Assembly (NCBI RefSeq): GCF_001457475.1
Contig: NZ_LN831029.1
Location: forward strand, 5,642,001-5,706,000
DNA length: 64,000 nt
Direction: 5' to 3'
Source: Achromobacter xylosoxidans
Lineage (GTDB): Bacteria > Pseudomonadota > Gammaproteobacteria > Burkholderiales > Burkholderiaceae_B
Made by a program: the position numbers and the translations under genes. The notes below the pieces were generated by a model, which saw nothing but the letters and a program-made list of their open reading frames with translations, was not told the DNA's origin and searched no databases. Every line of letters begins with the position of its first letter. Positions within the stretch are counted from its first letter, which is position 1. Shown piece by piece: positions 1-64,000 of the stretch.

Positions 1-312
1 TTCGCGCTGCGTGTCAGCCTGACACGCGAAGGCGGCCTGGCCTACCTGCCCGGCCTGGCTCGCACGCGCAGCATCGACCTGACCGACTGCCCCCCCGGGC
101 TGCGCCAGGAGGTCGGCGAAGCCTTGCGCCGCACCGCCCCGCTGGCCACGCCGGACTGCCCCGCGCAGGGCGGCGACCAGCGCTACTTCCATGTGGAACT
201 GGTGTTCCGCGACCCGGCCAGCGGCGATACCGCCAGCCTCACGTTCGACGTGCCCGAGGCGCAGGCGCCCGACGTCCTGGTGCGCCTGTGGCGCACCCAG
301 GCCGGCGGCTAA
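1..312 (+). CDS. Emfourin-like M4 protease inhibitor, 3' part
   Basis: The gene enters from the left edge, so its start is not in the window; 103 codons are visible, ending in TAA. The visible N-terminal part reads LTREGGLAYLPGL, followed by an acidic strand and CPP, then a helix LRQEVGEALRR. This resembles emfourin, the small protein inhibitor of protealysin-type M4 metalloproteases, which is usually encoded next to its M4 peptidase. The peptidase would then lie just left of the window. The C-terminal half (YFHVELVFRD and the acidic strand after it) looks like an all-beta fold. The family assignment comes from motif memory only. Confidence 0.6.
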   Translation, partial: FALRVSLTREGGLAYLPGLARTRSIDLTDCPPGLRQEVGEALRRTAPLATPDCPAQGGDQRYFHVELVFRDPASGDTASLTFDVPEAQAPDVLVRLWRTQAGG

Positions 313-346
313 AACGACGCGCCTGCGCGCCCGGCATGCGCCGGTC

Positions 347-1579
347 TCACTCCGCCGCGCGTTGCGGCGCCTTGGCCGGGTGGGGCCGGAACTGGCCGAT
401 CTGGATCGCGCGGCCCGCCAGCAGGCCGCAGCCCGCCATCGCCAGGCACAATGCGGCGCACAGCCCGAGCGCCGCCGACCAGCCACCCAGCCGGTCGTGC
501 ATGGCGCCGACCAGCGCGGGTCCGCTGGCGGCGAACAGGTAGCCCACGCACTGTGCCATACCCGACAGCGCCGCCGCCTGCTGGGCATGACTGGCGCGCA
601 GGCCCACGAACATCAAGCCCAGAATGATGCCACCGCCCGTGCCCAATCCGAGCAACACGATCCAGAGCGTGGCCCAGCCCGGCGCCGCGATCAAACCGAC
701 GAACGCCGCCAGCGAGGACGCCGCCGAGCAGAACGCGGCGGCGCGCTGGTCCTTCATGCGTCGCACCACCGGCGCCAGGAACAGCGCCGGCCCGGCCGAC
801 ATCAACTGCAGCAGGCCGTGCAGCGAGCCGGCGCGCTCGGCCGTATAACCCGCGTCGCGCAGGATCGCCGGCAGCCAGCTCACGCCGACGTAGAACACGA
901 ACGAATTGATGCCCAGGTACAGCGTCACCTGCCAGGCCAGCGCCGAATGCCACAGCCGGCCGCCGTGCGGCGCGTGCGCGGTGGACGAAGCCGGCGGCGT
1001 ATGGTTGGCCAGCTGCGGCAGCCACAGCAGCACGCCGGCCACGGGGATCACCAGCAGGCACAGCGCCGAGAAGCGCCAGCTGCCTCCCGCCAGGCTGGCC
1101 AGCGGCACAGCCAGGGCCGAGGCGGCGCCGGCCGCGATGCTCATGGTCAGGACATACGCCGAGGTCAGCCCCGCCACGCGCTGCGGAAAGTCGCGCTTGA
1201 GCAGGCTGGGCAGCAGCACGTTGCCGATGGCGATGCCCGAGCCGATCACTGCCGTGCCCGTATACAGCGCCCAGGCCTGGCCCTGGCTGCGCAGCACGAT
1301 ACCGCCGCCGATCAGCAGCAGCGCCGCGAACAGGGTGCGCTCCAGCCCGTAGCGGCGCGCCATGCCCGCCGACACCAGCGAGACGACGGCGAAGGCCAGC
1401 AGCGGCAGCGTGATCAGCATGCCGGCCGCGGTATTGGACAGGCCGAGCTGCTCGCGGATCAGGCCGACCAGTGGCGGCATGCCCGTGACCGGCGCGCGCA
1501 GCGCCATGGCAATGAAGAGGATGCCCACGATCAACAGGACGGGGCGTTGGGAAGCGGGGGAGGAAGCGGAAGGAGTCAT
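347..1579 (-). CDS. CynX/NimT-family MFS transporter
   Basis: A 410-residue polytopic membrane protein with about 12 hydrophobic segments. The opening segment with ALRAPVTGMPPL and the following LGLSNTAAGMLITLP is characteristic of the CynX/NimT (YeaN) branch of the major facilitator superfamily, whose members include cyanate and 2-nitroimidazole transporters. The substrate cannot be read from sequence. It is divergently transcribed from the AraC-type gene at 1666, with an 86-bp gap. This is the same arrangement as nimT/nimR in E. coli, which suggests the neighbour regulates it. Confidence 0.85.
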   Translation of the reverse strand: MTPSASSPASQRPVLLIVGILFIAMALRAPVTGMPPLVGLIREQLGLSNTAAGMLITLPLLAFAVVSLVSAGMARRYGLERTLFAALLLIGGGIVLRSQGQAWALYTGTAVIGSGIAIGNVLLPSLLKRDFPQRVAGLTSAYVLTMSIAAGAASALAVPLASLAGGSWRFSALCLLVIPVAGVLLWLPQLANHTPPASSTAHAPHGGRLWHSALAWQVTLYLGINSFVFYVGVSWLPAILRDAGYTAERAGSLHGLLQLMSAGPALFLAPVVRRMKDQRAAAFCSAASSLAAFVGLIAAPGWATLWIVLLGLGTGGGIILGLMFVGLRASHAQQAAALSGMAQCVGYLFAASGPALVGAMHDRLGGWSAALGLCAALCLAMAGCGLLAGRAIQIGQFRPHPAKAPQRAAE

Positions 1580-1665
1580 GGCGCCAGCTTAGAGAAAGCC
1601 GGCTCTGCTGAATTTCGAGATAATGACAAAATATCCTCAAATCCAGCCAAGCCCGCGCCGCGCCA

Positions 1666-2451
1666 ATGTATCCGCCGCAAGCCCACAGCCCCTACTTCGA
1701 TCCCGACACCCCCGCGCAATGGACGTACGCCATGCGTGTGGACGCCGCCCGCAACGAGCACGAATCGCCCACCCATCGCCATCGGATGGGGCAGCTGGTG
1801 CTGTCGCTGCAAGGCGGGGTGACGAGCTTCGTGCCGCAGGGCCTGTGGATGGTGCCGCCGCGCTGCGGCGTCTGGATCCCCGGCGGCGTGCCGCACAGCA
1901 ACCGCGTCACCGACAACGGCCGGGTCTGCTTCCTGTTCGTGCCGGCGGACACGCCGGGCCTGCCGACGCAATGCTGCACGCTGGCGGTCACGCCGCTGGT
2001 GCGCGAAATGGTGGCGCACCTGGCCGACCTGGCGCCGGCCGACACCGCCTTGCCCGCCAACCGCCGGCTGGCCGAGGTGCTGGTCGAGCAGTTGGCGCTG
2101 ATGCCCACGGAACAGCTGCACCTGCCCCTGTCCGACCACCCGCGCCTGCGCGAGATCGCCGCGGCGCTGCGCACCGATCCGGCCGACCGCAGCACGGTGG
2201 CCGAATGGGGCCGCCGCATGGCCATGAGCGAACGCACGCTGGCGCGCCTGGTGCAGCAGGAGGTCGGCATGAGCTTTGGCCGCTGGCGCCAGCAGATGCA
2301 TATCGTGATGGCGCTGCAGCGGCTGTCGTCCGGCGTATCGGTGCAACGCACCGCCGAAGACCTGGGCTACGAATCGGTCAGCGCCTTCATCACCATGTTC
2401 CGCAAGACGCTGGGGCAGACGCCGGCGCGCTATTTCGCCGACAAGGCGTAG
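1666..2451 (+). CDS. AraC-family regulator (NimR-like)
   Basis: A 261-residue protein with an N-terminal cupin-like sensor (THRHRMGQLVLSLQGG, then a WIPGGVPHSNRV strand pair) and a C-terminal AraC double helix-turn-helix over about residues 160-258. The second recognition region reads TAEDLGYESVSAFITMFRK, followed by the usual GQTPARYF. It faces the MFS gene at 1579, so it probably controls that exporter. The NimR-like label rests on this pairing and on the short cupin-AraC layout. Confidence 0.85.
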   Translation: MYPPQAHSPYFDPDTPAQWTYAMRVDAARNEHESPTHRHRMGQLVLSLQGGVTSFVPQGLWMVPPRCGVWIPGGVPHSNRVTDNGRVCFLFVPADTPGLPTQCCTLAVTPLVREMVAHLADLAPADTALPANRRLAEVLVEQLALMPTEQLHLPLSDHPRLREIAAALRTDPADRSTVAEWGRRMAMSERTLARLVQQEVGMSFGRWRQQMHIVMALQRLSSGVSVQRTAEDLGYESVSAFITMFRKTLGQTPARYFADKA

Positions 2452-2499
2452 GCTCCGTTTGCACGGGAACCCGCGGCACGCGCCTGGCGGCGCACCGCG

Positions 2500-3267
2500 T
2501 CAGTCCCGGGGGCCCGCCACCAGGAACAGGCGCGGGAAAGGCAGCAGCACGGTGCCATCGGCCAGCGCCGGATAGGCGCGCGCGATCTCGTCGTGGTAAC
2601 GCGCCAGGAAGGCCGCCTGCTCATCGGCATCCAGCTTGTTCAGATAGGGCCGCAGCGCCGTGCCCTTGAACCATTCCACCACCGCCTGCGCATCCGCCAG
2701 CGGATGCATGTAGGTCGTGCGCCAGACGTCCAGTCGACCGCAATGCGGCTTGAGCAGCTCGTAGTACCAGGCGGCGCTGTGGCGCGGCGGATGCTTGACG
2801 CCGCCGATCTTGCCGGCCCAGGGGCCGTCGGCGGCGACCTGGCGCGCCAGCTTGTGGGCCGGCTCTTCCAGGTTGTCCGGCGTCTGCACCGCCAGGCTGC
2901 CGCCCGGCGCCAGCTTGCCCACCAGGCGCGGATAGAGGGTCGCGTGATCGGGCACCCACTGCAACGCGGCGTTGGCCAGGATCACGTCGTACCGGCGCGG
3001 CGGATTCCAGGTTTCGATGTCGGCCAGTTCGAACGCGATCGACGGCAGGCGCTTGCGCGCCGCCTGCACCATGTCGTCGGAACTGTCCATGCCGGTCACG
3101 TCGGCCTGCGGGTAGCGGGCGGCCAGCACCTCGGTGGAGTTACCGGGGCCGCAGCCCAGATCCACCGCGTGGCCGACCTGTTCGTTCGGCAGGGCGGCAA
3201 CCAGGTCGCGCACCGGGCGGGTGCGTTCGTTTTCAAAGGCGGAATACTGTTTGGCGGACCAGGTCAT
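2500..3267 (-). CDS. tam: Trans-aconitate 2-methyltransferase
   Basis: A 255-residue SAM-dependent methyltransferase. It begins MTWSAKQYSAFENERTRP, the typical Tam N-terminus, and has SAM motif I at residues 35-43 (VDLGCGPGN). It also carries ILANAALQWVPDH and the C-terminal YPALADGTVLLPFPRLFLVA found in Tam enzymes. Tam methylates trans-aconitate, an inhibitory by-product of aconitase. The start at 3267 is chosen because an AAGGAG ribosome site lies about six bases upstream and homology begins there; an in-frame ATG at 3330 would add 21 residues without similarity. Confidence 0.9.
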   Translation of the reverse strand: MTWSAKQYSAFENERTRPVRDLVAALPNEQVGHAVDLGCGPGNSTEVLAARYPQADVTGMDSSDDMVQAARKRLPSIAFELADIETWNPPRRYDVILANAALQWVPDHATLYPRLVGKLAPGGSLAVQTPDNLEEPAHKLARQVAADGPWAGKIGGVKHPPRHSAAWYYELLKPHCGRLDVWRTTYMHPLADAQAVVEWFKGTALRPYLNKLDADEQAAFLARYHDEIARAYPALADGTVLLPFPRLFLVAGPRD

Positions 3268-3319
3268 GGCGGCTCCTTGCGTGGGTCTGGATACGTTCCG
3301 CACTCTACGCCGCGTCATT

Positions 3320-3342
3320 CCATATGACAAATATATATATGG
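3320..3342. promoter_or_regulatory. AT-rich inverted repeat between tam and hydrolase
   Basis: CCATAT at 3320-3325 and ATATGG at 3337-3342 form a perfect 6-bp inverted repeat with an 11-bp AT-rich spacer. It lies in the only strongly AT-rich patch of the intergenic region between tam (leftward) and the hydrolase (rightward). It could be a promoter element or an operator; no regulator gene sits beside it. Confidence 0.35.
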
Positions 3343-3417
3343 CTATACATTCATATTTACTGGATATGTCGACACCCTGTCAGAATGCGACTATTCCCCC
3401 CATCCGGAACCTGATGA

Positions 3418-4131
3418 ATGCCCCCGCAACTGGTCCTGTTGCCCGGCATGGACGGCACCGGCGATCTGTTTGATCCGCTGCTGTCCGCGCTGCCCCCCGC
3501 GCCGCCGCCCGTGGTGCTGCGCTATCCCGCCCGCGAGCCGCTCGGTTACCCCACGCTCGAACAGCGCGTGCGCCAGGCCCTGCCCGCGCAGGCGCCCTTC
3601 GTGCTGCTGGCCGAATCCTTCTCGGGACCGCTGGGCGCCGCCATTGCCGCCGCGCCGCCGCCAAACCTGCGAGGCCTGATCCTGTGCGCCTCGTTCGTGC
3701 GCGCGCCGCATCCCCGGCTGGGCCTGGCGCGGCCGCTGGCCAACTGGCTGCCGGTCACACTGCTGCCGCGCGCGGTCCTGCATCACCTGTTGCTGGGCGC
3801 CCATGGCACGCCGGCGCTGCGCGCCGCGCTGGACCGGGCCGTCGCGCAGGTGGCGCCCGCCGTCATGCGAGCCCGTCTCCAGGCCGTGATGGCCGCCGAC
3901 CAACGCGCGGCATGTGCCGGCGTGCGTCTGCCGCTGCTATACCTGCAGGCGCGCCACGACCGCGTGGTGCCGCCCGCCGCCGCCATGCTGGTCAGGCAAT
4001 TGGCGCCGCAGACCCTCCTGGTCGACATCGACGCGCCGCACTGCCTGTTGCAGGCCGCGCCCGAGGCCGCCGCCGCGGCCATCGCCGGCTTCCTGCGCAC
4101 GCTCGACCCGGCCCCCGCCGCCGGTGCATGA
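3418..4131 (+). CDS. Alpha/beta-fold hydrolase
   Basis: A 237-residue compact alpha/beta hydrolase without a signal peptide. An oxyanion-hole strand VLLPGMDGTGDLF lies at residues 6-18. The nucleophile elbow is AESFSG with Ser67, where Ala replaces the usual first Gly. A late ARHDRVVPP supplies a likely acid and DAPHCLLQ the catalytic His, as in the esterase/lipase branch. The substrate is unknown. The ATG at 3418 is used rather than the one at 3414, which is in another frame. Confidence 0.75.
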   Translation: MPPQLVLLPGMDGTGDLFDPLLSALPPAPPPVVLRYPAREPLGYPTLEQRVRQALPAQAPFVLLAESFSGPLGAAIAAAPPPNLRGLILCASFVRAPHPRLGLARPLANWLPVTLLPRAVLHHLLLGAHGTPALRAALDRAVAQVAPAVMRARLQAVMAADQRAACAGVRLPLLYLQARHDRVVPPAAAMLVRQLAPQTLLVDIDAPHCLLQAAPEAAAAAIAGFLRTLDPAPAAGA

Positions 4132-4207
4132 GAAAGCACCCCCACGCCGCGCCCTCGGCTTCCCGGCCCCCCCCGAGGGGGCTGTTTCATCTTGAGACGG
4201 CGCGGCG

Positions 4208-4235
4208 AAAAAAAAGGCCCGCCATGGGCGGGCCC
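4208..4235 (-). terminator. Rho-independent terminator of terC
   Basis: Read on the minus strand, GGCCCGCC and GGCGGGCC form a perfect 8-bp stem around a 3-nt loop, directly followed by eight T residues. It begins about 18 bp past the TerC stop codon, so it ends the leftward terC transcript. Confidence 0.9.
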
Positions 4236-4252
4236 TCTTGCTCGTGCCGGGC

Positions 4253-5251
4253 TTACTCCGTCTTCAGCTCAGGCTGCGACGCCCCCGAGCGGGTCTTCCA
4301 CAGCGAGAACAACACCCCGCCGCCGATCAGGCCGAAGGTCACCGACAGCGACACCACGGCGGGAATCTTGCCGATGAAGCCGACCAGGAAGATCTTCGTG
4401 CCGATGAACACCAGTACCAGCGACAGCGCGTACTTCAGGTAGTGGAAGCGGTGGATCATCGCCGCCAGCGCGAAGTACAGCGCGCGCAGGCCCAGGATCG
4501 CGAAGATGTTGCTGGTGTACACGATGAACGGGTCGGTGGTGATGGCGAAGATCGCCGGCACCGAGTCCACCGCGAACAACAGGTCCACGAACTCGATCAG
4601 CACCAGGGCCAGGAACAGCGGCGTGGCCCAGCGCACCGTCTTGCCCGTGGCCGCATCCGGCTCGCGCACCCAGAAGGCATTGCCGCGCAGCCCATCGGTC
4701 ACGCGCATGCGGCGCTTGAGGAACTTCAGGATCGGGTTGGTGGCAATGTCCGGCTCCTGGTCGGCGATCATCCACATCTTGATGCCGGTGAACACCAGGA
4801 AAGCGCCGAACAGATACATCAACCAGCCGAAGTTGCTGACCAGCGCGGCGCCCAGGCCGATCATGATGGCGCGCAGCACGATCACCCCCAGGATGCCCCA
4901 GAACAGCACGCGGTGCTGGAACTGGCGCGGGATGGCGAAGAAGCTGAAGATCAGCGCGATCACGAACACGTTGTCCAGCGACAGCGATTTCTCGATCAGG
5001 AAGCCCGTGTAGTAGGCCATGCCGCTGGCCGGGCCCATCTGCCACCAGACCCAGCCGCCGAACAGCAGCGCGGCGGAAATGTAGCCGGCCGACAGCAGCA
5101 GGCTTTCGCGCACGCCGATCTCGCGGTCTTCCTTGTGCAGCACGCCCAGGTCGAAGACCAGCAGGGAGATGACGATGCCGATGAACAGCAGCCAGCTCCA
5201 GGCCGGCGTGCCGGCGAAGTCGGCTTGTAGAAATGAGAGCAAGGCTTCCAT
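4253..5251 (-). CDS. TerC/Alx-family integral membrane protein
   Basis: A 332-residue inner membrane protein with about nine hydrophobic segments. It carries the TerC signature residues: SLDNVFVIALIFS near residue 90 and LALVLIEFVDLLFAVDSVPA in the second half, with the conserved Asp/Glu in membrane segments. The family includes Alx and TerC, linked to manganese export, alkaline response and metallation of exported proteins. It is divergent from the NhaR-like regulator at 5358. No yybP-ykoY manganese riboswitch could be recognised in the short upstream region. Confidence 0.88.
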   Translation of the reverse strand: MEALLSFLQADFAGTPAWSWLLFIGIVISLLVFDLGVLHKEDREIGVRESLLLSAGYISAALLFGGWVWWQMGPASGMAYYTGFLIEKSLSLDNVFVIALIFSFFAIPRQFQHRVLFWGILGVIVLRAIMIGLGAALVSNFGWLMYLFGAFLVFTGIKMWMIADQEPDIATNPILKFLKRRMRVTDGLRGNAFWVREPDAATGKTVRWATPLFLALVLIEFVDLLFAVDSVPAIFAITTDPFIVYTSNIFAILGLRALYFALAAMIHRFHYLKYALSLVLVFIGTKIFLVGFIGKIPAVVSLSVTFGLIGGGVLFSLWKTRSGASQPELKTE

Positions 5252-5331
5252 GATGTTCCCGCTTGTATGTGAAGGCCCTCATGATCCGGATACCGGGCAA
5301 ACGGAGAAATCAGCCTGAAAGTGAGTTATGG

Positions 5332-5346
5332 TTCGAAAAAACCGAA
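5332..5346. promoter_or_regulatory. Candidate LysR (NhaR-like) operator
   Basis: TTCG-N7-CGAA forms a 15-bp interrupted palindrome in the terC/nhaR gap, ending 11 bp before the regulator start codon. The T-N11-A layout is that of LysR-type sites, suggesting autoregulation and control of terC. Confidence 0.4.
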
Positions 5347-5357
5347 GTGAAACCATC

Positions 5358-6251
5358 ATGCTCAATTACCGCCACCTGTACTACTTCTGGATGGTCGCCA
5401 AGGAAGGCGGCTTCTCGCGCGCCGCCGAGCGGCTCGACATGGCCATCCAGACCATCAGCGCCCAGGTGCGCGAGCTGGAAAAGAACCTGGGGCACCAGTT
5501 GCTGCGCCCGGCCGGGCGCGGCGTGGCCTTGACCGATGCCGGCCAGGCCGCCTTCGCCCGCGCCGAAGAGATCTTCCAGATCGGCCAGGAACTGCCCCAG
5601 GAGGTCCGCGCCGCCGCCACCAAGCCGGTGATACGGTTGTCGGTGGGCCTGTCGGACGGCATTTCCAAACTGGCCGCCCACGCCTTGCTGGGGCCGGTGC
5701 TCGACACCCCGGACCTGCGCCTGACCTGCCACGAGGGCGAGGTCGAGGAACTGCTGGGCGAACTGGCGCGCCACCACCTGGACCTGGTGCTGGCCGGCCA
5801 GGGCGCGCCCGCCAACCCCAACCTGCGCCTGACCAGCGACCGCCTGGTGTCCTCGCCGGTGGACTGGTACGGCCCGGCGCGGCTGGTGCGCAAGGCCGAT
5901 ACGCTGGACTTTCCGCGCTGCCTGGAGCGCCTTCCCGTCCTGTTGCCCACCGGTCATTCGGTGTTGCGCCAGACGCTGGACCGCTGGTTCAATGAGCAGG
6001 GCGTGCGTCCCAACGTGGTCGGGGAATTCGAGGACAGCGCGCTCATGTCGGTATTCGCGGCGCGCGGGTTGGGCGTCTTTCCGCTCAGCCGCCTGGGCGG
6101 CGGCGACGTCGGCCTGCTGCGCGGCCTGCGGCCGCTGGCGCGCTGCGACAGCGTGCACGAGGAAATCCACGGCATCCGCAATCGCCGCGGGCAGCACCAC
6201 CCCCTGGTGCAACGCATCCTGGCGCATGCCAAGACTTCGGTTTTTTCTTAA
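5358..6251 (+). CDS. nhaR: NhaR-like LysR-family transcriptional activator
   Basis: A 297-residue LysR-type regulator. The N-terminus MLNYRHLYYFWMVAKEGGF is diagnostic of the NhaR subgroup, followed by a winged helix-turn-helix to about residue 65 and an effector domain. E. coli NhaR responds to sodium and activates the nhaA antiporter. Here no antiporter is adjacent; the divergent gene encodes TerC, hinting at an ion or pH link. An in-frame ATG at 5328 exists, but similarity begins at 5358. Confidence 0.85.
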   Translation: MLNYRHLYYFWMVAKEGGFSRAAERLDMAIQTISAQVRELEKNLGHQLLRPAGRGVALTDAGQAAFARAEEIFQIGQELPQEVRAAATKPVIRLSVGLSDGISKLAAHALLGPVLDTPDLRLTCHEGEVEELLGELARHHLDLVLAGQGAPANPNLRLTSDRLVSSPVDWYGPARLVRKADTLDFPRCLERLPVLLPTGHSVLRQTLDRWFNEQGVRPNVVGEFEDSALMSVFAARGLGVFPLSRLGGGDVGLLRGLRPLARCDSVHEEIHGIRNRRGQHHPLVQRILAHAKTSVFS

Positions 6252-6337
6252 TTATTGTCACAAAGACGCTGGTTTTTCAGAAGCTGTTTCCGCTCTATCG
6301 TGGCGTTTCTTTCCTGAATCACCGGAGTACCACCGCA

Positions 6338-6739
6338 ATGAAGAAAATCATCTGGATCGCTTTCGCCGTGCTGGCGGCGCTATGGACCGGGCTGGTCGCC
6401 ATCACGCTGCAACTGGCGGACTGGGTGCTGGCGACCATCGCCTCGACCCAGGTGCCGGGCGCCACGGCCATCGGCTCGGCGCAGTGGGAAGCGCCCGCCT
6501 GGGCCGCGCCCTGGGTCGACGCCGGCCTGATCCAGTCGCTGCAGTCCGGCCTGGTGTGGCTGGTGGACCTGCTGAACCAGATCCTGCCCGCCGCGGGCAG
6601 CCTTGGCACCTGGATCTCGGTGCTGGGCTGGCTGTTCTGGGGCTTCATCATGGCCGCGCTGCTCATCCTGGCGCTGATCCTGCACTGGCTGGCGGGCAAG
6701 CGCCCGCAGGGCGACGGCGCCGGCCGCCAAGTGGTGTAA
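6338..6739 (+). CDS. Small inner membrane protein of unknown function
   Basis: A 133-residue protein with one N-terminal hydrophobic segment (residues 4-26) and a long hydrophobic C-terminal stretch (about 78-117), ending in a basic tail. The middle is amphipathic and Trp-rich. A CCGGAG ribosome site lies 13 bp before the ATG. No family is recognised. The next gene starts 52 bp downstream on the same strand, so they may be cotranscribed. Confidence 0.6.
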   Translation: MKKIIWIAFAVLAALWTGLVAITLQLADWVLATIASTQVPGATAIGSAQWEAPAWAAPWVDAGLIQSLQSGLVWLVDLLNQILPAAGSLGTWISVLGWLFWGFIMAALLILALILHWLAGKRPQGDGAGRQVV

Positions 6740-6791
6740 TAAGGCGGGCAACGCGGCATCCCGGCGCGCTGCCTCCTTACAGGAGCGTACC

Positions 6792-7394
6792 GTGCCGTCC
6801 CGATTCCTTCGCGCCGCCATCCTGCCCGCCGCCTTCGCGGCGCTGGCGCCCGCCCATGCGGGCACGGCGCCATATGGCATCGACGTCTGCACGTTGAGCG
6901 GCACCTCGGGCCAGTACAGCGTGCGGGTGCGCAATACCGGCTCGGCGCCACTGGCGCGCGCCGACATCACCGGCGTGCGGCTGGACGCCGCGGGCCGGGC
7001 GCAGGGCGACATCGCGGTGAGCCTGACCGCCATCCCCCCCGGCAGATACGAAACCGCCATTCTGGCTCGCCACGGGGAATCGGCCGCGCTCGTCAGCATT
7101 GCCACCTACCGCGTCGTCGATGGCGTCGAAACCCGCCAACAGGAATTGTTCGCCGGCAAGGTCGCTCACGTATCGCCCGGCTCGGCGCTCCAGTACACGC
7201 TGGCGCCGCTCGCCCTGCGCGGCTGGACGGTGGCCTACGGTGGCGCCAACGCGCCCCGGCTGGAGCCGGGCAGCGCCGTGCTGCTGGCCTATCCCGCTCG
7301 CGGCGGCAAAACGGTCGACAGCCGGCCTGAGGCGGGCCGCAGCCCGACCGAAGTCACGCCGCTCAAGCCTTGCGTGGTGCCGCGCGGCCGATAG
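6792..7394 (+). CDS. Secreted hypothetical protein
   Basis: A 200-residue protein with a Sec signal peptide (MPSRFLRAAILPAAFAALAPAHA, cleavage after AHA). The mature part is a beta-rich domain (YSVRVRNTGSAPLARADITGVRLD) resembling an immunoglobulin-like or CARDB-type fold. A Cys pair (DVCTLSG near the start, KPCVVP at the end) could form a disulfide. An AGGAG site lies about seven bases before the ATG. The function is unknown; it probably acts in the periplasm. Confidence 0.6.
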   Translation: MPSRFLRAAILPAAFAALAPAHAGTAPYGIDVCTLSGTSGQYSVRVRNTGSAPLARADITGVRLDAAGRAQGDIAVSLTAIPPGRYETAILARHGESAALVSIATYRVVDGVETRQQELFAGKVAHVSPGSALQYTLAPLALRGWTVAYGGANAPRLEPGSAVLLAYPARGGKTVDSRPEAGRSPTEVTPLKPCVVPRGR

Positions 7395-7496
7395 CGCCTC
7401 GGGCCAAGGCCGCGGCCCGGCGGCCGGGACGCGCCGGCGTCCAGGCGCGCCCCCCGCCCAGGGCCGAACCACACAGCAAGAAGCCTCGCCCCGGCA

Positions 7497-7898
7497 TCAG
7501 GTGCCGTTCAGCAGATCGCGCTCGTTCAGCAGCGCATAGACGATCTCGGGTTTGTTGTCGAAGCCGCGGCGGATGGCGGCCGGAATCGACGAGCGCGTCT
7601 TGCGGCACAGGCCGGGCTGTTCATCGAGCTGGATGGCGATGCCGCGCGAGGTACGGACCTCGTTGTCGCTGGGAACGATGCGCACCACGATGCCCAGTTG
7701 CGCCTGCATGCGGCCCTGCATCGCGCGCAGGTCTTCCAGGCTGGTGATGTTCTCGAGCCGCGCCACCAGGCGCTTTTCCTCTTCCTTGGTGAGCCGCAGG
7801 ATGCGCACGTCCGCCGCGGGGTCGGCCAACAGCCGATCGCGGTCGCACATACAGGCGCCCGGCGGGCATTCCTGGCGGATGGGGAACGGGAGATTCAT
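7497..7898 (-). CDS. Hypothetical protein with N-terminal cysteine cluster
   Basis: A 133-residue cytoplasmic-looking protein. The first 20 residues contain CPPGACMC, a possible metal site or disulfide pair. A charged helical segment follows (LTKEEEKRLVARLENITSLEDL), then a small alpha/beta stretch. No family is recognised. It is convergent with the preceding secreted protein and divergent from the gene at 8015. Confidence 0.55.
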   Translation of the reverse strand: MNLPFPIRQECPPGACMCDRDRLLADPAADVRILRLTKEEEKRLVARLENITSLEDLRAMQGRMQAQLGIVVRIVPSDNEVRTSRGIAIQLDEQPGLCRKTRSSIPAAIRRGFDNKPEIVYALLNERDLLNGT

Positions 7899-8014
7899 GG
7901 GACGCGCATCGCAATGCTATCCATCGATTCTACCCAGGAACGGGCCGCTGCCGCGATTGAATCGCCGGCGCGGTCGGGCATAATGCGCCGAGACGAAACC
8001 TCGGAGACGGTGCC

Positions 8015-9385
8015 TTGAAGACGATCCTGCTCGCGGCCTTGCTGATCGGCGTCAGCGCCAACGTGCACGCGCGCGATCATGCATACGCCATCAAATCCGG
8101 GTTGCGGGCGGTGGCGACCATCGAGGGCACGACCGAACAGCGCGTCAGCGTGCGCGTCGGCAAGGGCGCGGCGCAAGAGATCGCCCGCCTGGATGACGAA
8201 GCGATCGACTATTTCGAAACCCCGGACATCGACCACGACGGCTATCGCGACCTGGCGATCGGCCAGAGCGGCGGTGGCGGCCAGGTCCATGCCCGCCTCT
8301 TCCTGTATCGTCCCCAGGAACGCCGTTTCCAGGAAATCCAGCATCCGGCGCCCGAGGCCAGCCCCTGCCACCGGTTCGTCAACCCGGTGTTCGACGCGCA
8401 GCGTGCCGCGTTCTCGGTCGGGTGCCGCTACGGCGCCGACAGCATGGGCACCGAGGAATACGTGTTGCGCGCCAACGGAACGGCACGGCCGGAACGCTGG
8501 ACCACGCAGGCGCTGTTCGACCTGGAAGACAAGCCGTTCGAGTTGAGCTACGGCTTCAACGAAGACGGTACGGTTGCGCACATCCAGATCGATGGCGAAG
8601 GCTCGCCGCTGGACGGAGACAGCCGGGTGCCCTTCGACCGGATCGACCTGTACGACGCGCCCGACGTGAAGGCGTTATCGACCCAAACCGCCAAGGCCGG
8701 TGATCGTCTCGACGTGGTCGCGCTGCGCCCGCAATGGCTGCAGGTGCGCTACCCGGCGGGCGGGGCGGACGCGCCCCTGAAGTGGGTGCGCTACGCGGAC
8801 CTGAAAATCGACAAATATGCCTACGCGCCGCAACAGCGCATGCCCATGCGCGGACTGTCGTTGTCGGTGCGCGGCCACCTGGGCACGCAGCTCTACGAAG
8901 CCGGCGGCCGCTTCACGCTGCATGTGACGAACCTTGGCCCGGACGCCGCGACACTGGCGTCGCCGCGCATCTGGCTGCTGTTCACGGATGCGCAGGGGCG
9001 CCGCACCTTGCAGCCCTTGTACCAACGCCCCGCGGTCACGCTGGGTCCGCCCACGCCGCCCCCGGCGCCAGCGGCCGATCCGTATCCGTCACAAGGCGAA
9101 GACCGCGCCGCGCCGCCGCCCGCGGCCGCGCCCCGCCACGTGGCGGACTGGGCCGACGACCCGGTCGTCTGGCGCGCGGGCGAAGACGGCAAGATGCAGT
9201 ACCAGGTCAACGAAGGCAACGGCCAGTACGTAGCGTTCTTTCCCGACCTGGCGGCGGGCCGCTACCGCCTGGCCGTCGTATTGACCGACCCAGGCCTGGA
9301 ACAACCGGTCTATTCGAACGAAATCGAAGTCGACTACCCGTTCCGGAAGCAACCACCCGCCGCTACCAGTAGTAATTCACGCTGA
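8015..9385 (+). CDS. Secreted XAC2610-like protein
   Basis: A 456-residue exported protein with signal peptide (MKTILLAALLIGVSANVHA). Residues about 60-190 contain DIDHDGYRDLAI, a calcium-loop-like FG-GAP motif, plus a HxF-Cys pair, typical of the XAC2610 family. A Pro-rich hinge (about residues 345-375) precedes a C-terminal beta domain. The start is TTG at 8015, preceded by GGAGACGG. Its 3' end overlaps the convergent receptor gene by 23 bp. The role is unknown; an envelope binding function is plausible. Confidence 0.65.
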   Translation: MKTILLAALLIGVSANVHARDHAYAIKSGLRAVATIEGTTEQRVSVRVGKGAAQEIARLDDEAIDYFETPDIDHDGYRDLAIGQSGGGGQVHARLFLYRPQERRFQEIQHPAPEASPCHRFVNPVFDAQRAAFSVGCRYGADSMGTEEYVLRANGTARPERWTTQALFDLEDKPFELSYGFNEDGTVAHIQIDGEGSPLDGDSRVPFDRIDLYDAPDVKALSTQTAKAGDRLDVVALRPQWLQVRYPAGGADAPLKWVRYADLKIDKYAYAPQQRMPMRGLSLSVRGHLGTQLYEAGGRFTLHVTNLGPDAATLASPRIWLLFTDAQGRRTLQPLYQRPAVTLGPPTPPPAPAADPYPSQGEDRAAPPPAAAPRHVADWADDPVVWRAGEDGKMQYQVNEGNGQYVAFFPDLAAGRYRLAVVLTDPGLEQPVYSNEIEVDYPFRKQPPAATSSNSR

Positions 9386-11756
9386 GCATCGTCTCGCGTT
9401 CCATGCCGCGGAACGTGTAGGTGTAGTAGCGCTTGTCGAAGACGTTGTTGACGTTCAACGCGATGCGATAGCGCGGCGTTTCATAGGCCACCGCGACATC
9501 CGCCAGCGTAAAGGCGGGGTTGTAGTTGGTCGAACCGTCCGCCGCCACATTGACCGGCGATTTGCCCCGATAGCGCACCCCGCCCCCCAGGATCAGGCCC
9601 TGTACCTGCCGCGGCCGATAATCCAGCCACAGGCTGGCCGTCTGCCTGGCGGTCTGTACCGTCTGGCGGCCCACCTCGGCCGGCCGGTTGCTGCGGGTGG
9701 TGCGCGGATCCAGATAGGTGTAGCCCGCCATCAGGCTGAGTTCGCGTGTCAGCGGCAACTTGGCCTCGAGCTCCAGACCCGTCGAACGAACCTCGCCCGT
9801 CTGCACATTGAAGCGCGGATGGTCGGGATCCTGCGTGGCCACGTTCGTCTGGCGGATGTCGAACACCGCCGCCGTCAACAACGCGTCGGACCCGGGTGGC
9901 TGGTACTTCAGCCCGGCTTCGTACTGCTTGCCTTCGCGCGGCTTGAACGAACTGCCGTCGAACTGCTGCCCGGTGATCGGATCGAACGCCGTGGCATAGC
10001 TGACATACGGCGCAAAGCCGCTGTCGAACAGGTACAGCAGGCCCACACTGCCAGTCGTGGCCTCGTCGTTGATCCGTGGTTGCGTCACGCTGCTCTGGGT
10101 GGTCCGCACGATGTCACGGCGCAGGCTGACGTTGCCGATCCAGCGATTCCACTTCAGCTGGTTCAGGGTGTAGATGCCGGTCTGCTTCAAATCGGTGCGG
10201 CTGTAGTCCAATTCGGGATACGCCACCGGTTGCCCATATACCGGCGCGTAGATGTCCAGGTTCGGCACATCCCAGCCAAACCCTAATCCGTCATGCTCCT
10301 TGTAGCGCAGATAATCCACGCCCACCGCGAAGGTATGGGTCAGGCCGCCCCATTGGAAATCGCGCGTGGCGCGGCTGTCCACGGCCAGCGTCTTGCCGTT
10401 GGTCCGCTGGGCAAGGCTGCCGCGCGTGACGGTACGCTGGTCGGCCAGCAGATCCATCGCGTAGATGTGGCGGTAGTCGATGTCGATTTCCGAATAGCGC
10501 AGGTTCTGGCGCAAGCGCCATCCGTTGTCGGTGTCGTGCTCGAACGCATAGCCAATGGACTTGGTGGTGCGGTCGAAACGATCGAAATCCGGATCACCGG
10601 CGGTGCGATTCAAGGGCAGGTCCTTGATCGCGGGATAGGTGAACAGGTTGGGCCACCAGCTCTTGGGCGTGGCCCGTTCTTTCGAGTACGTACCCAAGAC
10701 CGTCAATCGTGTCTGGTTGCTGATGTTCCACAACACCGACGGCGCCACCGACAGGCGGTCATCGCGCGAGCCGTCGGTGCGCCCGTCGCTCTTGCGGCCT
10801 GTCACGTTCAAGCGATACAGCACCTTCTGGTCCTGGTCGAACGCGCCGCCCAGGTCGGCCGTGGCCTGGCGCCGGTCATAGGTGCCGTAGCTCAGGCCCA
10901 CGCTATTGACCTGGCCGGGCGTGGGCCGCTTGGACACCACGTTGATCACGCCGCCAGGACGTCCCTGGCCGTACAGCACGGACGCCGGCCCTTTCAGCAC
11001 CTCGATGCTGTCCAAGTCTTCCAGGTTGTCGTTCCACGACGCGTACGTGCCGCTGGACAACTGCTTCAGACCGTCCTTGTAGTAGGCGCTGCCGTCGCTG
11101 AAACCCCGGATCACCGCGCCGACCATGCGCGCATCGCTCGATCCCGACACTTCCGTCTGCACCCCCGGGGTGTAGGCCAATGCCCCTTCCAGGCTGCGCG
11201 GCGCCTGCATCTTGATCTGCTCCTGCGTCACGATGGACACGGAGCGTGGCGTCTCGATCAACGGTACGTCCAGCTTGCCGCTCGCGGAGTTCAGCGCGAC
11301 ATAGCCGTCGGCCGTGCCTACGGCGACGCCGCGCACCGTCACCGGCTCCAGTTGCGCCGTGCCGCTGGACGGCTGCGCCAACGATACATTGCGGCCGTCG
11401 CGGTGGAAGGTGATGCCCGTGCCGGCCAGCAGGCCGCGCAACGCCTCGTCGGGCGTCAACCGCCCCGACAGCGCGGGCGCGTTGCGCCCCCGCACGGTTT
11501 CCGGCAGATAAAAAATCACGAGCGATGCCTGTTCGCCCAACTCAATCAACGCATCCCCCAAGGGCTGGGCGGGGATGCTGATCGCCACCGGCGCCGATTG
11601 CGCCTGCGCCGCCAATGGCATCGTTGCGCAGGCCAGTGCCAGCGCCACGGCCAGCGCGCCACATTGCGCGCGCCCTTGCTGCCGGGTTTTCTTGCGCGCT
11701 TGCACCGCGCGCCGACTCACTTGCTTGTCCACCATGAATAGAACATTCCAGTACAA
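9363..11756 (-). CDS. TonB-dependent siderophore receptor with STN domain
   Basis: A 797-residue outer membrane receptor. After a signal peptide (cleavage near residue 53, AQA) comes an STN signalling domain (about 56-125, AISIPAQPLGDALIELGEQ), a plug domain (about 150-270 with VLKGPASVLYGQGRPGG), and a 22-strand barrel ending in aromatic YYW. The VVSKRPTPGQ region and FxPREGKQYEAGLKY place it with ferric-siderophore receptors. STN implies surface signalling through the FecR and sigma factor encoded just upstream. The start could instead be the ATG at 11735. Confidence 0.92.
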   Translation of the reverse strand: MYWNVLFMVDKQVSRRAVQARKKTRQQGRAQCGALAVALALACATMPLAAQAQSAPVAISIPAQPLGDALIELGEQASLVIFYLPETVRGRNAPALSGRLTPDEALRGLLAGTGITFHRDGRNVSLAQPSSGTAQLEPVTVRGVAVGTADGYVALNSASGKLDVPLIETPRSVSIVTQEQIKMQAPRSLEGALAYTPGVQTEVSGSSDARMVGAVIRGFSDGSAYYKDGLKQLSSGTYASWNDNLEDLDSIEVLKGPASVLYGQGRPGGVINVVSKRPTPGQVNSVGLSYGTYDRRQATADLGGAFDQDQKVLYRLNVTGRKSDGRTDGSRDDRLSVAPSVLWNISNQTRLTVLGTYSKERATPKSWWPNLFTYPAIKDLPLNRTAGDPDFDRFDRTTKSIGYAFEHDTDNGWRLRQNLRYSEIDIDYRHIYAMDLLADQRTVTRGSLAQRTNGKTLAVDSRATRDFQWGGLTHTFAVGVDYLRYKEHDGLGFGWDVPNLDIYAPVYGQPVAYPELDYSRTDLKQTGIYTLNQLKWNRWIGNVSLRRDIVRTTQSSVTQPRINDEATTGSVGLLYLFDSGFAPYVSYATAFDPITGQQFDGSSFKPREGKQYEAGLKYQPPGSDALLTAAVFDIRQTNVATQDPDHPRFNVQTGEVRSTGLELEAKLPLTRELSLMAGYTYLDPRTTRSNRPAEVGRQTVQTARQTASLWLDYRPRQVQGLILGGGVRYRGKSPVNVAADGSTNYNPAFTLADVAVAYETPRYRIALNVNNVFDKRYYTYTFRGMERETMLSVNYYW

Positions 11757-11890
11757 CTACCGGCGCATGTTGCGCCCGACACCCTTGGCCAAAGGTCGCT
11801 TCCAGGGTCGAGATCAGCTGGCGAGCACGCACCCCTTCAAGGGATAGACGCCACGATCGGGAAAAAACCGGAATGCGTCTCGATAAAATA

Positions 11891-11911
11891 TTTGAAACAA
11901 AAAATTTCAAA
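11891..11911. promoter_or_regulatory. AT-rich 7-7-7 inverted repeat upstream of receptor
   Basis: TTTGAAA and TTTCAAA form a perfect 7-bp inverted repeat around a 7-bp A/T spacer between fecR and the receptor gene. The receptor is transcribed leftward from here, so this is probably part of its promoter or operator region; its AT content contrasts sharply with the flanks. Confidence 0.45.
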
Positions 11912-11950
11912 CACCGAGAGCTTGGTATTGCGGGCCAATCGCCCCGCGCG

Positions 11951-12943
11951 TCAGCGCGGCGCCAGCACCCGGCCACCGCCCGCCGGATACAGCACGATCA
12001 CCGGCGCGATCCGCGGCAGCACGTCGAGCACGGCTTCCGGGTCATCGATCGGCAGCGTGCCCGCCACGCGCAAGCGTGCCAACGCGGCATCGTCGATTCG
12101 CAGCGGCTCGCGCAGATAGCGGTTCAGTTCGACCACCACCTGCTGCAGCGGCGCGTCGCGAAACACCAGCCGGCCGCGCTGCCATGCCGTGATGGCCGCT
12201 ACGTTCTCCTGGCGCGGCGCTTCCAGCCCGCCGCCAGGCGCATAGTGCGCGACATATCCTGCCGTGAGCCGGTGCGTATGTCGGCTCCACCACGGCCCCG
12301 CGGAAAACTCGACACTGCCCTCTTCCACCGCCAGCGTCACGCCATCGCCTTCGCGGCGGACATTGAAGCGCGTGCCTGTCACCCACAAGCGGGCCTGGCC
12401 CGCGGCCACGAAAAACGGCCGCGCGGCGTCCGGACTGACGGTGAACAAGGCCTCGCCCGCCGTCAGCTCGACCTCGCGGCGATCGGAGTAGAGCGCCACT
12501 TCGACCCGTGTGCCGGTATTCAATTCCAGCAACGAGCCATCGGGCAGCGTGTGCCTGCCGCGCTCCCCCTGGGCGGTGGACAGCGACGCACTGAATTGCG
12601 CCGCCGGCGCCCACAGCCTGGGCCCCGTCACGCCCGCCACCAACGCCAACCCACAGGCGGCGCCCAGTCCCAGCGCCAGGCGCCGGCGCGACGAGGCGCG
12701 CGGCGCATCGTCGGTGCGCGCCAGGATGGCCCGCATCTCGTCCTGCGGCAACAGGTCAGCCACCGACCACGTCGCCTGGACGGCACGATACAGACGAGCG
12801 TGCTCGGGGTCCGCGGCCAGCCACGCGTCACGTTGCGCCCGCGCGGCGTCGTCCAGCGTGCCCAATCGCTCGCGCGTGAACCAATGCACGGCCTGCGCCT
12901 GAAGCGCCTCAGCGGCCCGAGGAGAGCGCTCAGTGCGGGGCAT
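11951..12943 (-). CDS. FecR-family anti-sigma/signal transducer
   Basis: A 330-residue protein with an N-terminal cytoplasmic anti-sigma region (AVHWFTRERLGTLDDAARAQRDAWLAADPEHARLY), one membrane span (about residues 88-108), and a periplasmic FecR domain (LPDGSLLELNTGTRVEVALYSDRREVEL). The C-terminal part resembles a secretin/TonB short N-terminal domain that contacts the receptor. It overlaps the sigma gene by 14 bp, suggesting translational coupling. It relays siderophore binding at the receptor to the sigma factor. Confidence 0.9.
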   Translation of the reverse strand: MPRTERSPRAAEALQAQAVHWFTRERLGTLDDAARAQRDAWLAADPEHARLYRAVQATWSVADLLPQDEMRAILARTDDAPRASSRRRLALGLGAACGLALVAGVTGPRLWAPAAQFSASLSTAQGERGRHTLPDGSLLELNTGTRVEVALYSDRREVELTAGEALFTVSPDAARPFFVAAGQARLWVTGTRFNVRREGDGVTLAVEEGSVEFSAGPWWSRHTHRLTAGYVAHYAPGGGLEAPRQENVAAITAWQRGRLVFRDAPLQQVVVELNRYLREPLRIDDAALARLRVAGTLPIDDPEAVLDVLPRIAPVIVLYPAGGGRVLAPR

Positions 12944-13436
12944 GATCTTGCAACCGTTTCTGTATATGGCCGAGTGCGCGCTTCATGTGTTTTTCAACGG
13001 TACTTTGCGTCAGCCCCAGTTTCCCCGCGATTTCGGCCTGCGTATAGCCTTCCAGCTTGTTCCACAGGAATACCTGCTGGCACTTCAAAGGCAGCTCGGC
13101 CAGGGCCGCTTTCAAGGCATCGGCCAGCTGCCTCGCGCGCAACGCCGAATCGGGATCTTCGTGCGCGGGATGATCGGCATCCGGCAACTCGTCCAGCGCG
13201 ATCACCTCACGCCGCAATTGGCGCCGCACTTCTCCGTTGAGCCGGTTCTGGCTGGCGCCGTAGAGGTAGGCCTTGGGATCCAGCACCGCGCCGTCACCGT
13301 TGCGCAGCATGTTGGCCACCACGTCATGCGCGGCGTCCTCGGCGTCATGGCGGCTGCCGCTGCGGCGCGTCCACGTCCCGATCAGCTCGCGGTAATGCGC
13401 GAGCCAACCCTTTTCGGACGGCGGACGGCGGGACAT
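12930..13436 (-). CDS. FecI-like ECF sigma factor
   Basis: A 168-residue ECF sigma factor with region 2 (WLAHYRELIGTWTRRSGSRHDAEDAAHDVVANML) and region 4 (LPLKCQQVFLWNKLEGYTQAEIAGKLGLTQSTVEKH). It belongs to the iron-starvation FecI group by its operon with FecR and a TonB receptor. The start is taken at 13436 (MSRRPPSEKG), because an upstream in-frame extension would run through the Fur box. It is likely repressed by Fur with iron. Confidence 0.9.
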   Translation of the reverse strand: MSRRPPSEKGWLAHYRELIGTWTRRSGSRHDAEDAAHDVVANMLRNGDGAVLDPKAYLYGASQNRLNGEVRRQLRREVIALDELPDADHPAHEDPDSALRARQLADALKAALAELPLKCQQVFLWNKLEGYTQAEIAGKLGLTQSTVEKHMKRALGHIQKRLQDHAPH

Positions 13437-13469
13437 GGCGACATGGACAGAGAAAGAAAGAAGCCGCGC

Positions 13470-13492
13470 ATTATCAATCATGATTCTCATTA
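13470..13492 (-). promoter_or_regulatory. Fur box
   Basis: On the minus strand AATGAGAATCATGATTGATA covers three overlapping NATWAT-type hexamers around a central palindrome AATCATGATT (13476-13485). It lies 34 bp upstream of the sigma factor start, the expected place for Fur repression of an iron-uptake operon. Confidence 0.85.
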
Positions 13493-13593
13493 CGACAAGC
13501 CGTCCGCGGCACAGCCGCGCCGGCGCCTGCCCCACTGGCGCGGCGCCCCAGGCCATTCTGGCTTAAGCTCTTGCCGCAACAGCCATCCCCCCT

Positions 13594-14169
13594 ATGCCAA
13601 TTCCAAAGACACTATTCCAGCGCAGTCTTGCCGCGCTCGCCTGCCTGGCATTGGCGGCCGCCGGCACGCTCGTGGCCGCCGGCCTTGCCGCCCCAGCCCC
13701 CGCCGCCGACGTCGCCGTGGTGCTGGGCAACACGGTCGCGCCCGACGGCAAACCCTCGCCGCGCCTGGCCGCCCGGCTCGACCGCGCCTACGACTGCTAC
13801 GCCGCCGCGCGCTGCCGCGTGCTGTTCGTCAGCGGCGGCGTCGATCCGGCCGGCCGCGACGAAGCGGCGGTGATGCGCGACTACCTGATCGCGCGCGGCG
13901 TGCCGGCCGACCGGGTGGTCGCGGACCGCCTCGGCAACGACTCCTGGGCCACCGCCCGCCACGCCAGCGCCTACATGCGCGAGCACGGCTACGCCAGCGC
14001 CACGGCCATCACTCAGTACTTTCACGTGCCGCGCACCATGCTGGCGCTCAGGCGCCATGGCGTGCCGCAGGTCGGCGGCGCCTCGCCGCGCTACGTCGAG
14101 GCGCGCGACCTGTATTCGATCCTGCGCGAACTGCCGGCCATCGCCTGGTACGCGCTGCGGCCGCTATAG
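13594..14169 (+). CDS. YdcF/SanA-like DUF218 protein
   Basis: A 191-residue DUF218 protein with an N-terminal membrane anchor or signal segment (residues 10-33). The fold markers are VAVVLGNTVAPDGKPSPRL, VLFVSGGVDPAGRDEA and AITQYFHVPRTMLALRRHGV, the last matching the conserved H-R segment of this family. Members are implicated in envelope barrier function and vancomycin sensitivity (SanA) but have no settled biochemistry. It is followed 31 bp later by the deacetylase gene. Confidence 0.85.
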   Translation: MPIPKTLFQRSLAALACLALAAAGTLVAAGLAAPAPAADVAVVLGNTVAPDGKPSPRLAARLDRAYDCYAAARCRVLFVSGGVDPAGRDEAAVMRDYLIARGVPADRVVADRLGNDSWATARHASAYMREHGYASATAITQYFHVPRTMLALRRHGVPQVGGASPRYVEARDLYSILRELPAIAWYALRPL

Positions 14170-14200
14170 TTTCCCTTCCTCTCTTTCCACAGACGCTACC

Positions 14201-15244
14201 GTGCATATCTTCCACAACCCCGTCCACGGCAGACACGATGGCCGCCACGAAATGTTCCGCGGCAGGCTCGTGCCCTGTCACGAGACCCCGGCGCGTCTGG
14301 AGTACGTGCTGGACGCCCTGCGCCAGCGCGGCATCGGCACGCTGCAGACGCCGGCCGCGCCCGACCTGGACCTGATCCGGCGCGTGCACAGCCCGCGCTA
14401 CGTTGACTTCCTGCAAGGCGCGTGGGCCGACTGGATCGCGCTGGATCCGGCCAATGCCGAGCTCGACATCCTGCCGTCGGTATGGCCGGTGCGCGGTTTC
14501 CGCCACGACATCTCGCCCACCAACTTCGCCGCGCGCGTCGGCCTGTTCTCGTTCGACAGCGGCAGCCCGCTGACGGCGGGCACCTGGGAAGCCGCCGTCG
14601 CGGGCGCGGCCTGCGCCATCGACGCGGCGCGCGCGGTCTCCCGCGGCAACGGCTCCCGCGCCGCCATGGCGCTGACGCGTCCGCCCGGCCATCACGCCGG
14701 CGCCGACTTCTTCGGCGGCTATTGCTTCCTGAACAACGCGGCCCTGGCGGCGCAGGCGCTGCGCGAGGCCGGCGCCGAACGCGTGGCGGTGCTGGACATC
14801 GACTACCACCACGGCAACGGCACGCAAAGCATCTTCTACGAACGCGGCGACGTGCTGACCGTGTCGGTGCATGGCGATCCGACCACCGAATATCCCTTCT
14901 TCCTCGGCTACGCCGACGAATCCGGCTGGGGCGCGGGCGTGGGCGCCAACCTGAACCTGCCGCTGGCGGCGGGCGCCGACTTCGCTGGCTGGAACGAGGC
15001 GCTCGAACAGGGCCTGGCCGCCATCGGCCGCTTCAAGCCGGACGCGCTGGTGATCGCGCTGGGCGTGGATACCTACGAAGGCGACCCGATCTCGAAATTC
15101 AAGCTGCGCAGCGCCGACTACCTGCAAGTAGGCGCGCGGCTGGCGCGGCTGGGCCTGCCCGCGGTGTTCACCATGGAAGGCGGCTACGCCGTGGCCGAGG
15201 TCGGCACCAACGTGGCCAACGTGCTGGAAGGCTACGCCGGCTGA
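14201..15244 (+). CDS. HDAC-superfamily deacetylase (acetylpolyamine amidohydrolase type)
   Basis: A 347-residue histone-deacetylase-fold enzyme. Active-site motifs are RPPGHHAG (tandem His), LDIDYHHGNGTQ (Asp/His zinc ligands), GVDTYEGDP (third ligand Asp) and MEGGY (catalytic Tyr). The N-terminus HIFHNPVHGRHDGRHEMFRG matches bacterial acetylpolyamine amidohydrolases, which remove acetyl groups from N-acetylated polyamines or small amides. The start is GTG at 14201, where homology begins. The downstream decarboxylating transaminase suggests an amine-degradation setting. Confidence 0.85.
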   Translation: MHIFHNPVHGRHDGRHEMFRGRLVPCHETPARLEYVLDALRQRGIGTLQTPAAPDLDLIRRVHSPRYVDFLQGAWADWIALDPANAELDILPSVWPVRGFRHDISPTNFAARVGLFSFDSGSPLTAGTWEAAVAGAACAIDAARAVSRGNGSRAAMALTRPPGHHAGADFFGGYCFLNNAALAAQALREAGAERVAVLDIDYHHGNGTQSIFYERGDVLTVSVHGDPTTEYPFFLGYADESGWGAGVGANLNLPLAAGADFAGWNEALEQGLAAIGRFKPDALVIALGVDTYEGDPISKFKLRSADYLQVGARLARLGLPAVFTMEGGYAVAEVGTNVANVLEGYAG

Positions 15245-16131
15245 GCGCCGGCCGCCATCCGCCGCCACACGGCCTCGACCGCGGCGCGCGCGTCGCTGCG
15301 GTCCTTGAACGCCAGGATCGATACCTCGATGTCCCAGGCGCGGTTGGCCAGCGGCGCGAGGTCGGCGGCCCCCAGGCGCCGCAGCGCGCTGTCCGCCAGC
15401 CAGGCCACGCCCAGGCCCTGCGCGGCCATATCGCCCAGCACGTCCGACATCTCGGCTTCGAACAGGCGCACCCCGTGCAGGGGCTCCGGCCCGCTCTCGA
15501 TCGCCGCATCGATCAGGCGCGCGAAATAGACGCTGGGGGAATACATCAACAACGGCACCGGCCTGTCCATGGCGCCCGGCAGGTCCAGTCCGTCGCGCTC
15601 GACCAGGCCGCGCGCCGCGTACGGCCGGATCAGCTCGCGCCCCAGCGTCAGGCAGTCGTAGCGCGACAGGTCCAGCGGCAGCGGCTGCGCCACCTGGTGG
15701 AAACAGATCAGCAGGTCGGCCGCGCCCGAGGTGAAGGCCGATACCGTGTCGTGCACGTTGCCGGTCTGCAGGCTGCAGCTGAGTTGCTGCCCCGCGCTCC
15801 AGTCGCGCCACCAACCCGGCAGGTGGGTCGTGGCCAAGGCATAGGAGGTCGCCAAGCGCAGCTGGTTGCGCGCGGGCACCGCGGCGATGCCCGCGCGCGC
15901 CTCGACCAGCTGGTTGACCAGTTCGATCGCCGCGACGCGGAAGCGCTCGCCCGCCTCGGTCAGCTGGGTCGGAAACGCCGAACGGTCGATCAGCCGCGCG
16001 CCCGCCCAGTTCTCCAGGCTCTGGATGCGGCGGCTGAACGCCGCCTGCGACAGATTGCGGGCCTCGGCCGCGCGCGTGAAATTGCGCAGCTCCGACAAGG
16101 TGATGAAGTCCTGCAGCCACCGGGTATCCAT
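15232..16131 (-). CDS. LysR-family regulator
   Basis: A 299-residue LysR protein with N-terminal winged helix-turn-helix (WLQDFITLSELRNFTRAAEARNLSQAAFSRRIQSLE) and a type-2 periplasmic-binding effector fold. It overlaps the deacetylase 3' end by 13 bp and faces the dialkylglycine-decarboxylase-like gene with a 159-bp gap. It is the natural candidate to control that gene and perhaps the binding protein after it. Confidence 0.88.
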   Translation of the reverse strand: MDTRWLQDFITLSELRNFTRAAEARNLSQAAFSRRIQSLENWAGARLIDRSAFPTQLTEAGERFRVAAIELVNQLVEARAGIAAVPARNQLRLATSYALATTHLPGWWRDWSAGQQLSCSLQTGNVHDTVSAFTSGAADLLICFHQVAQPLPLDLSRYDCLTLGRELIRPYAARGLVERDGLDLPGAMDRPVPLLMYSPSVYFARLIDAAIESGPEPLHGVRLFEAEMSDVLGDMAAQGLGVAWLADSALRRLGAADLAPLANRAWDIEVSILAFKDRSDARAAVEAVWRRMAAGAQPA

Positions 16132-16290
16132 ACCACTCCTTGCGCGATTCGCATGGGCCATGCGCGCCATGCATGGCGGCGCATGCGTACTTCGCATTGG
16201 ACGTCCGCGCCGCGCCCCCGGACACTGTGTCCGCCGGTTCCGCATTGGAACCTGCCCGCATTGAAACCTGCCTTTTGCCGGAGTGTAAAC

Positions 16291-17619
16291 ATGGATCAAA
16301 CCCTGCGTGCGGCGGCCCGCGAATACCTCATCCGCTACGGCGGCGACACCTTCCCGAACCTGTTCAAGTCGGCCAAGGGCACGGTGGTGCGCGACGACAC
16401 CGGCCGCGAGATACTGGACTTCACCTCGGGCCAGATGTGCGCCACCATCGGCCACAACCACCCGGCCATCGTCGACGCGGTGCGCCGCGCCGGCGAAACC
16501 GCGTTCCACTTCTTCAGCGGCATGATCCCGGAAGCCGTCGCGCAACTGGCCGCGACGATGGCGCGCGACTGGATGCCGGCCGGCATGACCAAGTCGATCT
16601 TCGTGAACACCGGCTCCGAGAGCAACGAAATCGCGCTGCGCATGGCCAAGATGCACAAGAGCGGCTTCGAGATCCTGGCGGTGGGCGGCTCGTGGCATGG
16701 CGTCACCAGCGGCGCCGGCTCGGTCTCTTACGCCAGCGACCGCAAGGGGTATGGCGTGCCGCCGGCCGGCGTGTTCGTCATGCCCGAGCCGAACTCGTAC
16801 CGCCCCTACATCGCCGGCCTGGACGCCGAGCAATCGGCGCTGGCCTGCCTGGAGATCGGCCTGAAGATGTTCGACATGGCCTCGGCCGGCCGGCCCGCGG
16901 CCATCATCGTCGAACCGGTGATCAGCGCCGGCGGCGTGCTGGTGCCGCCCAAGTCGTACATGCAGGCGCTGCGCCGTGCCGCCGACGCGCGCGGCATGCT
17001 GCTGATCTTCGACGAGGCGCAGACCGCCTTCGGCCGCCTGGGCTGCCGCACCGGCTCGGAACACTTCGGCGTCACGCCCGACATCATCAGCGTCTCCAAG
17101 ACCCTGGGCGGCGGCCTGCCGCTGGCGGCCACCATCACCACGCCCGCCATCGAGCAGGACGTGCACGAAAAGGGCTTCACCTTCTACACCAGCCACGTCT
17201 CGGACCCGCTGCCCGCCACCGTCGGCCTGGCCGTGCTGGAAACCTTGCAACGTGAACAACTGCTCGAACGCGCCCGCCGGCAGGGCGACTACCTGCGCCG
17301 CGGCCTGCTGGAACTGCAGCAGCGCCACGAAGCCATCGGCGACGTGCGCGGCCTGGGCCTGCTGCTGGGCGTGGAACTGGTGCAGGACCGCGACACGCGC
17401 GAGCCCTATCACGCGCTCGGCGCCCTGACCACGCAGCGCTGCTTCGAACTGGGACTGTCGATGAACATCCGCCGCCGCCCCGAACGCGGCTCGGTCTGGC
17501 GCATCGCGCCGCCGCTGACCGTCAGCAACGACGAGATCGACCGCGCCATCGCCATCCTCGACCAGGCCCTGACCGAAAGCCTGGACCAGATCGCCAAGCC
17601 CCGCGCGCTGAGCGCCTGA
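16291..17619 (+). CDS. dgdA: 2,2-dialkylglycine decarboxylase-like class III aminotransferase
   Basis: A 442-residue PLP enzyme of aminotransferase class III. It aligns by eye along its length with 2,2-dialkylglycine decarboxylase: LDFTSGQMCATIGHNHP, HFFSGM, GSWHGVTSGAGS (Trp135), IFDEAQTAFGRLG, SVSKTLGGGLPL (PLP Lys270), FYTSHVSDPLPA, GLSMNI and RIAPPLTVSNDEID. DgdA decarboxylates 2-aminoisobutyrate or isovaline and then transaminates with pyruvate. The exact substrate here is not proven; a related aminotransferase role is possible. A GGAG site precedes the ATG. The next gene starts 44 bp downstream. Confidence 0.82.
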   Translation: MDQTLRAAAREYLIRYGGDTFPNLFKSAKGTVVRDDTGREILDFTSGQMCATIGHNHPAIVDAVRRAGETAFHFFSGMIPEAVAQLAATMARDWMPAGMTKSIFVNTGSESNEIALRMAKMHKSGFEILAVGGSWHGVTSGAGSVSYASDRKGYGVPPAGVFVMPEPNSYRPYIAGLDAEQSALACLEIGLKMFDMASAGRPAAIIVEPVISAGGVLVPPKSYMQALRRAADARGMLLIFDEAQTAFGRLGCRTGSEHFGVTPDIISVSKTLGGGLPLAATITTPAIEQDVHEKGFTFYTSHVSDPLPATVGLAVLETLQREQLLERARRQGDYLRRGLLELQQRHEAIGDVRGLGLLLGVELVQDRDTREPYHALGALTTQRCFELGLSMNIRRRPERGSVWRIAPPLTVSNDEIDRAIAILDQALTESLDQIAKPRALSA

Positions 17620-17663
17620 GCCGTTCCACCCTGGCGCCGGGCCGGGCCCGGCCGGAGAATGCA

Positions 17664-18680
17664 ATGCCGATATTCCGAACCGCGGCCGGCGCCCTGGCGC
17701 TGGCCACCGTCACCGGCCTGGCCCACGCCGGCCCCACCCTCGATACCGTGAAGAAGCGCGGCTACGTGCAGTGCGGCGTGTCCACCGGCATCCAGGGCTT
17801 TTCCTCGCCGGACAGCAAGGGCAACTGGCAGGGACTGGACGTGGACATGTGCCGCGCCATCGCCGCCACCATCTTCAACGACGCCAGCAAGTTCCGCCTG
17901 ACGCCATTGACGACGCAAGCGCGCTTCACCGCGCTGCAATCGGGCGAGGTCGACGTGCTGACGCGCAACGTCACGCCGACGATGGCGCGCGACACCACGC
18001 TGGGGCTGATCAGCACCGGCGTGAACTACTACGACAGCCAGGGCGTGATGGTGTCCGCCAGGCTCGGCGTCAGGAAACTCAAGGAACTGGACGGCGCCAC
18101 CATCTGCGTGCAGCCCGGCACCGTGACCGAGCTCGACCTGGCCGACTGGTTCCGCGCCAACGGCCTGAAATTCAAGCCGGTGGTGATCGACAAGTACGAC
18201 GAGATCGTGCGCGCCTTCTCGGCCGGCCGCTGCGACGCCTTCACCTCCGACAAATCGCAGCTGGCCGCCTCGCGCACCACGCTGGAGCACCCTGACAACT
18301 ACGTGATCCTGGACGAGAACATCGCCAAGAGTCCGCTCGGGCCGATGGTGCGCCAGGGCGACGACAACTGGTTCAACGTGGTGCGCTGGACGCTCAACGC
18401 CATGCTGGAAGCGGAGGAATTCGGCGTGACCTCGGCCAACGTCGACAGCCAGCTCAAGAGCACCAATCCCAACGTGCAGCGCATCCTGGGCGTGACGCCG
18501 GGCATGGGCAAGAACCTGGGGGTGGATGACAAGTGGGCCTATAACATCGTCAAGCAGGTCGGCAATTATGGCGAGAGCTATGAACGCAACCTGGGCATGG
18601 CCAGCGCCATGAAGCTGCCGCGCGGCCTGAACGCGCAATGGCGCGACGGCGGCCAGATGTATGGTTGGCCGGTGCGCTGA
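17664..18680 (+). CDS. Polar amino-acid ABC transporter binding protein (AapJ/BztA type)
   Basis: A 338-residue periplasmic solute-binding protein. A signal peptide (cleavage at AHA near residue 22) precedes TLDTVKKRGYVQCGVSTGIQGF and SGEVDVLTRNVTPTMARDT, the hallmarks of the AapJ/BztA general L-amino-acid binding proteins. Other marks are GATICVQPGTVTELDLADWF and the C-terminal NYGESYERNLG. No cognate permease or ATPase gene lies in the window, so it is an orphan. It probably forms an operon with the DgdA-like gene. Confidence 0.9.
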   Translation: MPIFRTAAGALALATVTGLAHAGPTLDTVKKRGYVQCGVSTGIQGFSSPDSKGNWQGLDVDMCRAIAATIFNDASKFRLTPLTTQARFTALQSGEVDVLTRNVTPTMARDTTLGLISTGVNYYDSQGVMVSARLGVRKLKELDGATICVQPGTVTELDLADWFRANGLKFKPVVIDKYDEIVRAFSAGRCDAFTSDKSQLAASRTTLEHPDNYVILDENIAKSPLGPMVRQGDDNWFNVVRWTLNAMLEAEEFGVTSANVDSQLKSTNPNVQRILGVTPGMGKNLGVDDKWAYNIVKQVGNYGESYERNLGMASAMKLPRGLNAQWRDGGQMYGWPVR

Positions 18681-18693
18681 CGCGCGCATGCCG

Positions 18694-18736
18694 CGCCGCG
18701 GGCCGGGGTCCGAACCCCGACCCGCGGCGTTTTTTT
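18694..18736 (+). terminator. Rho-independent terminator after the binding-protein gene
   Basis: CGCCGCGGG (18694-18702) pairs with CCCGCGGCG (18721-18729), continued by GGGGT/ACCCC inside after one mismatch, and followed by seven T residues. It ends the rightward dgdA-binding-protein unit; its T tract touches the stop codon of the convergent MFS gene. Confidence 0.92.
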
Positions 18737-20070
18737 CAGTCGCGCGTTTCCAGCGCCTTGTTGATCCGCAACGCCAGCAGCGTGCAGGCCGTGCCGGACA
18801 GCAGATAGATACTGACCGCCACCAGCCCGAAGCGCGCCGACAGCCCCAGCGCCACCAGCGGCGCGAAGGCCGCGCCCACCAGCCAGGCCATGTCGGTGGT
18901 GAGCGCCGCCCCGGTGTAGCGGAAACGCTTGCTGAAGTTGGCCGTCACCGTGCCGGACGCCTGGCCGTACGACAATCCCAGCAGCGCGAAGCCGATCAGG
19001 ATGAAGGCGTCCTGCGCCTTGGGGCTGCCGCCCAGCAGCCACGGCGTGAACAACGCGAACACGCCGATCAGCGCGGCCAGCAGGCCGAGCGTGGTGCGCC
19101 GGCCGATGCGATCGGCGATCCAGCCCGAGGCGATGGTGCCCAGGATGCCCAGCCCCGCGCCGATGATCTGCACGATCAGCACGTCGGGAATCTGCTGCGT
19201 CGCGCTGACCGCGATCCACGATAGCGGAAACACCGTCACCAGATGGAACAGCGCATAGCTGGCCAGCGCCGCGAACGCGCCCAGGAACAGGTTGTAGCCC
19301 TGCTCGCGCACCATCTGCCCGGTGCTGATGGGCTCCAGCTCGCCTTCTTCCATCAGCTGGGTGTATTCCTCCGTCACCACCAGCCGCAGCCGCGCGAACA
19401 GGGCCACCACGTTGATGGCGAAGGCCACGAAGAACGGATAGCGCCACCCCCACTCGATGAAGTCGGCCTCGGTCAGCGTCACGTGCAGGAACAGGAACAA
19501 GGCGCTGGCGATCATGAAGCCGATGGGCGCGCCCAGCTGTCCCAGCATCGCGTACCAGCCGCGCCGCTTGGGCGGGGCATTCAGCGCCAGCAGCGACGGC
19601 AGGCCGTCCCAGGAGCCGCCAAACGCCAGCCCCTGCAGGCAGCGGAACACCGCCAGCAGCACGATGGCGTGCGCGCCGATGACGTCATAGCCCGGCAGGA
19701 ACGCCATCCCCACCGTGGCGGTGCCAAGCAGGAACAGCGCAATGGTGAGCTTGGTGCCCCGCCCCCAGCGCCGCTGGATCGCCATCGACACCGCGGTACC
19801 GATGGGACGCGCGATGAACGCGAACGAGAAAATCACGAAGGCCCACAGCGTGCCTTCCAGTTGCGGCTCGAAGGGAAAGAACACGCGCGGAAACACCAGC
19901 ACGCAGGCAATGCCGAAGACGAAGAAGTCGAAGTACTCGGAAGCGCGGCCGATCACGACGCCCACCGCGATCTCGCCGGGCGCCACCTTGGCGTGACTGC
20001 CCGTTGCGCCTGCCGCGCCCGGGCTCGGCAAAGGAGACGCGTGGCCAGGGTACTGCGTGGTGGTCGCCAT
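18736..20070 (-). CDS. MFS metabolite:H+ symporter
   Basis: A 444-residue transporter of the metabolite:H+ symporter branch. Markers are GRASEYFDFFVFGIACVLVFP at the first helix and loop, FIARPIGTAVSMAIQRRWGRG, LQGLAFGGSWDG in the fourth segment, and a second Arg-rich loop WIADRIGRRTT. Relatives carry citrate, ketoglutarate, shikimate or proline. It is convergent with the binding-protein gene. Its upstream region runs into the cyoA promoter area, so the two may share control, but no element was identified. Confidence 0.88.
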   Translation of the reverse strand: MATTTQYPGHASPLPSPGAAGATGSHAKVAPGEIAVGVVIGRASEYFDFFVFGIACVLVFPRVFFPFEPQLEGTLWAFVIFSFAFIARPIGTAVSMAIQRRWGRGTKLTIALFLLGTATVGMAFLPGYDVIGAHAIVLLAVFRCLQGLAFGGSWDGLPSLLALNAPPKRRGWYAMLGQLGAPIGFMIASALFLFLHVTLTEADFIEWGWRYPFFVAFAINVVALFARLRLVVTEEYTQLMEEGELEPISTGQMVREQGYNLFLGAFAALASYALFHLVTVFPLSWIAVSATQQIPDVLIVQIIGAGLGILGTIASGWIADRIGRRTTLGLLAALIGVFALFTPWLLGGSPKAQDAFILIGFALLGLSYGQASGTVTANFSKRFRYTGAALTTDMAWLVGAAFAPLVALGLSARFGLVAVSIYLLSGTACTLLALRINKALETRD

Positions 20071-20288
20071 GTGAGTGCTCGCTGAAAGGAGGTTTGAAAA
20101 ACGCCTTGTCTACGCTTTTTTGCAACACACTCGTACGCACATGCATCCGGGACCCGCGGGCCGCGGCGCCATGGCGGCAGGCCCTGCCCCGCACACCTTC
20201 GCGTGCGTACTTTTGCTCTTTTTACCCTAGATTTTTCGCGGCTTCCAGCGTAGTGTTGCGTTTAACTCCCACGGTTACGTTTCGGGGT

Positions 20289-21338
20289 ATGGCCATGCCG
20301 TCTTTCCCAAGGCTCCGCGGATTGTTGCTGTTCGCCGCCCTGCCGTTGCTCTCCGGATGCAATGCGGTATTGCTCTCGCCATCCGGTGACATCGCGCTGC
20401 AGCAGCGCAACCTGATCATCATCTCCACCGGCCTGATGCTGCTGATCATCGTGCCGGTGATCTTCCTGACTTTCCTGTTCGCGTGGCGCTATCGCGCCAG
20501 CAACCGCGACGCGCACTACGACCCCGACTGGAACCACTCCACCATGCTGGAGCTGCTGATCTGGGCGGCGCCGCTGCTGATCATCATCGCGCTGGGCGCG
20601 CTCACCTGGGTCAGCACCCACCAGCTCGATCCCTACCGGCCGCTGGCGCGCCTGTCCGAAGGCCGCGAGGTTCCTCCCGGCACCAAGCCGCTGGTGGTCG
20701 AAGTGGTGGCGCTGGACTGGAAGTGGCTGTTCCTCTATCCCGAACAAGGCGTGGCGGCGGTCAATGAAATGGCCGCGCCGGTCGACCGCCCGATCCAGTT
20801 CAAGATCACCTCGTCCACGGTGATGAACTCGTTCTTCATCCCGGCGCTGGCCGGCCAGATCTATGCCATGCCGGGCATGCAGACCACGCTGCACGCGGTC
20901 ATCAACCACCCAGGCGAATACGAGGGCCTGTCGGCCAACTACAGCGGCGCGGGCTTTTCCGGCATGCGCTTTCGCTTCCACGGCCTGGACCAGCAGGGCT
21001 TTGACAAGTGGATCGCCGATGCCCGCGCCTCCGGCGCCACGCTCGGCCGCGACACCTACCTGAAACTGGAACAACCCAGCGAACGCAACCCGGTGCAGCG
21101 CTACGCCAGCGTCTCGCCCGGCCTGTTCGACGCCATCGTCAACCGCTGCGTCGAGCCGAACCGCATGTGCATGAAGGACGCCATGGCGATCGACGCCGGC
21201 GGCGGCATGGGCATTCCCGGCGCGCGCAACATCGCCAGCCTGGACGAGGCCACGCGCGAACGCCTGGGCCTGGCCGATGCGCCCGTGCGCAAGTATGTCG
21301 GCGCCATGTGCACGTCAGCGGCGGAACTGGCGCTGTAG
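20289..21338 (+). CDS. cyoA: Cytochrome bo3 ubiquinol oxidase subunit II
   Basis: A 349-residue lipoprotein subunit of the quinol oxidase. It has a lipobox (LPLLSGC near residue 22), two membrane spans, then a periplasmic cupredoxin domain (VVEVVALDWKWLFLYPEQG, MNSFFIPALAGQIYAMPGM) that lacks the CuA ligands, as expected for a quinol oxidase. The C-terminus holds a CyoA-type extension with paired cysteines (NRCVEPNRMCM). It heads cyoABCD. The ATG at 20289 or 20295 could be used; only a GGGG stretch is available as ribosome site. Confidence 0.92.
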   Translation: MAMPSFPRLRGLLLFAALPLLSGCNAVLLSPSGDIALQQRNLIIISTGLMLLIIVPVIFLTFLFAWRYRASNRDAHYDPDWNHSTMLELLIWAAPLLIIIALGALTWVSTHQLDPYRPLARLSEGREVPPGTKPLVVEVVALDWKWLFLYPEQGVAAVNEMAAPVDRPIQFKITSSTVMNSFFIPALAGQIYAMPGMQTTLHAVINHPGEYEGLSANYSGAGFSGMRFRFHGLDQQGFDKWIADARASGATLGRDTYLKLEQPSERNPVQRYASVSPGLFDAIVNRCVEPNRMCMKDAMAIDAGGGMGIPGARNIASLDEATRERLGLADAPVRKYVGAMCTSAAELAL

Positions 21339-21409
21339 CGGCCGCGCCGCCATGGCGCATCGCGTGAAATCAAGGTATTCCCCCTGGAAACCGAGCCCTG
21401 GAAACCGAG

Positions 21410-23413
21410 ATGACTGATCAACCAGACCTCACCAAGCTGATCTTCGGTCGCCTGACCTGGGACGCCATTCCCTTGCACGAGCCCATCCTGCTGGCCACCT
21501 TCGCCATGGTGGCGATCGGCGGCATCGCGCTGCTGGGCGCCATCACCTATTACCGCAAGTGGGGCTACCTGTGGCACGAGTGGTTCACCAGCATCGACCA
21601 CAAGAAGATCGGCATCATGTACATGATCCTGGGGCTGGTGATGCTGCTGCGCGGCTTCGCCGACGCCATCATGATGCGCCTGCAGCAGGCCGTGGCCTTC
21701 GGTGATTCCACGGGCTACCTGCCGCCGCACCACTACGACCAGATCTTCACCGCGCACGGCGTCATCATGATCTTCTTCGTGGCCATGCCGCTGGTCACGG
21801 GGCTGATGAACTACGTGGTGCCGCTGCAGATCGGCGCGCGCGACGTGGCCTTTCCGTTCCTGAACAACTTCAGCTTCTGGATGACCACCGGCGGCGTGGT
21901 GCTGGTGATGATGTCGCTGTTCGTGGGCGAATTCGCCCGCACGGGCTGGCTGGCGTATCCCCCGTTATCGGGCATCGCGCACAGTCCGGACGTGGGGGTC
22001 GACTACTACATATGGGCCTTGCAGATAGCGGGGGTCGGCACACTGCTGTCAGGCGTGAACCTGCTGGTCACCATCGTCAAGATGCGCGCGCCCGGCATGT
22101 CCCTGATGCGCATGCCGATCTTCACCTGGACCGCGCTGTGCACCAACGTGCTGATCGTGGCGGCGTTCCCGGTACTGACCGCGGTGCTGGCGCTGCTGTC
22201 GATGGACCGCTACGTCGGCACCAACTTCTTCACGGCCGACTTCGGCGGCAACGCCATGATGTACGTGAACCTGATCTGGATCTGGGGTCACCCCGAGGTC
22301 TACATCCTGATCCTGCCGGCCTTCGGCATCTTCTCGGAGGTGGTCGCCACCTTCTGCCGCAAGCGCCTGTTCGGCTACGCATCGATGGTGTACGCCACGG
22401 TGGTGATCACGGTGCTGTCGTACCTGGTATGGCTGCACCACTTCTTCACCATGGGGTCCGGGGCCAGCGTGAACTCGTTTTTCGGGATCACCACGATGAT
22501 CATCTCGATCCCCACCGGGGCCAAGATCTTCAACTGGCTGTTCACCATGTACCGCGGCCGCATCCGCTTCGAGGTGCCGATGCTGTGGACGCTGGGCTTC
22601 ATGGTCACCTTCGTGATCGGCGGCATGACGGGCGTGCTGCTGGCGGTGCCGCCCGCCGACTTCGCCCTGCACAACAGCCTGTTCCTGATCGCCCACTTCC
22701 ACAATGTCATCATCGGCGGCGTGCTGTTCGGCCTGATGGCCGGCATCACCTACTGGTTCCCCAAGGCCTTCGGCTACAAGCTCGATCCGTTCTGGGGCAA
22801 GTGTTCGTTCTGGTTCTGGCTGGTGGGCTTCTACTTCGCCTTCATGCCGCTGTACGTGCTGGGGCTGATGGGCGTGACGCGGCGCGTCAACCACTTCGAG
22901 GACATGTCGCTGCAGATCTGGTTCCAGGTGGCCGCGTTCGGCGCCTTCCTGATCGCCATCGGCATCGCCTGCTTCCTGATCCAGCTGGTGGTGAGCTACC
23001 GCCGCCGCGAATCGCTGCGCGACTTCAGCGGCGACCCATGGGACGGCCGCACGCTGGAATGGTCGACGTCGTCGCCGCCGCCCAACTACAACTTCGCCTT
23101 CACGCCGCGCATCCATGACCAGGATGCCTGGTGGCAGATGAAGCAGCACGGCTACCAACGCCCGCAGGCCGGCTTCATCCCCATCCACATGCCCAAGAAC
23201 ACCTGGGCCGGCATCGTGCTGGCGGCGATCAGCGTGGTGATGGGCTTCGCGCTGATCTGGCACATGTGGCCGCTGGCGGTGCTGTCGTTCGCCGCGCTGA
23301 TCATCGTGTCCATCGTCCACACCTTCAACTACAAGCGCGAGTACTACGTGCCGGCCGACGAGGTCGTGCGCACGGAGGACGCCCGCACCCACCTGTTGGC
23401 GAAACATGTCTGA
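21410..23413 (+). CDS. cyoB: Cytochrome bo3 ubiquinol oxidase subunit I
   Basis: A 667-residue heme-copper oxidase subunit I with about 15 membrane spans. It contains the CuB/heme o3 ligand motifs [20 protein letters not shown] and [14 protein letters not shown], and the low-spin heme His in [13 protein letters not shown]. The N-terminal IPLHEPI and long C-terminus are typical of CyoB. It reduces oxygen to water and pumps protons with electrons from ubiquinol. Its 3' end overlaps cyoC by 8 bp. Confidence 0.96.
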
Positions 23414-24047
23414 TACCCTGGCCCCCACCCTGCCCGGCGGCAGCGCGCCGCCCGCCGAGCCCGTGTTCCACGTGGCCGGCGAACACCACCCGAAGAACGG
23501 CACGCTGCTGGGCTTCTGGGTGTACCTGATGAGCGACTGCCTCATCTTCGCCTGCCTGTTCGCCACCTACGGCGTGCTGGGGCGCAACTACGCCGCCGGC
23601 CCGTCGGGCGCCGACCTGTTCGACCTGCCGCTGGTGGCGGTCAACACCTCGCTGCTGCTGCTGTCGTCCATCACCTATGGCTTCGCCATGCTGGAGATGC
23701 GGCGCAACCGGGTCGGCGCCACGCAGGGCTGGCTGGCGGTCACCGGCCTGCTGGGGCTGGGCTTCCTGTCGCTGGAACTGTATGAGTTCGCGCACCTGAT
23801 CCACCAGGGCGCCGGGCCGCAGCGCAGCGCCTTCCTGTCGTCGTTCTTCACGCTGGTCGGCACGCACGGGCTGCACGTCACGTTCGGCATCGTCTGGCTG
23901 GTGACGATGATGGTGCAGGTGCGCATGCACGGCCTGATCCCCGAGAACCGCCGCCGGCTGATGTGCCTGTCGATGTTCTGGCACTTCCTGGACCTGATCT
24001 GGGTCGGCGTGTTCACCTTTGTCTACCTGATGGGAGTGCTGCCATGA
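23406..24047 (+). CDS. cyoC: Cytochrome bo3 ubiquinol oxidase subunit III
   Basis: A 213-residue subunit III with five membrane spans. Markers include [22 protein letters not shown], the conserved Glu in [15 protein letters not shown], and [12 protein letters not shown]. It stabilises subunit I and the proton pathway. It overlaps cyoB by 8 bp and cyoD by 4 bp (ATGA), so all are translated as one operon. Confidence 0.95.
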
Positions 24048-24442
24048 ACGCGCATGCCGACCACGCCGGCCACGGCCACGATCACGGCCATCACGACGAT
24101 GACGACGGCGCCGCCCATGGCACCCTGAAAAGCTACGTCACCGGCTTCGTGCTGGCGGCCATCCTGACCGCGATCCCGTTCTGGCTGGTGATGGACCGGG
24201 TGTTCGCCAGTTCGCGCACCACGGCGCTGGTGATCCTGGCGTTCGCGGTGGTGCAGATCGTGGTGCACATCATCTATTTCCTGCACATGGATACCAAGTC
24301 CGAAAGCGGCTGGAACATGTTGGCGTTAATATTCACGCTGGTGCTGGTCGTGATCACGCTCAGCGGATCCATCTGGATCATGTACCACTTGAACTCCAAC
24401 ATGATGCCCATGTCGGTCCACGACATGCGGAATATGCCCTGA
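24044..24442 (+). CDS. cyoD: Cytochrome bo3 ubiquinol oxidase subunit IV
   Basis: A 132-residue subunit IV with three membrane spans. An N-terminal His/Asp-rich stretch (GHGHDHGHHDDDDG) precedes KSYVTGFVLAAILTAIPFW and VHIIYFLHMDTKSE, typical of CyoD. The start ATG overlaps the cyoC stop. CyoD assists CuB insertion into subunit I. The His-rich N-terminus is longer than usual and could bind metal. Confidence 0.93.
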   Translation: MNAHADHAGHGHDHGHHDDDDGAAHGTLKSYVTGFVLAAILTAIPFWLVMDRVFASSRTTALVILAFAVVQIVVHIIYFLHMDTKSESGWNMLALIFTLVLVVITLSGSIWIMYHLNSNMMPMSVHDMRNMP

Positions 24443-24446
24443 CGTG

Positions 24447-25238
24447 ATGGCGGCAACAAAAGACTCTACGCATTCCGGCGACACCCCCCGCAATCCCCGC
24501 AGCGCAACCACCCTGGCCGTCCTGGGCGTGGTTGCGGTCGCGCTGTTCGCGGGGCTGTGCGCCCTCGGTACCTGGCAGGTGCACCGCCTGGCCTGGAAGC
24601 AGAACCTGATCGCGCAGGTGGAACAGCGGGCCCATGCCCCCGCCACCCCCGCTCCCGCGCGCGCCGACTGGCCCGGGCTGACCGCGGACAATGCCGAATA
24701 CCGCCGCGTGTCCGCCAGCGGCGCCTACCAATATGACAAGCAGACGCTGGTCCAGGCCGCCACCGAGCTGGGCAGCGGCTACTGGGTCATGACGCCGCTG
24801 CAACTGGCGGACGGCGGCGGCACGGTGCTGGTCAACCGCGGCTTCGTGCTGCCCGAGTGGCGCAAGCGCCAGGCCGCCGGCCAGGCCGAGGCCGACGCCG
24901 GCCCGGTCAAGGTCGACGGCCTGCTGCGCATGGGCGAACCGGGCAACGGCTTCCTGCGCAACAACGATCCGGCCGCCAACCTCTGGTATTCGCGCGACCT
25001 GCCGGCCATCGCCAGCGCGCGCGGCCTGGGCGACGTGGCGCCCTACTTCATCGATGCCGACGCCGCGCCGGGCGCGGGCCGCGATCCAACCCAGGCGCCG
25101 GTGGGCGGCCTGACGACGCTGACCTTCCCCAACAACCACCTGGTCTACGCCATCACCTGGTACGCCCTGGCCGCCATGATCGTCCTCGGCGCCGGCATCG
25201 TGGCGCGCGAAGAACGGCGGCTGCGCGCGCGCCAGTGA
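24447..25238 (+). CDS. SURF1-family oxidase assembly protein
   Basis: A 263-residue protein with two membrane spans, one near the N-terminus (residues 24-44) and one near the C-terminus (about 235-255), flanking a periplasmic domain. SURF1 motifs are LGTWQVHRLAWKQNLI, VLVNRGFVLPEWR and NNHLVYAITWYALA. It helps insert heme into subunit I of heme-copper oxidases. It directly follows cyoD, where heme O synthase cyoE often lies; cyoE is not in this window. A GTG three bases upstream is an alternative start. Confidence 0.9.
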   Translation: MAATKDSTHSGDTPRNPRSATTLAVLGVVAVALFAGLCALGTWQVHRLAWKQNLIAQVEQRAHAPATPAPARADWPGLTADNAEYRRVSASGAYQYDKQTLVQAATELGSGYWVMTPLQLADGGGTVLVNRGFVLPEWRKRQAAGQAEADAGPVKVDGLLRMGEPGNGFLRNNDPAANLWYSRDLPAIASARGLGDVAPYFIDADAAPGAGRDPTQAPVGGLTTLTFPNNHLVYAITWYALAAMIVLGAGIVAREERRLRARQ

Positions 25239-25733
25239 TCCATGCCCGATCCGGCGCGCATGCCGGATCGGACCAGGGCCTGGCAGTGAATACCCGACCG
25301 CCGCCACCCGCCTGAGCGGGCGTATCCCGGCCGCGGTCTCGCGGCCGCCAGCCCGTCAACGGCGCGCCTCCCGCCACGTTTCTAAAGCGCAGCGCCGCCC
25401 GCCCCATTTCTCGAGCGCGGCGCCTCTCGCTTCGGCAGTCCGCTACTTACCTCTCACGTCCGCGCGTCGGCTGTCGGCCAGTCGCCGCGCCGATTGCCCA
25501 CGCATTGCCCCACGCTGGCCGCGCGCTTTCCCGGCCGGCAGGTCATCGCGCGTCCGGCACTAACCGTTGTGGCGAACTCGTCTCAGATCGGTCTTAGAAC
25601 ACCTCAGGATAGCCGGCACTTGGCCGAACTTACCCGAGAATGGGCCCATGCAATCAAGACAGGCATTCCCGGGGAGTTCGCTCCCCTGCCCGTCGATGGT
25701 TCTTCCCCATTGCCCACCCTAGGAACTCTCACA
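25239..25733. other. 495-bp intergenic region before the porin array
   Basis: No convincing gene was found. It contains a GGCCGCG/CGCGGCC hairpin at 25329-25346 without a T tract, which might end the cyo transcript but is not a clear terminator. It also holds the leader hairpin of the first porin at 25671-25686. An in-frame extension of the porin frame runs from 25494 but has no signal-peptide character. Confidence 0.5.
25662..25690 (+). promoter_or_regulatory. Leader hairpin of porin 1
   Basis: GGGGAG-TTCG-CTCCCC at 25671-25686 is a perfect 6-bp stem capped by a TTCG tetraloop. GGCA (25662-25665) and TGCC (25687-25690) can extend it after a 5-nt bulge. It ends 43 bp before the porin start codon. 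No T tract follows, so it is more likely an mRNA leader structure than a terminator. Confidence 0.55.
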
Positions 25734-26903
25734 ATGAAAAAAAAGCTGCTCGCGGCCGCGGTGTTGACGACCCTGGCCAGCGTCGCCCAGGCGGCGACGT
25801 CCGTAACGCTCTACGGCCTGATCGACACCGGCATTGGCTACAACAGGATCACGGGCGACGTAAACGGCGCTGACTACTCTGGCAGCCGCATCGGCATGAT
25901 CAATGGCGTGCAGGCGGGCTCGCGGTGGGGCCTGCGCGGCACCGAGGATCTGGGCGACGGCCTGCGCGCCGTGTTCCGCCTGGAAAATGGCTTCAACTCG
26001 GCCGACGGCAGCCGCCTGCAACAAGGCCGGATGTTCGGTCGCCAGGCCACCATCGGCCTCGCCGACGACGCCTGGGGTTCCGTGGATTTCGGCCGCCAGA
26101 CGTCCGTCGGCTCCCTCCTTCTCGCAGACATCAACCCGTTCCGCACCACTTTCACGCAGGCCAGCATCGGCACGACCTTCAGCGCCGCCAACACCATGCG
26201 CTGGGACAACATGGTCCTGTACCGCAGCCCCTGGACGGACGGCTTCCAGTTCGCCGTGGGCTACTCCTTCAATGTCGACGGCACCGACAAGGAGCAAAGC
26301 GGTTTCCGCACCGCCGACAATGCCCGCGGCATCACCGCCGGCCTGCGCTATGCGAATGGCCCGCTGAACATCGTGCTCACCTTCGACCAGCTCAATGGCT
26401 CCAATCTGGCCAGCGTAGACGCCTTTGGCGATCCGATCGATCACAACGCCACGCCGCGCCAGTACGCCGTGGGCATGTCCTACGACCTGGAAGTGGTCAA
26501 GCTGGCTGCGGCTTATGGGCGTACCACCGATGGCTGGTTCGTCGGCCAGGATCTGCCGGCGGGCGTGCGCGGCAAGCAGGCCGCCGGCGCCACGCGGCGC
26601 AGTGAAAAGCTGTTCGGCACCAATCGCTACGAGGAAGGCTTCAGGGCCAACTCCTACATGCTGGGCGCCACCGTCCCGCTTGTCGGCGGCGGCAGCGTGT
26701 TCGGCGCGTGGCAACACGCCTCGGCCTCCAGCGACGCCCTGACCGGCGATGACGCCAACATGGATATCTGGAGCCTGGGCTACACCTACGACCTGTCCAG
26801 CCGCACCAACCTGTATGTCTACGGCTCGTATGGCAAGAACTATGCGTTCATCGAAGGCCTCAAGAGCACGGCGGGCGGCGTCGGTATCCAACACCGGTTC
26901 TAG
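25734..26903 (+). CDS. Gram-negative porin, paralogue 1
   Basis: A 389-residue trimeric-porin family protein. The signal peptide MKKKLLAAAVLTTLASVAQA is followed by ATSVTLYGLIDTGIGYN, the first barrel strand of Bordetella/Burkholderia OmpC-like porins. It has the WGLRGTEDLGDGLRA loop and ends in Phe (HRF), needed for outer membrane assembly. It mediates passive diffusion of small solutes. It is the first of three tandem paralogues; this copy has an insertion with GKQAAGATRRSEK in one of the later loops. Confidence 0.93.
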   Translation: MKKKLLAAAVLTTLASVAQAATSVTLYGLIDTGIGYNRITGDVNGADYSGSRIGMINGVQAGSRWGLRGTEDLGDGLRAVFRLENGFNSADGSRLQQGRMFGRQATIGLADDAWGSVDFGRQTSVGSLLLADINPFRTTFTQASIGTTFSAANTMRWDNMVLYRSPWTDGFQFAVGYSFNVDGTDKEQSGFRTADNARGITAGLRYANGPLNIVLTFDQLNGSNLASVDAFGDPIDHNATPRQYAVGMSYDLEVVKLAAAYGRTTDGWFVGQDLPAGVRGKQAAGATRRSEKLFGTNRYEEGFRANSYMLGATVPLVGGGSVFGAWQHASASSDALTGDDANMDIWSLGYTYDLSSRTNLYVYGSYGKNYAFIEGLKSTAGGVGIQHRF

Positions 26904-26931
26904 CAGGCTCGCCCCAGGAAATAGAAGTCCC

Positions 26932-26991
26932 GACCCCTTTCGGAGTCGACGCATCGCGGGGTCCCGTGCCCACGGCGCGACTCCCTTTCTT
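26932..26991 (+). promoter_or_regulatory. Structured leader of porin 2 with interleaved arms
   Basis: Two inverted repeats interleave. GACCCC (26932-26937) pairs with GGGGTC (26958-26963), and GGAGTCG (26942-26948) pairs with CGACTCC (26978-26984). They give either alternative hairpins or a pseudoknot. The second arm runs into TCCCTTTCTT at 26982-26991 and a pyrimidine tract. It could be an attenuator between porin 1 and porin 2 or a regulated leader. Confidence 0.5.
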
Positions 26992-27017
26992 CCCTCTTCC
27001 CTTCAGGAATCTTCCAC

Positions 27018-28196
27018 ATGAAAAAGACATTGCTCGCAGCCGCCATGCTGGCCACTTTCGCCGGCGCCGCCCAGGCGGAAACGTCAGTCACGCTCTACGG
27101 CATCATCGATACCGGTATCGGCTACAACAAGGTCTCCGGCACGAGTTCCATCATGGACGAAACCGGCGCAACCAGGGATGTGGACTTTGGCGGCAGCAGG
27201 ATCGGCATGATCAACGGTGTTCAGGCCGGCTCGCGCTGGGGCCTGAAGGGCTCCGAAGACCTGGGCGATGGCCTGCGCGCCATGTTCACGGTCGAAAGCG
27301 GCTTCGACTCGGGCGACGGCACGCAGCAGCAGAACCGCCTGTTCAATCGCCAGGCCACCGTCGGCCTGGCCAACGACGCCTGGGGCTCGGTGGAGTTCGG
27401 CCGGCAGACCACCGTCGGCGGCACCTTCCTGGCTGAAATCGATCCGTTCTACACCAGCTTCACCCAGGCCAATATCGGCACGACCTTCAGCGCGGCCAAC
27501 ACCATGCGCTGGGACAACATGATCATGTACCGCAGCCCCTGGACCGACGGCTTCCAGTTCGCGCTGGGGTATTCCTTCAATGTCGACACCACCGACAAGA
27601 ACCAGAGCGGCTTCCGCACCGCCGACAACGCCCGCGGCATCACCGCCGGCCTGCGCTATGTGAATGGCCCGCTGAACGTGTCGCTGACCTACGACCAGCT
27701 GAACAGTTCGAACCAGGCTCGCGACCTCGCTTCGAACGGCCGCGAGCGCATCATCAACGGCCATCCGGTCGAATTCGACCACGACCTCACTCCGCGCCAA
27801 TACGCCTTGGCAGTCTCGTACGATCTGGAAGTCGTGAAGCTGGCCGCGGCCTATGCACGCACCACCAACGGCTGGTTCGTCATGCAGGATCTGCCGGTGG
27901 GCTCGCTCAACGAAGACTACGGATCCTACAGCTACATCGACGGTTTCAAAGCCAACTCCTATATGCTGGGCGCCACGCTGCCGCTGGGCGGCGCAAGCAG
28001 CCTGTTTGGTTCGTGGCAACATCTCGCCTCCACCGACAGCGACGATCCCAAGATGAACGTCTGGAGCGTGGGCTACACCTACGACCTGTCCAAGCGCACC
28101 AGCGTCTACGCCTACGGCTCGTATGGCAAGAACTATGCGCTGGTTGAAGGCCTCAAGAGCACCGCAGGCGGCGTCGGCGTGCGTCACCTGTTCTGA
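27018..28196 (+). CDS. Gram-negative porin, paralogue 2
   Basis: A 392-residue outer membrane porin, closely related to its two neighbours. The signal peptide MKKTLLAAAMLATFAGAAQA precedes ETSVTLYGIIDTGIGYN. It shares long identical stretches with copy 1 (for example TIGTTFSAANTMRWDNM) and ends HLF. It differs most in surface loops: an insertion near residue 35 (SSIMDETGATRD) and one near residue 235. An AGGAA site lies 10 bp before the ATG. A strong terminator follows. Confidence 0.93.
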   Translation: MKKTLLAAAMLATFAGAAQAETSVTLYGIIDTGIGYNKVSGTSSIMDETGATRDVDFGGSRIGMINGVQAGSRWGLKGSEDLGDGLRAMFTVESGFDSGDGTQQQNRLFNRQATVGLANDAWGSVEFGRQTTVGGTFLAEIDPFYTSFTQANIGTTFSAANTMRWDNMIMYRSPWTDGFQFALGYSFNVDTTDKNQSGFRTADNARGITAGLRYVNGPLNVSLTYDQLNSSNQARDLASNGRERIINGHPVEFDHDLTPRQYALAVSYDLEVVKLAAAYARTTNGWFVMQDLPVGSLNEDYGSYSYIDGFKANSYMLGATLPLGGASSLFGSWQHLASTDSDDPKMNVWSVGYTYDLSKRTSVYAYGSYGKNYALVEGLKSTAGGVGVRHLF

Positions 28197-28205
28197 TCCG
28201 TTTCC

Positions 28206-28226
28206 CGCGCCGGCCAGGCCGGCGCG
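28206..28226. repeat. 21-bp near-perfect palindrome after porin 2
   Basis: CGCGCCGGCC, one A, then GGCCGGCGCG. It lies ten bases past the porin 2 stop and just before the likely terminator. No T tract follows it. Confidence 0.6.
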
Positions 28227-28244
28227 GCAACTTGTCCGCGCCCG

Positions 28245-28283
28245 GGGCGCATCCGCGCAGCTTCATGCGGATGCGCCCTTTCT
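28245..28283 (+). terminator. Terminator after porin 2
   Basis: GGGCGCATCCGC (28245-28256) and GCGGATGCGCCC (28267-28278) form a perfect 12-bp stem with a 10-nt loop, followed by TTTCT. It probably ends the porin 2 transcript, so porin 3 needs its own promoter. Confidence 0.8.
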
Positions 28284-28369
28284 CCATCCCCACTCGGGGT
28301 TAACCCCCTTGCGCCGCCGAAAATAACCAGAAATTCGTGATTTTTGCCAGAAAATAGGACTTTTTGACC

Positions 28370-28427
28370 TACAATAGCGGCCGGGAACACCGCTGGGCGT
28401 CATGCTCAGCGTGCTGTTCCCTTTCTT
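28370..28427 (+). promoter_or_regulatory. Porin 3 promoter -10 and terminator-like leader hairpin
   Basis: TACAAT at 28370-28375 is a good -10 element, but no good -35 is visible. Seven bases on, GGGAACA (28383-28389) pairs with TGTTCCC (28415-28421), with an inner 8-bp stem (28391-28398 with 28404-28411, one G-U) closing a 5-nt loop. TTTCTTTTTG follows. If transcription starts near 28382 the hairpin sits at the very 5' end of the mRNA. Confidence 0.55.
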
Positions 28428-28466
28428 TTTGTCTCTTCCTTTCCCTTCACTACAGGAGTCCCACGG

Positions 28467-29573
28467 ATGAAAAAGACGCTGCTCGCAGCCGCAATGTTGA
28501 CCACTTTTGCAGGCGTCGCTCAGGCAGAAACGTCAGTCACTCTCTATGGTGTCATCGACACCGGCATTGGCTACAACAAGATCAAGGGCAATGGCTATGA
28601 CGGCAGCAAGCTCGGCATGATCAACGGCATCCAGGCCGGCTCCCGCTGGGGCCTGCGCGGATCCGAAGACCTGGGCGATGGCCTGCGCGCCGTGTTCACA
28701 CTGGAAAGCGGTTTCGATTCGGGCAACGGCACCCGCGGCCAGAGCGGCCGCCTGTTCGGCCGCCAGGCCACCATCGGACTGGCCAGCGACGCCTGGGGCA
28801 CGATCGAATTCGGCCGCCAGGCCACCGTCGGCTCGAACTACCTGGCCGACATCGATCCCTTCTACACCAGCTACACCCAATCGAACCTGGGCCTGGGTTT
28901 CAGCGCGGCCAACACCATGCGCTGGGACAACATGGTGATGTACCGCAGCCCCTCGATGAGCGGCTTCCAGTTCGCCGCGGGCTATTCGTTCAACGTCGAC
29001 GATACCAACAACGACGAAACCCATTTCCGCACCAACGACAATTCGCGTGGCATCACCGCCGGCCTGCGCTACGTGGAAGGGCCGGTCAACGTCACGCTGA
29101 CCTACGACCAGCTCAATGGCTCGAACCGCGCGTCGATCGATCATGACGCCACGCCGCGCCAGTACGCGGTGGGCCTGTCGTACGACCTGGAAGTGGTGAA
29201 GCTGGCGGCCGCCTATGGCCGCACCACCGACGGCTGGTTCGTCGGCCAGGACCTGCCGGCCGGCACGCCGTTCAGCGACGAGTTCGGCACCAACCGCTAC
29301 GTCGACGGCTTCAAGGCCAACGCCTACATGCTGGGCGCGACGATGCCGGTGGGCGGGGCCAGCAGCCTGTTCGCGTCGTGGCAGCACGTGTCGCCGTCCA
29401 ACGATCGCCTGACCGGCGGCGACGCCAACATGAACGTCTGGAGCGTGGGCTACACCTACGACCTGTCCAAACGCACCAACCTGTACGCCTATGGTTCGTA
29501 CGGCAAGGACTACGCGTTCATCGATGGCCTCAAGAGCACCGCGGCCGGCGTCGGCATCCGCCACGTGTTCTAA
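28467..29573 (+). CDS. Gram-negative porin, paralogue 3
   Basis: A 368-residue porin and the shortest of the three. The signal peptide MKKTLLAAAMLTTFAGVAQA is followed by ETSVTLYGVIDTGIGYN; the protein ends HVF. It shares RQYAVGLSYDLEVVKLAAAYGRTTDGWFVGQDLPAG with copy 1 over parts of that stretch, indicating duplication and possibly recombination. A strong CAGGAG site lies 6-11 bp before the ATG. The stop overlaps the convergent AraC-type gene by 4 bp. Confidence 0.93.
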   Translation: MKKTLLAAAMLTTFAGVAQAETSVTLYGVIDTGIGYNKIKGNGYDGSKLGMINGIQAGSRWGLRGSEDLGDGLRAVFTLESGFDSGNGTRGQSGRLFGRQATIGLASDAWGTIEFGRQATVGSNYLADIDPFYTSYTQSNLGLGFSAANTMRWDNMVMYRSPSMSGFQFAAGYSFNVDDTNNDETHFRTNDNSRGITAGLRYVEGPVNVTLTYDQLNGSNRASIDHDATPRQYAVGLSYDLEVVKLAAAYGRTTDGWFVGQDLPAGTPFSDEFGTNRYVDGFKANAYMLGATMPVGGASSLFASWQHVSPSNDRLTGGDANMNVWSVGYTYDLSKRTNLYAYGSYGKDYAFIDGLKSTAAGVGIRHVF

Positions 29574-30358
29574 GGCGGGGGATCGCGCCGGCGCAGCCGG
29601 CGCCCCGGCGGCTCGCCGTAGGCGCGCCGGTACATGGCGATGAAGGCGCTGTCGCTGGCATAGCCCACGGCATGCGCCACCTCGGTCACCGAGGCGCCTT
29701 CGGCCAGCCGGGCCCGCGCCATCAACAGGCGGCATTGCGCGCGCCAGCGGGTGAACGACAGGCCGGTTTCGGCCAGGAACACCCGCGCCAGCGTGCGGCC
29801 GCTGGCCCCCACCCGCCGGCCCCATTCGTCGATCGACAGCGGGCAGGCCGGATTCTCCAGCAATTCACGCGCGATGGGCGCCAGCCGCCGGTCGCGCGGC
29901 ATCGGCAGATGCAGCGGCGCCGTCGGCGCCGCCGCCAGCTCGTCCAGCAACGCGCCCACCAGACGCTGGCGCGGCGCATCCAGGGCCGCGTCGGACGGCC
30001 ATTGCGTCACGCGCACGATCAGTTCGCGCAAGAGCGGATTGACGTCCAGGATCGCCGGCTCCCGTGGCAGGTCCGGGTAGGCGCGCACATCGAAATACAG
30101 GCTGCGATAGGCGAACGTGCCCTGCATGGCCGTGCGATGCACGCAACCGGCCGGCAGCCAGGCAGCCTGCAGCGGCGCCAGCTGCCCGACCCGGTCGGCC
30201 AGGTACAGCGTCACCCCGCCTTCCGCTTGATAAAGCAATTGGGCGCGCTGGTGCGCGTGCCAGTCCGAGGCATGCTCGCGCGTGTCGATCGCCATGCCCA
30301 CGATGGGGCAGGCGACGAGGTCGGGGTCCTCGACGGCGGGAAGCGTATAGATGGGCAT
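29570..30358 (-). CDS. AraC-family regulator with cupin domain
   Basis: A 262-residue protein with an N-terminal cupin (DWHAHQRAQLLYQAEGGVTLYL, then AWLPAGCVHRT) and a C-terminal AraC domain (about residues 160-255; VGYASDSAFIAMYRRAYGEPPGRRL). It is divergent from the Bcr/CflA-type exporter at 30449 with a 90-bp gap, so it probably regulates that gene. It overlaps the end of porin 3 by four bases. Confidence 0.87.
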   Translation of the reverse strand: MPIYTLPAVEDPDLVACPIVGMAIDTREHASDWHAHQRAQLLYQAEGGVTLYLADRVGQLAPLQAAWLPAGCVHRTAMQGTFAYRSLYFDVRAYPDLPREPAILDVNPLLRELIVRVTQWPSDAALDAPRQRLVGALLDELAAAPTAPLHLPMPRDRRLAPIARELLENPACPLSIDEWGRRVGASGRTLARVFLAETGLSFTRWRAQCRLLMARARLAEGASVTEVAHAVGYASDSAFIAMYRRAYGEPPGRRLRRRDPPP

Positions 30359-30448
30359 GTCCGATTGGCGATATTTTATGGCGCGATGTCGTGATTTTGC
30401 GCGCCGTGGCGCGCCTACGCTAGCGTCTTTTTGCTTGACGGCGACACC

Positions 30449-31615
30449 ATGTCTTCCCCCTCCTCCTCATCCGGCCCGCGCGCGCTGCCCCCGCCCTGGC
30501 TCGTCATTGCGCTGCTGGCGCTGCCGCAGGTCGCCGAGACCATACTCGCGCCCGCGCTGCCTGACCTGGCGCGCCACTGGCGCCTGGATGCCGCGGCCAC
30601 GCAGCCGGTCATGGGCATCTTCTTCGTCGGCTTTGCCGCCGGGGTGCTGCTGTGGGGCCATCTGGCCGACACCCGCGGGCGCCGCCCGGCGATGCTGGCC
30701 GGCCTGGCACTGGGGCTGGCGGGCACCTTGTGCGCGCTGGCCGCGCCGGCCTATCCCTGGCTGCTGGCCGGCCGTTTCCTGCAGGCGCTGGGGCTGGCGG
30801 CGTGTTCGGTGGTGACGCAGACCGTGCTGCGTGATTGCCTGGACGGCCCACGGCTGACCCATTACTTCGTCACGCTGGGCACGGTGCTGGCGTGGTCGCC
30901 GGCCGTCGGGCCGCTGACGGGCCAGGTGTTGGCCGACGGACACGGCTACGGCGGCGTGCTGGCCGCGATCGCGGTGGTGGTGGCGCTGCTGCTGGGAGCG
31001 GTCGCCTGGCGCTGGCGCGAAACCCGGCCGGCGCCGACCGGCGCCGTGCCGCTGGCCGCGCTGGCGCGCCGGATGCTGACCGACGGCGCGTTGCGCCTGG
31101 CGGTGCAGCGGGTGGCGGGACTGAACCTGCTGGTATTTTCGTTCTACGCGGCGGGACCGTTCATGACGGGTTCGCTGCCCGGCCTGGGCTTTGGCTGGGT
31201 GGGCCTGGGCGTGGCGCTGGCCGGCAGCCTGGGCGCGGCCTGCAACCGCCGCCTGCCCGCGACGGCGAGCGCCGCGATCCGGGTGCGGTATGGCCTGCGC
31301 TGCGTCGCGCTGGGCGCGGCGGCGCAGGCGCTGGCCATGGCGTGGCGGCCGCAGCCCGGCTGGCTGTGGGCCGCCGCGGCCTTGCCCGTGTTCATCGGCT
31401 ACGGCCTGGCGATACCCAATCTGCTGGGACCGGCGCTGCGTCGCTATGGCCATTGCCTGGGCCGCGCCGGCGCATTGTTCGGCCTGGCCTACTACAGCCT
31501 GCTGGGACTGGGATTGGCGGCCACGTCGTGGCTGCCGTTCGATACGCCGCTGCCGTTGAGCGCGGCCTGGCTGGCCGTCGCATTGTGGCTGTTGGCGGCG
31601 CGTGAACGTGATTAG
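30449..31615 (+). CDS. Bcr/CflA-family MFS drug exporter
   Basis: A 388-residue 12-span transporter. The segment LVIALLALPQVAETILAPALPDLARHWRLD and the loop LLWGHLADTRGRRPAMLAGL match the Bcr/CflA multidrug branch (DHA1), as does DCLDGPRLTHYFVTLGTVLAWSPAVGPLTGQ, quoted only in part. The ATG at 30449 is chosen; a TTG at 30431 would add six residues. It is paired with the divergent AraC regulator. Confidence 0.85.
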   Translation: MSSPSSSSGPRALPPPWLVIALLALPQVAETILAPALPDLARHWRLDAAATQPVMGIFFVGFAAGVLLWGHLADTRGRRPAMLAGLALGLAGTLCALAAPAYPWLLAGRFLQALGLAACSVVTQTVLRDCLDGPRLTHYFVTLGTVLAWSPAVGPLTGQVLADGHGYGGVLAAIAVVVALLLGAVAWRWRETRPAPTGAVPLAALARRMLTDGALRLAVQRVAGLNLLVFSFYAAGPFMTGSLPGLGFGWVGLGVALAGSLGAACNRRLPATASAAIRVRYGLRCVALGAAAQALAMAWRPQPGWLWAAAALPVFIGYGLAIPNLLGPALRRYGHCLGRAGALFGLAYYSLLGLGLAATSWLPFDTPLPLSAAWLAVALWLLAARERD

Positions 31616-31653
31616 CGCGGCCAGGCGGCCGGCCACCGCTTGCCAGCCAACCT

Positions 31654-32352
31654 TTACCGCGTCTGCGGGCGCTGGCGGCCCTTGCGCGCCGGTGGCGCCT
31701 CGACCGCCAGCCCCTCTGCGCGCCAGTCGGGAAAACCGGCGTCCAGCCGCCGCGCGCGCAGGCCATGGGCGCGCAGCGCGGTGACGGCATCGGACGACAG
31801 CACGCAGAAGGGGCCGCGGCAATAGGCCACGATCTCATGGTCGGCCGGCAGCTCTTCGAGCCGCTTGAGCAGTTCGTCCGCGGGAATGTTGATGGCGCCG
31901 GGCAGGTGCCCCTGCGCGAATTCGTCGGCGGGCCGCACGTCGAGCAGCGTCATGCTGCCTTCGCCCAGGCGGCTCAGCAGTTCGTCGCGCGATATGGCTT
32001 CGAGTCCGTCGCGCCGGTCCTGGCTGTCGGCCACCAGGCGCCGCATCTCGCCGCGATTGTGCTGCGCCACCGCGTCCAGGGCGTTGAGCAGGCCGGCGAT
32101 CGGCGCGGAGCCAAGCCGGTAGTACACGTGCTTGCCCTCGCGCCGCGTGACGACGAAGCCGGCGCGGCGCAACTGTTGCAGGTGCTGCGAGGCATTGGCC
32201 ACCGACAGTCCCGACAATTCGGCCAGCCGCTCGACCGGCCGCTCGCCCTGCGCGATATGCTCCAGCAGGATCAGGCGATGGGCGTTGCCCAGGGTGCGGG
32301 CGAGTTCGGCCAATTCGGCGGCAAGGGGGGGCTGGACGGAAGGCGCGGTCAT
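31654..32352 (-). CDS. ArsR-type HTH regulator fused to rhodanese
   Basis: A 232-residue protein with an ArsR winged helix-turn-helix (residues 10-85, LSGLSVANASQHLQQLRRAG) and a C-terminal rhodanese domain (about 120-220, LLDVRPADEFAQGHLPGAINIP) with catalytic loop CRGPFC, Cys178 as nucleophile. The fusion suggests a repressor that senses sulfane sulfur or persulfides through the rhodanese Cys. The start is uncertain: ATGs at 32370 and 32460 are also in frame, and none has a strong ribosome site. Confidence 0.85.
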   Translation of the reverse strand: MTAPSVQPPLAAELAELARTLGNAHRLILLEHIAQGERPVERLAELSGLSVANASQHLQQLRRAGFVVTRREGKHVYYRLGSAPIAGLLNALDAVAQHNRGEMRRLVADSQDRRDGLEAISRDELLSRLGEGSMTLLDVRPADEFAQGHLPGAINIPADELLKRLEELPADHEIVAYCRGPFCVLSSDAVTALRAHGLRARRLDAGFPDWRAEGLAVEAPPARKGRQRPQTR

Positions 32353-32491
32353 TGGCGGCGATCTTAGCATTGCGCCTGCACCCGTCTGCTCCTTGGACGC
32401 CTCCCCGGCATGTCCGCGGCGTGACGATGCAATGAACGCGAAACACGGCGCTGTCATCATTGGATACTTCTCGGATCAACCCCCCAAATCC

Positions 32492-33814
32492 ATGTCCCGC
32501 ATGCCTGCTTCCGACCTGCCCCGTCCGTTCACCGCTCGCTGGCGCCCCGCGCTGCGGATCCTGGCCCTGGCCACGCTGCCGCTGCTGCTGGCCGCCTGCA
32601 ACGGCGGCGGCGACGACGATGACGACGACACCAGCCCCCCGGTGGCGCAGAATCCGGCGCCGCCGGCGGACACGCGCAACCAGGCCTACCTGGCGGCCAA
32701 GGCCGGCGACGTGATCCAGGTGCGCATCGAGGAACTGCGGCCGACGCAGGCCGCGATCGGCTACGACCAGATCTACTACAAGCTGGGCCGCTGGCAAGGC
32801 GACTTCAATCGCGCCACCTGGGCGGCCGACCCGGTCAAGCAACTGGACTACCTGAACCGCACGGTCGGCAAGAAGTTCAGCGACTATTGCGAGGACATGG
32901 GCGCCACCACCTCCCAGGCCTTCACATCGATTGCGCAATTGCGGGCGGCGCGCCTGGACCAGCCGGCCACCTTCAGCTGCACCGCCGCCATGGGCGCCGA
33001 TCCCGCCAACCTGAAGACCGTGGTGGTCGGCTGGGACGGCAATCTGTACCTGACCGACGGCCACCACACCTTCTCGTCGCTGCGCGAGATCGCCGATGGC
33101 GGGCCCAAGCTGCCGGTGTGGGTCAAGGTCGATGCCAACTACAGCGGCGTCGGCAGCGCCGCGGCGTTCTGGCAACGCATGGTCGACGAACGCAAGGCCT
33201 GGCTGCGCGACGGCCAGAACCAGCCCATCACGGTGGACCAGCTGCCGACGCGGCTGGGCATCGCCAATGCGCAGGAAGCCGGCGGCATGCAGGAAGACCG
33301 CTACCGCTCGCTGGTGTACTTCACCCGCGACATCGCCTACAGCAACGGCAACCTGCCGGAGTTCGCGGAATTCCTGTGGGGCGACTGGCTGCGCCGGCAG
33401 GTGGCCGGCGGCCAGTTGCCGGGCCTGGACCAGTACGCCATGATGGCGCCGTCCACGCCCGCGCAGATCCTGACCGTGAGCACGCTGAATGCGTCGCTGG
33501 CCTCCACCGGCGCCAACGATGGCTACGCCGCCGCGGTGCGCAACGCCGCGCTGAAGATGAGCGCGCTGGCCGACAACGACATCGTGTTCCAGGACCGCAC
33601 GGCCGCCAGCCTGGGCCGCATCCAGCTGGTGGCGGGCGCCCCCAGCGGCTCGCCCACCAAGAAGGCGCGCGATACGCTCGAAGAACTGCCGCGCAACGAC
33701 GTCAAGGCCGACGCATCGCCGGAAGGCTCGCCGCGCGGCGCCGGCAAGCTGTGGTTCGCGGTCAACTACCGCGCCTGCGGCAAGCCCGCCGCCGGCACCT
33801 GCTGGGGCTGGTAG
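32492..33814 (+). CDS. Lipoprotein with ParB-like (ParBc_2) domain
   Basis: A 440-residue exported lipoprotein: signal sequence with lipobox LLLAAC near residue 36, followed by an Asp-rich tether (DDDDDD). The central domain includes QVRIEELRPTQAAIGYDQIYYKLGRW and LYLTDGHHTFSSLREI, the DGHHR-like motif of the ParB/sulfiredoxin fold seen in putative ParB-like nuclease lipoproteins. It is secreted, so a DNA-partition role is unlikely. A C-terminal Cys pair (YRACGKPAAGTC) may form a disulfide. The function is unknown. Confidence 0.75.
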   Translation: MSRMPASDLPRPFTARWRPALRILALATLPLLLAACNGGGDDDDDDTSPPVAQNPAPPADTRNQAYLAAKAGDVIQVRIEELRPTQAAIGYDQIYYKLGRWQGDFNRATWAADPVKQLDYLNRTVGKKFSDYCEDMGATTSQAFTSIAQLRAARLDQPATFSCTAAMGADPANLKTVVVGWDGNLYLTDGHHTFSSLREIADGGPKLPVWVKVDANYSGVGSAAAFWQRMVDERKAWLRDGQNQPITVDQLPTRLGIANAQEAGGMQEDRYRSLVYFTRDIAYSNGNLPEFAEFLWGDWLRRQVAGGQLPGLDQYAMMAPSTPAQILTVSTLNASLASTGANDGYAAAVRNAALKMSALADNDIVFQDRTAASLGRIQLVAGAPSGSPTKKARDTLEELPRNDVKADASPEGSPRGAGKLWFAVNYRACGKPAAGTCWGW

Positions 33815-33827
33815 GCGCGGGGCCGCC

Positions 33828-34436
33828 TCAGCGGTCGACCTGCATGGCCGGCCGCGCCTGCACCTTGCCCAGCCAGGCCTGCACCTTGGGGTGGGCCGCG
33901 ATCGGCGCCCCCAGCATCGCGCTGTAGCCGATCACCGACCCCACCACCAGGTCGGCCAGCGAATACTCGGCGCCCAGCATCCACGGCTGGCGCGCCAGGT
34001 GGCCCTCCAGCACCGCCAGCAGCGAATCCAGGTCTGCCAGCGCCCGCTCCGCCTGGCGCGGATCGCGTTGGCCTTCATCGCCATGGCCGAGGTGGAACAG
34101 GCGCCACAGCACCGCGCCATACGACACATAGGACCACGCGCACCAGGACATGGCGGCCAGCCGTTGCGGCGTGCCCGCGGCGGGCCACAGGCCGCGCTCG
34201 ACGCCCCAGTGCTCGCCCAGCCACAGCTGGATCGCCAGCGCCTCGAACAGCGGCGCGCCGTCCACGGTCAGCGTCGGCACCTTGCCGTTCGGATTGATCG
34301 CCAGGAACTCGGGCCGGCGCTGTTCGCCGGCGCGGATGTCGACCTTCACGCGTTCGTGCGGGACTTGCAGCTCGGCCAGGGCGGCGGCGATCGGGGAGGC
34401 GCTGGACTGGGGGTGCCAATAGAAGACGATGGACAT
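33828..34436 (-). CDS. Glutathione S-transferase family protein
   Basis: A 202-residue GST. The thioredoxin-like N-terminal domain has FYWHPQSSASPIAAALAELQVPHE, with Ser in the expected catalytic region, INPNGKVPTL (cis-Pro) and the glutathione-binding acidic-Ser equivalent replaced by LFEALAI. A helical C-terminal domain includes LGAEYSLADLVVGSVIGY. It is divergent from the YafY-type regulator at 34553, with a palindrome between them. The physiological substrate is unknown. Confidence 0.88.
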   Translation of the reverse strand: MSIVFYWHPQSSASPIAAALAELQVPHERVKVDIRAGEQRRPEFLAINPNGKVPTLTVDGAPLFEALAIQLWLGEHWGVERGLWPAAGTPQRLAAMSWCAWSYVSYGAVLWRLFHLGHGDEGQRDPRQAERALADLDSLLAVLEGHLARQPWMLGAEYSLADLVVGSVIGYSAMLGAPIAAHPKVQAWLGKVQARPAMQVDR

Positions 34437-34511
34437 GAAGAACTCCGGTTTTCAGGGATTCCCGCCGCGGCCCCATGGCCGCTGGCGATGGCGTGAACTG
34501 TAGAATCCATT

Positions 34512-34526
34512 GCGGACAGTTTCCGC
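34512..34526. promoter_or_regulatory. Candidate YafY-type operator
   Basis: GCGGA-N5-TCCGC is a perfect 5-5-5 interrupted palindrome in the GST/YafY gap, 26 bp before the regulator start. Position and symmetry fit autoregulation and control of the divergent GST gene. Confidence 0.45.
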
Positions 34527-34552
34527 CCTCGATTCGTTTTATCGTCACCGCC

Positions 34553-35557
34553 ATGCTCGCTTCCAGCAACCGACTCCTGCGCCTGCTTTCCCTGCTGCAG
34601 ACCCGCCGCCACTGGGCCGGCGGCGAACTGGCGCAGACGCTGGAAATCCACCCCCGCACATTGCGGCGCGACATCGACAGGCTGCGCGAGCTGGGCTACC
34701 CGATCCAGGCCAGCAGCGGCGTGGCGGGCGGTTATGCGTTTCGCGCGGGCAACGCCCTGCCGCCTTTGCTGCTGGATGACGACGAGGCGCTGACGGTGGC
34801 GATCACGCTGCGCACCGCGGCCACCGGTTCGGTGGGTGGCGCCGAGGAAGCGGCGTTGCGCGCGCTGGTGAAACTGGAACAGGTCATGCCTGCCAGGCTG
34901 CGCCACAAGGTGGATGCGCTGCGCACGGCGCTGGTGCCGGTGCCGCGCGCCGGTCCGCTGATCGATGCCAGCCAGCTGGCCGCCCTGGCTGCCGCCTGCC
35001 GCGACCAGCTGCGCGTGCATTTCGACTATACCGACGGCCGTGGACAGGCCACCAGCCGCCAGGTCGAGCCGCAGGGGCTGGCCCATACGGGCTATCGCTG
35101 GTATCTGGTGGCGTGGGATCCGGCGCGCGCGGACTGGCGCACCTTCCGGCTCGATCGTATCGCGGGCGCAGTGACCCCGGGCGCGCATTTTGCGCCACGC
35201 CCGCCGCCCGATGGCGGCGACCTGCGCGCCTACGTGGCGCGATCGGTGGGGCAGGCCGCCAACGGCGAAGAGGCGCGCATCGTCCTTCATGCCACGCGCG
35301 CGGCGATGACCGCGCGCATTCCGGCAGCCGTCGGCGAGATCGACGCCCTGGACGACGATCGCTGCCTGCTACGCTGCTCGGGCCAGTCGCTGGATGCGCT
35401 GGCGTACTGGCTGATGGCCTTGGAAGTGGAGTTCGATGTGCTGGCGCCCGCCGCGCTGGCGTTGCGCCTGCGCACCGCGGCAGAGCGCGTCGCGCGCATG
35501 CTGCAACGGCGGGAGACCGCGCCGGGCAGCCTGCCGGACGGCCCTGCCGGCGGCTGA
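34553..35557 (+). CDS. YafY-family regulator with HTH and WYL domain
   Basis: A 334-residue regulator. The N-terminus is an HTH_11 winged helix (SNRLLRLLSLLQTRRHWAGGELAQTLEIHPRTLRRDIDRL, quoted in overlapping parts), followed by GYPIQASSGVAGGYAF. The C-terminal half is a WYL domain (YRWYLVAWDPARADWRTFRLDRI), which in other families binds ligands or nucleic acid. The start at 34553 is where similarity begins. It probably controls the divergent GST. Confidence 0.88.
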   Translation: MLASSNRLLRLLSLLQTRRHWAGGELAQTLEIHPRTLRRDIDRLRELGYPIQASSGVAGGYAFRAGNALPPLLLDDDEALTVAITLRTAATGSVGGAEEAALRALVKLEQVMPARLRHKVDALRTALVPVPRAGPLIDASQLAALAAACRDQLRVHFDYTDGRGQATSRQVEPQGLAHTGYRWYLVAWDPARADWRTFRLDRIAGAVTPGAHFAPRPPPDGGDLRAYVARSVGQAANGEEARIVLHATRAAMTARIPAAVGEIDALDDDRCLLRCSGQSLDALAYWLMALEVEFDVLAPAALALRLRTAAERVARMLQRRETAPGSLPDGPAGG

Positions 35558-35576
35558 CGGCCCGGGCCGGGCGCGC

Positions 35577-35942
35577 TCAGCCGGCGTGCTCGACCTGCCT
35601 GGCCTGTTCGGCCTTGGCCAATTGCTGCAGGACCAACGATACCTTTTCCGCGACCTTGAGCTTGTCGGCCGCGGACATGGCGTCGTATTCCGCCTTGGAA
35701 ATGCCGAGCGATGCCAGCGCGGCGTAGAACATCTTTTCCTGCAGCGACATGGAAGCGTAGTCCATGAACTCGCGCTCGGCGGCCGACGCGACCGGCGCCG
35801 CTCCCTTGACGCCACCGGCCAGGGCCGAAGCGCCGCGTTGCTGCGCGTCGGTGAACGCCGCGCGGAACGCATCGCCGCTGGCGGCATCAGACGTACGGAA
35901 GCCGGCCCGGTTGGCGGCGTTACTGGCATTCACGGCGATCAT
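35577..35942 (-). CDS. Hypothetical small helical protein
   Basis: A 121-residue protein without signal peptide or membrane span. The first 50 residues are Ala/Ser/Asn-rich and probably disordered; the second half is helical (EREFMDYASMSLQEKMFYAALASLGISKAEYDAM, then AEKVSLVLQQLAKAEQ). The layout, a flexible N-terminus and compact C-terminal helices, resembles secreted substrates or chaperone-bound proteins, but no family is recognised. It is convergent with the YafY gene. Confidence 0.6.
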   Translation of the reverse strand: MIAVNASNAANRAGFRTSDAASGDAFRAAFTDAQQRGASALAGGVKGAAPVASAAEREFMDYASMSLQEKMFYAALASLGISKAEYDAMSAADKLKVAEKVSLVLQQLAKAEQARQVEHAG

Positions 35943-36118
35943 GGGGAAACCTTTATGCGGGTCATCTCGATGGTCCGCAAGTTACCCCGTCCAACGGCCG
36001 GCCGAAGCGCCGGACTGAGGGCCGATCCGGTTGCTTATCCGTAGATTGCGGCCCGTGCGCGCCGGCTGCCGTTCGAGTATCTTGTGACTCCCACGCACAT
36101 ACCGGAGCGCGCGCCGCC

Positions 36119-36562
36119 ATGAGTCTCGACCCGAACCCCACTTCCCTCCCTTCCGCCTCCGTCGCCCCGCCCGCCGACGTGTTCCTGCAATTCCTGGTGA
36201 ACCTGGTGAACAACGGCGGCCAGCTCAAGAGCATCGGCGTCACGTTGCAGATGGGCGGCATGCTGGTGTCGGGTTCGATCGTGTCGGGCGCGGAGTATTT
36301 CGACCGCTTCGCCGAAACCTTCTCCGACTCGCTCTCCGACATGGACACACAGGCGCGCCAATCGGTGCGCACGTCGCTGGCGGAACTGGGCGACGTGTTC
36401 CGCCTGCCGCAGCCGGCCGAGCCCCTGCCCAACTACATCCACCTGGTGGATGCGCTGTTCTTCACCGCCGACGGCACGCCGATCGCCGGCCAGCCCACGC
36501 TCTGGCGTGGCCGCAGCAGCGCGGTGGACGGTTTCATCCTGGGCCGCCTGCAGTCCGAATAA
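36119..36562 (+). CDS. GvpU-like gas vesicle accessory protein, orphan
   Basis: A 147-residue protein. The core, FLQFLVNLVNNGGQLKSIGVTLQMGG followed by MLVSGSIVSGAEYFDRFAETF, resembles GvpU, a gas-vesicle accessory protein (known from Bacillus megaterium) with a beta strand pair and SAxEYF motif. No other gas vesicle gene is in the window, so a gas vesicle role is unlikely and the name is by similarity only. It is flanked by unrelated genes and faces none of them as an operon. Confidence 0.6.
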   Translation: MSLDPNPTSLPSASVAPPADVFLQFLVNLVNNGGQLKSIGVTLQMGGMLVSGSIVSGAEYFDRFAETFSDSLSDMDTQARQSVRTSLAELGDVFRLPQPAEPLPNYIHLVDALFFTADGTPIAGQPTLWRGRSSAVDGFILGRLQSE

Positions 36563-36622
36563 GCCGTGCCAACCGGGGCCGGCGTGGGCCGAAGACGCCG
36601 CCGCGCCCCGCCGGGCTGCCGG

Positions 36623-37420
36623 TCAGCGCTCGGTCCAGCTGGGCCGGGCGGTGCAGGCATGGAAGCTTCGCCAGGCATCGCCGTCGGCCTGCAACCAGAC
36701 GTCCAGGCATTGCGCGCTGATCGGCGCCGACAGGACCGTGCCGCGGAACAGCAGGCCGGGCCGCGGCCGCAGCCAGACGAAATCGTGCATGTCTTCGATG
36801 TCGTCGATCGTCACCTGCAGCTTGGCGGCCGTCGCGCATTCCATGAGGGAGTCGAAGCGGCGCTGCAGCGCGCGGTCGGCGCCAAGGCCGCGAGGAATGC
36901 GCAGTGTCAGGCCGGTCACGCGCATGACACCGCTGGCCACCGGCTTGCCGCCGCAACTGGCCGGCAGCAGCCGCGCGCGCAGGCTGGCGCGGAATTCGGT
37001 GTGGCAGGCCAGCACGTGCGCCTGCGGCAGCAGACGCCGGAACAGCGGCACGCTGAAGGTCAGGCGCCGGGTGGCCAGTTGCAGCGGCGTGTTGCCGGCC
37101 GCCGGGCCAAGGCAGAGATGATCGCGCGACACGCTGATATCGAGATCGGCGCACAGCCGCCGCGCCACGTCGGTGCCGTCCGGCACGGTCAACGCGTGTT
37201 CGAAGGACAGGTCGAGCGGGGCGGGCAGCCTGGCCGCGAAGGCCACCGCGGCCCGCAGGCGGGCCCGCTGCGCCATGAGGCCCGGGCTGCCGCTGCGCAA
37301 CGGCGTGATGCTGTCCGCGACCGCGTATTCATGCACCTGGCCCTGCGCCGTGAACACGGGCTGGAACCGCAGGAACAGGGATTCCTCGCGTGGCGGCCAA
37401 CGGCGAGCGGCATCACGCAT
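36623..37420 (-). CDS. Degenerate EAL-like domain protein
   Basis: A 265-residue protein resembling an EAL phosphodiesterase domain with lost catalytic residues. FLRFQPVFTAQGQVHEYAVADSI aligns with the opening YQPI and E-A-L strands, but the EAL Glu is absent (AVADS). KLQVTIDDIEDMHDFVWL corresponds to the late VAEGVETxEQ motif with Asp replacing Glu, followed by GLLFRGTVLSAPI. A non-catalytic c-di-GMP sensor or protein-interaction role is likely. It is divergent from the RcsB-like regulator. Confidence 0.5.
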   Translation of the reverse strand: MRDAARRWPPREESLFLRFQPVFTAQGQVHEYAVADSITPLRSGSPGLMAQRARLRAAVAFAARLPAPLDLSFEHALTVPDGTDVARRLCADLDISVSRDHLCLGPAAGNTPLQLATRRLTFSVPLFRRLLPQAHVLACHTEFRASLRARLLPASCGGKPVASGVMRVTGLTLRIPRGLGADRALQRRFDSLMECATAAKLQVTIDDIEDMHDFVWLRPRPGLLFRGTVLSAPISAQCLDVWLQADGDAWRSFHACTARPSWTER

Positions 37421-37843
37421 GGCGCGGCCTGGCCGCAGATGCCGGCCAGGAACGGCGCGCGGGGGGAAACATCATGGAACCTCGTGTGAGCGCGGTGGCG
37501 CCGGGATTCCGGCCGCGGCGCGGCGGGCGGAAGACAGAATCTGGTACGAGGACGATGTTGCCAAAGGCACAGCGGCGATTGAACAAGAAAATTCTCAATC
37601 GCGGCGCGCGCACACCGCGGGAGCGGCGGGGCCACCGCTGGCCCCGGCGATCGCCTCACGCCCGAGCGAACGGATCAAGCGACAATGACTGTCCCCAATT
37701 TTTGAGATTCTTCTTATGGTCCGAATCCGCAAACGTCGATACGATTCCGTCTTACGCCCTGGCTTCGAAACATTTTGGTTCAAGTCCGGATCCTGGTGCA
37801 GAATAATCCGTATGCCGTCCCGGCCAACCTGACTGCGCCTCGC
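37421..37843. other. 423-bp divergent regulatory region
   Basis: No gene was recognised between the EAL-like gene and the RcsB-like gene. It holds an 8-12-8 inverted repeat with an RcsAB-box-like core at 37575-37602 and an AT-rich stretch at about 37698-37720 that may include a promoter. An upstream in-frame ATG of the regulator at 37775 lies here. Confidence 0.5.
37575..37602. promoter_or_regulatory. Inverted repeat enclosing RcsAB-box-like sequence
   Basis: GCGATTGA (37575-37582) and TCAATCGC (37595-37602) are perfect inverted copies around 12 bp. The interior with one flank, CAAGAAAATTCTCA (37584-37597), matches 10 of 14 positions of the enterobacterial RcsAB box TAAGAATATTCCTA. It lies 242 bp upstream of the RcsB-like start codon. 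Confidence 0.45.
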
Positions 37844-38494
37844 ATGCAAAGACTCCGCATCGTCATCGCCGATGACCATCCGCTCGTGCTGATGGGCATG
37901 ACCGACCTGCTGAACAAGGACCTGAGCTTCGACGTCGTGGCGACGCTGGCCAGCCCCACCGCGCTGGTGGAGCACATGAAGCGCGATCTGCCGCAAGTCG
38001 TCATCACCGATTATTCGATGCCGGGCGACGAGATCTACGGCGACGGCATCCGCCTGGTCAAGTACCTGATCCGCCACTTTCCCGGCGCCCGCATCGTCGT
38101 GCTGACCATGGTGTCCAATCCCATGATCATTTCGGCGCTGTACGACGCCGGCGTCGAGGCCGTGGTGTTCAAGCGCGACGACCTGGGCGAGATCGTCACC
38201 GCGCTGCACGCGCTGCAGCTGGGCCGCAAATACTATCCTCCCGGTTTCCAGCGCGAGGGTTCGCTGGCCGCGCGCCACAAGTTCATCGGCGAGCGCATCA
38301 ACAGCCTGTCGCCCAAGGAATTCGAGGTGCTGCGGCATTTCATCCGCGGCGAATCGATGATGCAGGTGGCCGACAGCCTCAAGCGCAGCGTCAAGACCGT
38401 CAGCGGCCAGAAGATCTCCGCCATGCGCAAGCTGAACGTGCAGACCGACCAGGAACTGGTCGCCTTCTGTGTCGAAAGCGGCATGTTCCAATAA
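37844..38494 (+). CDS. RcsB-like orphan response regulator
   Basis: A 216-residue response regulator, the exact length of E. coli RcsB. The receiver domain has the acidic pair D10-D11, phosphoacceptor Asp56 in VVITDYSMPGD, YGDGIRLVKYLIRHFP, and VVLTM with Lys in VVFKRDD. A LuxR-type HTH follows (LSPKEFEVLRHFIRGESMMQVADSLKRSVKTVSGQK, quoted in part). GDxxYGDGI is typical of RcsB. No histidine kinase or RcsD is near. The start at 37844 is preferred over 37775 because it matches the family N-terminus. Confidence 0.87.
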   Translation: MQRLRIVIADDHPLVLMGMTDLLNKDLSFDVVATLASPTALVEHMKRDLPQVVITDYSMPGDEIYGDGIRLVKYLIRHFPGARIVVLTMVSNPMIISALYDAGVEAVVFKRDDLGEIVTALHALQLGRKYYPPGFQREGSLAARHKFIGERINSLSPKEFEVLRHFIRGESMMQVADSLKRSVKTVSGQKISAMRKLNVQTDQELVAFCVESGMFQ

Positions 38495-38519
38495 GGGTTC
38501 GAACAACCCGATTGAGTAG

Positions 38520-39221
38520 ATGGGCATGACGCAGCAATCCATGGACGTCGTCAGCGGCCTGGCGGTGGACCGCCAGGCCATGCAGGCGATGATCGACCAG
38601 GCGCAGGATAGGCCGCTGGCCTTCGAGGATTGCGATTTCGAGCAAGCCGACTTTTCCCGGCTGGACCTGCGCGGCGCCCGCTTCACCGCCTGCGCCATCG
38701 CCGGCGCCTCGTTCCAGGGCGCCACGCTGGCCGACACCGTCTGGCGGCGCTGCCGTGGCGGGCACGCCGTCTTCGCCTCGGCCGATGCCAGCGACGCGAT
38801 CTTCGAGCATTGCGACCTGAACAACGCCAGCTGGCGCCGCGCGCGGCTGGCGGCGGCCCGCTACACCGGCTGCAAACTCACGGGCGCCGACTTCGACGGC
38901 ATCGCCTGCCTGGGCTGGACGCTGGAGGACTGCCTGCTGGTGGGCGCGCTGGTGCGCGGCATCTCGTTTCGCAAGAGCGAATTGCGGCAGCTGGACTTTT
39001 CCGATGCCGACCTGAGCGGCAGCGACCTGCGCGATACGGTGTTCCACGGCGGCAGCCTGCGCCATGCCACCCTCAAGAACGTGCGCTTCGAGGGCGCCGA
39101 CCTGCGCGAGGCCGACCTGGGCGGCATCGACCTGTCAGCGGCCGCCAGGCTGGCCGGGGCGGTGATCTCCAAGACCCAGGCGGCGGCGCTGCTGGCGGAA
39201 CTGCGCATCACCGTCATCTGA
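38520..39221 (+). CDS. Pentapeptide-repeat protein, Qnr-like
   Basis: A 233-residue right-handed beta-helix made of A(D/N)LXX repeats, for example FEQADFSRLDLRGARF and LDFSDADLSGSDLRDTVF, with two interruptions. It ends in SKTQAAALLAELRITVI, which resembles the C-terminal dimerisation helix of Qnr proteins (YQASLLMERLGIAVIG). Qnr proteins mimic DNA and protect gyrase from quinolones; whether this one does so is untested. The second ATG at 38526 is an alternative start. It follows the RcsB-like gene by 25 bp and may be cotranscribed. Confidence 0.78.
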   Translation: MGMTQQSMDVVSGLAVDRQAMQAMIDQAQDRPLAFEDCDFEQADFSRLDLRGARFTACAIAGASFQGATLADTVWRRCRGGHAVFASADASDAIFEHCDLNNASWRRARLAAARYTGCKLTGADFDGIACLGWTLEDCLLVGALVRGISFRKSELRQLDFSDADLSGSDLRDTVFHGGSLRHATLKNVRFEGADLREADLGGIDLSAAARLAGAVISKTQAAALLAELRITVI

Positions 39222-39357
39222 CGCCGGCTCCCTGCGCATGCGCCAGGCGGGGGCTGGCCGCCGACAGGCCAGCCACCGGCCAAGCCACCGGGCCGGCTGC
39301 CCATGCGCACCGACGAGGACATGGCGGCGGACTTCCGCGTCTGAGCGCGCCCCTGCG

Positions 39358-41601
39358 TCAGGCGCCGGACAGGCCCATGGCCGGATCGCTTACCGTGTGC
39401 GCGCCGGTCTCGACGCGACCGGCGAAGCGGCGATAGAACGCCGGGTCGCTGGAGCAGGTGACGGCAAAGTCGTACCACTGGCCGCTGGCCGCCAGCGTCC
39501 AGTGGCGGGAGGCCTTGCCGCCGCCCGCCACCTCCAGCGCCACCGGCGCGTCCTGGCGATAAGCCTGCGGCGTGACGGTGAAGGTGCAGGCCTGGGCGCC
39601 GGTGTTGAGGAACTCGGCATAGACCTCGCCATTGGCGATGTCGTAACAGACCCTGATCTCGGGCAGCGAGCCGCTGTCGGCGATGCGGTTGGTGTCGCCC
39701 TTGAAGTGGCGGTGATAGCCATTGGGGCCCAACACCCACAGGTCGTACATGCCCAGGTTGTCCTGCAGCGCGTTCCAGGTGTCGGACAGCGTCTTGCCGG
39801 CCTCGACCATGTAGCGGCGCGGCAGCCGGTCCAGGTGATAGCGGTCGTAGACGTGGAACACCGCGCCCTGCGTGCCGCCGTTGGCGAACAGCAGTTCCAC
39901 CGTGCCGGCCGCGGCGCAGCGCGCGCTGGTGTGCAGTTCGTACGGCAGGGCCCGCGACGGGCGCGTGCCGCTGGCCTGCAACGGCAGCTGCATGTCGGTG
40001 GGCAGCGGCATCTGCGGCAGGGCTTCCTGCGCGGTGCGCAACTGATCGGCCGCGGCGCGCGTGGCGCGCCCGGCCAGCGTGGGCAGCGCCTCGGTGTTGG
40101 GCGTCTTGAAGTTGAAGGCGCTGGTCAGGTCGCCGCAGACCGCGCGGCGGAACGGGCTGATGTTGGGCTCGGCCACGCCGAAGCGCGCTTCCAGGAAACG
40201 CAGCACCGAGGTGTGGTCGAACACCTGCGAGTTGACCCAGCCGCCGCGGCTCCACGGCGAGATCACGTACATCGGCACGCGCGGGCCGGGCCCATAGACG
40301 CGGCCGTCCTTGGCCGCCGGCTGGGTGGTGCTGCCGGCGGGCGAGGCGTGCGTGAAGTACTCGAACGTCATGTCGGCGTCGGCCAGCGTGGTCTTGCCGG
40401 CCAGGCCGCCGCCGGCATCGCGCGACGGCGCGGACGGCGACGGCACGTGGTCGAAGTAGCCGTCGTTCTCGTCGAAGTTCACCAGCAGCACCGTCTTGCT
40501 CCAGACCTCGGGCACGGCGGTCAGCGCGTCCAGCACTTCCTGCAGGAACCAGGCGCCCTGCACCGGACTCGACGGGCCGGGATGTTCGCAGTAGATCGAG
40601 GGCGCGTTCATCCAGCACACTTGCGGCAGCCTGCCTTCGCGGATATCGCGCTTGAAGGCGTCCAGGTAGTTTTCGGGCGCCGTGCCCGGCAGCGTGTTGG
40701 CGATGCCCTTGTAGAGCGGATTGGCGGCGTTGTCGGTGGCGGGGTCGTACGCCTTGTACGGCAGCGCCTGGCCGGTGTTGGCGTAGGGCACGCCGGGCTC
40801 GCCGCCGCTGGAGACCGGATAGCCGGAATTCACGTTGGCCTGGCGGAAGGCGCGGAACGCGCCCAGCATGTTGTCGCCCCATTCATCGGGCATGTTCTGG
40901 TACGAAATCCAGCTGACACCAGCCTGTTCCAGCCGCTCGGCGTAGGTCATCCAGGTGTAGCCGGTGTTGACATTGGCGGGCAGGCCGTCGATCCAGTCCC
41001 ATTCGTTGTTGACGAAAGCGGTGTTGGTGGGCACCGCGCCGTTGGTGCCGGTCAGGTGGAACGCGCGGTTGGCGTCGGTGCCGGTGTGCATGGAACAGTG
41101 ATAGGCGTCGCACAGCGTGAAGGCATTGGCGAGCGCGAACTGGAACGGGACCTCGCGTTCCTTGAAGTAGCCCATCGAGATGTCGTTCTTGTGCGTGGGC
41201 CATTGCGCCATGCGGCCGCCGTCCCAGGCGCGTTGGCTGTCGTCCCAGCTGTGCGGGGTGCCGGCGGCGCGCTGCGCGTTGTGGCTGGTGCCATCGATGT
41301 GGAACGGCGTCAGCACGGCGCCATTGGCGCGCTGCTGCTGCCAGACCTTGCGGCCATTGGCGAGCGGAATCGGAAAGCGGTCGCCGAAGCCGCGCACGCC
41401 CTTGAGCGTGCCGAAGTAATGGTCGAACGAGCGATTCTCCTGCATCAGGATGATCACATGCTCGACATCCTTGATGGTGCCGGTGGCGTTGTTGGCGGGG
41501 ATGGCGAGGGCGCGGCGGATGCTGGGCGGAAAGGCGGCCAGCGCGGCGGCGGCAAAGCCCGCGCCGGCGGCGGTCTGGAGGAAATTGCGGCGGGAGGTCA
41601 T
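39358..41601 (-). CDS. Phosphocholine-specific phospholipase C, Tat-exported
   Basis: A 747-residue enzyme of the bacterial phospholipase C/acid phosphatase (AcpA) superfamily. A twin-arginine signal (TSRRNFLQ) precedes VEHVIILMQENRSFDHYFGTL, the metal and nucleophile region. Further motifs are CWMNAPSIYCEHPG, LLVNFDENDGYFDHVPSP and FDHTSVLRFLEARFG. The C-terminus has two beta domains typical of phosphocholine-specific PLCs (LWVLGPNGYHRHFKGD). It hydrolyses phosphatidylcholine or sphingomyelin outside the cytoplasm. A candidate Pho box lies upstream of the preceding lipoprotein gene. Confidence 0.9.
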   Translation of the reverse strand: MTSRRNFLQTAAGAGFAAAALAAFPPSIRRALAIPANNATGTIKDVEHVIILMQENRSFDHYFGTLKGVRGFGDRFPIPLANGRKVWQQQRANGAVLTPFHIDGTSHNAQRAAGTPHSWDDSQRAWDGGRMAQWPTHKNDISMGYFKEREVPFQFALANAFTLCDAYHCSMHTGTDANRAFHLTGTNGAVPTNTAFVNNEWDWIDGLPANVNTGYTWMTYAERLEQAGVSWISYQNMPDEWGDNMLGAFRAFRQANVNSGYPVSSGGEPGVPYANTGQALPYKAYDPATDNAANPLYKGIANTLPGTAPENYLDAFKRDIREGRLPQVCWMNAPSIYCEHPGPSSPVQGAWFLQEVLDALTAVPEVWSKTVLLVNFDENDGYFDHVPSPSAPSRDAGGGLAGKTTLADADMTFEYFTHASPAGSTTQPAAKDGRVYGPGPRVPMYVISPWSRGGWVNSQVFDHTSVLRFLEARFGVAEPNISPFRRAVCGDLTSAFNFKTPNTEALPTLAGRATRAAADQLRTAQEALPQMPLPTDMQLPLQASGTRPSRALPYELHTSARCAAAGTVELLFANGGTQGAVFHVYDRYHLDRLPRRYMVEAGKTLSDTWNALQDNLGMYDLWVLGPNGYHRHFKGDTNRIADSGSLPEIRVCYDIANGEVYAEFLNTGAQACTFTVTPQAYRQDAPVALEVAGGGKASRHWTLAASGQWYDFAVTCSSDPAFYRRFAGRVETGAHTVSDPAMGLSGA

Positions 41602-41640
41602 CGTTGTACTCGGAATCGTTGGGGTCGGCGCAACCGCCGC

Positions 41641-41799
41641 TTACGGCGCGCAACGCAACTGCGGCGCGGGCTTGGGTTGTTCGGTGGCCGGCGGCGGCGC
41701 GGGATCATCCGAGGAATCGTCGTCGCCGCCACAGGCGACGAGCGTGGCGGCGGCGAGCAGGACCGCGGCAAGGGTTCTTGCGAGACTCGTGGAGGGCAT
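41641..41799 (-). CDS. Small lipoprotein upstream of phospholipase C
   Basis: A 52-residue lipoprotein. The signal MPSTSLARTLAAVLLAAATLVAC ends in a lipobox (LVAC), followed by an Asp/Ser-rich tether and a Pro-rich tail ending RCAP. It stops 39 bp before the phospholipase start on the same strand, so both are probably one transcript. It might anchor or escort the enzyme; this is a guess from context. An in-frame ATG at 41907 would add an unlikely N-terminus. Confidence 0.6.
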   Translation of the reverse strand: MPSTSLARTLAAVLLAAATLVACGGDDDSSDDPAPPPATEQPKPAPQLRCAP

Positions 41800-41877
41800 G
41801 GGGAGGTTCTTGGAAAAGAGGAGGACCGACCTTGCCGCGAAGCATCGGCAAGACCCCAGCGAGTCTAGGAATGCGAA

Positions 41878-41895
41878 GTGACAGCGCCGTGAAAG
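41878..41895 (-). promoter_or_regulatory. Candidate Pho box
   Basis: On the minus strand CTTTCACGGCGCTGTCAC shows two CTGTCA-like heptamers 11 bp apart, the layout of a PhoB-binding Pho box. TAGACT lies ten bases downstream as a plausible -10. It is about 79 bp before the small lipoprotein gene. Confidence 0.6.
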
Positions 41896-41965
41896 CAGGC
41901 GCGTCAATGCCGGCCGCGGCGCGTGCGCGCGGCCTCAGTGTGTGTCCAGATGCGTCAGCGCGGAA

Positions 41966-42943
41966 TCAACGCGCGCGGCGGCTGAAGCGCTGTTCGACCA
42001 CCACGCCGCCCCATTGCGTGCCTTCGGCTTCCTGCGTCAGCACGAAGCCCGCCGACTCATAGAGATGGCGCGCGGCGTCCAGGCCCTTGAAGGTCCACAG
42101 ATACGTTTCGTCAATATCGAGCGCGTCGACGAAGGCCATGGCGCGCGCCAGCAAGGCCCGCCCCACGCCCATGCCGCGCAGCGACTCGTCGACGATGAAC
42201 CAGCGCAGGTGCGCGCTGCGCGCCGCGAGGTCGCCGTCGATGGCGATGGAGGCCAGCGTGCGGTTGCCGTCGGTGTAGCGCCACAGGTTCCTGCCGGGCG
42301 CGGGCAGGCTTTCGGCGAAGGCCGCCAACCCCGTGGCCACCAGGCGCTCGAACACCACGCCGAAGCCGGCGGCCTGGGCGTAGTAGCGCGCGTGCAGCGC
42401 GGCCACATCGCCGATACAGCCCGACGCGTAGCCTTCCTGGATCTGCGACTCGATCGCGTCGCTGGCCTGCGCGGCGCGGGTGTTGGGGTTCTCGCGCGAC
42501 AAGGCGTCGGCATACAAGGAAAGGTAGCGCACCAGGATTTCCTGGTCGGGCGGCGCCAGTTGCCGCAGCGCACGCGAGACTTGCTCGGTGGCGAACTGGT
42601 CGATGCGGTTGCGCAGGTCCAGGCCGGCGGGCGTGAGCGACAGGCGCGAGGCGCGCGCGTCGCCGCTGTCGCTCTCGCGCGCCACCAGGCCGGCCGCTTC
42701 CAGCTTGGCCACCTGGCGGCTGGTGTTGGATTTGTCCAGCCGCAGCACCAGCGCCAGGTCGCGCGCCTGGATGCCGGGCTGCAGGCCGATCTCGATGATG
42801 GCGTGCACCGCCGAGGGCGCCAGGTCGCTGCCGGCCAGCGACGGCCGCATGAAACCCAGTTCGCGCACCAGCTTGCGCGAGAATTCCCGCAGGTCGCGGA
42901 TGGTCTGTTCCCGGGATCGGGTGGGAAAATCGATAAGATCCAT
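41966..42943 (-). CDS. MarR-type regulator fused to GNAT acetyltransferase
   Basis: A 325-residue two-domain protein. Residues 1-150 are a MarR winged helix (LRLDKSNTSRQVAKLEAAGLV, then SGDARASRLSLTPAG). Residues 165-320 are a GNAT fold with acetyl-CoA loop VDESLRGMGVGRALL and LWTFKGLDAARHLYESAGF. Related fusions act as regulators with acetyltransferase activity of unknown substrate. The start is the ATG at 42943. Two matching palindromes lie in the 71-bp gap to the divergent phosphoesterase gene. Confidence 0.9.
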   Translation of the reverse strand: MDLIDFPTRSREQTIRDLREFSRKLVRELGFMRPSLAGSDLAPSAVHAIIEIGLQPGIQARDLALVLRLDKSNTSRQVAKLEAAGLVARESDSGDARASRLSLTPAGLDLRNRIDQFATEQVSRALRQLAPPDQEILVRYLSLYADALSRENPNTRAAQASDAIESQIQEGYASGCIGDVAALHARYYAQAAGFGVVFERLVATGLAAFAESLPAPGRNLWRYTDGNRTLASIAIDGDLAARSAHLRWFIVDESLRGMGVGRALLARAMAFVDALDIDETYLWTFKGLDAARHLYESAGFVLTQEAEGTQWGGVVVEQRFSRRAR

Positions 42944-42960
42944 GATGACGCGTCCTGAAG

Positions 42961-42995
42961 TTGCGGGTCGCAACCAATTTACTTGCGAATCGCAA
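42961..42995. promoter_or_regulatory. Twin MarR operator
   Basis: TTGCG-GGT-CGCAA (42961-42973) and TTGCG-AAT-CGCAA (42983-42995) are two perfect 5-3-5 palindromes with identical arms, 22 bp apart from start to start (two helical turns). They fill the gap between the MarR-GNAT gene and the phosphoesterase gene. Confidence 0.8.
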
Positions 42996-43014
42996 CCAAA
43001 ACAAGCCCCGGCCC

Positions 43015-43827
43015 ATGAAAATTCAATTGCTGTCCGATCTGCACCTGGAGTCCGATCCCGGCTTCGTCGCCCATCCCATCCCCGGCGCGGACCTGCTGGT
43101 GCTGGCCGGCGACATCGGTTCGTACCAGCAGCGGTCCCGGCTGACCACGGACGACTTCGGCCTGGGCCGCTATGCGCCACGCAACGGCTGGCCCACGCCC
43201 GTGGTCTACGTGCCCGGCAACCATGAATACGACAACCTCGATTTCGACGAAACCCATGAACGCCTGCAAACGCTTTGCCAACAACTGGAAATCCAGTGGC
43301 TGGAACGCGAAACGCGGGTCATCGATGGCGTGCGCCTGGTGGGCACCACGCTGTGGACCGATTTCGACGCGCTGGCCGCGCCCGGCGACACCTTGACGCA
43401 GGTGCTGGCCAAGCGCGGCAAGGCCTTCCGGGCCGCCGATTTCTACCTGGAGAAGGCGCAGATGCGGCGCCATGGCGCGCCCTTCATGGCCGAGCAGATG
43501 CGCGAACAGGGCCTGGCCTGCCAGGCCTGGCTGGAACAGGCGCTGCGCACGCCCTTCGACGGCCCGACGCTGGCCATCACCCACTTCGCGCCCAGCCTGG
43601 CCAGCGCCGATCCGCGCTACGGCGTCACGCCGGGCACGGCCGGCTTCTGCAACGCGCTGGACGGCCTGCTGCCGCTGGCGGACGTCTGGATGCACGGCCA
43701 CCTGCACTGTCCGCTGGACTACGTGAAGGACGGCTGTCGCGTGGTGGCCAATCCGCTGGGCTACGCCAGGAAGGGCGAACAGGACGGCTTCCTGCCCGAC
43801 GCGCTGTGGGAGGTGCCGGCGGCGTAG
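43015..43827 (+). CDS. Calcineurin-like metallophosphoesterase
   Basis: A 270-residue metallophosphoesterase with the full motif set: SDLHLE (first Asp/His), LAGDIG, PGNHEYD, ITHFAPS and HGHLH. It has no signal peptide, so it acts in the cytoplasm on an unknown phosphoester, perhaps a nucleotide. The start ATG at 43015 begins directly with MKIQLLSDLHLE. It is divergent from the MarR-GNAT gene and probably controlled by it through the twin palindromes. Confidence 0.9.
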   Translation: MKIQLLSDLHLESDPGFVAHPIPGADLLVLAGDIGSYQQRSRLTTDDFGLGRYAPRNGWPTPVVYVPGNHEYDNLDFDETHERLQTLCQQLEIQWLERETRVIDGVRLVGTTLWTDFDALAAPGDTLTQVLAKRGKAFRAADFYLEKAQMRRHGAPFMAEQMREQGLACQAWLEQALRTPFDGPTLAITHFAPSLASADPRYGVTPGTAGFCNALDGLLPLADVWMHGHLHCPLDYVKDGCRVVANPLGYARKGEQDGFLPDALWEVPAA

Positions 43828-43851
43828 CCGCGCAGCGCGCCTTTCCGCCAT

Positions 43852-45120
43852 TCAGCCCTGGGCCTCGTCCAGCTCGGCCAGCACCTGCCGCGCGACGTCG
43901 TCGAGCGAGCGCCGCCGGTCCATCGCCACGCGCTGCAATTGATCGTGCGCGGCCTGCTCGCTCAGGCCGTGGCGGCTGACCAGCAACCACTTGGCGCGCT
44001 CGACCCGGCGCCGTTCCTCCAGCGCGCCGCGGGCCAGCGCCAGCGCATCGTCCGACTGCCGCAACCGCTGCGCCTGTTCCCGCATCAGGTCGAGGATGGA
44101 CCGTTCCATGGCCTCGCCCACGCCATCCTGCGGCGGCACGTCGAGAATACGGCCCTGCAACTGGAACAGCATGGCCGGCGCCGCGTCGCTGGCGTGGTCG
44201 GCGAAACGGCTGAGCAGCAGCCGGTGGTTGTCGAGCTCGGCGCGGGTCTCGACGATGCGGCGATGGCATTGCAGGGTCAGGGCCTCGGCCAGCAGGCTCT
44301 CGACCGCGCGCATGGCGTCGATGCGTTCGGTGCAAAGGCCGAACCACAGCTCGGCCAGGCCGGCGTCGACGCGTTCGGCCTCGGAGGTGCGCAGCGCCAT
44401 GTCGCGCAAGCGCAGCACCGGGCCGCCGCCCTGCTCCAGCCGCTCCCACGCCGCCAGCGCATCCGCGCCGGCGTACTGCGCGAAGCTGTCGAAGCAGCGC
44501 TTCTGCAGGTCCGCCAGTTCCAGCAGGCGGGCCTTTTGCGATTCGGTGAAGTAGCCGGCGGTGTAGCCCATGACGCCATAGGCGCGCTCCTGGCCGCACA
44601 GCTCCTTGCCCTGCATGAAATTGAGCAGCGCCACCAACAGGCGCGTGACGCCCGCGTCCAGCGACGAATCGGCGGCTTCGAACACCAGCGCGAACAGGCT
44701 GGCGATGAGCCGCGTGAAGACCGCGCCGGCGTCTTCCGCCGCCACGCGGCGGTCGCGGATGGCGCGGCGCGTGCGCGGCAGTTCGTCCAGGCGGTACAGC
44801 GCGTACGCGATACAGTTGAGCAGGCGCGCCTTGCCGGCGCTGCGGGTGGCATCCGGCTCCAGCCGGTCGAGGAAGCGGCGCACTTCTTCCTCGACCGCGC
44901 AGGCGTCGGAACTGAGGCCCGCCAGCGTCTGGCGAAGCGTTTCCTGGCCGCCGCACAGATACAGGTTGGACGAGCCCCGTTCCTTCTGCAGCACGTGCAC
45001 CAGCTTGCTGACCAGGGTGGCCAGTTCGCAGGTGGCCGCCAGGGCCTCGAGCCCGTGCAGCTCGCTGCGGCGCGCCGCCAGCAGGAAGCGCAGGGTCGAG
45101 GGCATGGCGTGTTCGGACAT
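43852..45120 (-). CDS. nasR: Nitrate-responsive antiterminator (NIT-ANTAR), NasR-like
   Basis: A 422-residue protein with a NIT nitrate-sensing domain (about residues 30-260; LVHVLQKERGSSNLYLCGG is the typical first helix) and a C-terminal ANTAR RNA-binding domain (about 350-415; LEERRRVERAKWLLVSRHGLSE, then AHDQLQRVAMDRRRSL). In Klebsiella, NasR binds nitrate and then a leader RNA hexaloop, preventing termination of the nas operon. Here the gene closes the nirBD operon. The start at 45120 has GAGG nine bases upstream; an ATG at 45129 and a GTG at 45135 are alternatives. Confidence 0.9.
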   Translation of the reverse strand: MSEHAMPSTLRFLLAARRSELHGLEALAATCELATLVSKLVHVLQKERGSSNLYLCGGQETLRQTLAGLSSDACAVEEEVRRFLDRLEPDATRSAGKARLLNCIAYALYRLDELPRTRRAIRDRRVAAEDAGAVFTRLIASLFALVFEAADSSLDAGVTRLLVALLNFMQGKELCGQERAYGVMGYTAGYFTESQKARLLELADLQKRCFDSFAQYAGADALAAWERLEQGGGPVLRLRDMALRTSEAERVDAGLAELWFGLCTERIDAMRAVESLLAEALTLQCHRRIVETRAELDNHRLLLSRFADHASDAAPAMLFQLQGRILDVPPQDGVGEAMERSILDLMREQAQRLRQSDDALALARGALEERRRVERAKWLLVSRHGLSEQAAHDQLQRVAMDRRRSLDDVARQVLAELDEAQG

Positions 45121-45131
45121 GGCGGGCATCC

Positions 45132-45536
45132 TCACCGCGCGGCGGGCGGCCGGACTTCAACGGCGTCGCCATTGAAGCGCACAGGCCAGGCCCGCAGCGA
45201 TTGTTCGGGGTATTCGACACAGGCGCCGTCGCGCAGCCGGAAGTGCTGCTTGTACAGCGGCGAGGCCACCACCAGCTCGCCGGCCAGGTGGCCGACGATG
45301 CCGCGGCCGATGACGTTGGCGCCCGATTTCGGGTCGCGGTTGTCGAGGGCGTAGAGCGTTTCGCCGGCAACGGCGGGCAGATAGAACAGGGCCACCTGGC
45401 GGCCGTCCACCAGCGCCACCACGCCGGAATCGGCGACCAGGTCGCGGCGGGTGCAGGCGGGGCGCCAAGACGCGGCGTCGGGCGTGGCGTCACGTGCGGT
45501 CTCCGGGCGCAGGGCAATCACGGCATTCGAACGCAT
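45132..45536 (-). CDS. nirD: Assimilatory nitrite reductase small subunit
   Basis: A 134-residue Rieske-fold protein, somewhat longer than E. coli NirD. Markers are [38 protein letters not shown] and [23 protein letters not shown]. The Rieske CxH...CxxH ligands are absent, as is usual for bacterial NirD. It works with NirB to reduce nitrite to ammonium with NADH. Its ATG overlaps the nirB stop by one base (TGATG), so the two are translationally coupled. Confidence 0.9.
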
Positions 45537-48088
45537 CAGGCAAGCTCCTCGGCGATGGGAATCACGCGCGCGGCCGGCGCCGGGCGCGGCTGGCCGCGCT
45601 CCTGCACGAAGCGGATGTCCGGATCCGCCGCGGCGTCGTTGACGAAGGTGCGGAAACGCTTGAGCTTTTCCGGGTCGGACAGGGCGTTGGCCCATTCGCA
45701 TTCATAGCGGTCCACCACCAGCTGCATCTGCGCCTCCAGTTCGGCGCCCAGCCCCAGGCTGTCGTCGATGACCACGGCCTTCAGGTAATCCAGGCCGCCT
45801 TCCAGCGACTCGCGCCAGACCGAGGTGCGCTGCAGCTTGTCGGCGGTGCGGATGTAGAACATCAGCAGGCGGTCGATGTAGCGGATCAGGGTGGCGTCAT
45901 CCAGGTCCTGGGCGAACAGTTCGGCGTGGCGCGGCCGCATGCCGCCGTTGCCGCACACGTACAGGTTCCAGCCGTTCTCGGTGGCGATGACGCCGATGTC
46001 CTTGCTTTGCGCCTCGGCGCATTCGCGGGTGCAGCCGGAGACCGCGAACTTGAGCTTGTGCGGGGCGCGCAGGCCCTTGTAGCGGTCTTCGATGCGCAGC
46101 GCCATGGCGACGCTGTCCTGCACGCCGTAGCGGCACCAGGTGCTGCCGACGCAGGACTTCACGGTGCGGGTGGACTTGCCGTAGGCGTGGCCGGTCTCGA
46201 AGCCGGCGGCGATCAGTTCGGCCCAGATGTCCGGCAGCTCGTGCAGCTGCGCGCCGAACAGGTCGATGCGCTGGCCGCCGGTGATCTTGGTGTAGAGCTT
46301 GTACTTCTTGGCCACCGCGCCGATCGCGATCAGGCCGTCGGGCGTGACCTCGCCGCCCGGGATGCGCGGCACCACCGAATAGGTGCCGTTCTTCTGCATG
46401 TTGGCCATGAAGGTGTCGTTGGTGTCCTGCAGCGGCACCAGGTGAGGATCCTGGATCGGGCGATTCCAGCACGAGGCCAGGATCGACGCCACGGTCGGCT
46501 TGCACAGGTCGCAGCCGACGTGGCCGCGGCCGTGGCGCGCCAGCAGTTCCTCGAACGATTCGATGCCCTGCACCCGCACGATGGCGTAGAGCTCCTGGCG
46601 GGTGTAGGCGAAGTGCTCGCACAGGCTCTTGTCCACCGCGACGCCGCGGCTCGCCAGTTCGTGTTCCACCACCTGCTTGAGCAGGGCCGCGCAGCCGCCG
46701 CAGCCGGTGGCGGCCTTGGTGCAGGCCTTGACGCCGGCGACGTCGGCGCAGCCGCCGTCCAGCGCGTCACAGATGGCGGCCTTGCTGACGTTGTGGCACG
46801 AACAGATGGTGGCGCTGGCCGGCAGCGCGCCGGCGCCCAGTACGGGCGCGCCCTGGCCAACGGGCAGGATCAGGCTGGCCGGGTCGGCCGGCGGCGCGAT
46901 GCCGTTCTGCGCGTATTGCAGCAGGGTGTCGTAGTAGCTGTTGTCGCCCACCAGCACCGCGCCCAGCACGCGCTTGCCGTCGGCCGACACCACCAGGCGG
47001 CGGTACGAGGCGCCGGCCTCGTCGATGTAGCGGTAGCTGCGCGCGCCCGGCGTGGCGCCGTGGGCGTCGCCGATCGAGCCCACGTCCACGCCCAGCAGCT
47101 TGAGCTTGGTCGACATGTCGGCGCCGGCGAACGGCGCGCCGGCCTCGCCGCAGAGGTCGGCGGCGACCACGCGCGCCATCTGGTAACCGGGCGCGACCAG
47201 GCCGAAGATGGCGCCGTCGAACGCGGCGCATTCGCCGATGGCGTAGATCGACGCATCGCTGCTGCGGCAGTGGCCGTCGACCGCGACGCCGCCGCGCTCG
47301 GCCACCGTCAGGCCCGCCTGGCGCGCCAGGCCGTCGCGCGGGCGGATGCCGGCCGAGAACACGATCAGGTCGGTCTCCAGCGGCGCGCCTTCGGCGAAGC
47401 GCATGCGGTAGCGGTATTGCGTGCCTTGCTTGATTTCCTGCGTGGCGCGCGACAGGTGCACGCCCACGCCCAGCGCCTCGATGCGCGCCTTGAGCGCCGC
47501 GCCGCCGGCCTCGTCCAGCTGCACCGGCATCAGGCGCGGCGCGAACTCGACCACGTGCGCCTCCAGCCCGAGCGACTTGAGCGCGTTGGCGGCCTCCAGG
47601 CCCAGCAGGCCGCCGCCCACCACCACGCCGCGCCGGGCGCCATCGGCCGCCGCGCGGATCTGGTCCAGGTCGTCGAGCGTGCGGTACACCAGGCGCGAGG
47701 CTCCTTCGGCGCCGGCGATCGGCGGCACGAAGGGATAGGAGCCGGTGGCCAGCACCAGCTTGTCGTAGCCATGGCTGCCGTCGGCCGTCACCACCTGGCG
47801 CGCGTGGCGGTCGATGCGCAGCACCGGCGCGCCCAGCCGCAGCGACAGGCCGGGCCGTTCATAGAACGCGGCATCGCTCATGGCCATCGACTCGGCGTCG
47901 CGCCCGCCCATGTACTCGGACAGGTGCACGCGATCGTAGGCGCGCCGGCTCTCTTCGCCGAACACCAGGATGCGGTAGCGCGCCAGCGCGCCGCGCTCGA
48001 TCAGTTGCTCGACGCAGTGATGGCCGACCATGCCGTTGCCGATGACGATCAGGGTCTGCATGGAAGTCGTGGAGGTCGCTGTGCTCAT
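45536..48088 (-). CDS. nirB: NAD(P)H nitrite reductase large subunit
   Basis: An 850-residue siroheme nitrite reductase. Domains in order are FAD/NAD(P) disulfide-reductase fold ([36 protein letters not shown]), a BFD-like [2Fe-2S] region ([21 protein letters not shown]), then sulfite/nitrite reductase ferredoxin-like and 4Fe-4S/siroheme halves ([12 protein letters not shown] and [11 protein letters not shown] carry the four Cys ligands). It reduces nitrite to ammonium in the cytoplasm. The start at 48088 gives a normal length; an internal ATG at 48061 is the alternative. Confidence 0.95.
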
Positions 48089-48116
48089 GGGTCTATCCAG
48101 GCTGGGCCGTTCGGGT

Positions 48117-48165
48117 TTCAAAAGACAAACGGCGCCCGGGACTGTTGGGTCCGGGCGCCGTTGCC
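48117..48165 (-). promoter_or_regulatory. nirB leader: ANTAR-type hexaloop overlapping a terminator
   Basis: On the minus strand ACGGCGCCCGG and CCGGGCGCCGT (48151-48161 and 48129-48139) form a perfect 11-bp stem followed by TTTGTCTTTTG, a terminator inside the leader. Just upstream and overlapping its 5' arm is GGC-AACGGC-GCC (48154-48165), a hexaloop with A at position 1 and G at position 4. The two folds exclude each other, as in NasR-controlled leaders. The hexaloop stem is short (3 bp). Confidence 0.65.
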
Positions 48166-48214
48166 TGCAATGCTTGCGTTGTCTGGCCGGACACGGGCCC
48201 GGTATGGCAATCAA

Positions 48215-48230
48215 AGCAATAAGCGTGCCA
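48215..48230 (-). promoter_or_regulatory. Sigma-54 promoter of nirBD-nasR
   Basis: TGGCACGCTTATTGCT on the minus strand matches the sigma-54 consensus with GG and GC exactly ten bases apart. Predicted transcription start is near 48204, giving a leader of about 116 nt. Confidence 0.87.
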
Positions 48231-48273
48231 TCCCGTTGACGCCCGCGCGGCGCGGCGCCGCCGCACCCGCCGC

Positions 48274-48309
48274 GCACCCAAACGGTTCCGCGCCGCACCA
48301 ATCCGGTGC
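48274..48309. promoter_or_regulatory. Tandem NtrC-type enhancer sites
   Basis: GCACC-AATCC-GGTGC (48295-48309) is a perfect match to the NtrC core GCACC-N5-GGTGC. GCACC-CAAAC-GGTTC (48274-48288) is the same with one mismatch. They are 21 bp apart, on one face of the helix, and lie roughly 70-105 bp from the predicted nirB start and 90-125 bp from the predicted nasA start. Confidence 0.78.
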
Positions 48310-48371
48310 GGCCGCGCACCACCGCGCACGCCGCCAGTCCCCGCGCCCCGCTGCCCGCCCGTGGCAAGCGA

Positions 48372-48388
48372 TTGGCATGGAACTTGCA
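48372..48388 (+). promoter_or_regulatory. Sigma-54 promoter of the nasA fusion
   Basis: TTGGCATGGAACTTGCA has GG (48374-48375) and GC (48386-48387) ten bases apart, matching the sigma-54 consensus. Predicted start is near 48399, giving a 95-nt leader. Confidence 0.85.
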
Positions 48389-48421
48389 TCGGCAGGACAT
48401 CGACCCGGCCGCGCCGGGAAC

Positions 48422-48483
48422 CAGGGCAATGGCGCCCTGCCCGCCCGGCCCGCTGGCCGCGCAGGCAGGGCGCCTTCTTTTTT
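48422..48483 (+). promoter_or_regulatory. nasA leader: ANTAR-type hexaloop overlapping a terminator
   Basis: CAGGGC-AATGGC-GCCCTG (48422-48439) is a perfect 6-bp hairpin with a hexaloop having A1 and G4. GGCGCCCTGCC (48431-48441) pairs perfectly with GGCAGGGCGCC (48464-48474), followed by TTCTTTTTT: a strong terminator. The two structures share 48431-48439 and cannot coexist. The GGAG ribosome site begins right after the T tract. A CCCGGC/GCCGGG stem at 48404-48418 precedes them in the place of a first hairpin but has a 3-nt loop. Confidence 0.8.
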
Positions 48484-48493
48484 GGAGCCGAGC

Positions 48494-51400
48494 ATGAGCG
48501 GCACGCCGCGCACCGTGGACACCGTCTGCCCCTACTGTGGCGTGGGCTGCGGCATGACCCTGCACGTGGAACGGGAACAGGTGGTGAAGATCACCGGCAA
48601 CCGCGACCATCCCAGCAACTTCGGCCGCCTCTGCACCAAGGGGTCCTCGGCCCACATCGCCCTGCGCCAGTCGGGACGGCTGGAACACGCCTACGTGCGC
48701 GCCCGCCGCGGGCAGGACCTGGCGCCGCGGCCGATGGCGGACACCCTGCGCGACACCGCCACGCGCTTGCGCGCCATCATCGATGCGCATGGCCCGGACG
48801 CGGTGTCGCTGTACGTGTCGGGGCAGATGTCGATCGAGGCCCAATACCTGGCCAACAAACTGGCCAAGGGCTTCATCGGCACCAACAACATTGAATCGAA
48901 TTCGAGGCTGTGCATGGCCAGCGCCGCCAGCGGCTACAAGCTGTCGCTGGGCGCCGACGGACCGCCCGGCTCGTACCAGGACATCGACCGCGCCGACCTG
49001 TTCCTGGTGATCGGGGCCAACATGGCCGATTGCCATCCGATCCTGTACCTGCGCATGATGGAACGGGTCAAGGCCGGCGCGCGCCTGATCGTGGTCGACC
49101 CGCGCCGCACCACCACCGCCGAGAAGGCGCACCTGCACCTGGCGATCCGGCCGGGCACCGACCTGGCGCTGCTCAACGGCCTGCTGCACCTGCTGCACCA
49201 GGCCGGCAAGACCGACGCGGCCTTCATCGCCGCCCACACCGACGGCTGGGAGGCGATGCCGGACTTCCTGCGCGACTACGCGCCCGAGCGGGTCGAGGCG
49301 CTGACCGGCATCCCCGCCGCGCAACTGCGCCAGGCCGCCGACTGGATCGGCGCGGCGCCCGAATGGATGAGCTGCTGGACCATGGGGCTGAACCAGAGCA
49401 CCCACGGCACCTGGAACACCAACGCGCTGTGCAACCTGCACCTGGCCACCGGCCGCATCTGCCGGCCCGGCAGCGGCCCGTTCTCGCTGACCGGCCAACC
49501 CAACGCCATGGGCGGGCGCGAGATGGGCTACATGGGTCCCGGCCTGCCGGGCCAGCGCAGCGTGCTGTCGGCCGCCGACCGCGCCTTTGTCGAGGCGCGC
49601 TGGGGCGTGCCGGCCGGCACGCTGCATACGCGGCTCGGGCAAGGCACCATCGACCTGTTCCAGCGCATGGCGGCGGGCGAGGTCAAGGCCTGCTGGATCA
49701 TCTGCACCAACCCGGTGGCCAGCGTGGCCAACCGCGCCAATGTGGTGGCGGGGCTGCGGGCGGCGGAACTGGTGATCGCGCAGGACGCCTACCTGGACAC
49801 CGAGACCAACCGCTACGCCGACATCCTGCTGCCGGGCGCGCTGTGGGCCGAGGCCGAGGGCGTGATGGTCAATTCCGAACGCACCCTGACGCTGATGCCA
49901 CAGGCCGTGCCGCCGCCCGGGGACGCGCTGCCCGACTGGCGCATCATCGCCGGCGTGGCCTGCGAGATGGGCTACGGCCACGCGTTCCAGTACGCCAGCG
50001 CGGCCGAGGTGTTCGACGAGATCGCCGCCTTCGCCAACCCCGCCACCGGCTACGACCTGCGCGGCGCCAGCCATGCGCGGCTGCGCGAGACGCCGCTGCA
50101 ATGGCCCTGCGCGCGCGCCGACGGGCCGGACCGCAACCCGATCCGCTATCTCAACGACGGCGTCAGCCAGCCATCGCTCCTGGCGGACGACGGCGCCCGC
50201 CCGCGCCTGGCGTTCGCCACCGCCAACGGCCGCGCGCGGTTCCACGCGCGGCCGCACGTGGATCCGGCCGAGCTGCCCGACGCCGACTATCCCATGGTGC
50301 TCAACACGGGGCGGCTGCAGCATCAATGGCATACGCTGACCAAGACCGGCAAGGTGCCGATGCTGAACAAGCTCAATCCCGCGCCATTCGTGGAGATTCA
50401 CCCGGACGACGCGGCAACGCTGGGCATCGGCGCTGGCGACGGCGTCGAGATCCGCTCGCGCCGCGGCCGCGCGGTGCTGCCCGCCGTGGTCACCGACCGG
50501 GTGCGGCCGGGGAACTGCTTCGCGTCCATGCACTGGAACGACGTGTATGGCGATGAACTCTGCATCAACGCCGTCACCAGCGATGCCGTCGACCCGGTGT
50601 CGCAGCAGCCGGAACTGAAGTTCTGCGCGGTGGCGCTGTGCCGCGTGGCGGCGCCCGCGGACAGGACGGCGAACGACGCGGAACCAGCCGCGTTGGCCAT
50701 GGCGGCGACGGCGGCCGACAGCGTTGCCGGCTTGCTGAGGGCGCACGCGGTTCCGAGGCTGACGGCGGCCGGCGGCGCCGCCCCCGCCGAGGCCATGGCC
50801 GCGCTGCTCGGTCTGACGAATGGCGGCGGGCCGCCCGCGCTGGATGCGCGCCAGCGCCATTACCTGTCGGGCTTTCTCAACGGCCTGCGGCAGGCCGGCG
50901 GCGCCCCCGGCGTGCCGGAGCTACCCGTCCACGCGCCTTTCGACGAGGCAATCCGCCTGTGGCTCAACGGCCTGCTGCATGGCCTGTACAGCCGCGCACC
51001 GCTGCCGCTGGCGATCACGCCTGGCGCCGACGCGGGGGAGGCCACCGTCCGCATCATCGGCCCGCGCCCGCGCGTGACGCTGCTGTGGGCCTCGCAGACC
51101 GGCAATGCGGAATCGCTGGTTGAACGCAGCGCCAGCGCGCTGGCCGCGGCCGGCTTCGAGTTGCGCACCGCATGCATGGCCGACTATGCGATCGACGCCC
51201 TCGCTCGCACGCAGTACCTGCTGCTGATCACCAGCACCTTCGGCGACGGCGACGCGCCGGACAACGGCCAGGGCCTGTGGCGCGCCCTGTCGGCCACCGA
51301 TGCGCCGCGGCTGGCATCGCTGCGCTATGCGGTGCTGGCGCTGGGCGACAGCAACTATGACGCCTTCTGCGGCCACGGCCGCCGGCTCGACCAGCGGCTG

Positions 51401-52777
51401 GCGCAACTGGGCGCGCAGCCCTTGCTGGCGCGGGTCGATTGCGATACGGACTACGAGGCGCCGGCCGACGCCTGGCTGGAAAATGCCATTGCCACCATCC
51501 ATGCGGCCGAGGCCGATCAGCATGGCCATCCGGCCACTGGCCTGATGCCGGACGACATCGCGGCGGCGCTGGCGGCCGACGCCCCGCCCACCGTGGCAGT
51601 CCGCGTCGCGCCGCCCGAGCCGCCCGAGCCGCTCGCCCCGCCCGCCGGCGCGCGCCCCGCGCCGCCCTCCCGGACGCGTCCGGCCCCCGCGCGCCTGATC
51701 GGCAACCAGCGGCTGAACACCCGCGGCGACAAGGACACGCGAGCGCTGGCGCTGGACATCGCCGACACGGGACTGGACTACGAGGCCGGCGACGCCCTCG
51801 GCGTATGGCCGCTGAACTGTCCCGAGCTGGTGGAAGAACTGCTGGCGCAGGCCGGCCTGTCGGGCGATGCCGTGGCCAGCGTGCCGGGCGCCGGCGACAT
51901 GCCGCTGGCCCGGGCGCTGTCCGCCCATTACGAAATCGCGCGACCGGCACCGGCCGCGCTGGCGTTGATCGCCGAGCACAGCCGCGATCCCGGCCTGCGG
52001 CAATTGCTGGCAGAGGAGCGCCGCGCCGACCTGCGCCAATGGCTGTGGGGCAAGCAACTGGCCGACGTGCTGCACGCGTTTCCAGTGACACTGCCAGCGC
52101 AGGCGTGGCTGGGCGCGCTCAAGCGCTTGCAGCCGCGCCTGTACTCCATCGCCTCCAGCCCCAAGGCGCATCCTGGCGAAGTCCACCTGACCGTGTCCGC
52201 CGTGCGCTACGACAACGGCAGACGGCAACGCAAGGGCGTCTCGTCGACCTTCCTGGCCGACCGCGCCGGCGAGGCCGACGTGCCGGTCTTCGTGCAGGAA
52301 GCCAGCCATTTCCGTCCGCCGCGCCAGGGCGACACGCCGATGATCATGGTGGGACCCGGCACCGGCGTGGCGCCGTTCCGCGCCTTTCTGCAGGAACGGC
52401 GGGCGCGCGGCGACCGCGGCCGCAACTGGCTGTTCTTCGGCGAGCGGCACGCGGCCAGCGATTTCTACTATCGCGACGAACTGCAGGCGCTGCGCGACGA
52501 CGGCCTGCTGACGCGGCTGGACCTGGCGTTCTCACGCGACCAGGCCGCCAAGGTCTACGTGCAGGACCGCATGCGCGAGCATGGCGCGCAGCTATGGGCA
52601 TGGTTGCAGGAGGGCGCGCATTTCTATGTCTGCGGCGATGCCGCGCAAATGGCCCGCGACGTGGACGCCACGCTCAGGCGGGTGGTGGCGGAACACGGCG
52701 GCATGGACGCCGACGCCGCCGCGGCCTACCTGGCGCGCATGACGGCGGACAAGCGTTATGTGCGCGACGTGTATTGA
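48494..52777 (+). CDS. nasA: Assimilatory nitrate reductase fused to CysJ-like flavoprotein
   Basis: A 1427-residue fusion. Residues 1-740 are a molybdopterin nitrate reductase: 4Fe-4S ligands Cys12, Cys15, Cys19 and Cys47, the probable Mo ligand Cys140 in [13 protein letters not shown], and [12 protein letters not shown]. After a linker of about 110 residues, residues 860-1427 match sulfite reductase flavoprotein alpha: FMN flavodoxin ([30 protein letters not shown]), FAD domain ([10 protein letters not shown]) and NADPH site ([18 protein letters not shown]). NADPH electrons can thus reach molybdenum within one chain. The start ATG at 48494 follows GGAG. Confidence 0.94.
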
Positions 52778-52858
52778 GAGGACGACGCGGACTGCGCCGT
52801 CGATGTGACCGTCCAGCGCGCGAGGACGGCCCGAAGGAGTTCGACCGGCGATTGCACG

Positions 52859-53587
52859 CTAGCGTGCGCCGCCCGGGGGATCGTGCGGATCGTCGGCCGC
52901 CAGCCCGGCGCCCAAGCCCATCATGCCCATCCCCGCGGCGGCGCCGCCGCCCCCGGCTCCCCCGCCTTTGCCGCCCCCGCCGCCTTCGCCACGGGCGACG
53001 CCGCCCTTCGCGCCGCCGGCCGCCGGCCGGGTGGGGCCCTGCCGCGGAATCGCCAGCCCGGCCGGCACCGGTTCCAGGTTCAGCACGCGACGGATGAAGT
53101 CGCGCAGCGACACCACCAGCTCGGCGGTCTCGATGCCACGCCCGGCCACCAGGTCGGCGGCCGCCTGCGCGGCCAACCGGACCTGGTCCTCGGTGCCCAG
53201 CAGGATGATGTCGGAAAGCGCGGCCTCGACGGCGTCGCGCACCCGCCGCCGGCGCTCGGCGCCTGGGCCGTCGGCGCTGGGGGGTCGCAGCGGGTCGTCG
53301 TCTTCATGTGCTTCGGGTTCGCCGGCCGTCTCGGGCGCGCCACGGCGCAGGTCGCGAAGATGGCTGGGATCCACCACCAGGTTGCCGGTGAAGGATCCAC
53401 CCAGCGTCTTGTAGGCCGCGATCAAGGTGCGCAGGCGCTCATTGATCTGGCGGTTCTCGCGTTCGCGCCGCTGCTGGATGGTCTGCATCACCAACAGGCG
53501 GATCCCCACCCCGATCAGGGTGATGACCGCCAGGCCCAACAGCGTGGACAGCACGGTTTGCCAGGAGCTGAAATCGAGATTGCGCAT
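52859..53587 (-). CDS. Membrane-anchored protein with Gly-rich tail
   Basis: A 242-residue protein with one N-terminal membrane span (residues 13-34), then a charged coiled region (QQRRERENRQINERLRTLIAAYK) and a helical domain with AVEAALSDIILLGTEDQVRLAA. The last 50 residues are low-complexity Gly/Ala (GGGGGKGGGAGGGG). The middle domain looks conserved, but no family name is certain. It is convergent with the nitrate reductase gene and 31 bp upstream of no other leftward gene. Confidence 0.65.
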   Translation of the reverse strand: MRNLDFSSWQTVLSTLLGLAVITLIGVGIRLLVMQTIQQRRERENRQINERLRTLIAAYKTLGGSFTGNLVVDPSHLRDLRRGAPETAGEPEAHEDDDPLRPPSADGPGAERRRRVRDAVEAALSDIILLGTEDQVRLAAQAAADLVAGRGIETAELVVSLRDFIRRVLNLEPVPAGLAIPRQGPTRPAAGGAKGGVARGEGGGGGKGGGAGGGGAAAGMGMMGLGAGLAADDPHDPPGGAR

Positions 53588-53618
53588 GATGGGTCCTCGT
53601 CGCTCCCGGCAAGCGGGA

Positions 53619-54668
53619 TCAGGGCGCCGGGTTCGGGTGGCGCACGTGGATCTGGTCGATGGCCTGCAACACGTCGGCCGGCAGTTCGACGTCGACGCTG
53701 TCGATATTTTCCTTCAATTGCTGCAGATTGGTCGCGCCGATCAGGTTGCTGGTGACGAACGGACGCTGATTGATCCAGGCCAGCGCCAGGTGCGTGGGCG
53801 AGATGCCGTGCTGGCGCGCCAGCTCCACGTATTCGCGGGTGGCGGCCTCGGCCTGCGGGTTGCTGTAGCGGGTGAAGCGCGTGTACAGCGTCAGGCGGGC
53901 GTTAGCCGGACGCGCGCCGTCCAGGTACTTGCCGCAGAGCATGCCCATGGCCAGCGGCGAATAGGCCAGCAGGCCCACGCCTTCGTGGTGGGTGAATTCC
54001 GACAGGCCGATCTCGTAGACGCGGTTGAGCAGGCTGTAGGGGTTCTGGATCGAGGCGATGCGCGGCAGGCCCAGGTTGTCGGCGGCCTTGAGGAATTGCG
54101 ATACGCCCCACGGCGTTTCGTTCGAGACGCCCACGTGGCGCACCTTGCCGGCGCGAACGAAGTCCTGCAGCACCGACAGGGTTTCCTCGATCGGCACGGT
54201 GTGCTCGTCCTTGACCCACGGATACGACAGCTGGCCGAAGGTGGCGGTGGTGCGGTCGGGCCAGTGCAGCTGGTACAGGTCCAGGTAGTCGGTCTGCAGG
54301 CGCTTGAGGCTGGCGTCCAGCGCCTCGGTCAGGTTCTTGCGGTCCAGGAAGGTCTTGCCGTCGCGGATGTGGCCGGGGCGCTTGGGGTCGCGCGCCGGGC
54401 CGGCCACCTTGCTGGCCAGCACGATGTCCTGGCGGCGCTTGCTGCGCGCCAGCCAGGTGCCGATGTAGGTTTCGGTCAGGCCCTGGGTTTCGGCCTTGGG
54501 CGGCACCGGGTACATTTCGGCCACGTCGACCAGGTTGACGCCGCGCTCCAGCGCGTAGTCCAGCTGCTGGTGGGCCTCGGCCTCGGTGTTCTGCTCGCCC
54601 CAGGTCATGGTGCCCAGGCCGATCAGGCTGACGTCCAGGTCGGTACGGCCGAGTTTGCGGTATTTCAA
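53619..54668 (-). CDS. tas: Tas-type NADP(H)-dependent aldo-keto reductase
   Basis: A 349-residue aldo-keto reductase (E. coli Tas is 346). It begins MKYRKLGRTDLDVSLIGLGTMTWGEQNTEAEA and carries FVDVAEMYPVPP-type active site (DVAEMYP, Asp/Tyr), SKVAGPAR (Lys region), YLDLYQLHWPDR (His) and NLIGATNLQQLKENI (NADP phosphate site). It reduces aldehydes or ketones in the cytoplasm; the natural substrate is unknown. The next gene on the left begins 31 bp away. Confidence 0.92.
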   Translation of the reverse strand: MKYRKLGRTDLDVSLIGLGTMTWGEQNTEAEAHQQLDYALERGVNLVDVAEMYPVPPKAETQGLTETYIGTWLARSKRRQDIVLASKVAGPARDPKRPGHIRDGKTFLDRKNLTEALDASLKRLQTDYLDLYQLHWPDRTTATFGQLSYPWVKDEHTVPIEETLSVLQDFVRAGKVRHVGVSNETPWGVSQFLKAADNLGLPRIASIQNPYSLLNRVYEIGLSEFTHHEGVGLLAYSPLAMGMLCGKYLDGARPANARLTLYTRFTRYSNPQAEAATREYVELARQHGISPTHLALAWINQRPFVTSNLIGATNLQQLKENIDSVDVELPADVLQAIDQIHVRHPNPAP

Positions 54669-54788
54669 GTTCTGCTCCGTGCGGAATCTCTGAAGGGAGC
54701 GCTCACCTTACCGCAACTCGGTTGGCGTTTTGCTGACGGCGTTGCGTCCTTGGCCCACCCTGTGGACGCCGCCCGCGCCGCTCCCGCG

Positions 54789-55679
54789 TCAGGCGATGGC
54801 CTGGCGCACCCAGGCGATCACGTCGCCATGGACCGGCGCCCAGCCCAGCTCGCGGCGCGCCTTGCCCGCCCGCACCCGGCTGTTGGAACCGAGCGCGTAG
54901 GCGCCCAGGTCCTTGCCCCAATAGGCTACCGCCTGCGCCGGGTCCCAGGCCTGGGCCGGCCCCAACCCCAGCGCCTGGCCGATGGCGCCAACCAGGTCGA
55001 CGAAGGCCGCCTCGCCATTCTCGACGAAATAGAAGCTGCCGGCCGGCGCCTTGTCCAGGGCCAGCCGGTACAGCGCCGCCACGTCGGCGACGTGCACGTT
55101 GGACCAGCGGTTCAGGCCCCGGCCGACGTGCCGCGCGATGCCGCTTGCGCGGGCCTGCGCCACCAGCGGCGGAATCTGCACGCTTTCGGCGCGCGGCCCC
55201 TCGGTGGCGCCGTAGATCAGGCTGTGGCACAGCACCACGCTGCGCACGCCGGGCGCGCTGGCCAGGATCAGGTCGTTGATGGCGATGCGCGCGGCCTTGC
55301 CCGGCACCGGCGCCACCGGAGTGGTTTCGTCGAACACCGCGTCGGACGGCTCGCCCAGCGCGTCGTCGGCGACCAGGCTGCTGCCGCTGGTGTGGATGAA
55401 CACCTTGCCGCTGCCGGCCAGCGCGCCCAGCAGGGCCTCGACGGCGCCACGGTGGTCGCTGTCGGCCGCGTTGATGACGGCGTCGGCGGCGCGCGCCTCG
55501 GCCGCCAGCAGCGCCGCGTCGTCCAATGTGCCCAGCACCGGTTCGATGCCGAAACCGCGCAGCTCGGCGGCGCGCCCGGGGTTGCGGATCAGGCCGCGGA
55601 CCTCATGGCCGGCCTTGACCATCGAGGTAGCGACCGCGCCGCCGATGAATCCGCTGGCGCCGGTGATGAATAGCTTCAT
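54789..55679 (-). CDS. NAD-dependent epimerase/dehydratase-family protein
   Basis: A 296-residue extended SDR. The Rossmann motif GASGFIGG is at residues 7-14, and a central HTSGSSLVADD is followed by a C-terminal substrate domain (NRWSNVHVADVAALYRLAL). The YxxxK catalytic pair is not obvious, so it may be an atypical SDR such as an NAD(P)-binding reductase. It precedes the Tas gene and follows the LLM oxidoreductase gene by 36 bp, suggesting a small oxidoreductase operon. Confidence 0.85.
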   Translation of the reverse strand: MKLFITGASGFIGGAVATSMVKAGHEVRGLIRNPGRAAELRGFGIEPVLGTLDDAALLAAEARAADAVINAADSDHRGAVEALLGALAGSGKVFIHTSGSSLVADDALGEPSDAVFDETTPVAPVPGKAARIAINDLILASAPGVRSVVLCHSLIYGATEGPRAESVQIPPLVAQARASGIARHVGRGLNRWSNVHVADVAALYRLALDKAPAGSFYFVENGEAAFVDLVGAIGQALGLGPAQAWDPAQAVAYWGKDLGAYALGSNSRVRAGKARRELGWAPVHGDVIAWVRQAIA

Positions 55680-55715
55680 GGTGCTTGCTCCTTGTGTTGA
55701 TAGGCCGCGAGAGGC

Positions 55716-56675
55716 TCAGGCGGCCGTGGTTTCCGCTTGCGAGGCCGGCACGCCGCCGCCATGGAACTGCGGCAGCACGTGCTCGGCGATCTCGTGCAGC
55801 GTGTCGGCCAGCGGCCGCTGGTTGCGCCGCAGGTGCAGGCCGATGTGCTGCACGCCCGCGGCGCGCAGCGCATGGAGTTCCCGCGCCAGCGCGTGGCGGC
55901 CCGCCTGCGCGCCGAAGCGAAAGCGCCGCAGCGGCGCGTCCGGGTCCTCGGCCAGGTCCAGGTGGATGAAACTGGCATAGGGTTTGTCGCCGGCCACCTG
56001 GCGCCAGGCGGCGCTGCGCCGCGCATGGTCGTCGGGCGCGCCGGGATAGGCCAGGCAGGCATCCATGTGCGCACCGATCCAGGCCGGCGTCTGCTGCGCC
56101 AGGCCCGCCACCAGCAGCGGCGGCGCCGGCGCCCGCGGCAGCACATCCAGGCCATCGGGCAGGCTGCCGCGGGCGCCTTGGCGCAGCAGCGCCACCTGTT
56201 CGCGGAAAGCGGCGCCGCGATTGGGAAAATCGCGGCCGAACAGCGGATACTCCACCGGCCGGTCGCCGCTGGCCACGCCCAGCAGCAGGCGGTTGCCGCT
56301 CAGCCGCTGCACGCTGGCGGCGGACTTGAGCGTCAGCAGCGGCTCGCGCAGCGGCAGCACCACCGCGGCGGTGCCCAGCAGGATGTCGCGCGTGACGCCC
56401 GCCAGGTAACCCAGGTAGGTGAATATCTCGAACACCTGGCCGGCGTCGCCGAAGGCCGGATCGTACAGCGGCACGTCGCGCACCCACAGGGCGCGAAAGC
56501 CGAGCCGGTCGGCCAGCACGGCCAGGTCGGCGTGGCGTTGCAGGTCGGGCTCGCCGGGCAGGCGGCCGGCCTGGCGCCGCGCCTGCTCGCCGGCGGCGGT
56601 CCAGTCGTTGTCCAGGGGCGCTTCCAGGCCGATGCTGAAACCGCCCGCGGTCAGGCTTGAAAGCGCGTTGTCCAT
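55716..56675 (-). CDS. LLM-class flavin-dependent oxidoreductase
   Basis: A 319-residue luciferase-like monooxygenase. Markers are LADRLGFRALWVRDVPLYDP, LGTAAVVLPLREPLLTLKSAASVQRLSGNRLLLGVASGD (quoted in part: RLLLGVASGD) and GAHMDACLAYPG. It probably uses FMN supplied by a reductase. The stop is 36 bp from the SDR gene and the start is 8 bp after the DkgB stop, so it sits in a leftward operon with both. Confidence 0.87.
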   Translation of the reverse strand: MDNALSSLTAGGFSIGLEAPLDNDWTAAGEQARRQAGRLPGEPDLQRHADLAVLADRLGFRALWVRDVPLYDPAFGDAGQVFEIFTYLGYLAGVTRDILLGTAAVVLPLREPLLTLKSAASVQRLSGNRLLLGVASGDRPVEYPLFGRDFPNRGAAFREQVALLRQGARGSLPDGLDVLPRAPAPPLLVAGLAQQTPAWIGAHMDACLAYPGAPDDHARRSAAWRQVAGDKPYASFIHLDLAEDPDAPLRRFRFGAQAGRHALARELHALRAAGVQHIGLHLRRNQRPLADTLHEIAEHVLPQFHGGGVPASQAETTAA

Positions 56676-56683
56676 GGCGCGCC

Positions 56684-57487
56684 TCAGTCCCAGGCCGCGG
56701 CCAGGCCGTCGGGGCTGACTTCGCGGCCGTTGCGTTCCAGCGCGGCGATCTGCGCCATGTCGGCGTCGGTCAGGCGCAGGTCGCGGGCCAGCAGGTTGCT
56801 CGCCAGGTTCTCGCGCTTGGTGGACGACGGGATCACGGCGAAGCCGCGCTGCAGCGCCCAGGCCAGCGCCACCTGCGCCGGCGTGGCGTTGTGGCGCTGC
56901 GCGATCTGGCCGATCACGGGGTCCTTGAGCACCTTGCCGTAGGCCAGCGTCATGTACGACGTGACGTGGATGCCCTGTTCGTTCAGGAAGTCCACCAGCT
57001 TGCGGTTCTGCAGATGCGGGCTGAGCTCGATCTGGTTGGTGGCGATCGCTTCCTTGCCGACGGCGGCGATGGCTTCGCGGGTCTCGGCGATGGGGAAGTT
57101 GGAAATGCCGATCTGGCGCGTCAGGCCCTGCTCGCGGGCGTCCATCAGGCCGGCCATCATCTCGGCGATGGCCACGCCGTTGCCGGGCGCGGGCCAGTGG
57201 ATCAGGGTCAGGTCGACGTAGTCGGTGCGCAGCTTGGCCAGGCTGTCCTTCAGGCTGGGCACCAGCTTGGCGCGGCCATAGTTCGGCACCCAGATCTTGG
57301 TGGTCACGAACAGGTCGACGCGGGCGACGCCGCTGGCCTCGATGGCCTGGCCCACTTCGGCTTCGTTTTCATAGATCTGGGCGGTGTCGACGGCGCGGTA
57401 GCCGACGTCCAGCGCGTTGCGCACGGAATCGATGACGACCTGGCCCTGCAGGCGGAAAGTGCCGACGCCAAAAGACGGGATGCTCAT
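56684..57487 (-). CDS. dkgB: 2,5-didehydrogluconate/methylglyoxal reductase DkgB
   Basis: A 267-residue aldo-keto reductase, the same length as E. coli DkgB. It starts [22 protein letters not shown] and has [11 protein letters not shown] (Asp, Tyr), TKIWVPNYG (Lys), LIHWPAPG (His) and [14 protein letters not shown] (NADPH). DkgB reduces methylglyoxal and diketogluconate. The start at 57487 follows the family; an upstream ATG at 57601 would overlap the divergent regulator. It faces a YafC-like regulator exactly as in E. coli. Confidence 0.93.
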
Positions 57488-57570
57488 GTAAAACTCCTGG
57501 GTAAGTGTTGGAATGCATCCAGTGTGCCCGCTCGATCCTTGCGGAATAAGCCCGGTATTGGCGAAATACT

Positions 57571-57587
57571 TTTGATATAACGTCAAA
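57571..57587. promoter_or_regulatory. Candidate YafC operator
   Basis: TTTGA-N7-TCAAA is a perfect interrupted palindrome one base before the regulator start codon, in the dkgB/yafC gap. Its AT-rich setting and LysR-like size suggest autoregulation. Confidence 0.5.
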
Positions 57588-57588
57588 T

Positions 57589-58491
57589 ATGAAGACGACA
57601 CTCGACGAAATGCAGGTCTTTATCGCCATCGTGGACTGCGGTTCGATCACCGCCGCCGCCGATGCGCTGCAGCAGACCATTTCCGCCACCAGCCGCACCA
57701 TGACGCGGCTGGAGGAAAAGCTGCAGACCACGCTGATGCGCCGCACCACCCGGCGGCTGGAGCTGACCGAGGAAGGCAGCGCCTACCTGGAGCAGGCCCG
57801 CAAGATCATCGCCGCGGTCGAAGAGACCGAGGAACAGATGCGCGCGCGCCGCAACCAGCCGGCCGGCCGCCTGCGGGTCGACGCCGCCTCGCCCTTCATG
57901 CTGCACGTCATCGTTCCGCTGGTGCCGGGCTACCGCCAGCGCTATCCCAAGGTCGAGCTGGAGCTGAACAGCAACGAGGGCAACATCGACCTGCTGGAGC
58001 GCCGTACCGACCTGGCGCTGCGCATCGGCAGCCTGAAGGATTCGTCGCTGCACGCGGTGCCCATCGGCCGCAGCCGCGTGCGGGTGCTGGCCAGCCCCGG
58101 CTACCTGGCGGCGCATGGCACGCCCAAGCGGGTAGCCGATCTGCGCGAGCACACGCTGCTGGGGTTCTCGCAACTGGAATCGCTGAACGAATGGCCGCTG
58201 GAGGACGCCGACGGCCAGCCGCTGCACATCCAGCCGTCGATCCGCTCGTTCAGCGGCGAGACGCTGCGGCAACTGGCGCTGAACGACGCCGGCATCGTCT
58301 GCCTTTCCGACTTCATGACGCGCGCCGACCGCCAGTCCGGCGCGCTGCGCCAGCTGTTCCCGCGCCAGACGCTGGACGTGCGCCAGCCGGTCAATGCGGT
58401 CTATTACCGCAATACCGCGATCTCCTCGCGCATCAAGTCCTTCATCGACTACCTGGTCGAATCGCTGGGGCCTCGCGGCTTCGACGAATGA
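57589..58491 (+). CDS. yafC: YafC-like LysR regulator
   Basis: A 300-residue LysR protein with N-terminal helix-turn-helix ([31 protein letters not shown], split here) and effector domain ([19 protein letters not shown]). The pairing with a divergent dkgB mirrors E. coli yafC-dkgB, supporting orthology and control of dkgB. The start codon at 57589 abuts the palindrome. Confidence 0.85.
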
Positions 58492-58575
58492 ACGCGGCGC
58501 GCGCGGCTCCGGCGGCGCCTGGCGGCGGCCGCTCCGGCATAATGGCCGCCTGAACCGCAACATCACGCAATACCC

Positions 58576-58935
58576 ATGAAAAGCAGCTCCAAGGGCGGAC
58601 TCGTCTATTCCACCGACGGCGGCCGCATGTGCCCCCAATGCCGGCGCCCGCTCGCCGACTGCCAATGCCAGGCGGCGTCCCGCCCGGTGCCGGCGCCGGG
58701 CGGCGCGCGCGTGTCGCGCGAAACCAAGGGCCGCGGCGGCAAGGCCGTGACCGTCGTCAAGGGCCTGCCGCTGGACGACGACGCGCTGGCGGCGCTGGGC
58801 AAGCAGTTGCGCACCGCCTGCGGCTCCGGCGGCACCGTCAAGGACGGCGTCATCGAGGTGCAGGGCGATCACTGCGACCGCATCCTGGCCGCGCTCGAAA
58901 AACTCGGCCATCGCGCCAAGCGCGCCGGAGGTTGA
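58576..58935 (+). CDS. yciH: SUI1-family translation factor YciH
   Basis: A 119-residue SUI1/eIF1-like protein. A Cys pair region (MCPQCRRPLADCQCQ) precedes the SUI1 core GRGGKAVTVVKGLPLDDDALAALGKQLR and GSGGTVKDGVIEVQGDH, quoted here in segments. YciH acts at translation initiation and fidelity. The N-terminal Cys2-Cys2 knuckle suggests a zinc site. The next gene starts 5 bp downstream. Confidence 0.92.
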   Translation: MKSSSKGGLVYSTDGGRMCPQCRRPLADCQCQAASRPVPAPGGARVSRETKGRGGKAVTVVKGLPLDDDALAALGKQLRTACGSGGTVKDGVIEVQGDHCDRILAALEKLGHRAKRAGG

Positions 58936-58940
58936 CCACC

Positions 58941-59291
58941 ATGATCCTGGACCCCGCCATCGTCGACAGCTGGCACGCCCACGTCTACTTCAACGCCGAT
59001 AGCCGCGACGCGGCCTGGGCGCTGCGCGCACAGGCGCTGGACGCATTCGGCGACAGCATCCAGATGGGCCGCTTCCACGAGCGCCCTGTCGGCCCGCATC
59101 CACAATGGAGCTACCAGCTCGCCTTCACGCCGGCCGCGCTGCCGCGCGTGCTCACCTGGCTGGCGCTGAACCATGGCCTGCTGGACGTGTTCCTGCATCC
59201 GAACACCGGCGAATCGCTGCGCGATCACCGCGACTGCGCGCTGTGGATCGGCCACAGCCACACGCTGAACCTGGCGGCGCTCGGCGGTTGA
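58941..59291 (+). CDS. DOPA 4,5-dioxygenase-family protein
   Basis: A 116-residue small dioxygenase-fold protein. Markers are SWHAHVYF (His pair), GRFHERPVGPHPQWSYQLAF, and HPNTGESLRDHRDCALWIG, which match the bacterial DOPA 4,5-dioxygenase family (a ferredoxin-like fold using iron). The true substrate in bacteria is unknown. It follows yciH by 5 bp and is probably cotranscribed. Confidence 0.85.
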   Translation: MILDPAIVDSWHAHVYFNADSRDAAWALRAQALDAFGDSIQMGRFHERPVGPHPQWSYQLAFTPAALPRVLTWLALNHGLLDVFLHPNTGESLRDHRDCALWIGHSHTLNLAALGG

Positions 59292-59352
59292 TCCCCGCCC
59301 CAGCCTTGCGCGGCGCGCCGGCCGCGCCCTCTTCCGATAGACGACACCCGAC

Positions 59353-59805
59353 ATGAACCTGCATTACCGCCCAGCCCATCCCGACGACGCCGCTGCCTGC
59401 ATCGACCTGCGCGGCCGCACCCGCGAGAACGCCTTCTCGGCCGAGGACCTGCGCGCCCTGGGCATCACCGTCGAAAGCTGGCGTGATGGCATCCGCGACG
59501 GCGCGCTGCCGGGCGTGGTGGCGCTGGCCGACGGCGTAATGGCGGGTTATTGCTTCGGCGATCGCGACAGCGGCGAGATCCTGGTGCTGGCCCTGCTGCC
59601 GGCCTACGAGGGCCGCGGCATCGGCCGCGAACTGCTCGGGCAGGTCATGCGAACGCTGCGGGCGCTGGGCCATGAACGGTTGTTCCTGAGCTGCGCGGCC
59701 GATCCGGGCGTGCGCTCGCATGGCTTCTACCGGCGGCTGGGCTGGGCGCCCACGGGCGAGATCGACGCGGCCGGCGACGAAGTGCTCGCCTACCGGTTCG
59801 CCTAG
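59353..59805 (+). CDS. GNAT-family N-acetyltransferase
   Basis: A 150-residue single-domain GNAT. The acetyl-CoA loop is LLPAYEGRGIGRELLGQ and the last strand SHGFYRRLGWAPTGE. It follows the dioxygenase gene by 61 bp on the same strand. The substrate is unknown. Confidence 0.87.
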   Translation: MNLHYRPAHPDDAAACIDLRGRTRENAFSAEDLRALGITVESWRDGIRDGALPGVVALADGVMAGYCFGDRDSGEILVLALLPAYEGRGIGRELLGQVMRTLRALGHERLFLSCAADPGVRSHGFYRRLGWAPTGEIDAAGDEVLAYRFA

Positions 59806-59858
59806 CGTCCGCCCCCGCGCATGCCGCCGACCGGCGCGCCTTCGCCCCCCGGCCTGGC

Positions 59859-60749
59859 CTACGCGAAACGCGCCATCAGGAAATCGATGAACGCCCGCGT
59901 GCGCGCCGACAGGTCGCGCTTGCTGGGGTAGTACACGAACAGGTCGGCCGAAGGCAGGATGAACTCGGGCAGCACCACGCGCAAGCGCCCGCTTTCAAGG
60001 TACTTGGCCAGGTCCCACTCCGAGCGCACCAGGATGCCATGGCCGTCCAGCGCCCAGTTCAGCACGATGTCGCCATCGTTGCTGGACAGCGCGCCGTGCA
60101 CCTTCACGGTCTCGGCGCGGCCGTCGCGCGTGAAGCGCCAGACGCCGTAGGCGTCCTCGTTCTGCCGGTGGATGATGCATTGGTGGTCGGCCAGGTCGCG
60201 CAGGCTGGCCGGCGTGCCGTGGCGCGCCAGGTAGCGCGGCGCCGCGCACAGGAAGCGCCGGTTCGACAGGACGCGGCGCGCCACCAGGCGTTGGTCGGGC
60301 AAGGCGCCGAAGCGGATGCCCAGGTCCACGCCGCTTTCCACCAGGTCGATCGGCCGGTCGGTCACGTCCAGCTGCACCTCGACCTGCGGATGATGCAGGG
60401 CGAACTCCGACACGATGGGCGCGATCGCCGTGCGGCCGAAGCCGAGCGTCGCATTGATGCGCAACAGGCCCTTGGGCACCGAGCCGCTGGACGACACCAC
60501 CTCTTCCATTTCGCGCACGTCGGCCAGGATGCGCGTGGCGTAATGCAGGTAGGTTTCGCCTTCGGGCGTCAGGCTGATGCTGCGGGTGGTGCGGTTCACC
60601 AGCCGCACGCCCAGCCGCGCCTCCAGTTGCGCCAGGCGCTTGGTGGCCGCCGGCGGCGTCAGGTCGAGCTGGCGCGCCACCGTCGACAGGTTGCGGTGGC
60701 GCGCCAGCAGCACGAAGAACTCCAGGGAAGATGCCAGATCGTGGTTCAC
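59859..60749 (-). CDS. LysR regulator of the tartrate dehydratase gene
   Basis: A 296-residue LysR protein with helix-turn-helix (LSTVARQLDLTPPAATKRLAQLEARLG) and effector domain of the CrgA-like class (RLVNRTTRSISLTPEGETYLHYA). It is divergent from the tartrate dehydratase gene, with a perfect TTAACT-TTC-AGTTAA palindrome between them, so it probably controls D-tartrate use. Confidence 0.87.
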   Translation of the reverse strand: MNHDLASSLEFFVLLARHRNLSTVARQLDLTPPAATKRLAQLEARLGVRLVNRTTRSISLTPEGETYLHYATRILADVREMEEVVSSSGSVPKGLLRINATLGFGRTAIAPIVSEFALHHPQVEVQLDVTDRPIDLVESGVDLGIRFGALPDQRLVARRVLSNRRFLCAAPRYLARHGTPASLRDLADHQCIIHRQNEDAYGVWRFTRDGRAETVKVHGALSSNDGDIVLNWALDGHGILVRSEWDLAKYLESGRLRVVLPEFILPSADLFVYYPSKRDLSARTRAFIDFLMARFA

Positions 60750-60805
60750 GGCGGGGAACGCCTCATCGGGACGAGGCCGGCGACGGGCAACGAGCGCCGG
60801 AATCT

Positions 60806-60820
60806 TTAACTTTCAGTTAA
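60806..60820. promoter_or_regulatory. Candidate operator for the tartrate LysR regulator
   Basis: TTAACT-TTC-AGTTAA is a perfect 6-3-6 palindrome in an AT-rich island of the 158-bp gap, 57 bp from the regulator start and 88 bp from the dehydratase start. Confidence 0.55.
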
Positions 60821-60907
60821 TAAAGTAGTGCCTGATAGCGAATCATAATGCGCCTTCAAGCCAATAATCTACGGTTTTTCCCATCCGCCGCACGGCCAGG
60901 AGACACC

Positions 60908-62074
60908 ATGAAAATCGTCGAAATCCGCGAGAAGACCGTCCCGATCAGTTCCCCGATCCGCAACGCCTACATCGACTTCAGCAAGATGACGCTGAGCCTG
61001 GTGGCGGTGGTGACCGACGTGGTGCGCGACGGCCGGCGCGTGATCGGCTACGGCTTCAATTCCAACGGCCGCTATGGCCAGGGCACGCTGATGCGCGAAC
61101 GCTTCATCCCGCGCGTGCTGGAGGCCGACCCCGCCAGCCTGCTCGACGACAGCGGCGACAACCTCGATCCGCACCGCATCTGGAACGCGATGTACGTCAA
61201 CGAAAAGCCGGGCGGCCATGGCGAACGCTCGGTCGCCATCGGCACCATCGACATGGCGGTGTGGGACGCGGTCGCCAAGATCGCCGGCAAGCCGCTGTTC
61301 CAGCTGTTGGCCGAGCGCTACGGCAACGGCCGCCCCGACCGCCGCGTGTTCGTCTATGCGGCGGGCGGCTACTACTACCCGGGCCAGGACCTGGGCAAGC
61401 TCAAGGACGAGATGCGCGGCTACGTCGACCGCGGCTATACCGTGGTCAAGAAGAAGATCGGCGGCGCCTCGCTGGACGAAGACCTGCGCCGCATCGACGC
61501 CATCCTGGGCGTGCTGGGCGACGGCAGGAAACTGGCGGTCGACGCCAACGGCCGCTTCGACCTGGACACCGCGATCCGCTACGCCAAGGCGCTGTCGCAG
61601 TACGACCTGTTCTGGTACGAGGAAGCCGGCGACCCGCTCGACTTCGAACTGCAGGCCACGCTGCGCAACTACTACGACAAGCCGATGGCCACCGGCGAGA
61701 ACCTGTTTTCGATGCAGGACGCGCGCAACCTGATCCGCTACGGCGGCATGCGGCCGGACCGCGACTGGCTGCAATTCGACTGTGCCCTGAGCTATGGCCT
61801 GGTGGAATACCTGCGCACGCTGGACATGCTGCGCCAGCACGGCTGGTCGGCCAGCCGCTGCATTCCGCACGGCGGCCACCAGATGTCGCTGAACATCGCC
61901 GCCGGCCTGGGGCTGGGCGGCAATGAATCCTATCCGGACCTGTTCCAGCCCTACGGCGGCTTCCCCGACGGCGTGCGGGTCGACAACGGCCACGTCACCC
62001 TGCCCGAACTGCCCGGCATCGGCTTCGAGGGCAAGGCGGACCTGATCGCCGAGATGCGCAAGCTGGCGGAGTAA
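60908..62074 (+). CDS. tarD: D(-)-tartrate dehydratase
   Basis: A 388-residue enolase-superfamily enzyme of the mandelate racemase group. From recalled family sequences it matches Bradyrhizobium D-tartrate dehydratase along its length: ISSPIRNAYIDFSKMT, YGFNSNGRYGQGTL, NEKPGGHGERSVA, the KxK base motif (Lys181/Lys183 in KKKIGG), metal ligands in LAVDANGRFD, WYEEAGDPLD and TGENLFS, and CIPHGGHQMSLN. It dehydrates D-tartrate to oxaloacetate using Mg2+. No tartrate transporter is adjacent. Confidence 0.9.
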   Translation: MKIVEIREKTVPISSPIRNAYIDFSKMTLSLVAVVTDVVRDGRRVIGYGFNSNGRYGQGTLMRERFIPRVLEADPASLLDDSGDNLDPHRIWNAMYVNEKPGGHGERSVAIGTIDMAVWDAVAKIAGKPLFQLLAERYGNGRPDRRVFVYAAGGYYYPGQDLGKLKDEMRGYVDRGYTVVKKKIGGASLDEDLRRIDAILGVLGDGRKLAVDANGRFDLDTAIRYAKALSQYDLFWYEEAGDPLDFELQATLRNYYDKPMATGENLFSMQDARNLIRYGGMRPDRDWLQFDCALSYGLVEYLRTLDMLRQHGWSASRCIPHGGHQMSLNIAAGLGLGGNESYPDLFQPYGGFPDGVRVDNGHVTLPELPGIGFEGKADLIAEMRKLAE

Positions 62075-62115
62075 GGGGCCGGTAGCGAGCGGGACGCCAC
62101 GCGCCCCGGCGCGGC

Positions 62116-62952
62116 TCAGGCGACGGCGGCGTCGCCCTCGGCCTGCGGCGCCCGCAGATAGCGCCCCGGCGTCGTGCCGAAGGCGCGCTTGAACATGGCG
62201 ATGAAATTGCCGGGCGTGGCGTAGCCCAGCGCGTCGGCCACCTGCGCCACCGGCTGGCCCGCGCTCAGGCGTTCCAGCGCGTGGATCAGCCGCAGTTGCT
62301 GGCGCCACTGCGCGAAGCCTAATCCCGTTTCCTCGCGGAAAAGGCGCTGCGCGGTGCGCGTCGCCAGCCCGGCCCGCGCGGCCAGTGCTTCCAGCGGCCG
62401 GTTGTCGGCCGGGTCGTCCGCCAGGACTTGCGCAAGCCGAGCCAGCCGGCGGTCGCGCGGCCATGGCAGGTGCAGGCGCTCGCGCGGCGCCGCCTCGATC
62501 TCGTCCAGCAACACCGCCGCGAAGCGCGCGCGCGCCGGGTCCAGCGCCAGCTTGTCCGGCCAATCGGCCGCGCGCAGCACCATGGCGCGCAACACCCCAT
62601 CCGCACCCAGCACGCAGGGCGACGTCGGCAGGGCCGCGGCGGCCCGCGGATGCACCAGCGCCACCCAGCCGCTGGCCGCGCCCACCACGCTGACCCGATG
62701 CCGCAGCCCCGGCGGGATCCAGCCCGCGCGCTGCGGCGGCAACAGCCATGAGCCGGCCTCGGTGCGCACCCGCATCGCGCCGCTATCCACCCCGAACAAC
62801 TGTCCGCGGGCATGCGCGTGCCAATCGTATTCGCGCGAACCCAGGCGGAATTCGCTGCCCGGCGCATCGGCGCCATGAAAGACGCACACGGCCGGGCCGT
62901 CGAGCAATTCGCTGTAGTCGGGCGCGGGGGCAGCAGTCTGGCGGGTTCGCAT
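62116..62952 (-). CDS. AraC-family regulator with cupin domain
   Basis: A 278-residue regulator with N-terminal cupin (YDWHAHARGQLFGVDSG, then AGWIPPGLRHRV) and C-terminal AraC domain (about residues 170-265; DALGYATPGNFIAMFKRAFGTTPGRYL). It is divergent from the FAD monooxygenase gene at 63043 with a 90-bp gap, so it probably regulates that enzyme. The start at 62952 is chosen; an ATG at 62973 is also in frame. Confidence 0.85.
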   Translation of the reverse strand: MRTRQTAAPAPDYSELLDGPAVCVFHGADAPGSEFRLGSREYDWHAHARGQLFGVDSGAMRVRTEAGSWLLPPQRAGWIPPGLRHRVSVVGAASGWVALVHPRAAAALPTSPCVLGADGVLRAMVLRAADWPDKLALDPARARFAAVLLDEIEAAPRERLHLPWPRDRRLARLAQVLADDPADNRPLEALAARAGLATRTAQRLFREETGLGFAQWRQQLRLIHALERLSAGQPVAQVADALGYATPGNFIAMFKRAFGTTPGRYLRAPQAEGDAAVA

Positions 62953-63042
62953 GATTTGTTGGCGCGCCGGCATTACCGGCGCGGGCGCGCTTGCACGCAA
63001 GCTGTGAGGGTGCCGGCGACGCCGGCTTGCTTCGAGGACATT

Positions 63043-64000
63043 ATGCAGAATCTCCACGTTTCCATCATCGGCGCCGGCCTGGGCGGCCTGTGCCTGGCGC
63101 AGGGGCTGGCGCGCGCCGGCATCGACTTCGACGTCTACGAGCGCGACGCGCGCACCGACAGCCGCGTGCAGGGCTACCGCCTGCGCATCGACGCCAGCGG
63201 CCAGGCGGCTCTGGCGCACTGCCTGCCGCCGGACCTTTACGCCCTGTTCCAGCACAGTTGCTCGCCCCACGACCGCCCGGGCGCCATGCTCGACGCGCAA
63301 CTGCGGCCGCTGCCGCAACGCGCCTCCGCCACCTGGCGCCTGGACGATGCCGACACCCCGCCCGACCGCTCGGCGCACCGGCAGACGCTGCGCGAGATCC
63401 TGCTGGCCGGCCTGGACGGGCGCGTGCATTTCGGCCACGGCTGCGCGGGCATGGACGACGGCGGCCCCCGCCTGGAGGGCATCCGCGCGCGGCCCGGCAC
63501 CCTGGTGGTGGCCGCCGACGGCGTGCACTCGGCGCTGCGGCGCCAGCATCTGCCGCAGGCGGCGCCCGAGGACAGCGGCACGGTGAGGATCTTCGGCATG
63601 GCGCCGGCCGGCAGCCTCGCGCCCGATGGCCTGCCGCCGGACCTGCGCGACGGCGCCGGTGTGGTGTTCGGCGCCGGCTACGCGCTGGTGCTGGACGCCA
63701 TGAAACTGGCGGCGCTGCCGGCGCTGGCGCAACGCCTCGCGCCGGCTTGCGCGCTGACGGCGGTGCCCGGCTACCAGTACTGGGCGATCATCGGCGAGCG
63801 CAGCGCGGTGCTGGGCGCGGACGACGCCGCGATCAGCGCGAGCCAGCGGGACGACACCGCGACAGGCGCGCGCTGGCAACAGGCCGCGCAGCGCCTGCTG
63901 GCGCCGGTGCATCCCGCGCTGGCCGCCATGGTGGCCGCCAGCGACCCGCGCGGCATCGCGCTCAAGACCGTCTACCAGGCGCCGCCCCTGCCGCAATGGA
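63043..64000 (+). CDS. FAD-dependent monooxygenase, 5' part
   Basis: 319 residues are visible; the gene runs off the right edge. The N-terminus MQNLHVSIIGAGLGGLCLAQGL is the FAD-binding GxGxxG motif of group A flavin monooxygenases, and GTLVVAADGVHSALRRQ is the DG motif. The family hydroxylates aromatics, tetracyclines or similar ring compounds; the substrate here is unknown. It pairs with the divergent AraC regulator. Confidence 0.87.
   Translation, partial: MQNLHVSIIGAGLGGLCLAQGLARAGIDFDVYERDARTDSRVQGYRLRIDASGQAALAHCLPPDLYALFQHSCSPHDRPGAMLDAQLRPLPQRASATWRLDDADTPPDRSAHRQTLREILLAGLDGRVHFGHGCAGMDDGGPRLEGIRARPGTLVVAADGVHSALRRQHLPQAAPEDSGTVRIFGMAPAGSLAPDGLPPDLRDGAGVVFGAGYALVLDAMKLAALPALAQRLAPACALTAVPGYQYWAIIGERSAVLGADDAAISASQRDDTATGARWQQAAQRLLAPVHPALAAMVAASDPRGIALKTVYQAPPLPQW

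Follow-up and report, generated by a model that had tools for sequence, protein, structure and literature searches.

Divergent nir and nas operons of Achromobacter xylosoxidans with a probable shared NtrC-type enhancer and a predicted ANTAR-type attenuator in each leader

Double control by the Ntr system and an ANTAR protein is already known from Klebsiella nasF and Pseudomonas nirBD. According to the accessible parts of two papers (PMC5424462, PMC3369936), the nasF operon of Klebsiella oxytoca is subject both to the Ntr system and to NasR antitermination in the nasF leader. The loop defined for ANTAR targets is a hexaloop with A1 and G4 (accessible text of PMC3369931 and PMC3369936), and SELEX with Klebsiella NasR selects C:G-closed hexaloops with these residues (accessible text of PMC7496416). 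The Pseudomonas nirBD leader, NalA, is described in the available part of a review (PMC12830290) as combining a sigma-54, NtrC-dependent promoter with antitermination by NasT. Divergent sigma-54 operons under a common activator are exemplified by orp1 and orp2 of Desulfovibrio (PMC3897727, accessible part).

The window, a stretch of 64,000 nucleotides from A. xylosoxidans (positions 5642001-5706000 of a single 6.81 Mb contig), contains a nir operon and a nasA-like fusion gene transcribed in opposite directions:

45536..48088, minus strand: nirB, nitrite reductase large subunit (Pfam and NCBIfam)
45132..45545, minus strand: nirD, nitrite reductase small subunit, overlapping the nirB end if the start chosen here is used
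43852..45135, minus strand: nasR, NIT and ANTAR protein, presumed nitrate/nitrite-responsive antiterminator (Pfam)
48494..52777, plus strand: fusion of a molybdopterin oxidoreductase with a CysJ-like flavoprotein reductase, presumed assimilatory nitrate reductase (nasA fusion)

As in the partial descriptions of Klebsiella nasF, the arrangement would allow Ntr activation to be followed by the action of a nitrate-responsive NIT-ANTAR protein, NasR, on a leader terminator. Klebsiella has one operon, nasFEDCBA, whose leader bears two A1/G4 hexaloops, whereas the window has two divergent leaders around one enhancer in place of a single nas operon with one leader; here, unlike in Klebsiella, nasR lies inside its target operon and each leader has one canonical hexaloop. 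As described for Pseudomonas nirBD in the part of the review available, a leader probably under ANTAR antitermination lies behind a sigma-54/NtrC-type promoter. The Pseudomonas system relies on NasS-NasT, whereas the window has NasR and, in addition, the divergent nasA fusion on the same enhancer. The likeness to orp1/orp2, as far as the accessible text goes, lies in two outward sigma-54 promoters that would answer to one enhancer-binding protein; the activator is different there, and leader attenuation goes unmentioned in the accessible part of PMC3897727. None of the matches listed (titles and beginnings of abstracts on Achromobacter nitrate assimilation and NasR leaders, with few subscription papers) described the doubled divergent arrangement. 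The less expected features are the divergent doubled leader control, the presence of nasR within its own target operon and the one-loop leaders.

With the starts chosen here, nirB, nirD and nasR follow one another with overlaps of a few bases; a GTG start would give nasR a 4-nt overlap with the nirD stop. Pfam identifies both domains of NasR, NIT and ANTAR (E 5.8e-46 and 1.4e-17); the protein matches no NCBIfam family and its close relatives are from Achromobacter. The sequence before nasR gave no sigma-70-type promoter in a simple scan. On the other side of the 405-bp intergenic region lies the nasA fusion (1427 aa). Each of the 25 NCBIfam models listed for it scores under its cut-off, and the fit is better as formate dehydrogenase alpha (525.6 bits) than as NasC (458.3 bits). 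Since the fusion passes none of these cut-offs, nitrate is proposed as its substrate from the gene neighbourhood. The gene for NasR is also found near nirB at loci without a nasA-fusion match. At one locus without a nearby nasA fusion, L011, an FNT-type nirC-like transporter is encoded between nirB and nasR, and in L011 and L030 a protein resembling a PP2C phosphatase/kinase is encoded in the same interval. The A. xylosoxidans genome has two further ANTAR proteins (L228, L229), each beside a gene for an AmiC-like binding protein; they look AmiR-like rather than NasT.

An earlier note on this DNA had proposed two outward-facing sigma-54 promoters in the intergenic region, with transcription starts near 48204 and 48399. 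The elements are:

48214..48230, minus strand: nir sigma-54 element TGGCACG-CTTA-TTGCTT, conserved in 7 species
48373..48389, plus strand: nas sigma-54 element TGGCATG-GAAC-TTGCAT, conserved in 7 species

Both match TGGCAYGN4TTGCWT exactly, a pattern present at 14 places in the 6.81 Mb genome versus 0 for its backwards form, and the predicted starts, 48205 for nir and ~48398-48399 for nas, agree with those proposed. Among the remaining matches are those upstream of glnA, glnK-amtB, an amino-acid transporter gene, urtA, nrtA and rpoN, the gene names being our reading of the translations. The element near rpoN (L086, G000:C1:3061370-3061386) is an exact match just upstream of the gene, which suggests that rpoN is autoregulated. 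In front of all 27 nirB leaders examined (see below), a sigma-54 element was found with 0-2 mismatches.

Between the two elements lie sequences resembling NtrC binding sites:

48295..48309, no strand assigned: perfect NtrC-type palindrome GCACC-AATCC-GGTGC, 64 bp to the nir and 63 bp to the nas element
48274..48288, no strand assigned: second NtrC-type site GCACC-CAAAC-GGTTC, 1 mismatch in 10, the two sites starting 21 bp apart
48316..48330, no strand assigned: possible third half-site (GCACC...), weak, with CGCACC here in 7 of 7 species

The 21-bp spacing of two GCACC-N5-GGTGC-type sites noticed earlier was confirmed; the sites are unequal, one being perfect and the other mismatched. GCACC-N5-GGTGC occurs at 69 places in 6.81 Mb (about 1 per 99 kb; 10 for the backwards control), so that by our arithmetic the chance of a palindrome falling within the 142-bp gap between the sigma-54 elements is ~0.0014. 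The proposal that one NtrC cluster serves both promoters could be examined in the seven species with a nir/nas gap (the window and 6 of 47 loci with NasR relatives), a comparison that the earlier note had recommended. The palindrome is present in all seven, with 1 mismatch in L008, and stands midway, 63-64 bp from each sigma-54 element, in six; in the exception, L022, it lies 53 bp from the nas and 88 bp from the nir element. The 21-bp offset of the weaker site is likewise kept in all seven; its mismatches number 1 in the window, L004, L005 and L006, but 2 in L003, L008 and L022.

Elsewhere in the genome, four of the 14 sigma-54 elements, those of glnA and glnK-amtB included, are preceded at 53-54 bp by a perfect palindrome; with the nir and nas elements counted in, 6 of the 14 have a palindrome within 100 bp, against ~0.014 expected by chance (our arithmetic). 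The site at nir/nas is ~10 bp further from its promoters than that at glnA; this extra distance, near one helical turn, fits the same DNA face without proving it. A single gene, ~2.7 kb past the glnA promoter, exceeds the curated ntrC cut-off (672.2 vs 558.6 bits), which several further NtrC-family regulators fail to reach. Since the same palindrome is found at glnA and glnK-amtB, one gene in the genome passes the ntrC cut-off and the midway position is conserved, the sequence data support well a single NtrC enhancer common to the nir and nas promoters.

By itself, such a shared enhancer is ordinary, since a similar divergent layout is seen at nrtA/nasT in two Achromobacter genomes and at urtA in this genome. 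In the former (L232 in G020, L233 in G037), the nrtA operon and nasT diverge from sigma-54 elements on both sides, that of nasT with 2 mismatches; NtrC-like sites lie in the interval, and nasT is followed by a cysG-like gene. As at nir/nas, an ANTAR leader is present, with NasT instead of NasR and both hexaloops in the nrtA leader. In the window's genome, exact sigma-54 elements diverge a second time at urtA, a urea transporter gene (L231, G000:C1:5536300-5540500), where one NtrC-like site with 1 mismatch lies ~100 bp from either element. The nir/nas locus differs from the single Klebsiella operon, a contrast drawn in the earlier note, in its two divergent leaders; the doubled architecture is not unique to it.

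Downstream from each predicted start, the following elements were recognized:

48100..48205, minus strand: predicted nir leader RNA, from the start to past the terminator
48154..48165, minus strand: nir ANTAR-type P2 hairpin GGC-AACGGC-GCC (C:G-closed hexaloop with A1 and G4)
48119..48165, minus strand: nir terminator-like hairpin and U-rich tract, overlapping P2
48399..48493, plus strand: predicted nas leader RNA
48425..48436, plus strand: nas ANTAR-type P2 hairpin GGC-AAUGGC-GCC
48430..48482, plus strand: nas terminator-like hairpin and U tract, overlapping P2

Each leader thus has a C:G-closed A1/G4 hexaloop overlapping a terminator-like structure, as looked for in an ANTAR target. The hairpins preceding the U-rich tracts are strong (folding z: nas -3.1, nir -2.5). 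A simple terminator scan listed neither of them; it returned 2 terminator-like sites in the region versus a shuffle mean of 3.0, hence no excess. Taken alone the P2 motif is weak: a C:G-closed A1/G4 hexaloop appears in ~8% of shuffles of each leader, and GGCAAYGGCGCC, found at 52 places genome-wide and 12 in the control, was rejected as an unspecific genome-wide finder. The case therefore rests on position and conservation.

Conservation was assessed in 27 nirB leaders, those of the window and of 26 of the 47 loci with NasR relatives. Left out were loci in which sequence upstream of nirB was missing (L007, L025), which had no nirB match (L029, L033, L038) or only distant (37-44%) nirB matches (L034-L037, L040, L044-L049), and distant loci inspected singly (L032, L039, L041-L043); of the last, L032, L039 and L043 have a P2-like hairpin before nirB and L041 and L042 have none there. 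P2 lies 39-46 nt from the predicted start in all 27 nirB leaders. Exactly one C:G-closed A1/G4 hexaloop is present in each of these and in each of the 7 nas leaders, and the nas P2 of all seven species have the GGCAANGGCGCC core in common. Two alignments were analysed, one of 23 of the 27 nir leaders (A1) and one of 13 nir and 6 nas leaders (A3); GGCAANGGCGCCC is unchanged in all 19 aligned nir and nas leaders. In the 3' arm of the hairpin, the partner of loop position 3 changes in step with it (A-U 15, C-G 5, U-G 3; n=23). The covariation score of 0.133 (0.056 in shuffles) was reached by none of 500 shuffles, and the cell count (8 vs 2.8) together with 100% pairing was matched by none; a single pair shows two-sided change, which 494 of the 500 shuffles also gave. 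Since position 3 changes along with its partner, terminator pairing is kept while A1, A2 and G4 stay fixed.

A model of the leaders (R1) ranked the nir (65.9 bits) and nas (51.7 bits) leaders, both of them training sequences, ahead of the next place in the genome at 24.0 bits. Nine distant NasR loci had played no part in building the model. Five of them (L042, L032 twice, L049, L041, L033) held matches, six in all at E <= 1.2e-4, upstream of nrtA-, nirC- or nirB-like genes; at E <= 0.05 no match was obtained in L029, L034, L039 and L043.

What the analysis establishes are the sequence elements, their conservation, the gene order and the protein domains. Together they make it quite probable, in our judgement, that the locus consists of two AND gates, back to back around one enhancer, each with NtrC (nitrogen shortage) and NasR (nitrate or nitrite) as inputs, the latter acting on the leader. 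Under nitrogen limitation, phosphorylated NtrC would bind the shared midway site, from which it could activate both sigma-54 promoters. No more than ~90 nt from its start, each transcript would then run into an intrinsic terminator located in the leader. Upon binding of nitrate or nitrite to the NIT domain of NasR, the ANTAR domain would bind the P2 hexaloop hairpin; because P2 shares bases with the terminator stem, NasR-bound P2 would stop the terminator from forming and allow RNA polymerase to proceed into nirB and nasA. Because nasR closes the nir operon, it is itself downstream of the terminator that its product would relieve, and read-through should raise NasR levels. This position and the failure to find a sigma-70-type promoter make positive feedback on NasR likely; basal read-through would have to supply the first NasR.

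The earlier note had postulated that nitrogen limitation switches the two operons together. The shared enhancer is consistent with a joint switch; limitation alone should not suffice, because in both leaders a terminator-like hairpin overlaps an ANTAR hairpin and the operon encodes a NIT-ANTAR protein. The clear promoters and NtrC site would also be expected if NtrC and sigma-54 alone switched both operons and the leader hairpins had no regulatory role. That idea sits poorly with the retention of P2 in 27 of 27 nirB and 7 of 7 nas leaders, with covariation, and with the presence of the NIT-ANTAR gene inside the nir operon, and we regard it as very unlikely. It also seems unlikely, if slightly less so, that NasR acts on the nir leader only, with the nas leader attenuated constitutively or under another factor. 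Such a division would account for an ACAA box found before P2 in all 27 nir leaders (17 nt away in 23, 18 in three, 19 in one) and, by eye, missing from the window's nas leader, as well as for the loci mentioned above in which nasR accompanies nirB without a nasA-fusion match. Against it stands the nas P2 hairpin itself, GGC-AAUGGC-GCC, with its invariant core in 7 of 7 species.

The identity of the activator can be questioned too, given that several NtrC-family regulators match below the cut-off: an NtrX-type protein or an NtrC-family paralogue might drive both promoters. We hold this to be the least probable of these alternatives, since the palindrome is the same as at glnA and glnK-amtB, at near-identical spacing, and a sole protein passes the ntrC cut-off. 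The preferred reading remains that of NtrC and NasR acting in succession on both operons.

A third leader of the same kind appears to precede the nrtA operon, which in the window's genome is divergent from cysG:

G000:C1 near 5457800, minus strand: nrtA leader with a sigma-54 element, a hairpin GGAAC-AACGAC-GUUCC and, with nine U at its end, a terminator-like hairpin

The sole NtrC-like site (<=1 mismatch) within 170 bp upstream sits 155 bp away. The nrtA leader is missing from the matches of the R1 genome search, so the three leaders are alike in design and not in sequence.

NasR targets described in the literature bear two A1/G4 hexaloops. The upstream one, P1 (C:G-closed), is absent from all 27 nir and 7 nas leaders, which counts against the proposed NasR mechanism. 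In a search for a canonical P1 with stems of at least 3 pairs, both C:G-closed and unrestricted, the only extra loop in nir or nas leaders was in L014, T:A-closed and overlapping P2. Two candidates picked out by eye were also dropped: a long-range GUCCGG/CCGGAC pairing around P2 in the window's clade, absent from other leaders, and a short hairpin with a WGCW loop at the P1 place, whose pairs fail in several species. As a positive control, both hexaloops were found in the nrt leaders of 19 of 19 genomes with an adjacent nasT; P2 only was found in 8 of 8 genomes without one, the window's included, nasT having been checked in these only beside nrtA. The pattern was fitted by 27 of 43 genomes; the remaining 16 were unclassified in this comparison, and one of them, G019, has P2 only. 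By eye, a hairpin with a different loop persists at the P1 place in the eight genomes, and the nrt leader of the window's genome has no ACAA on its P1 side. The nasA fusion and close NasR relatives are found in all eight, so that the P1 loop may have been lost in a single evolutionary event. Where the nrt leader has two loops, the nir leader of the same genome has a single one, with ACAA 17 nt before P2 (11 of 11 readable, from 12 regions fetched, nirB not being found in L278). One genome without a NasR match, G020, has a textbook two-hexaloop ANTAR element in its nrtA leader (L158, L245; AACGGC then AACGAC).

These patterns point tentatively to a second kind of ANTAR target, in which P2 alone is recognized and the ACAA of nirB leaders replaces P1, two-loop nrt leaders answering to NasT and one-loop nir leaders to NasR; we consider this possible, though somewhat short of probable. 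Accordingly read, the nrt leader of the window's clade has lost the P1 loop residues and kept P2, as if passed to NasR. Distant NasR loci with two-loop nrtA-type leaders (L033, L034, L049) argue against a simple rule by which NasR uses one loop. If the one-loop reading is true, NasT and NasR would be kept on separate targets in genomes holding both. The contrast within the genus (two loops beside nasT, one at nirBD-nasR, and loss of the P1 loop where nasT is not a neighbour) constitutes a natural experiment bearing on how ANTAR proteins distinguish RNAs and on the generality of the two-hexaloop rule. The nir/nas locus itself offers a testable circuit, in which one enhancer would serve two promoters, an RNA brake would follow each of these, and the regulator is encoded in an operon that it would control. 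Such a circuit could make nitrate induction switch-like.

Comparison with Rfam placed the narK RNA (RF03032) at 48129-48199 on the minus strand, sub-threshold at 15.1 bits with a gathering cut-off of 43.2; Scr6925, sX2 and other matches, far under their cut-offs, were taken as chance. A literature search on the narK RNA motif yielded nothing useful. The RF03032 consensus contains CC-AACGGC-GG, a C:G-closed A1/G4 hexaloop, so the narK RNA family may itself be an ANTAR target.
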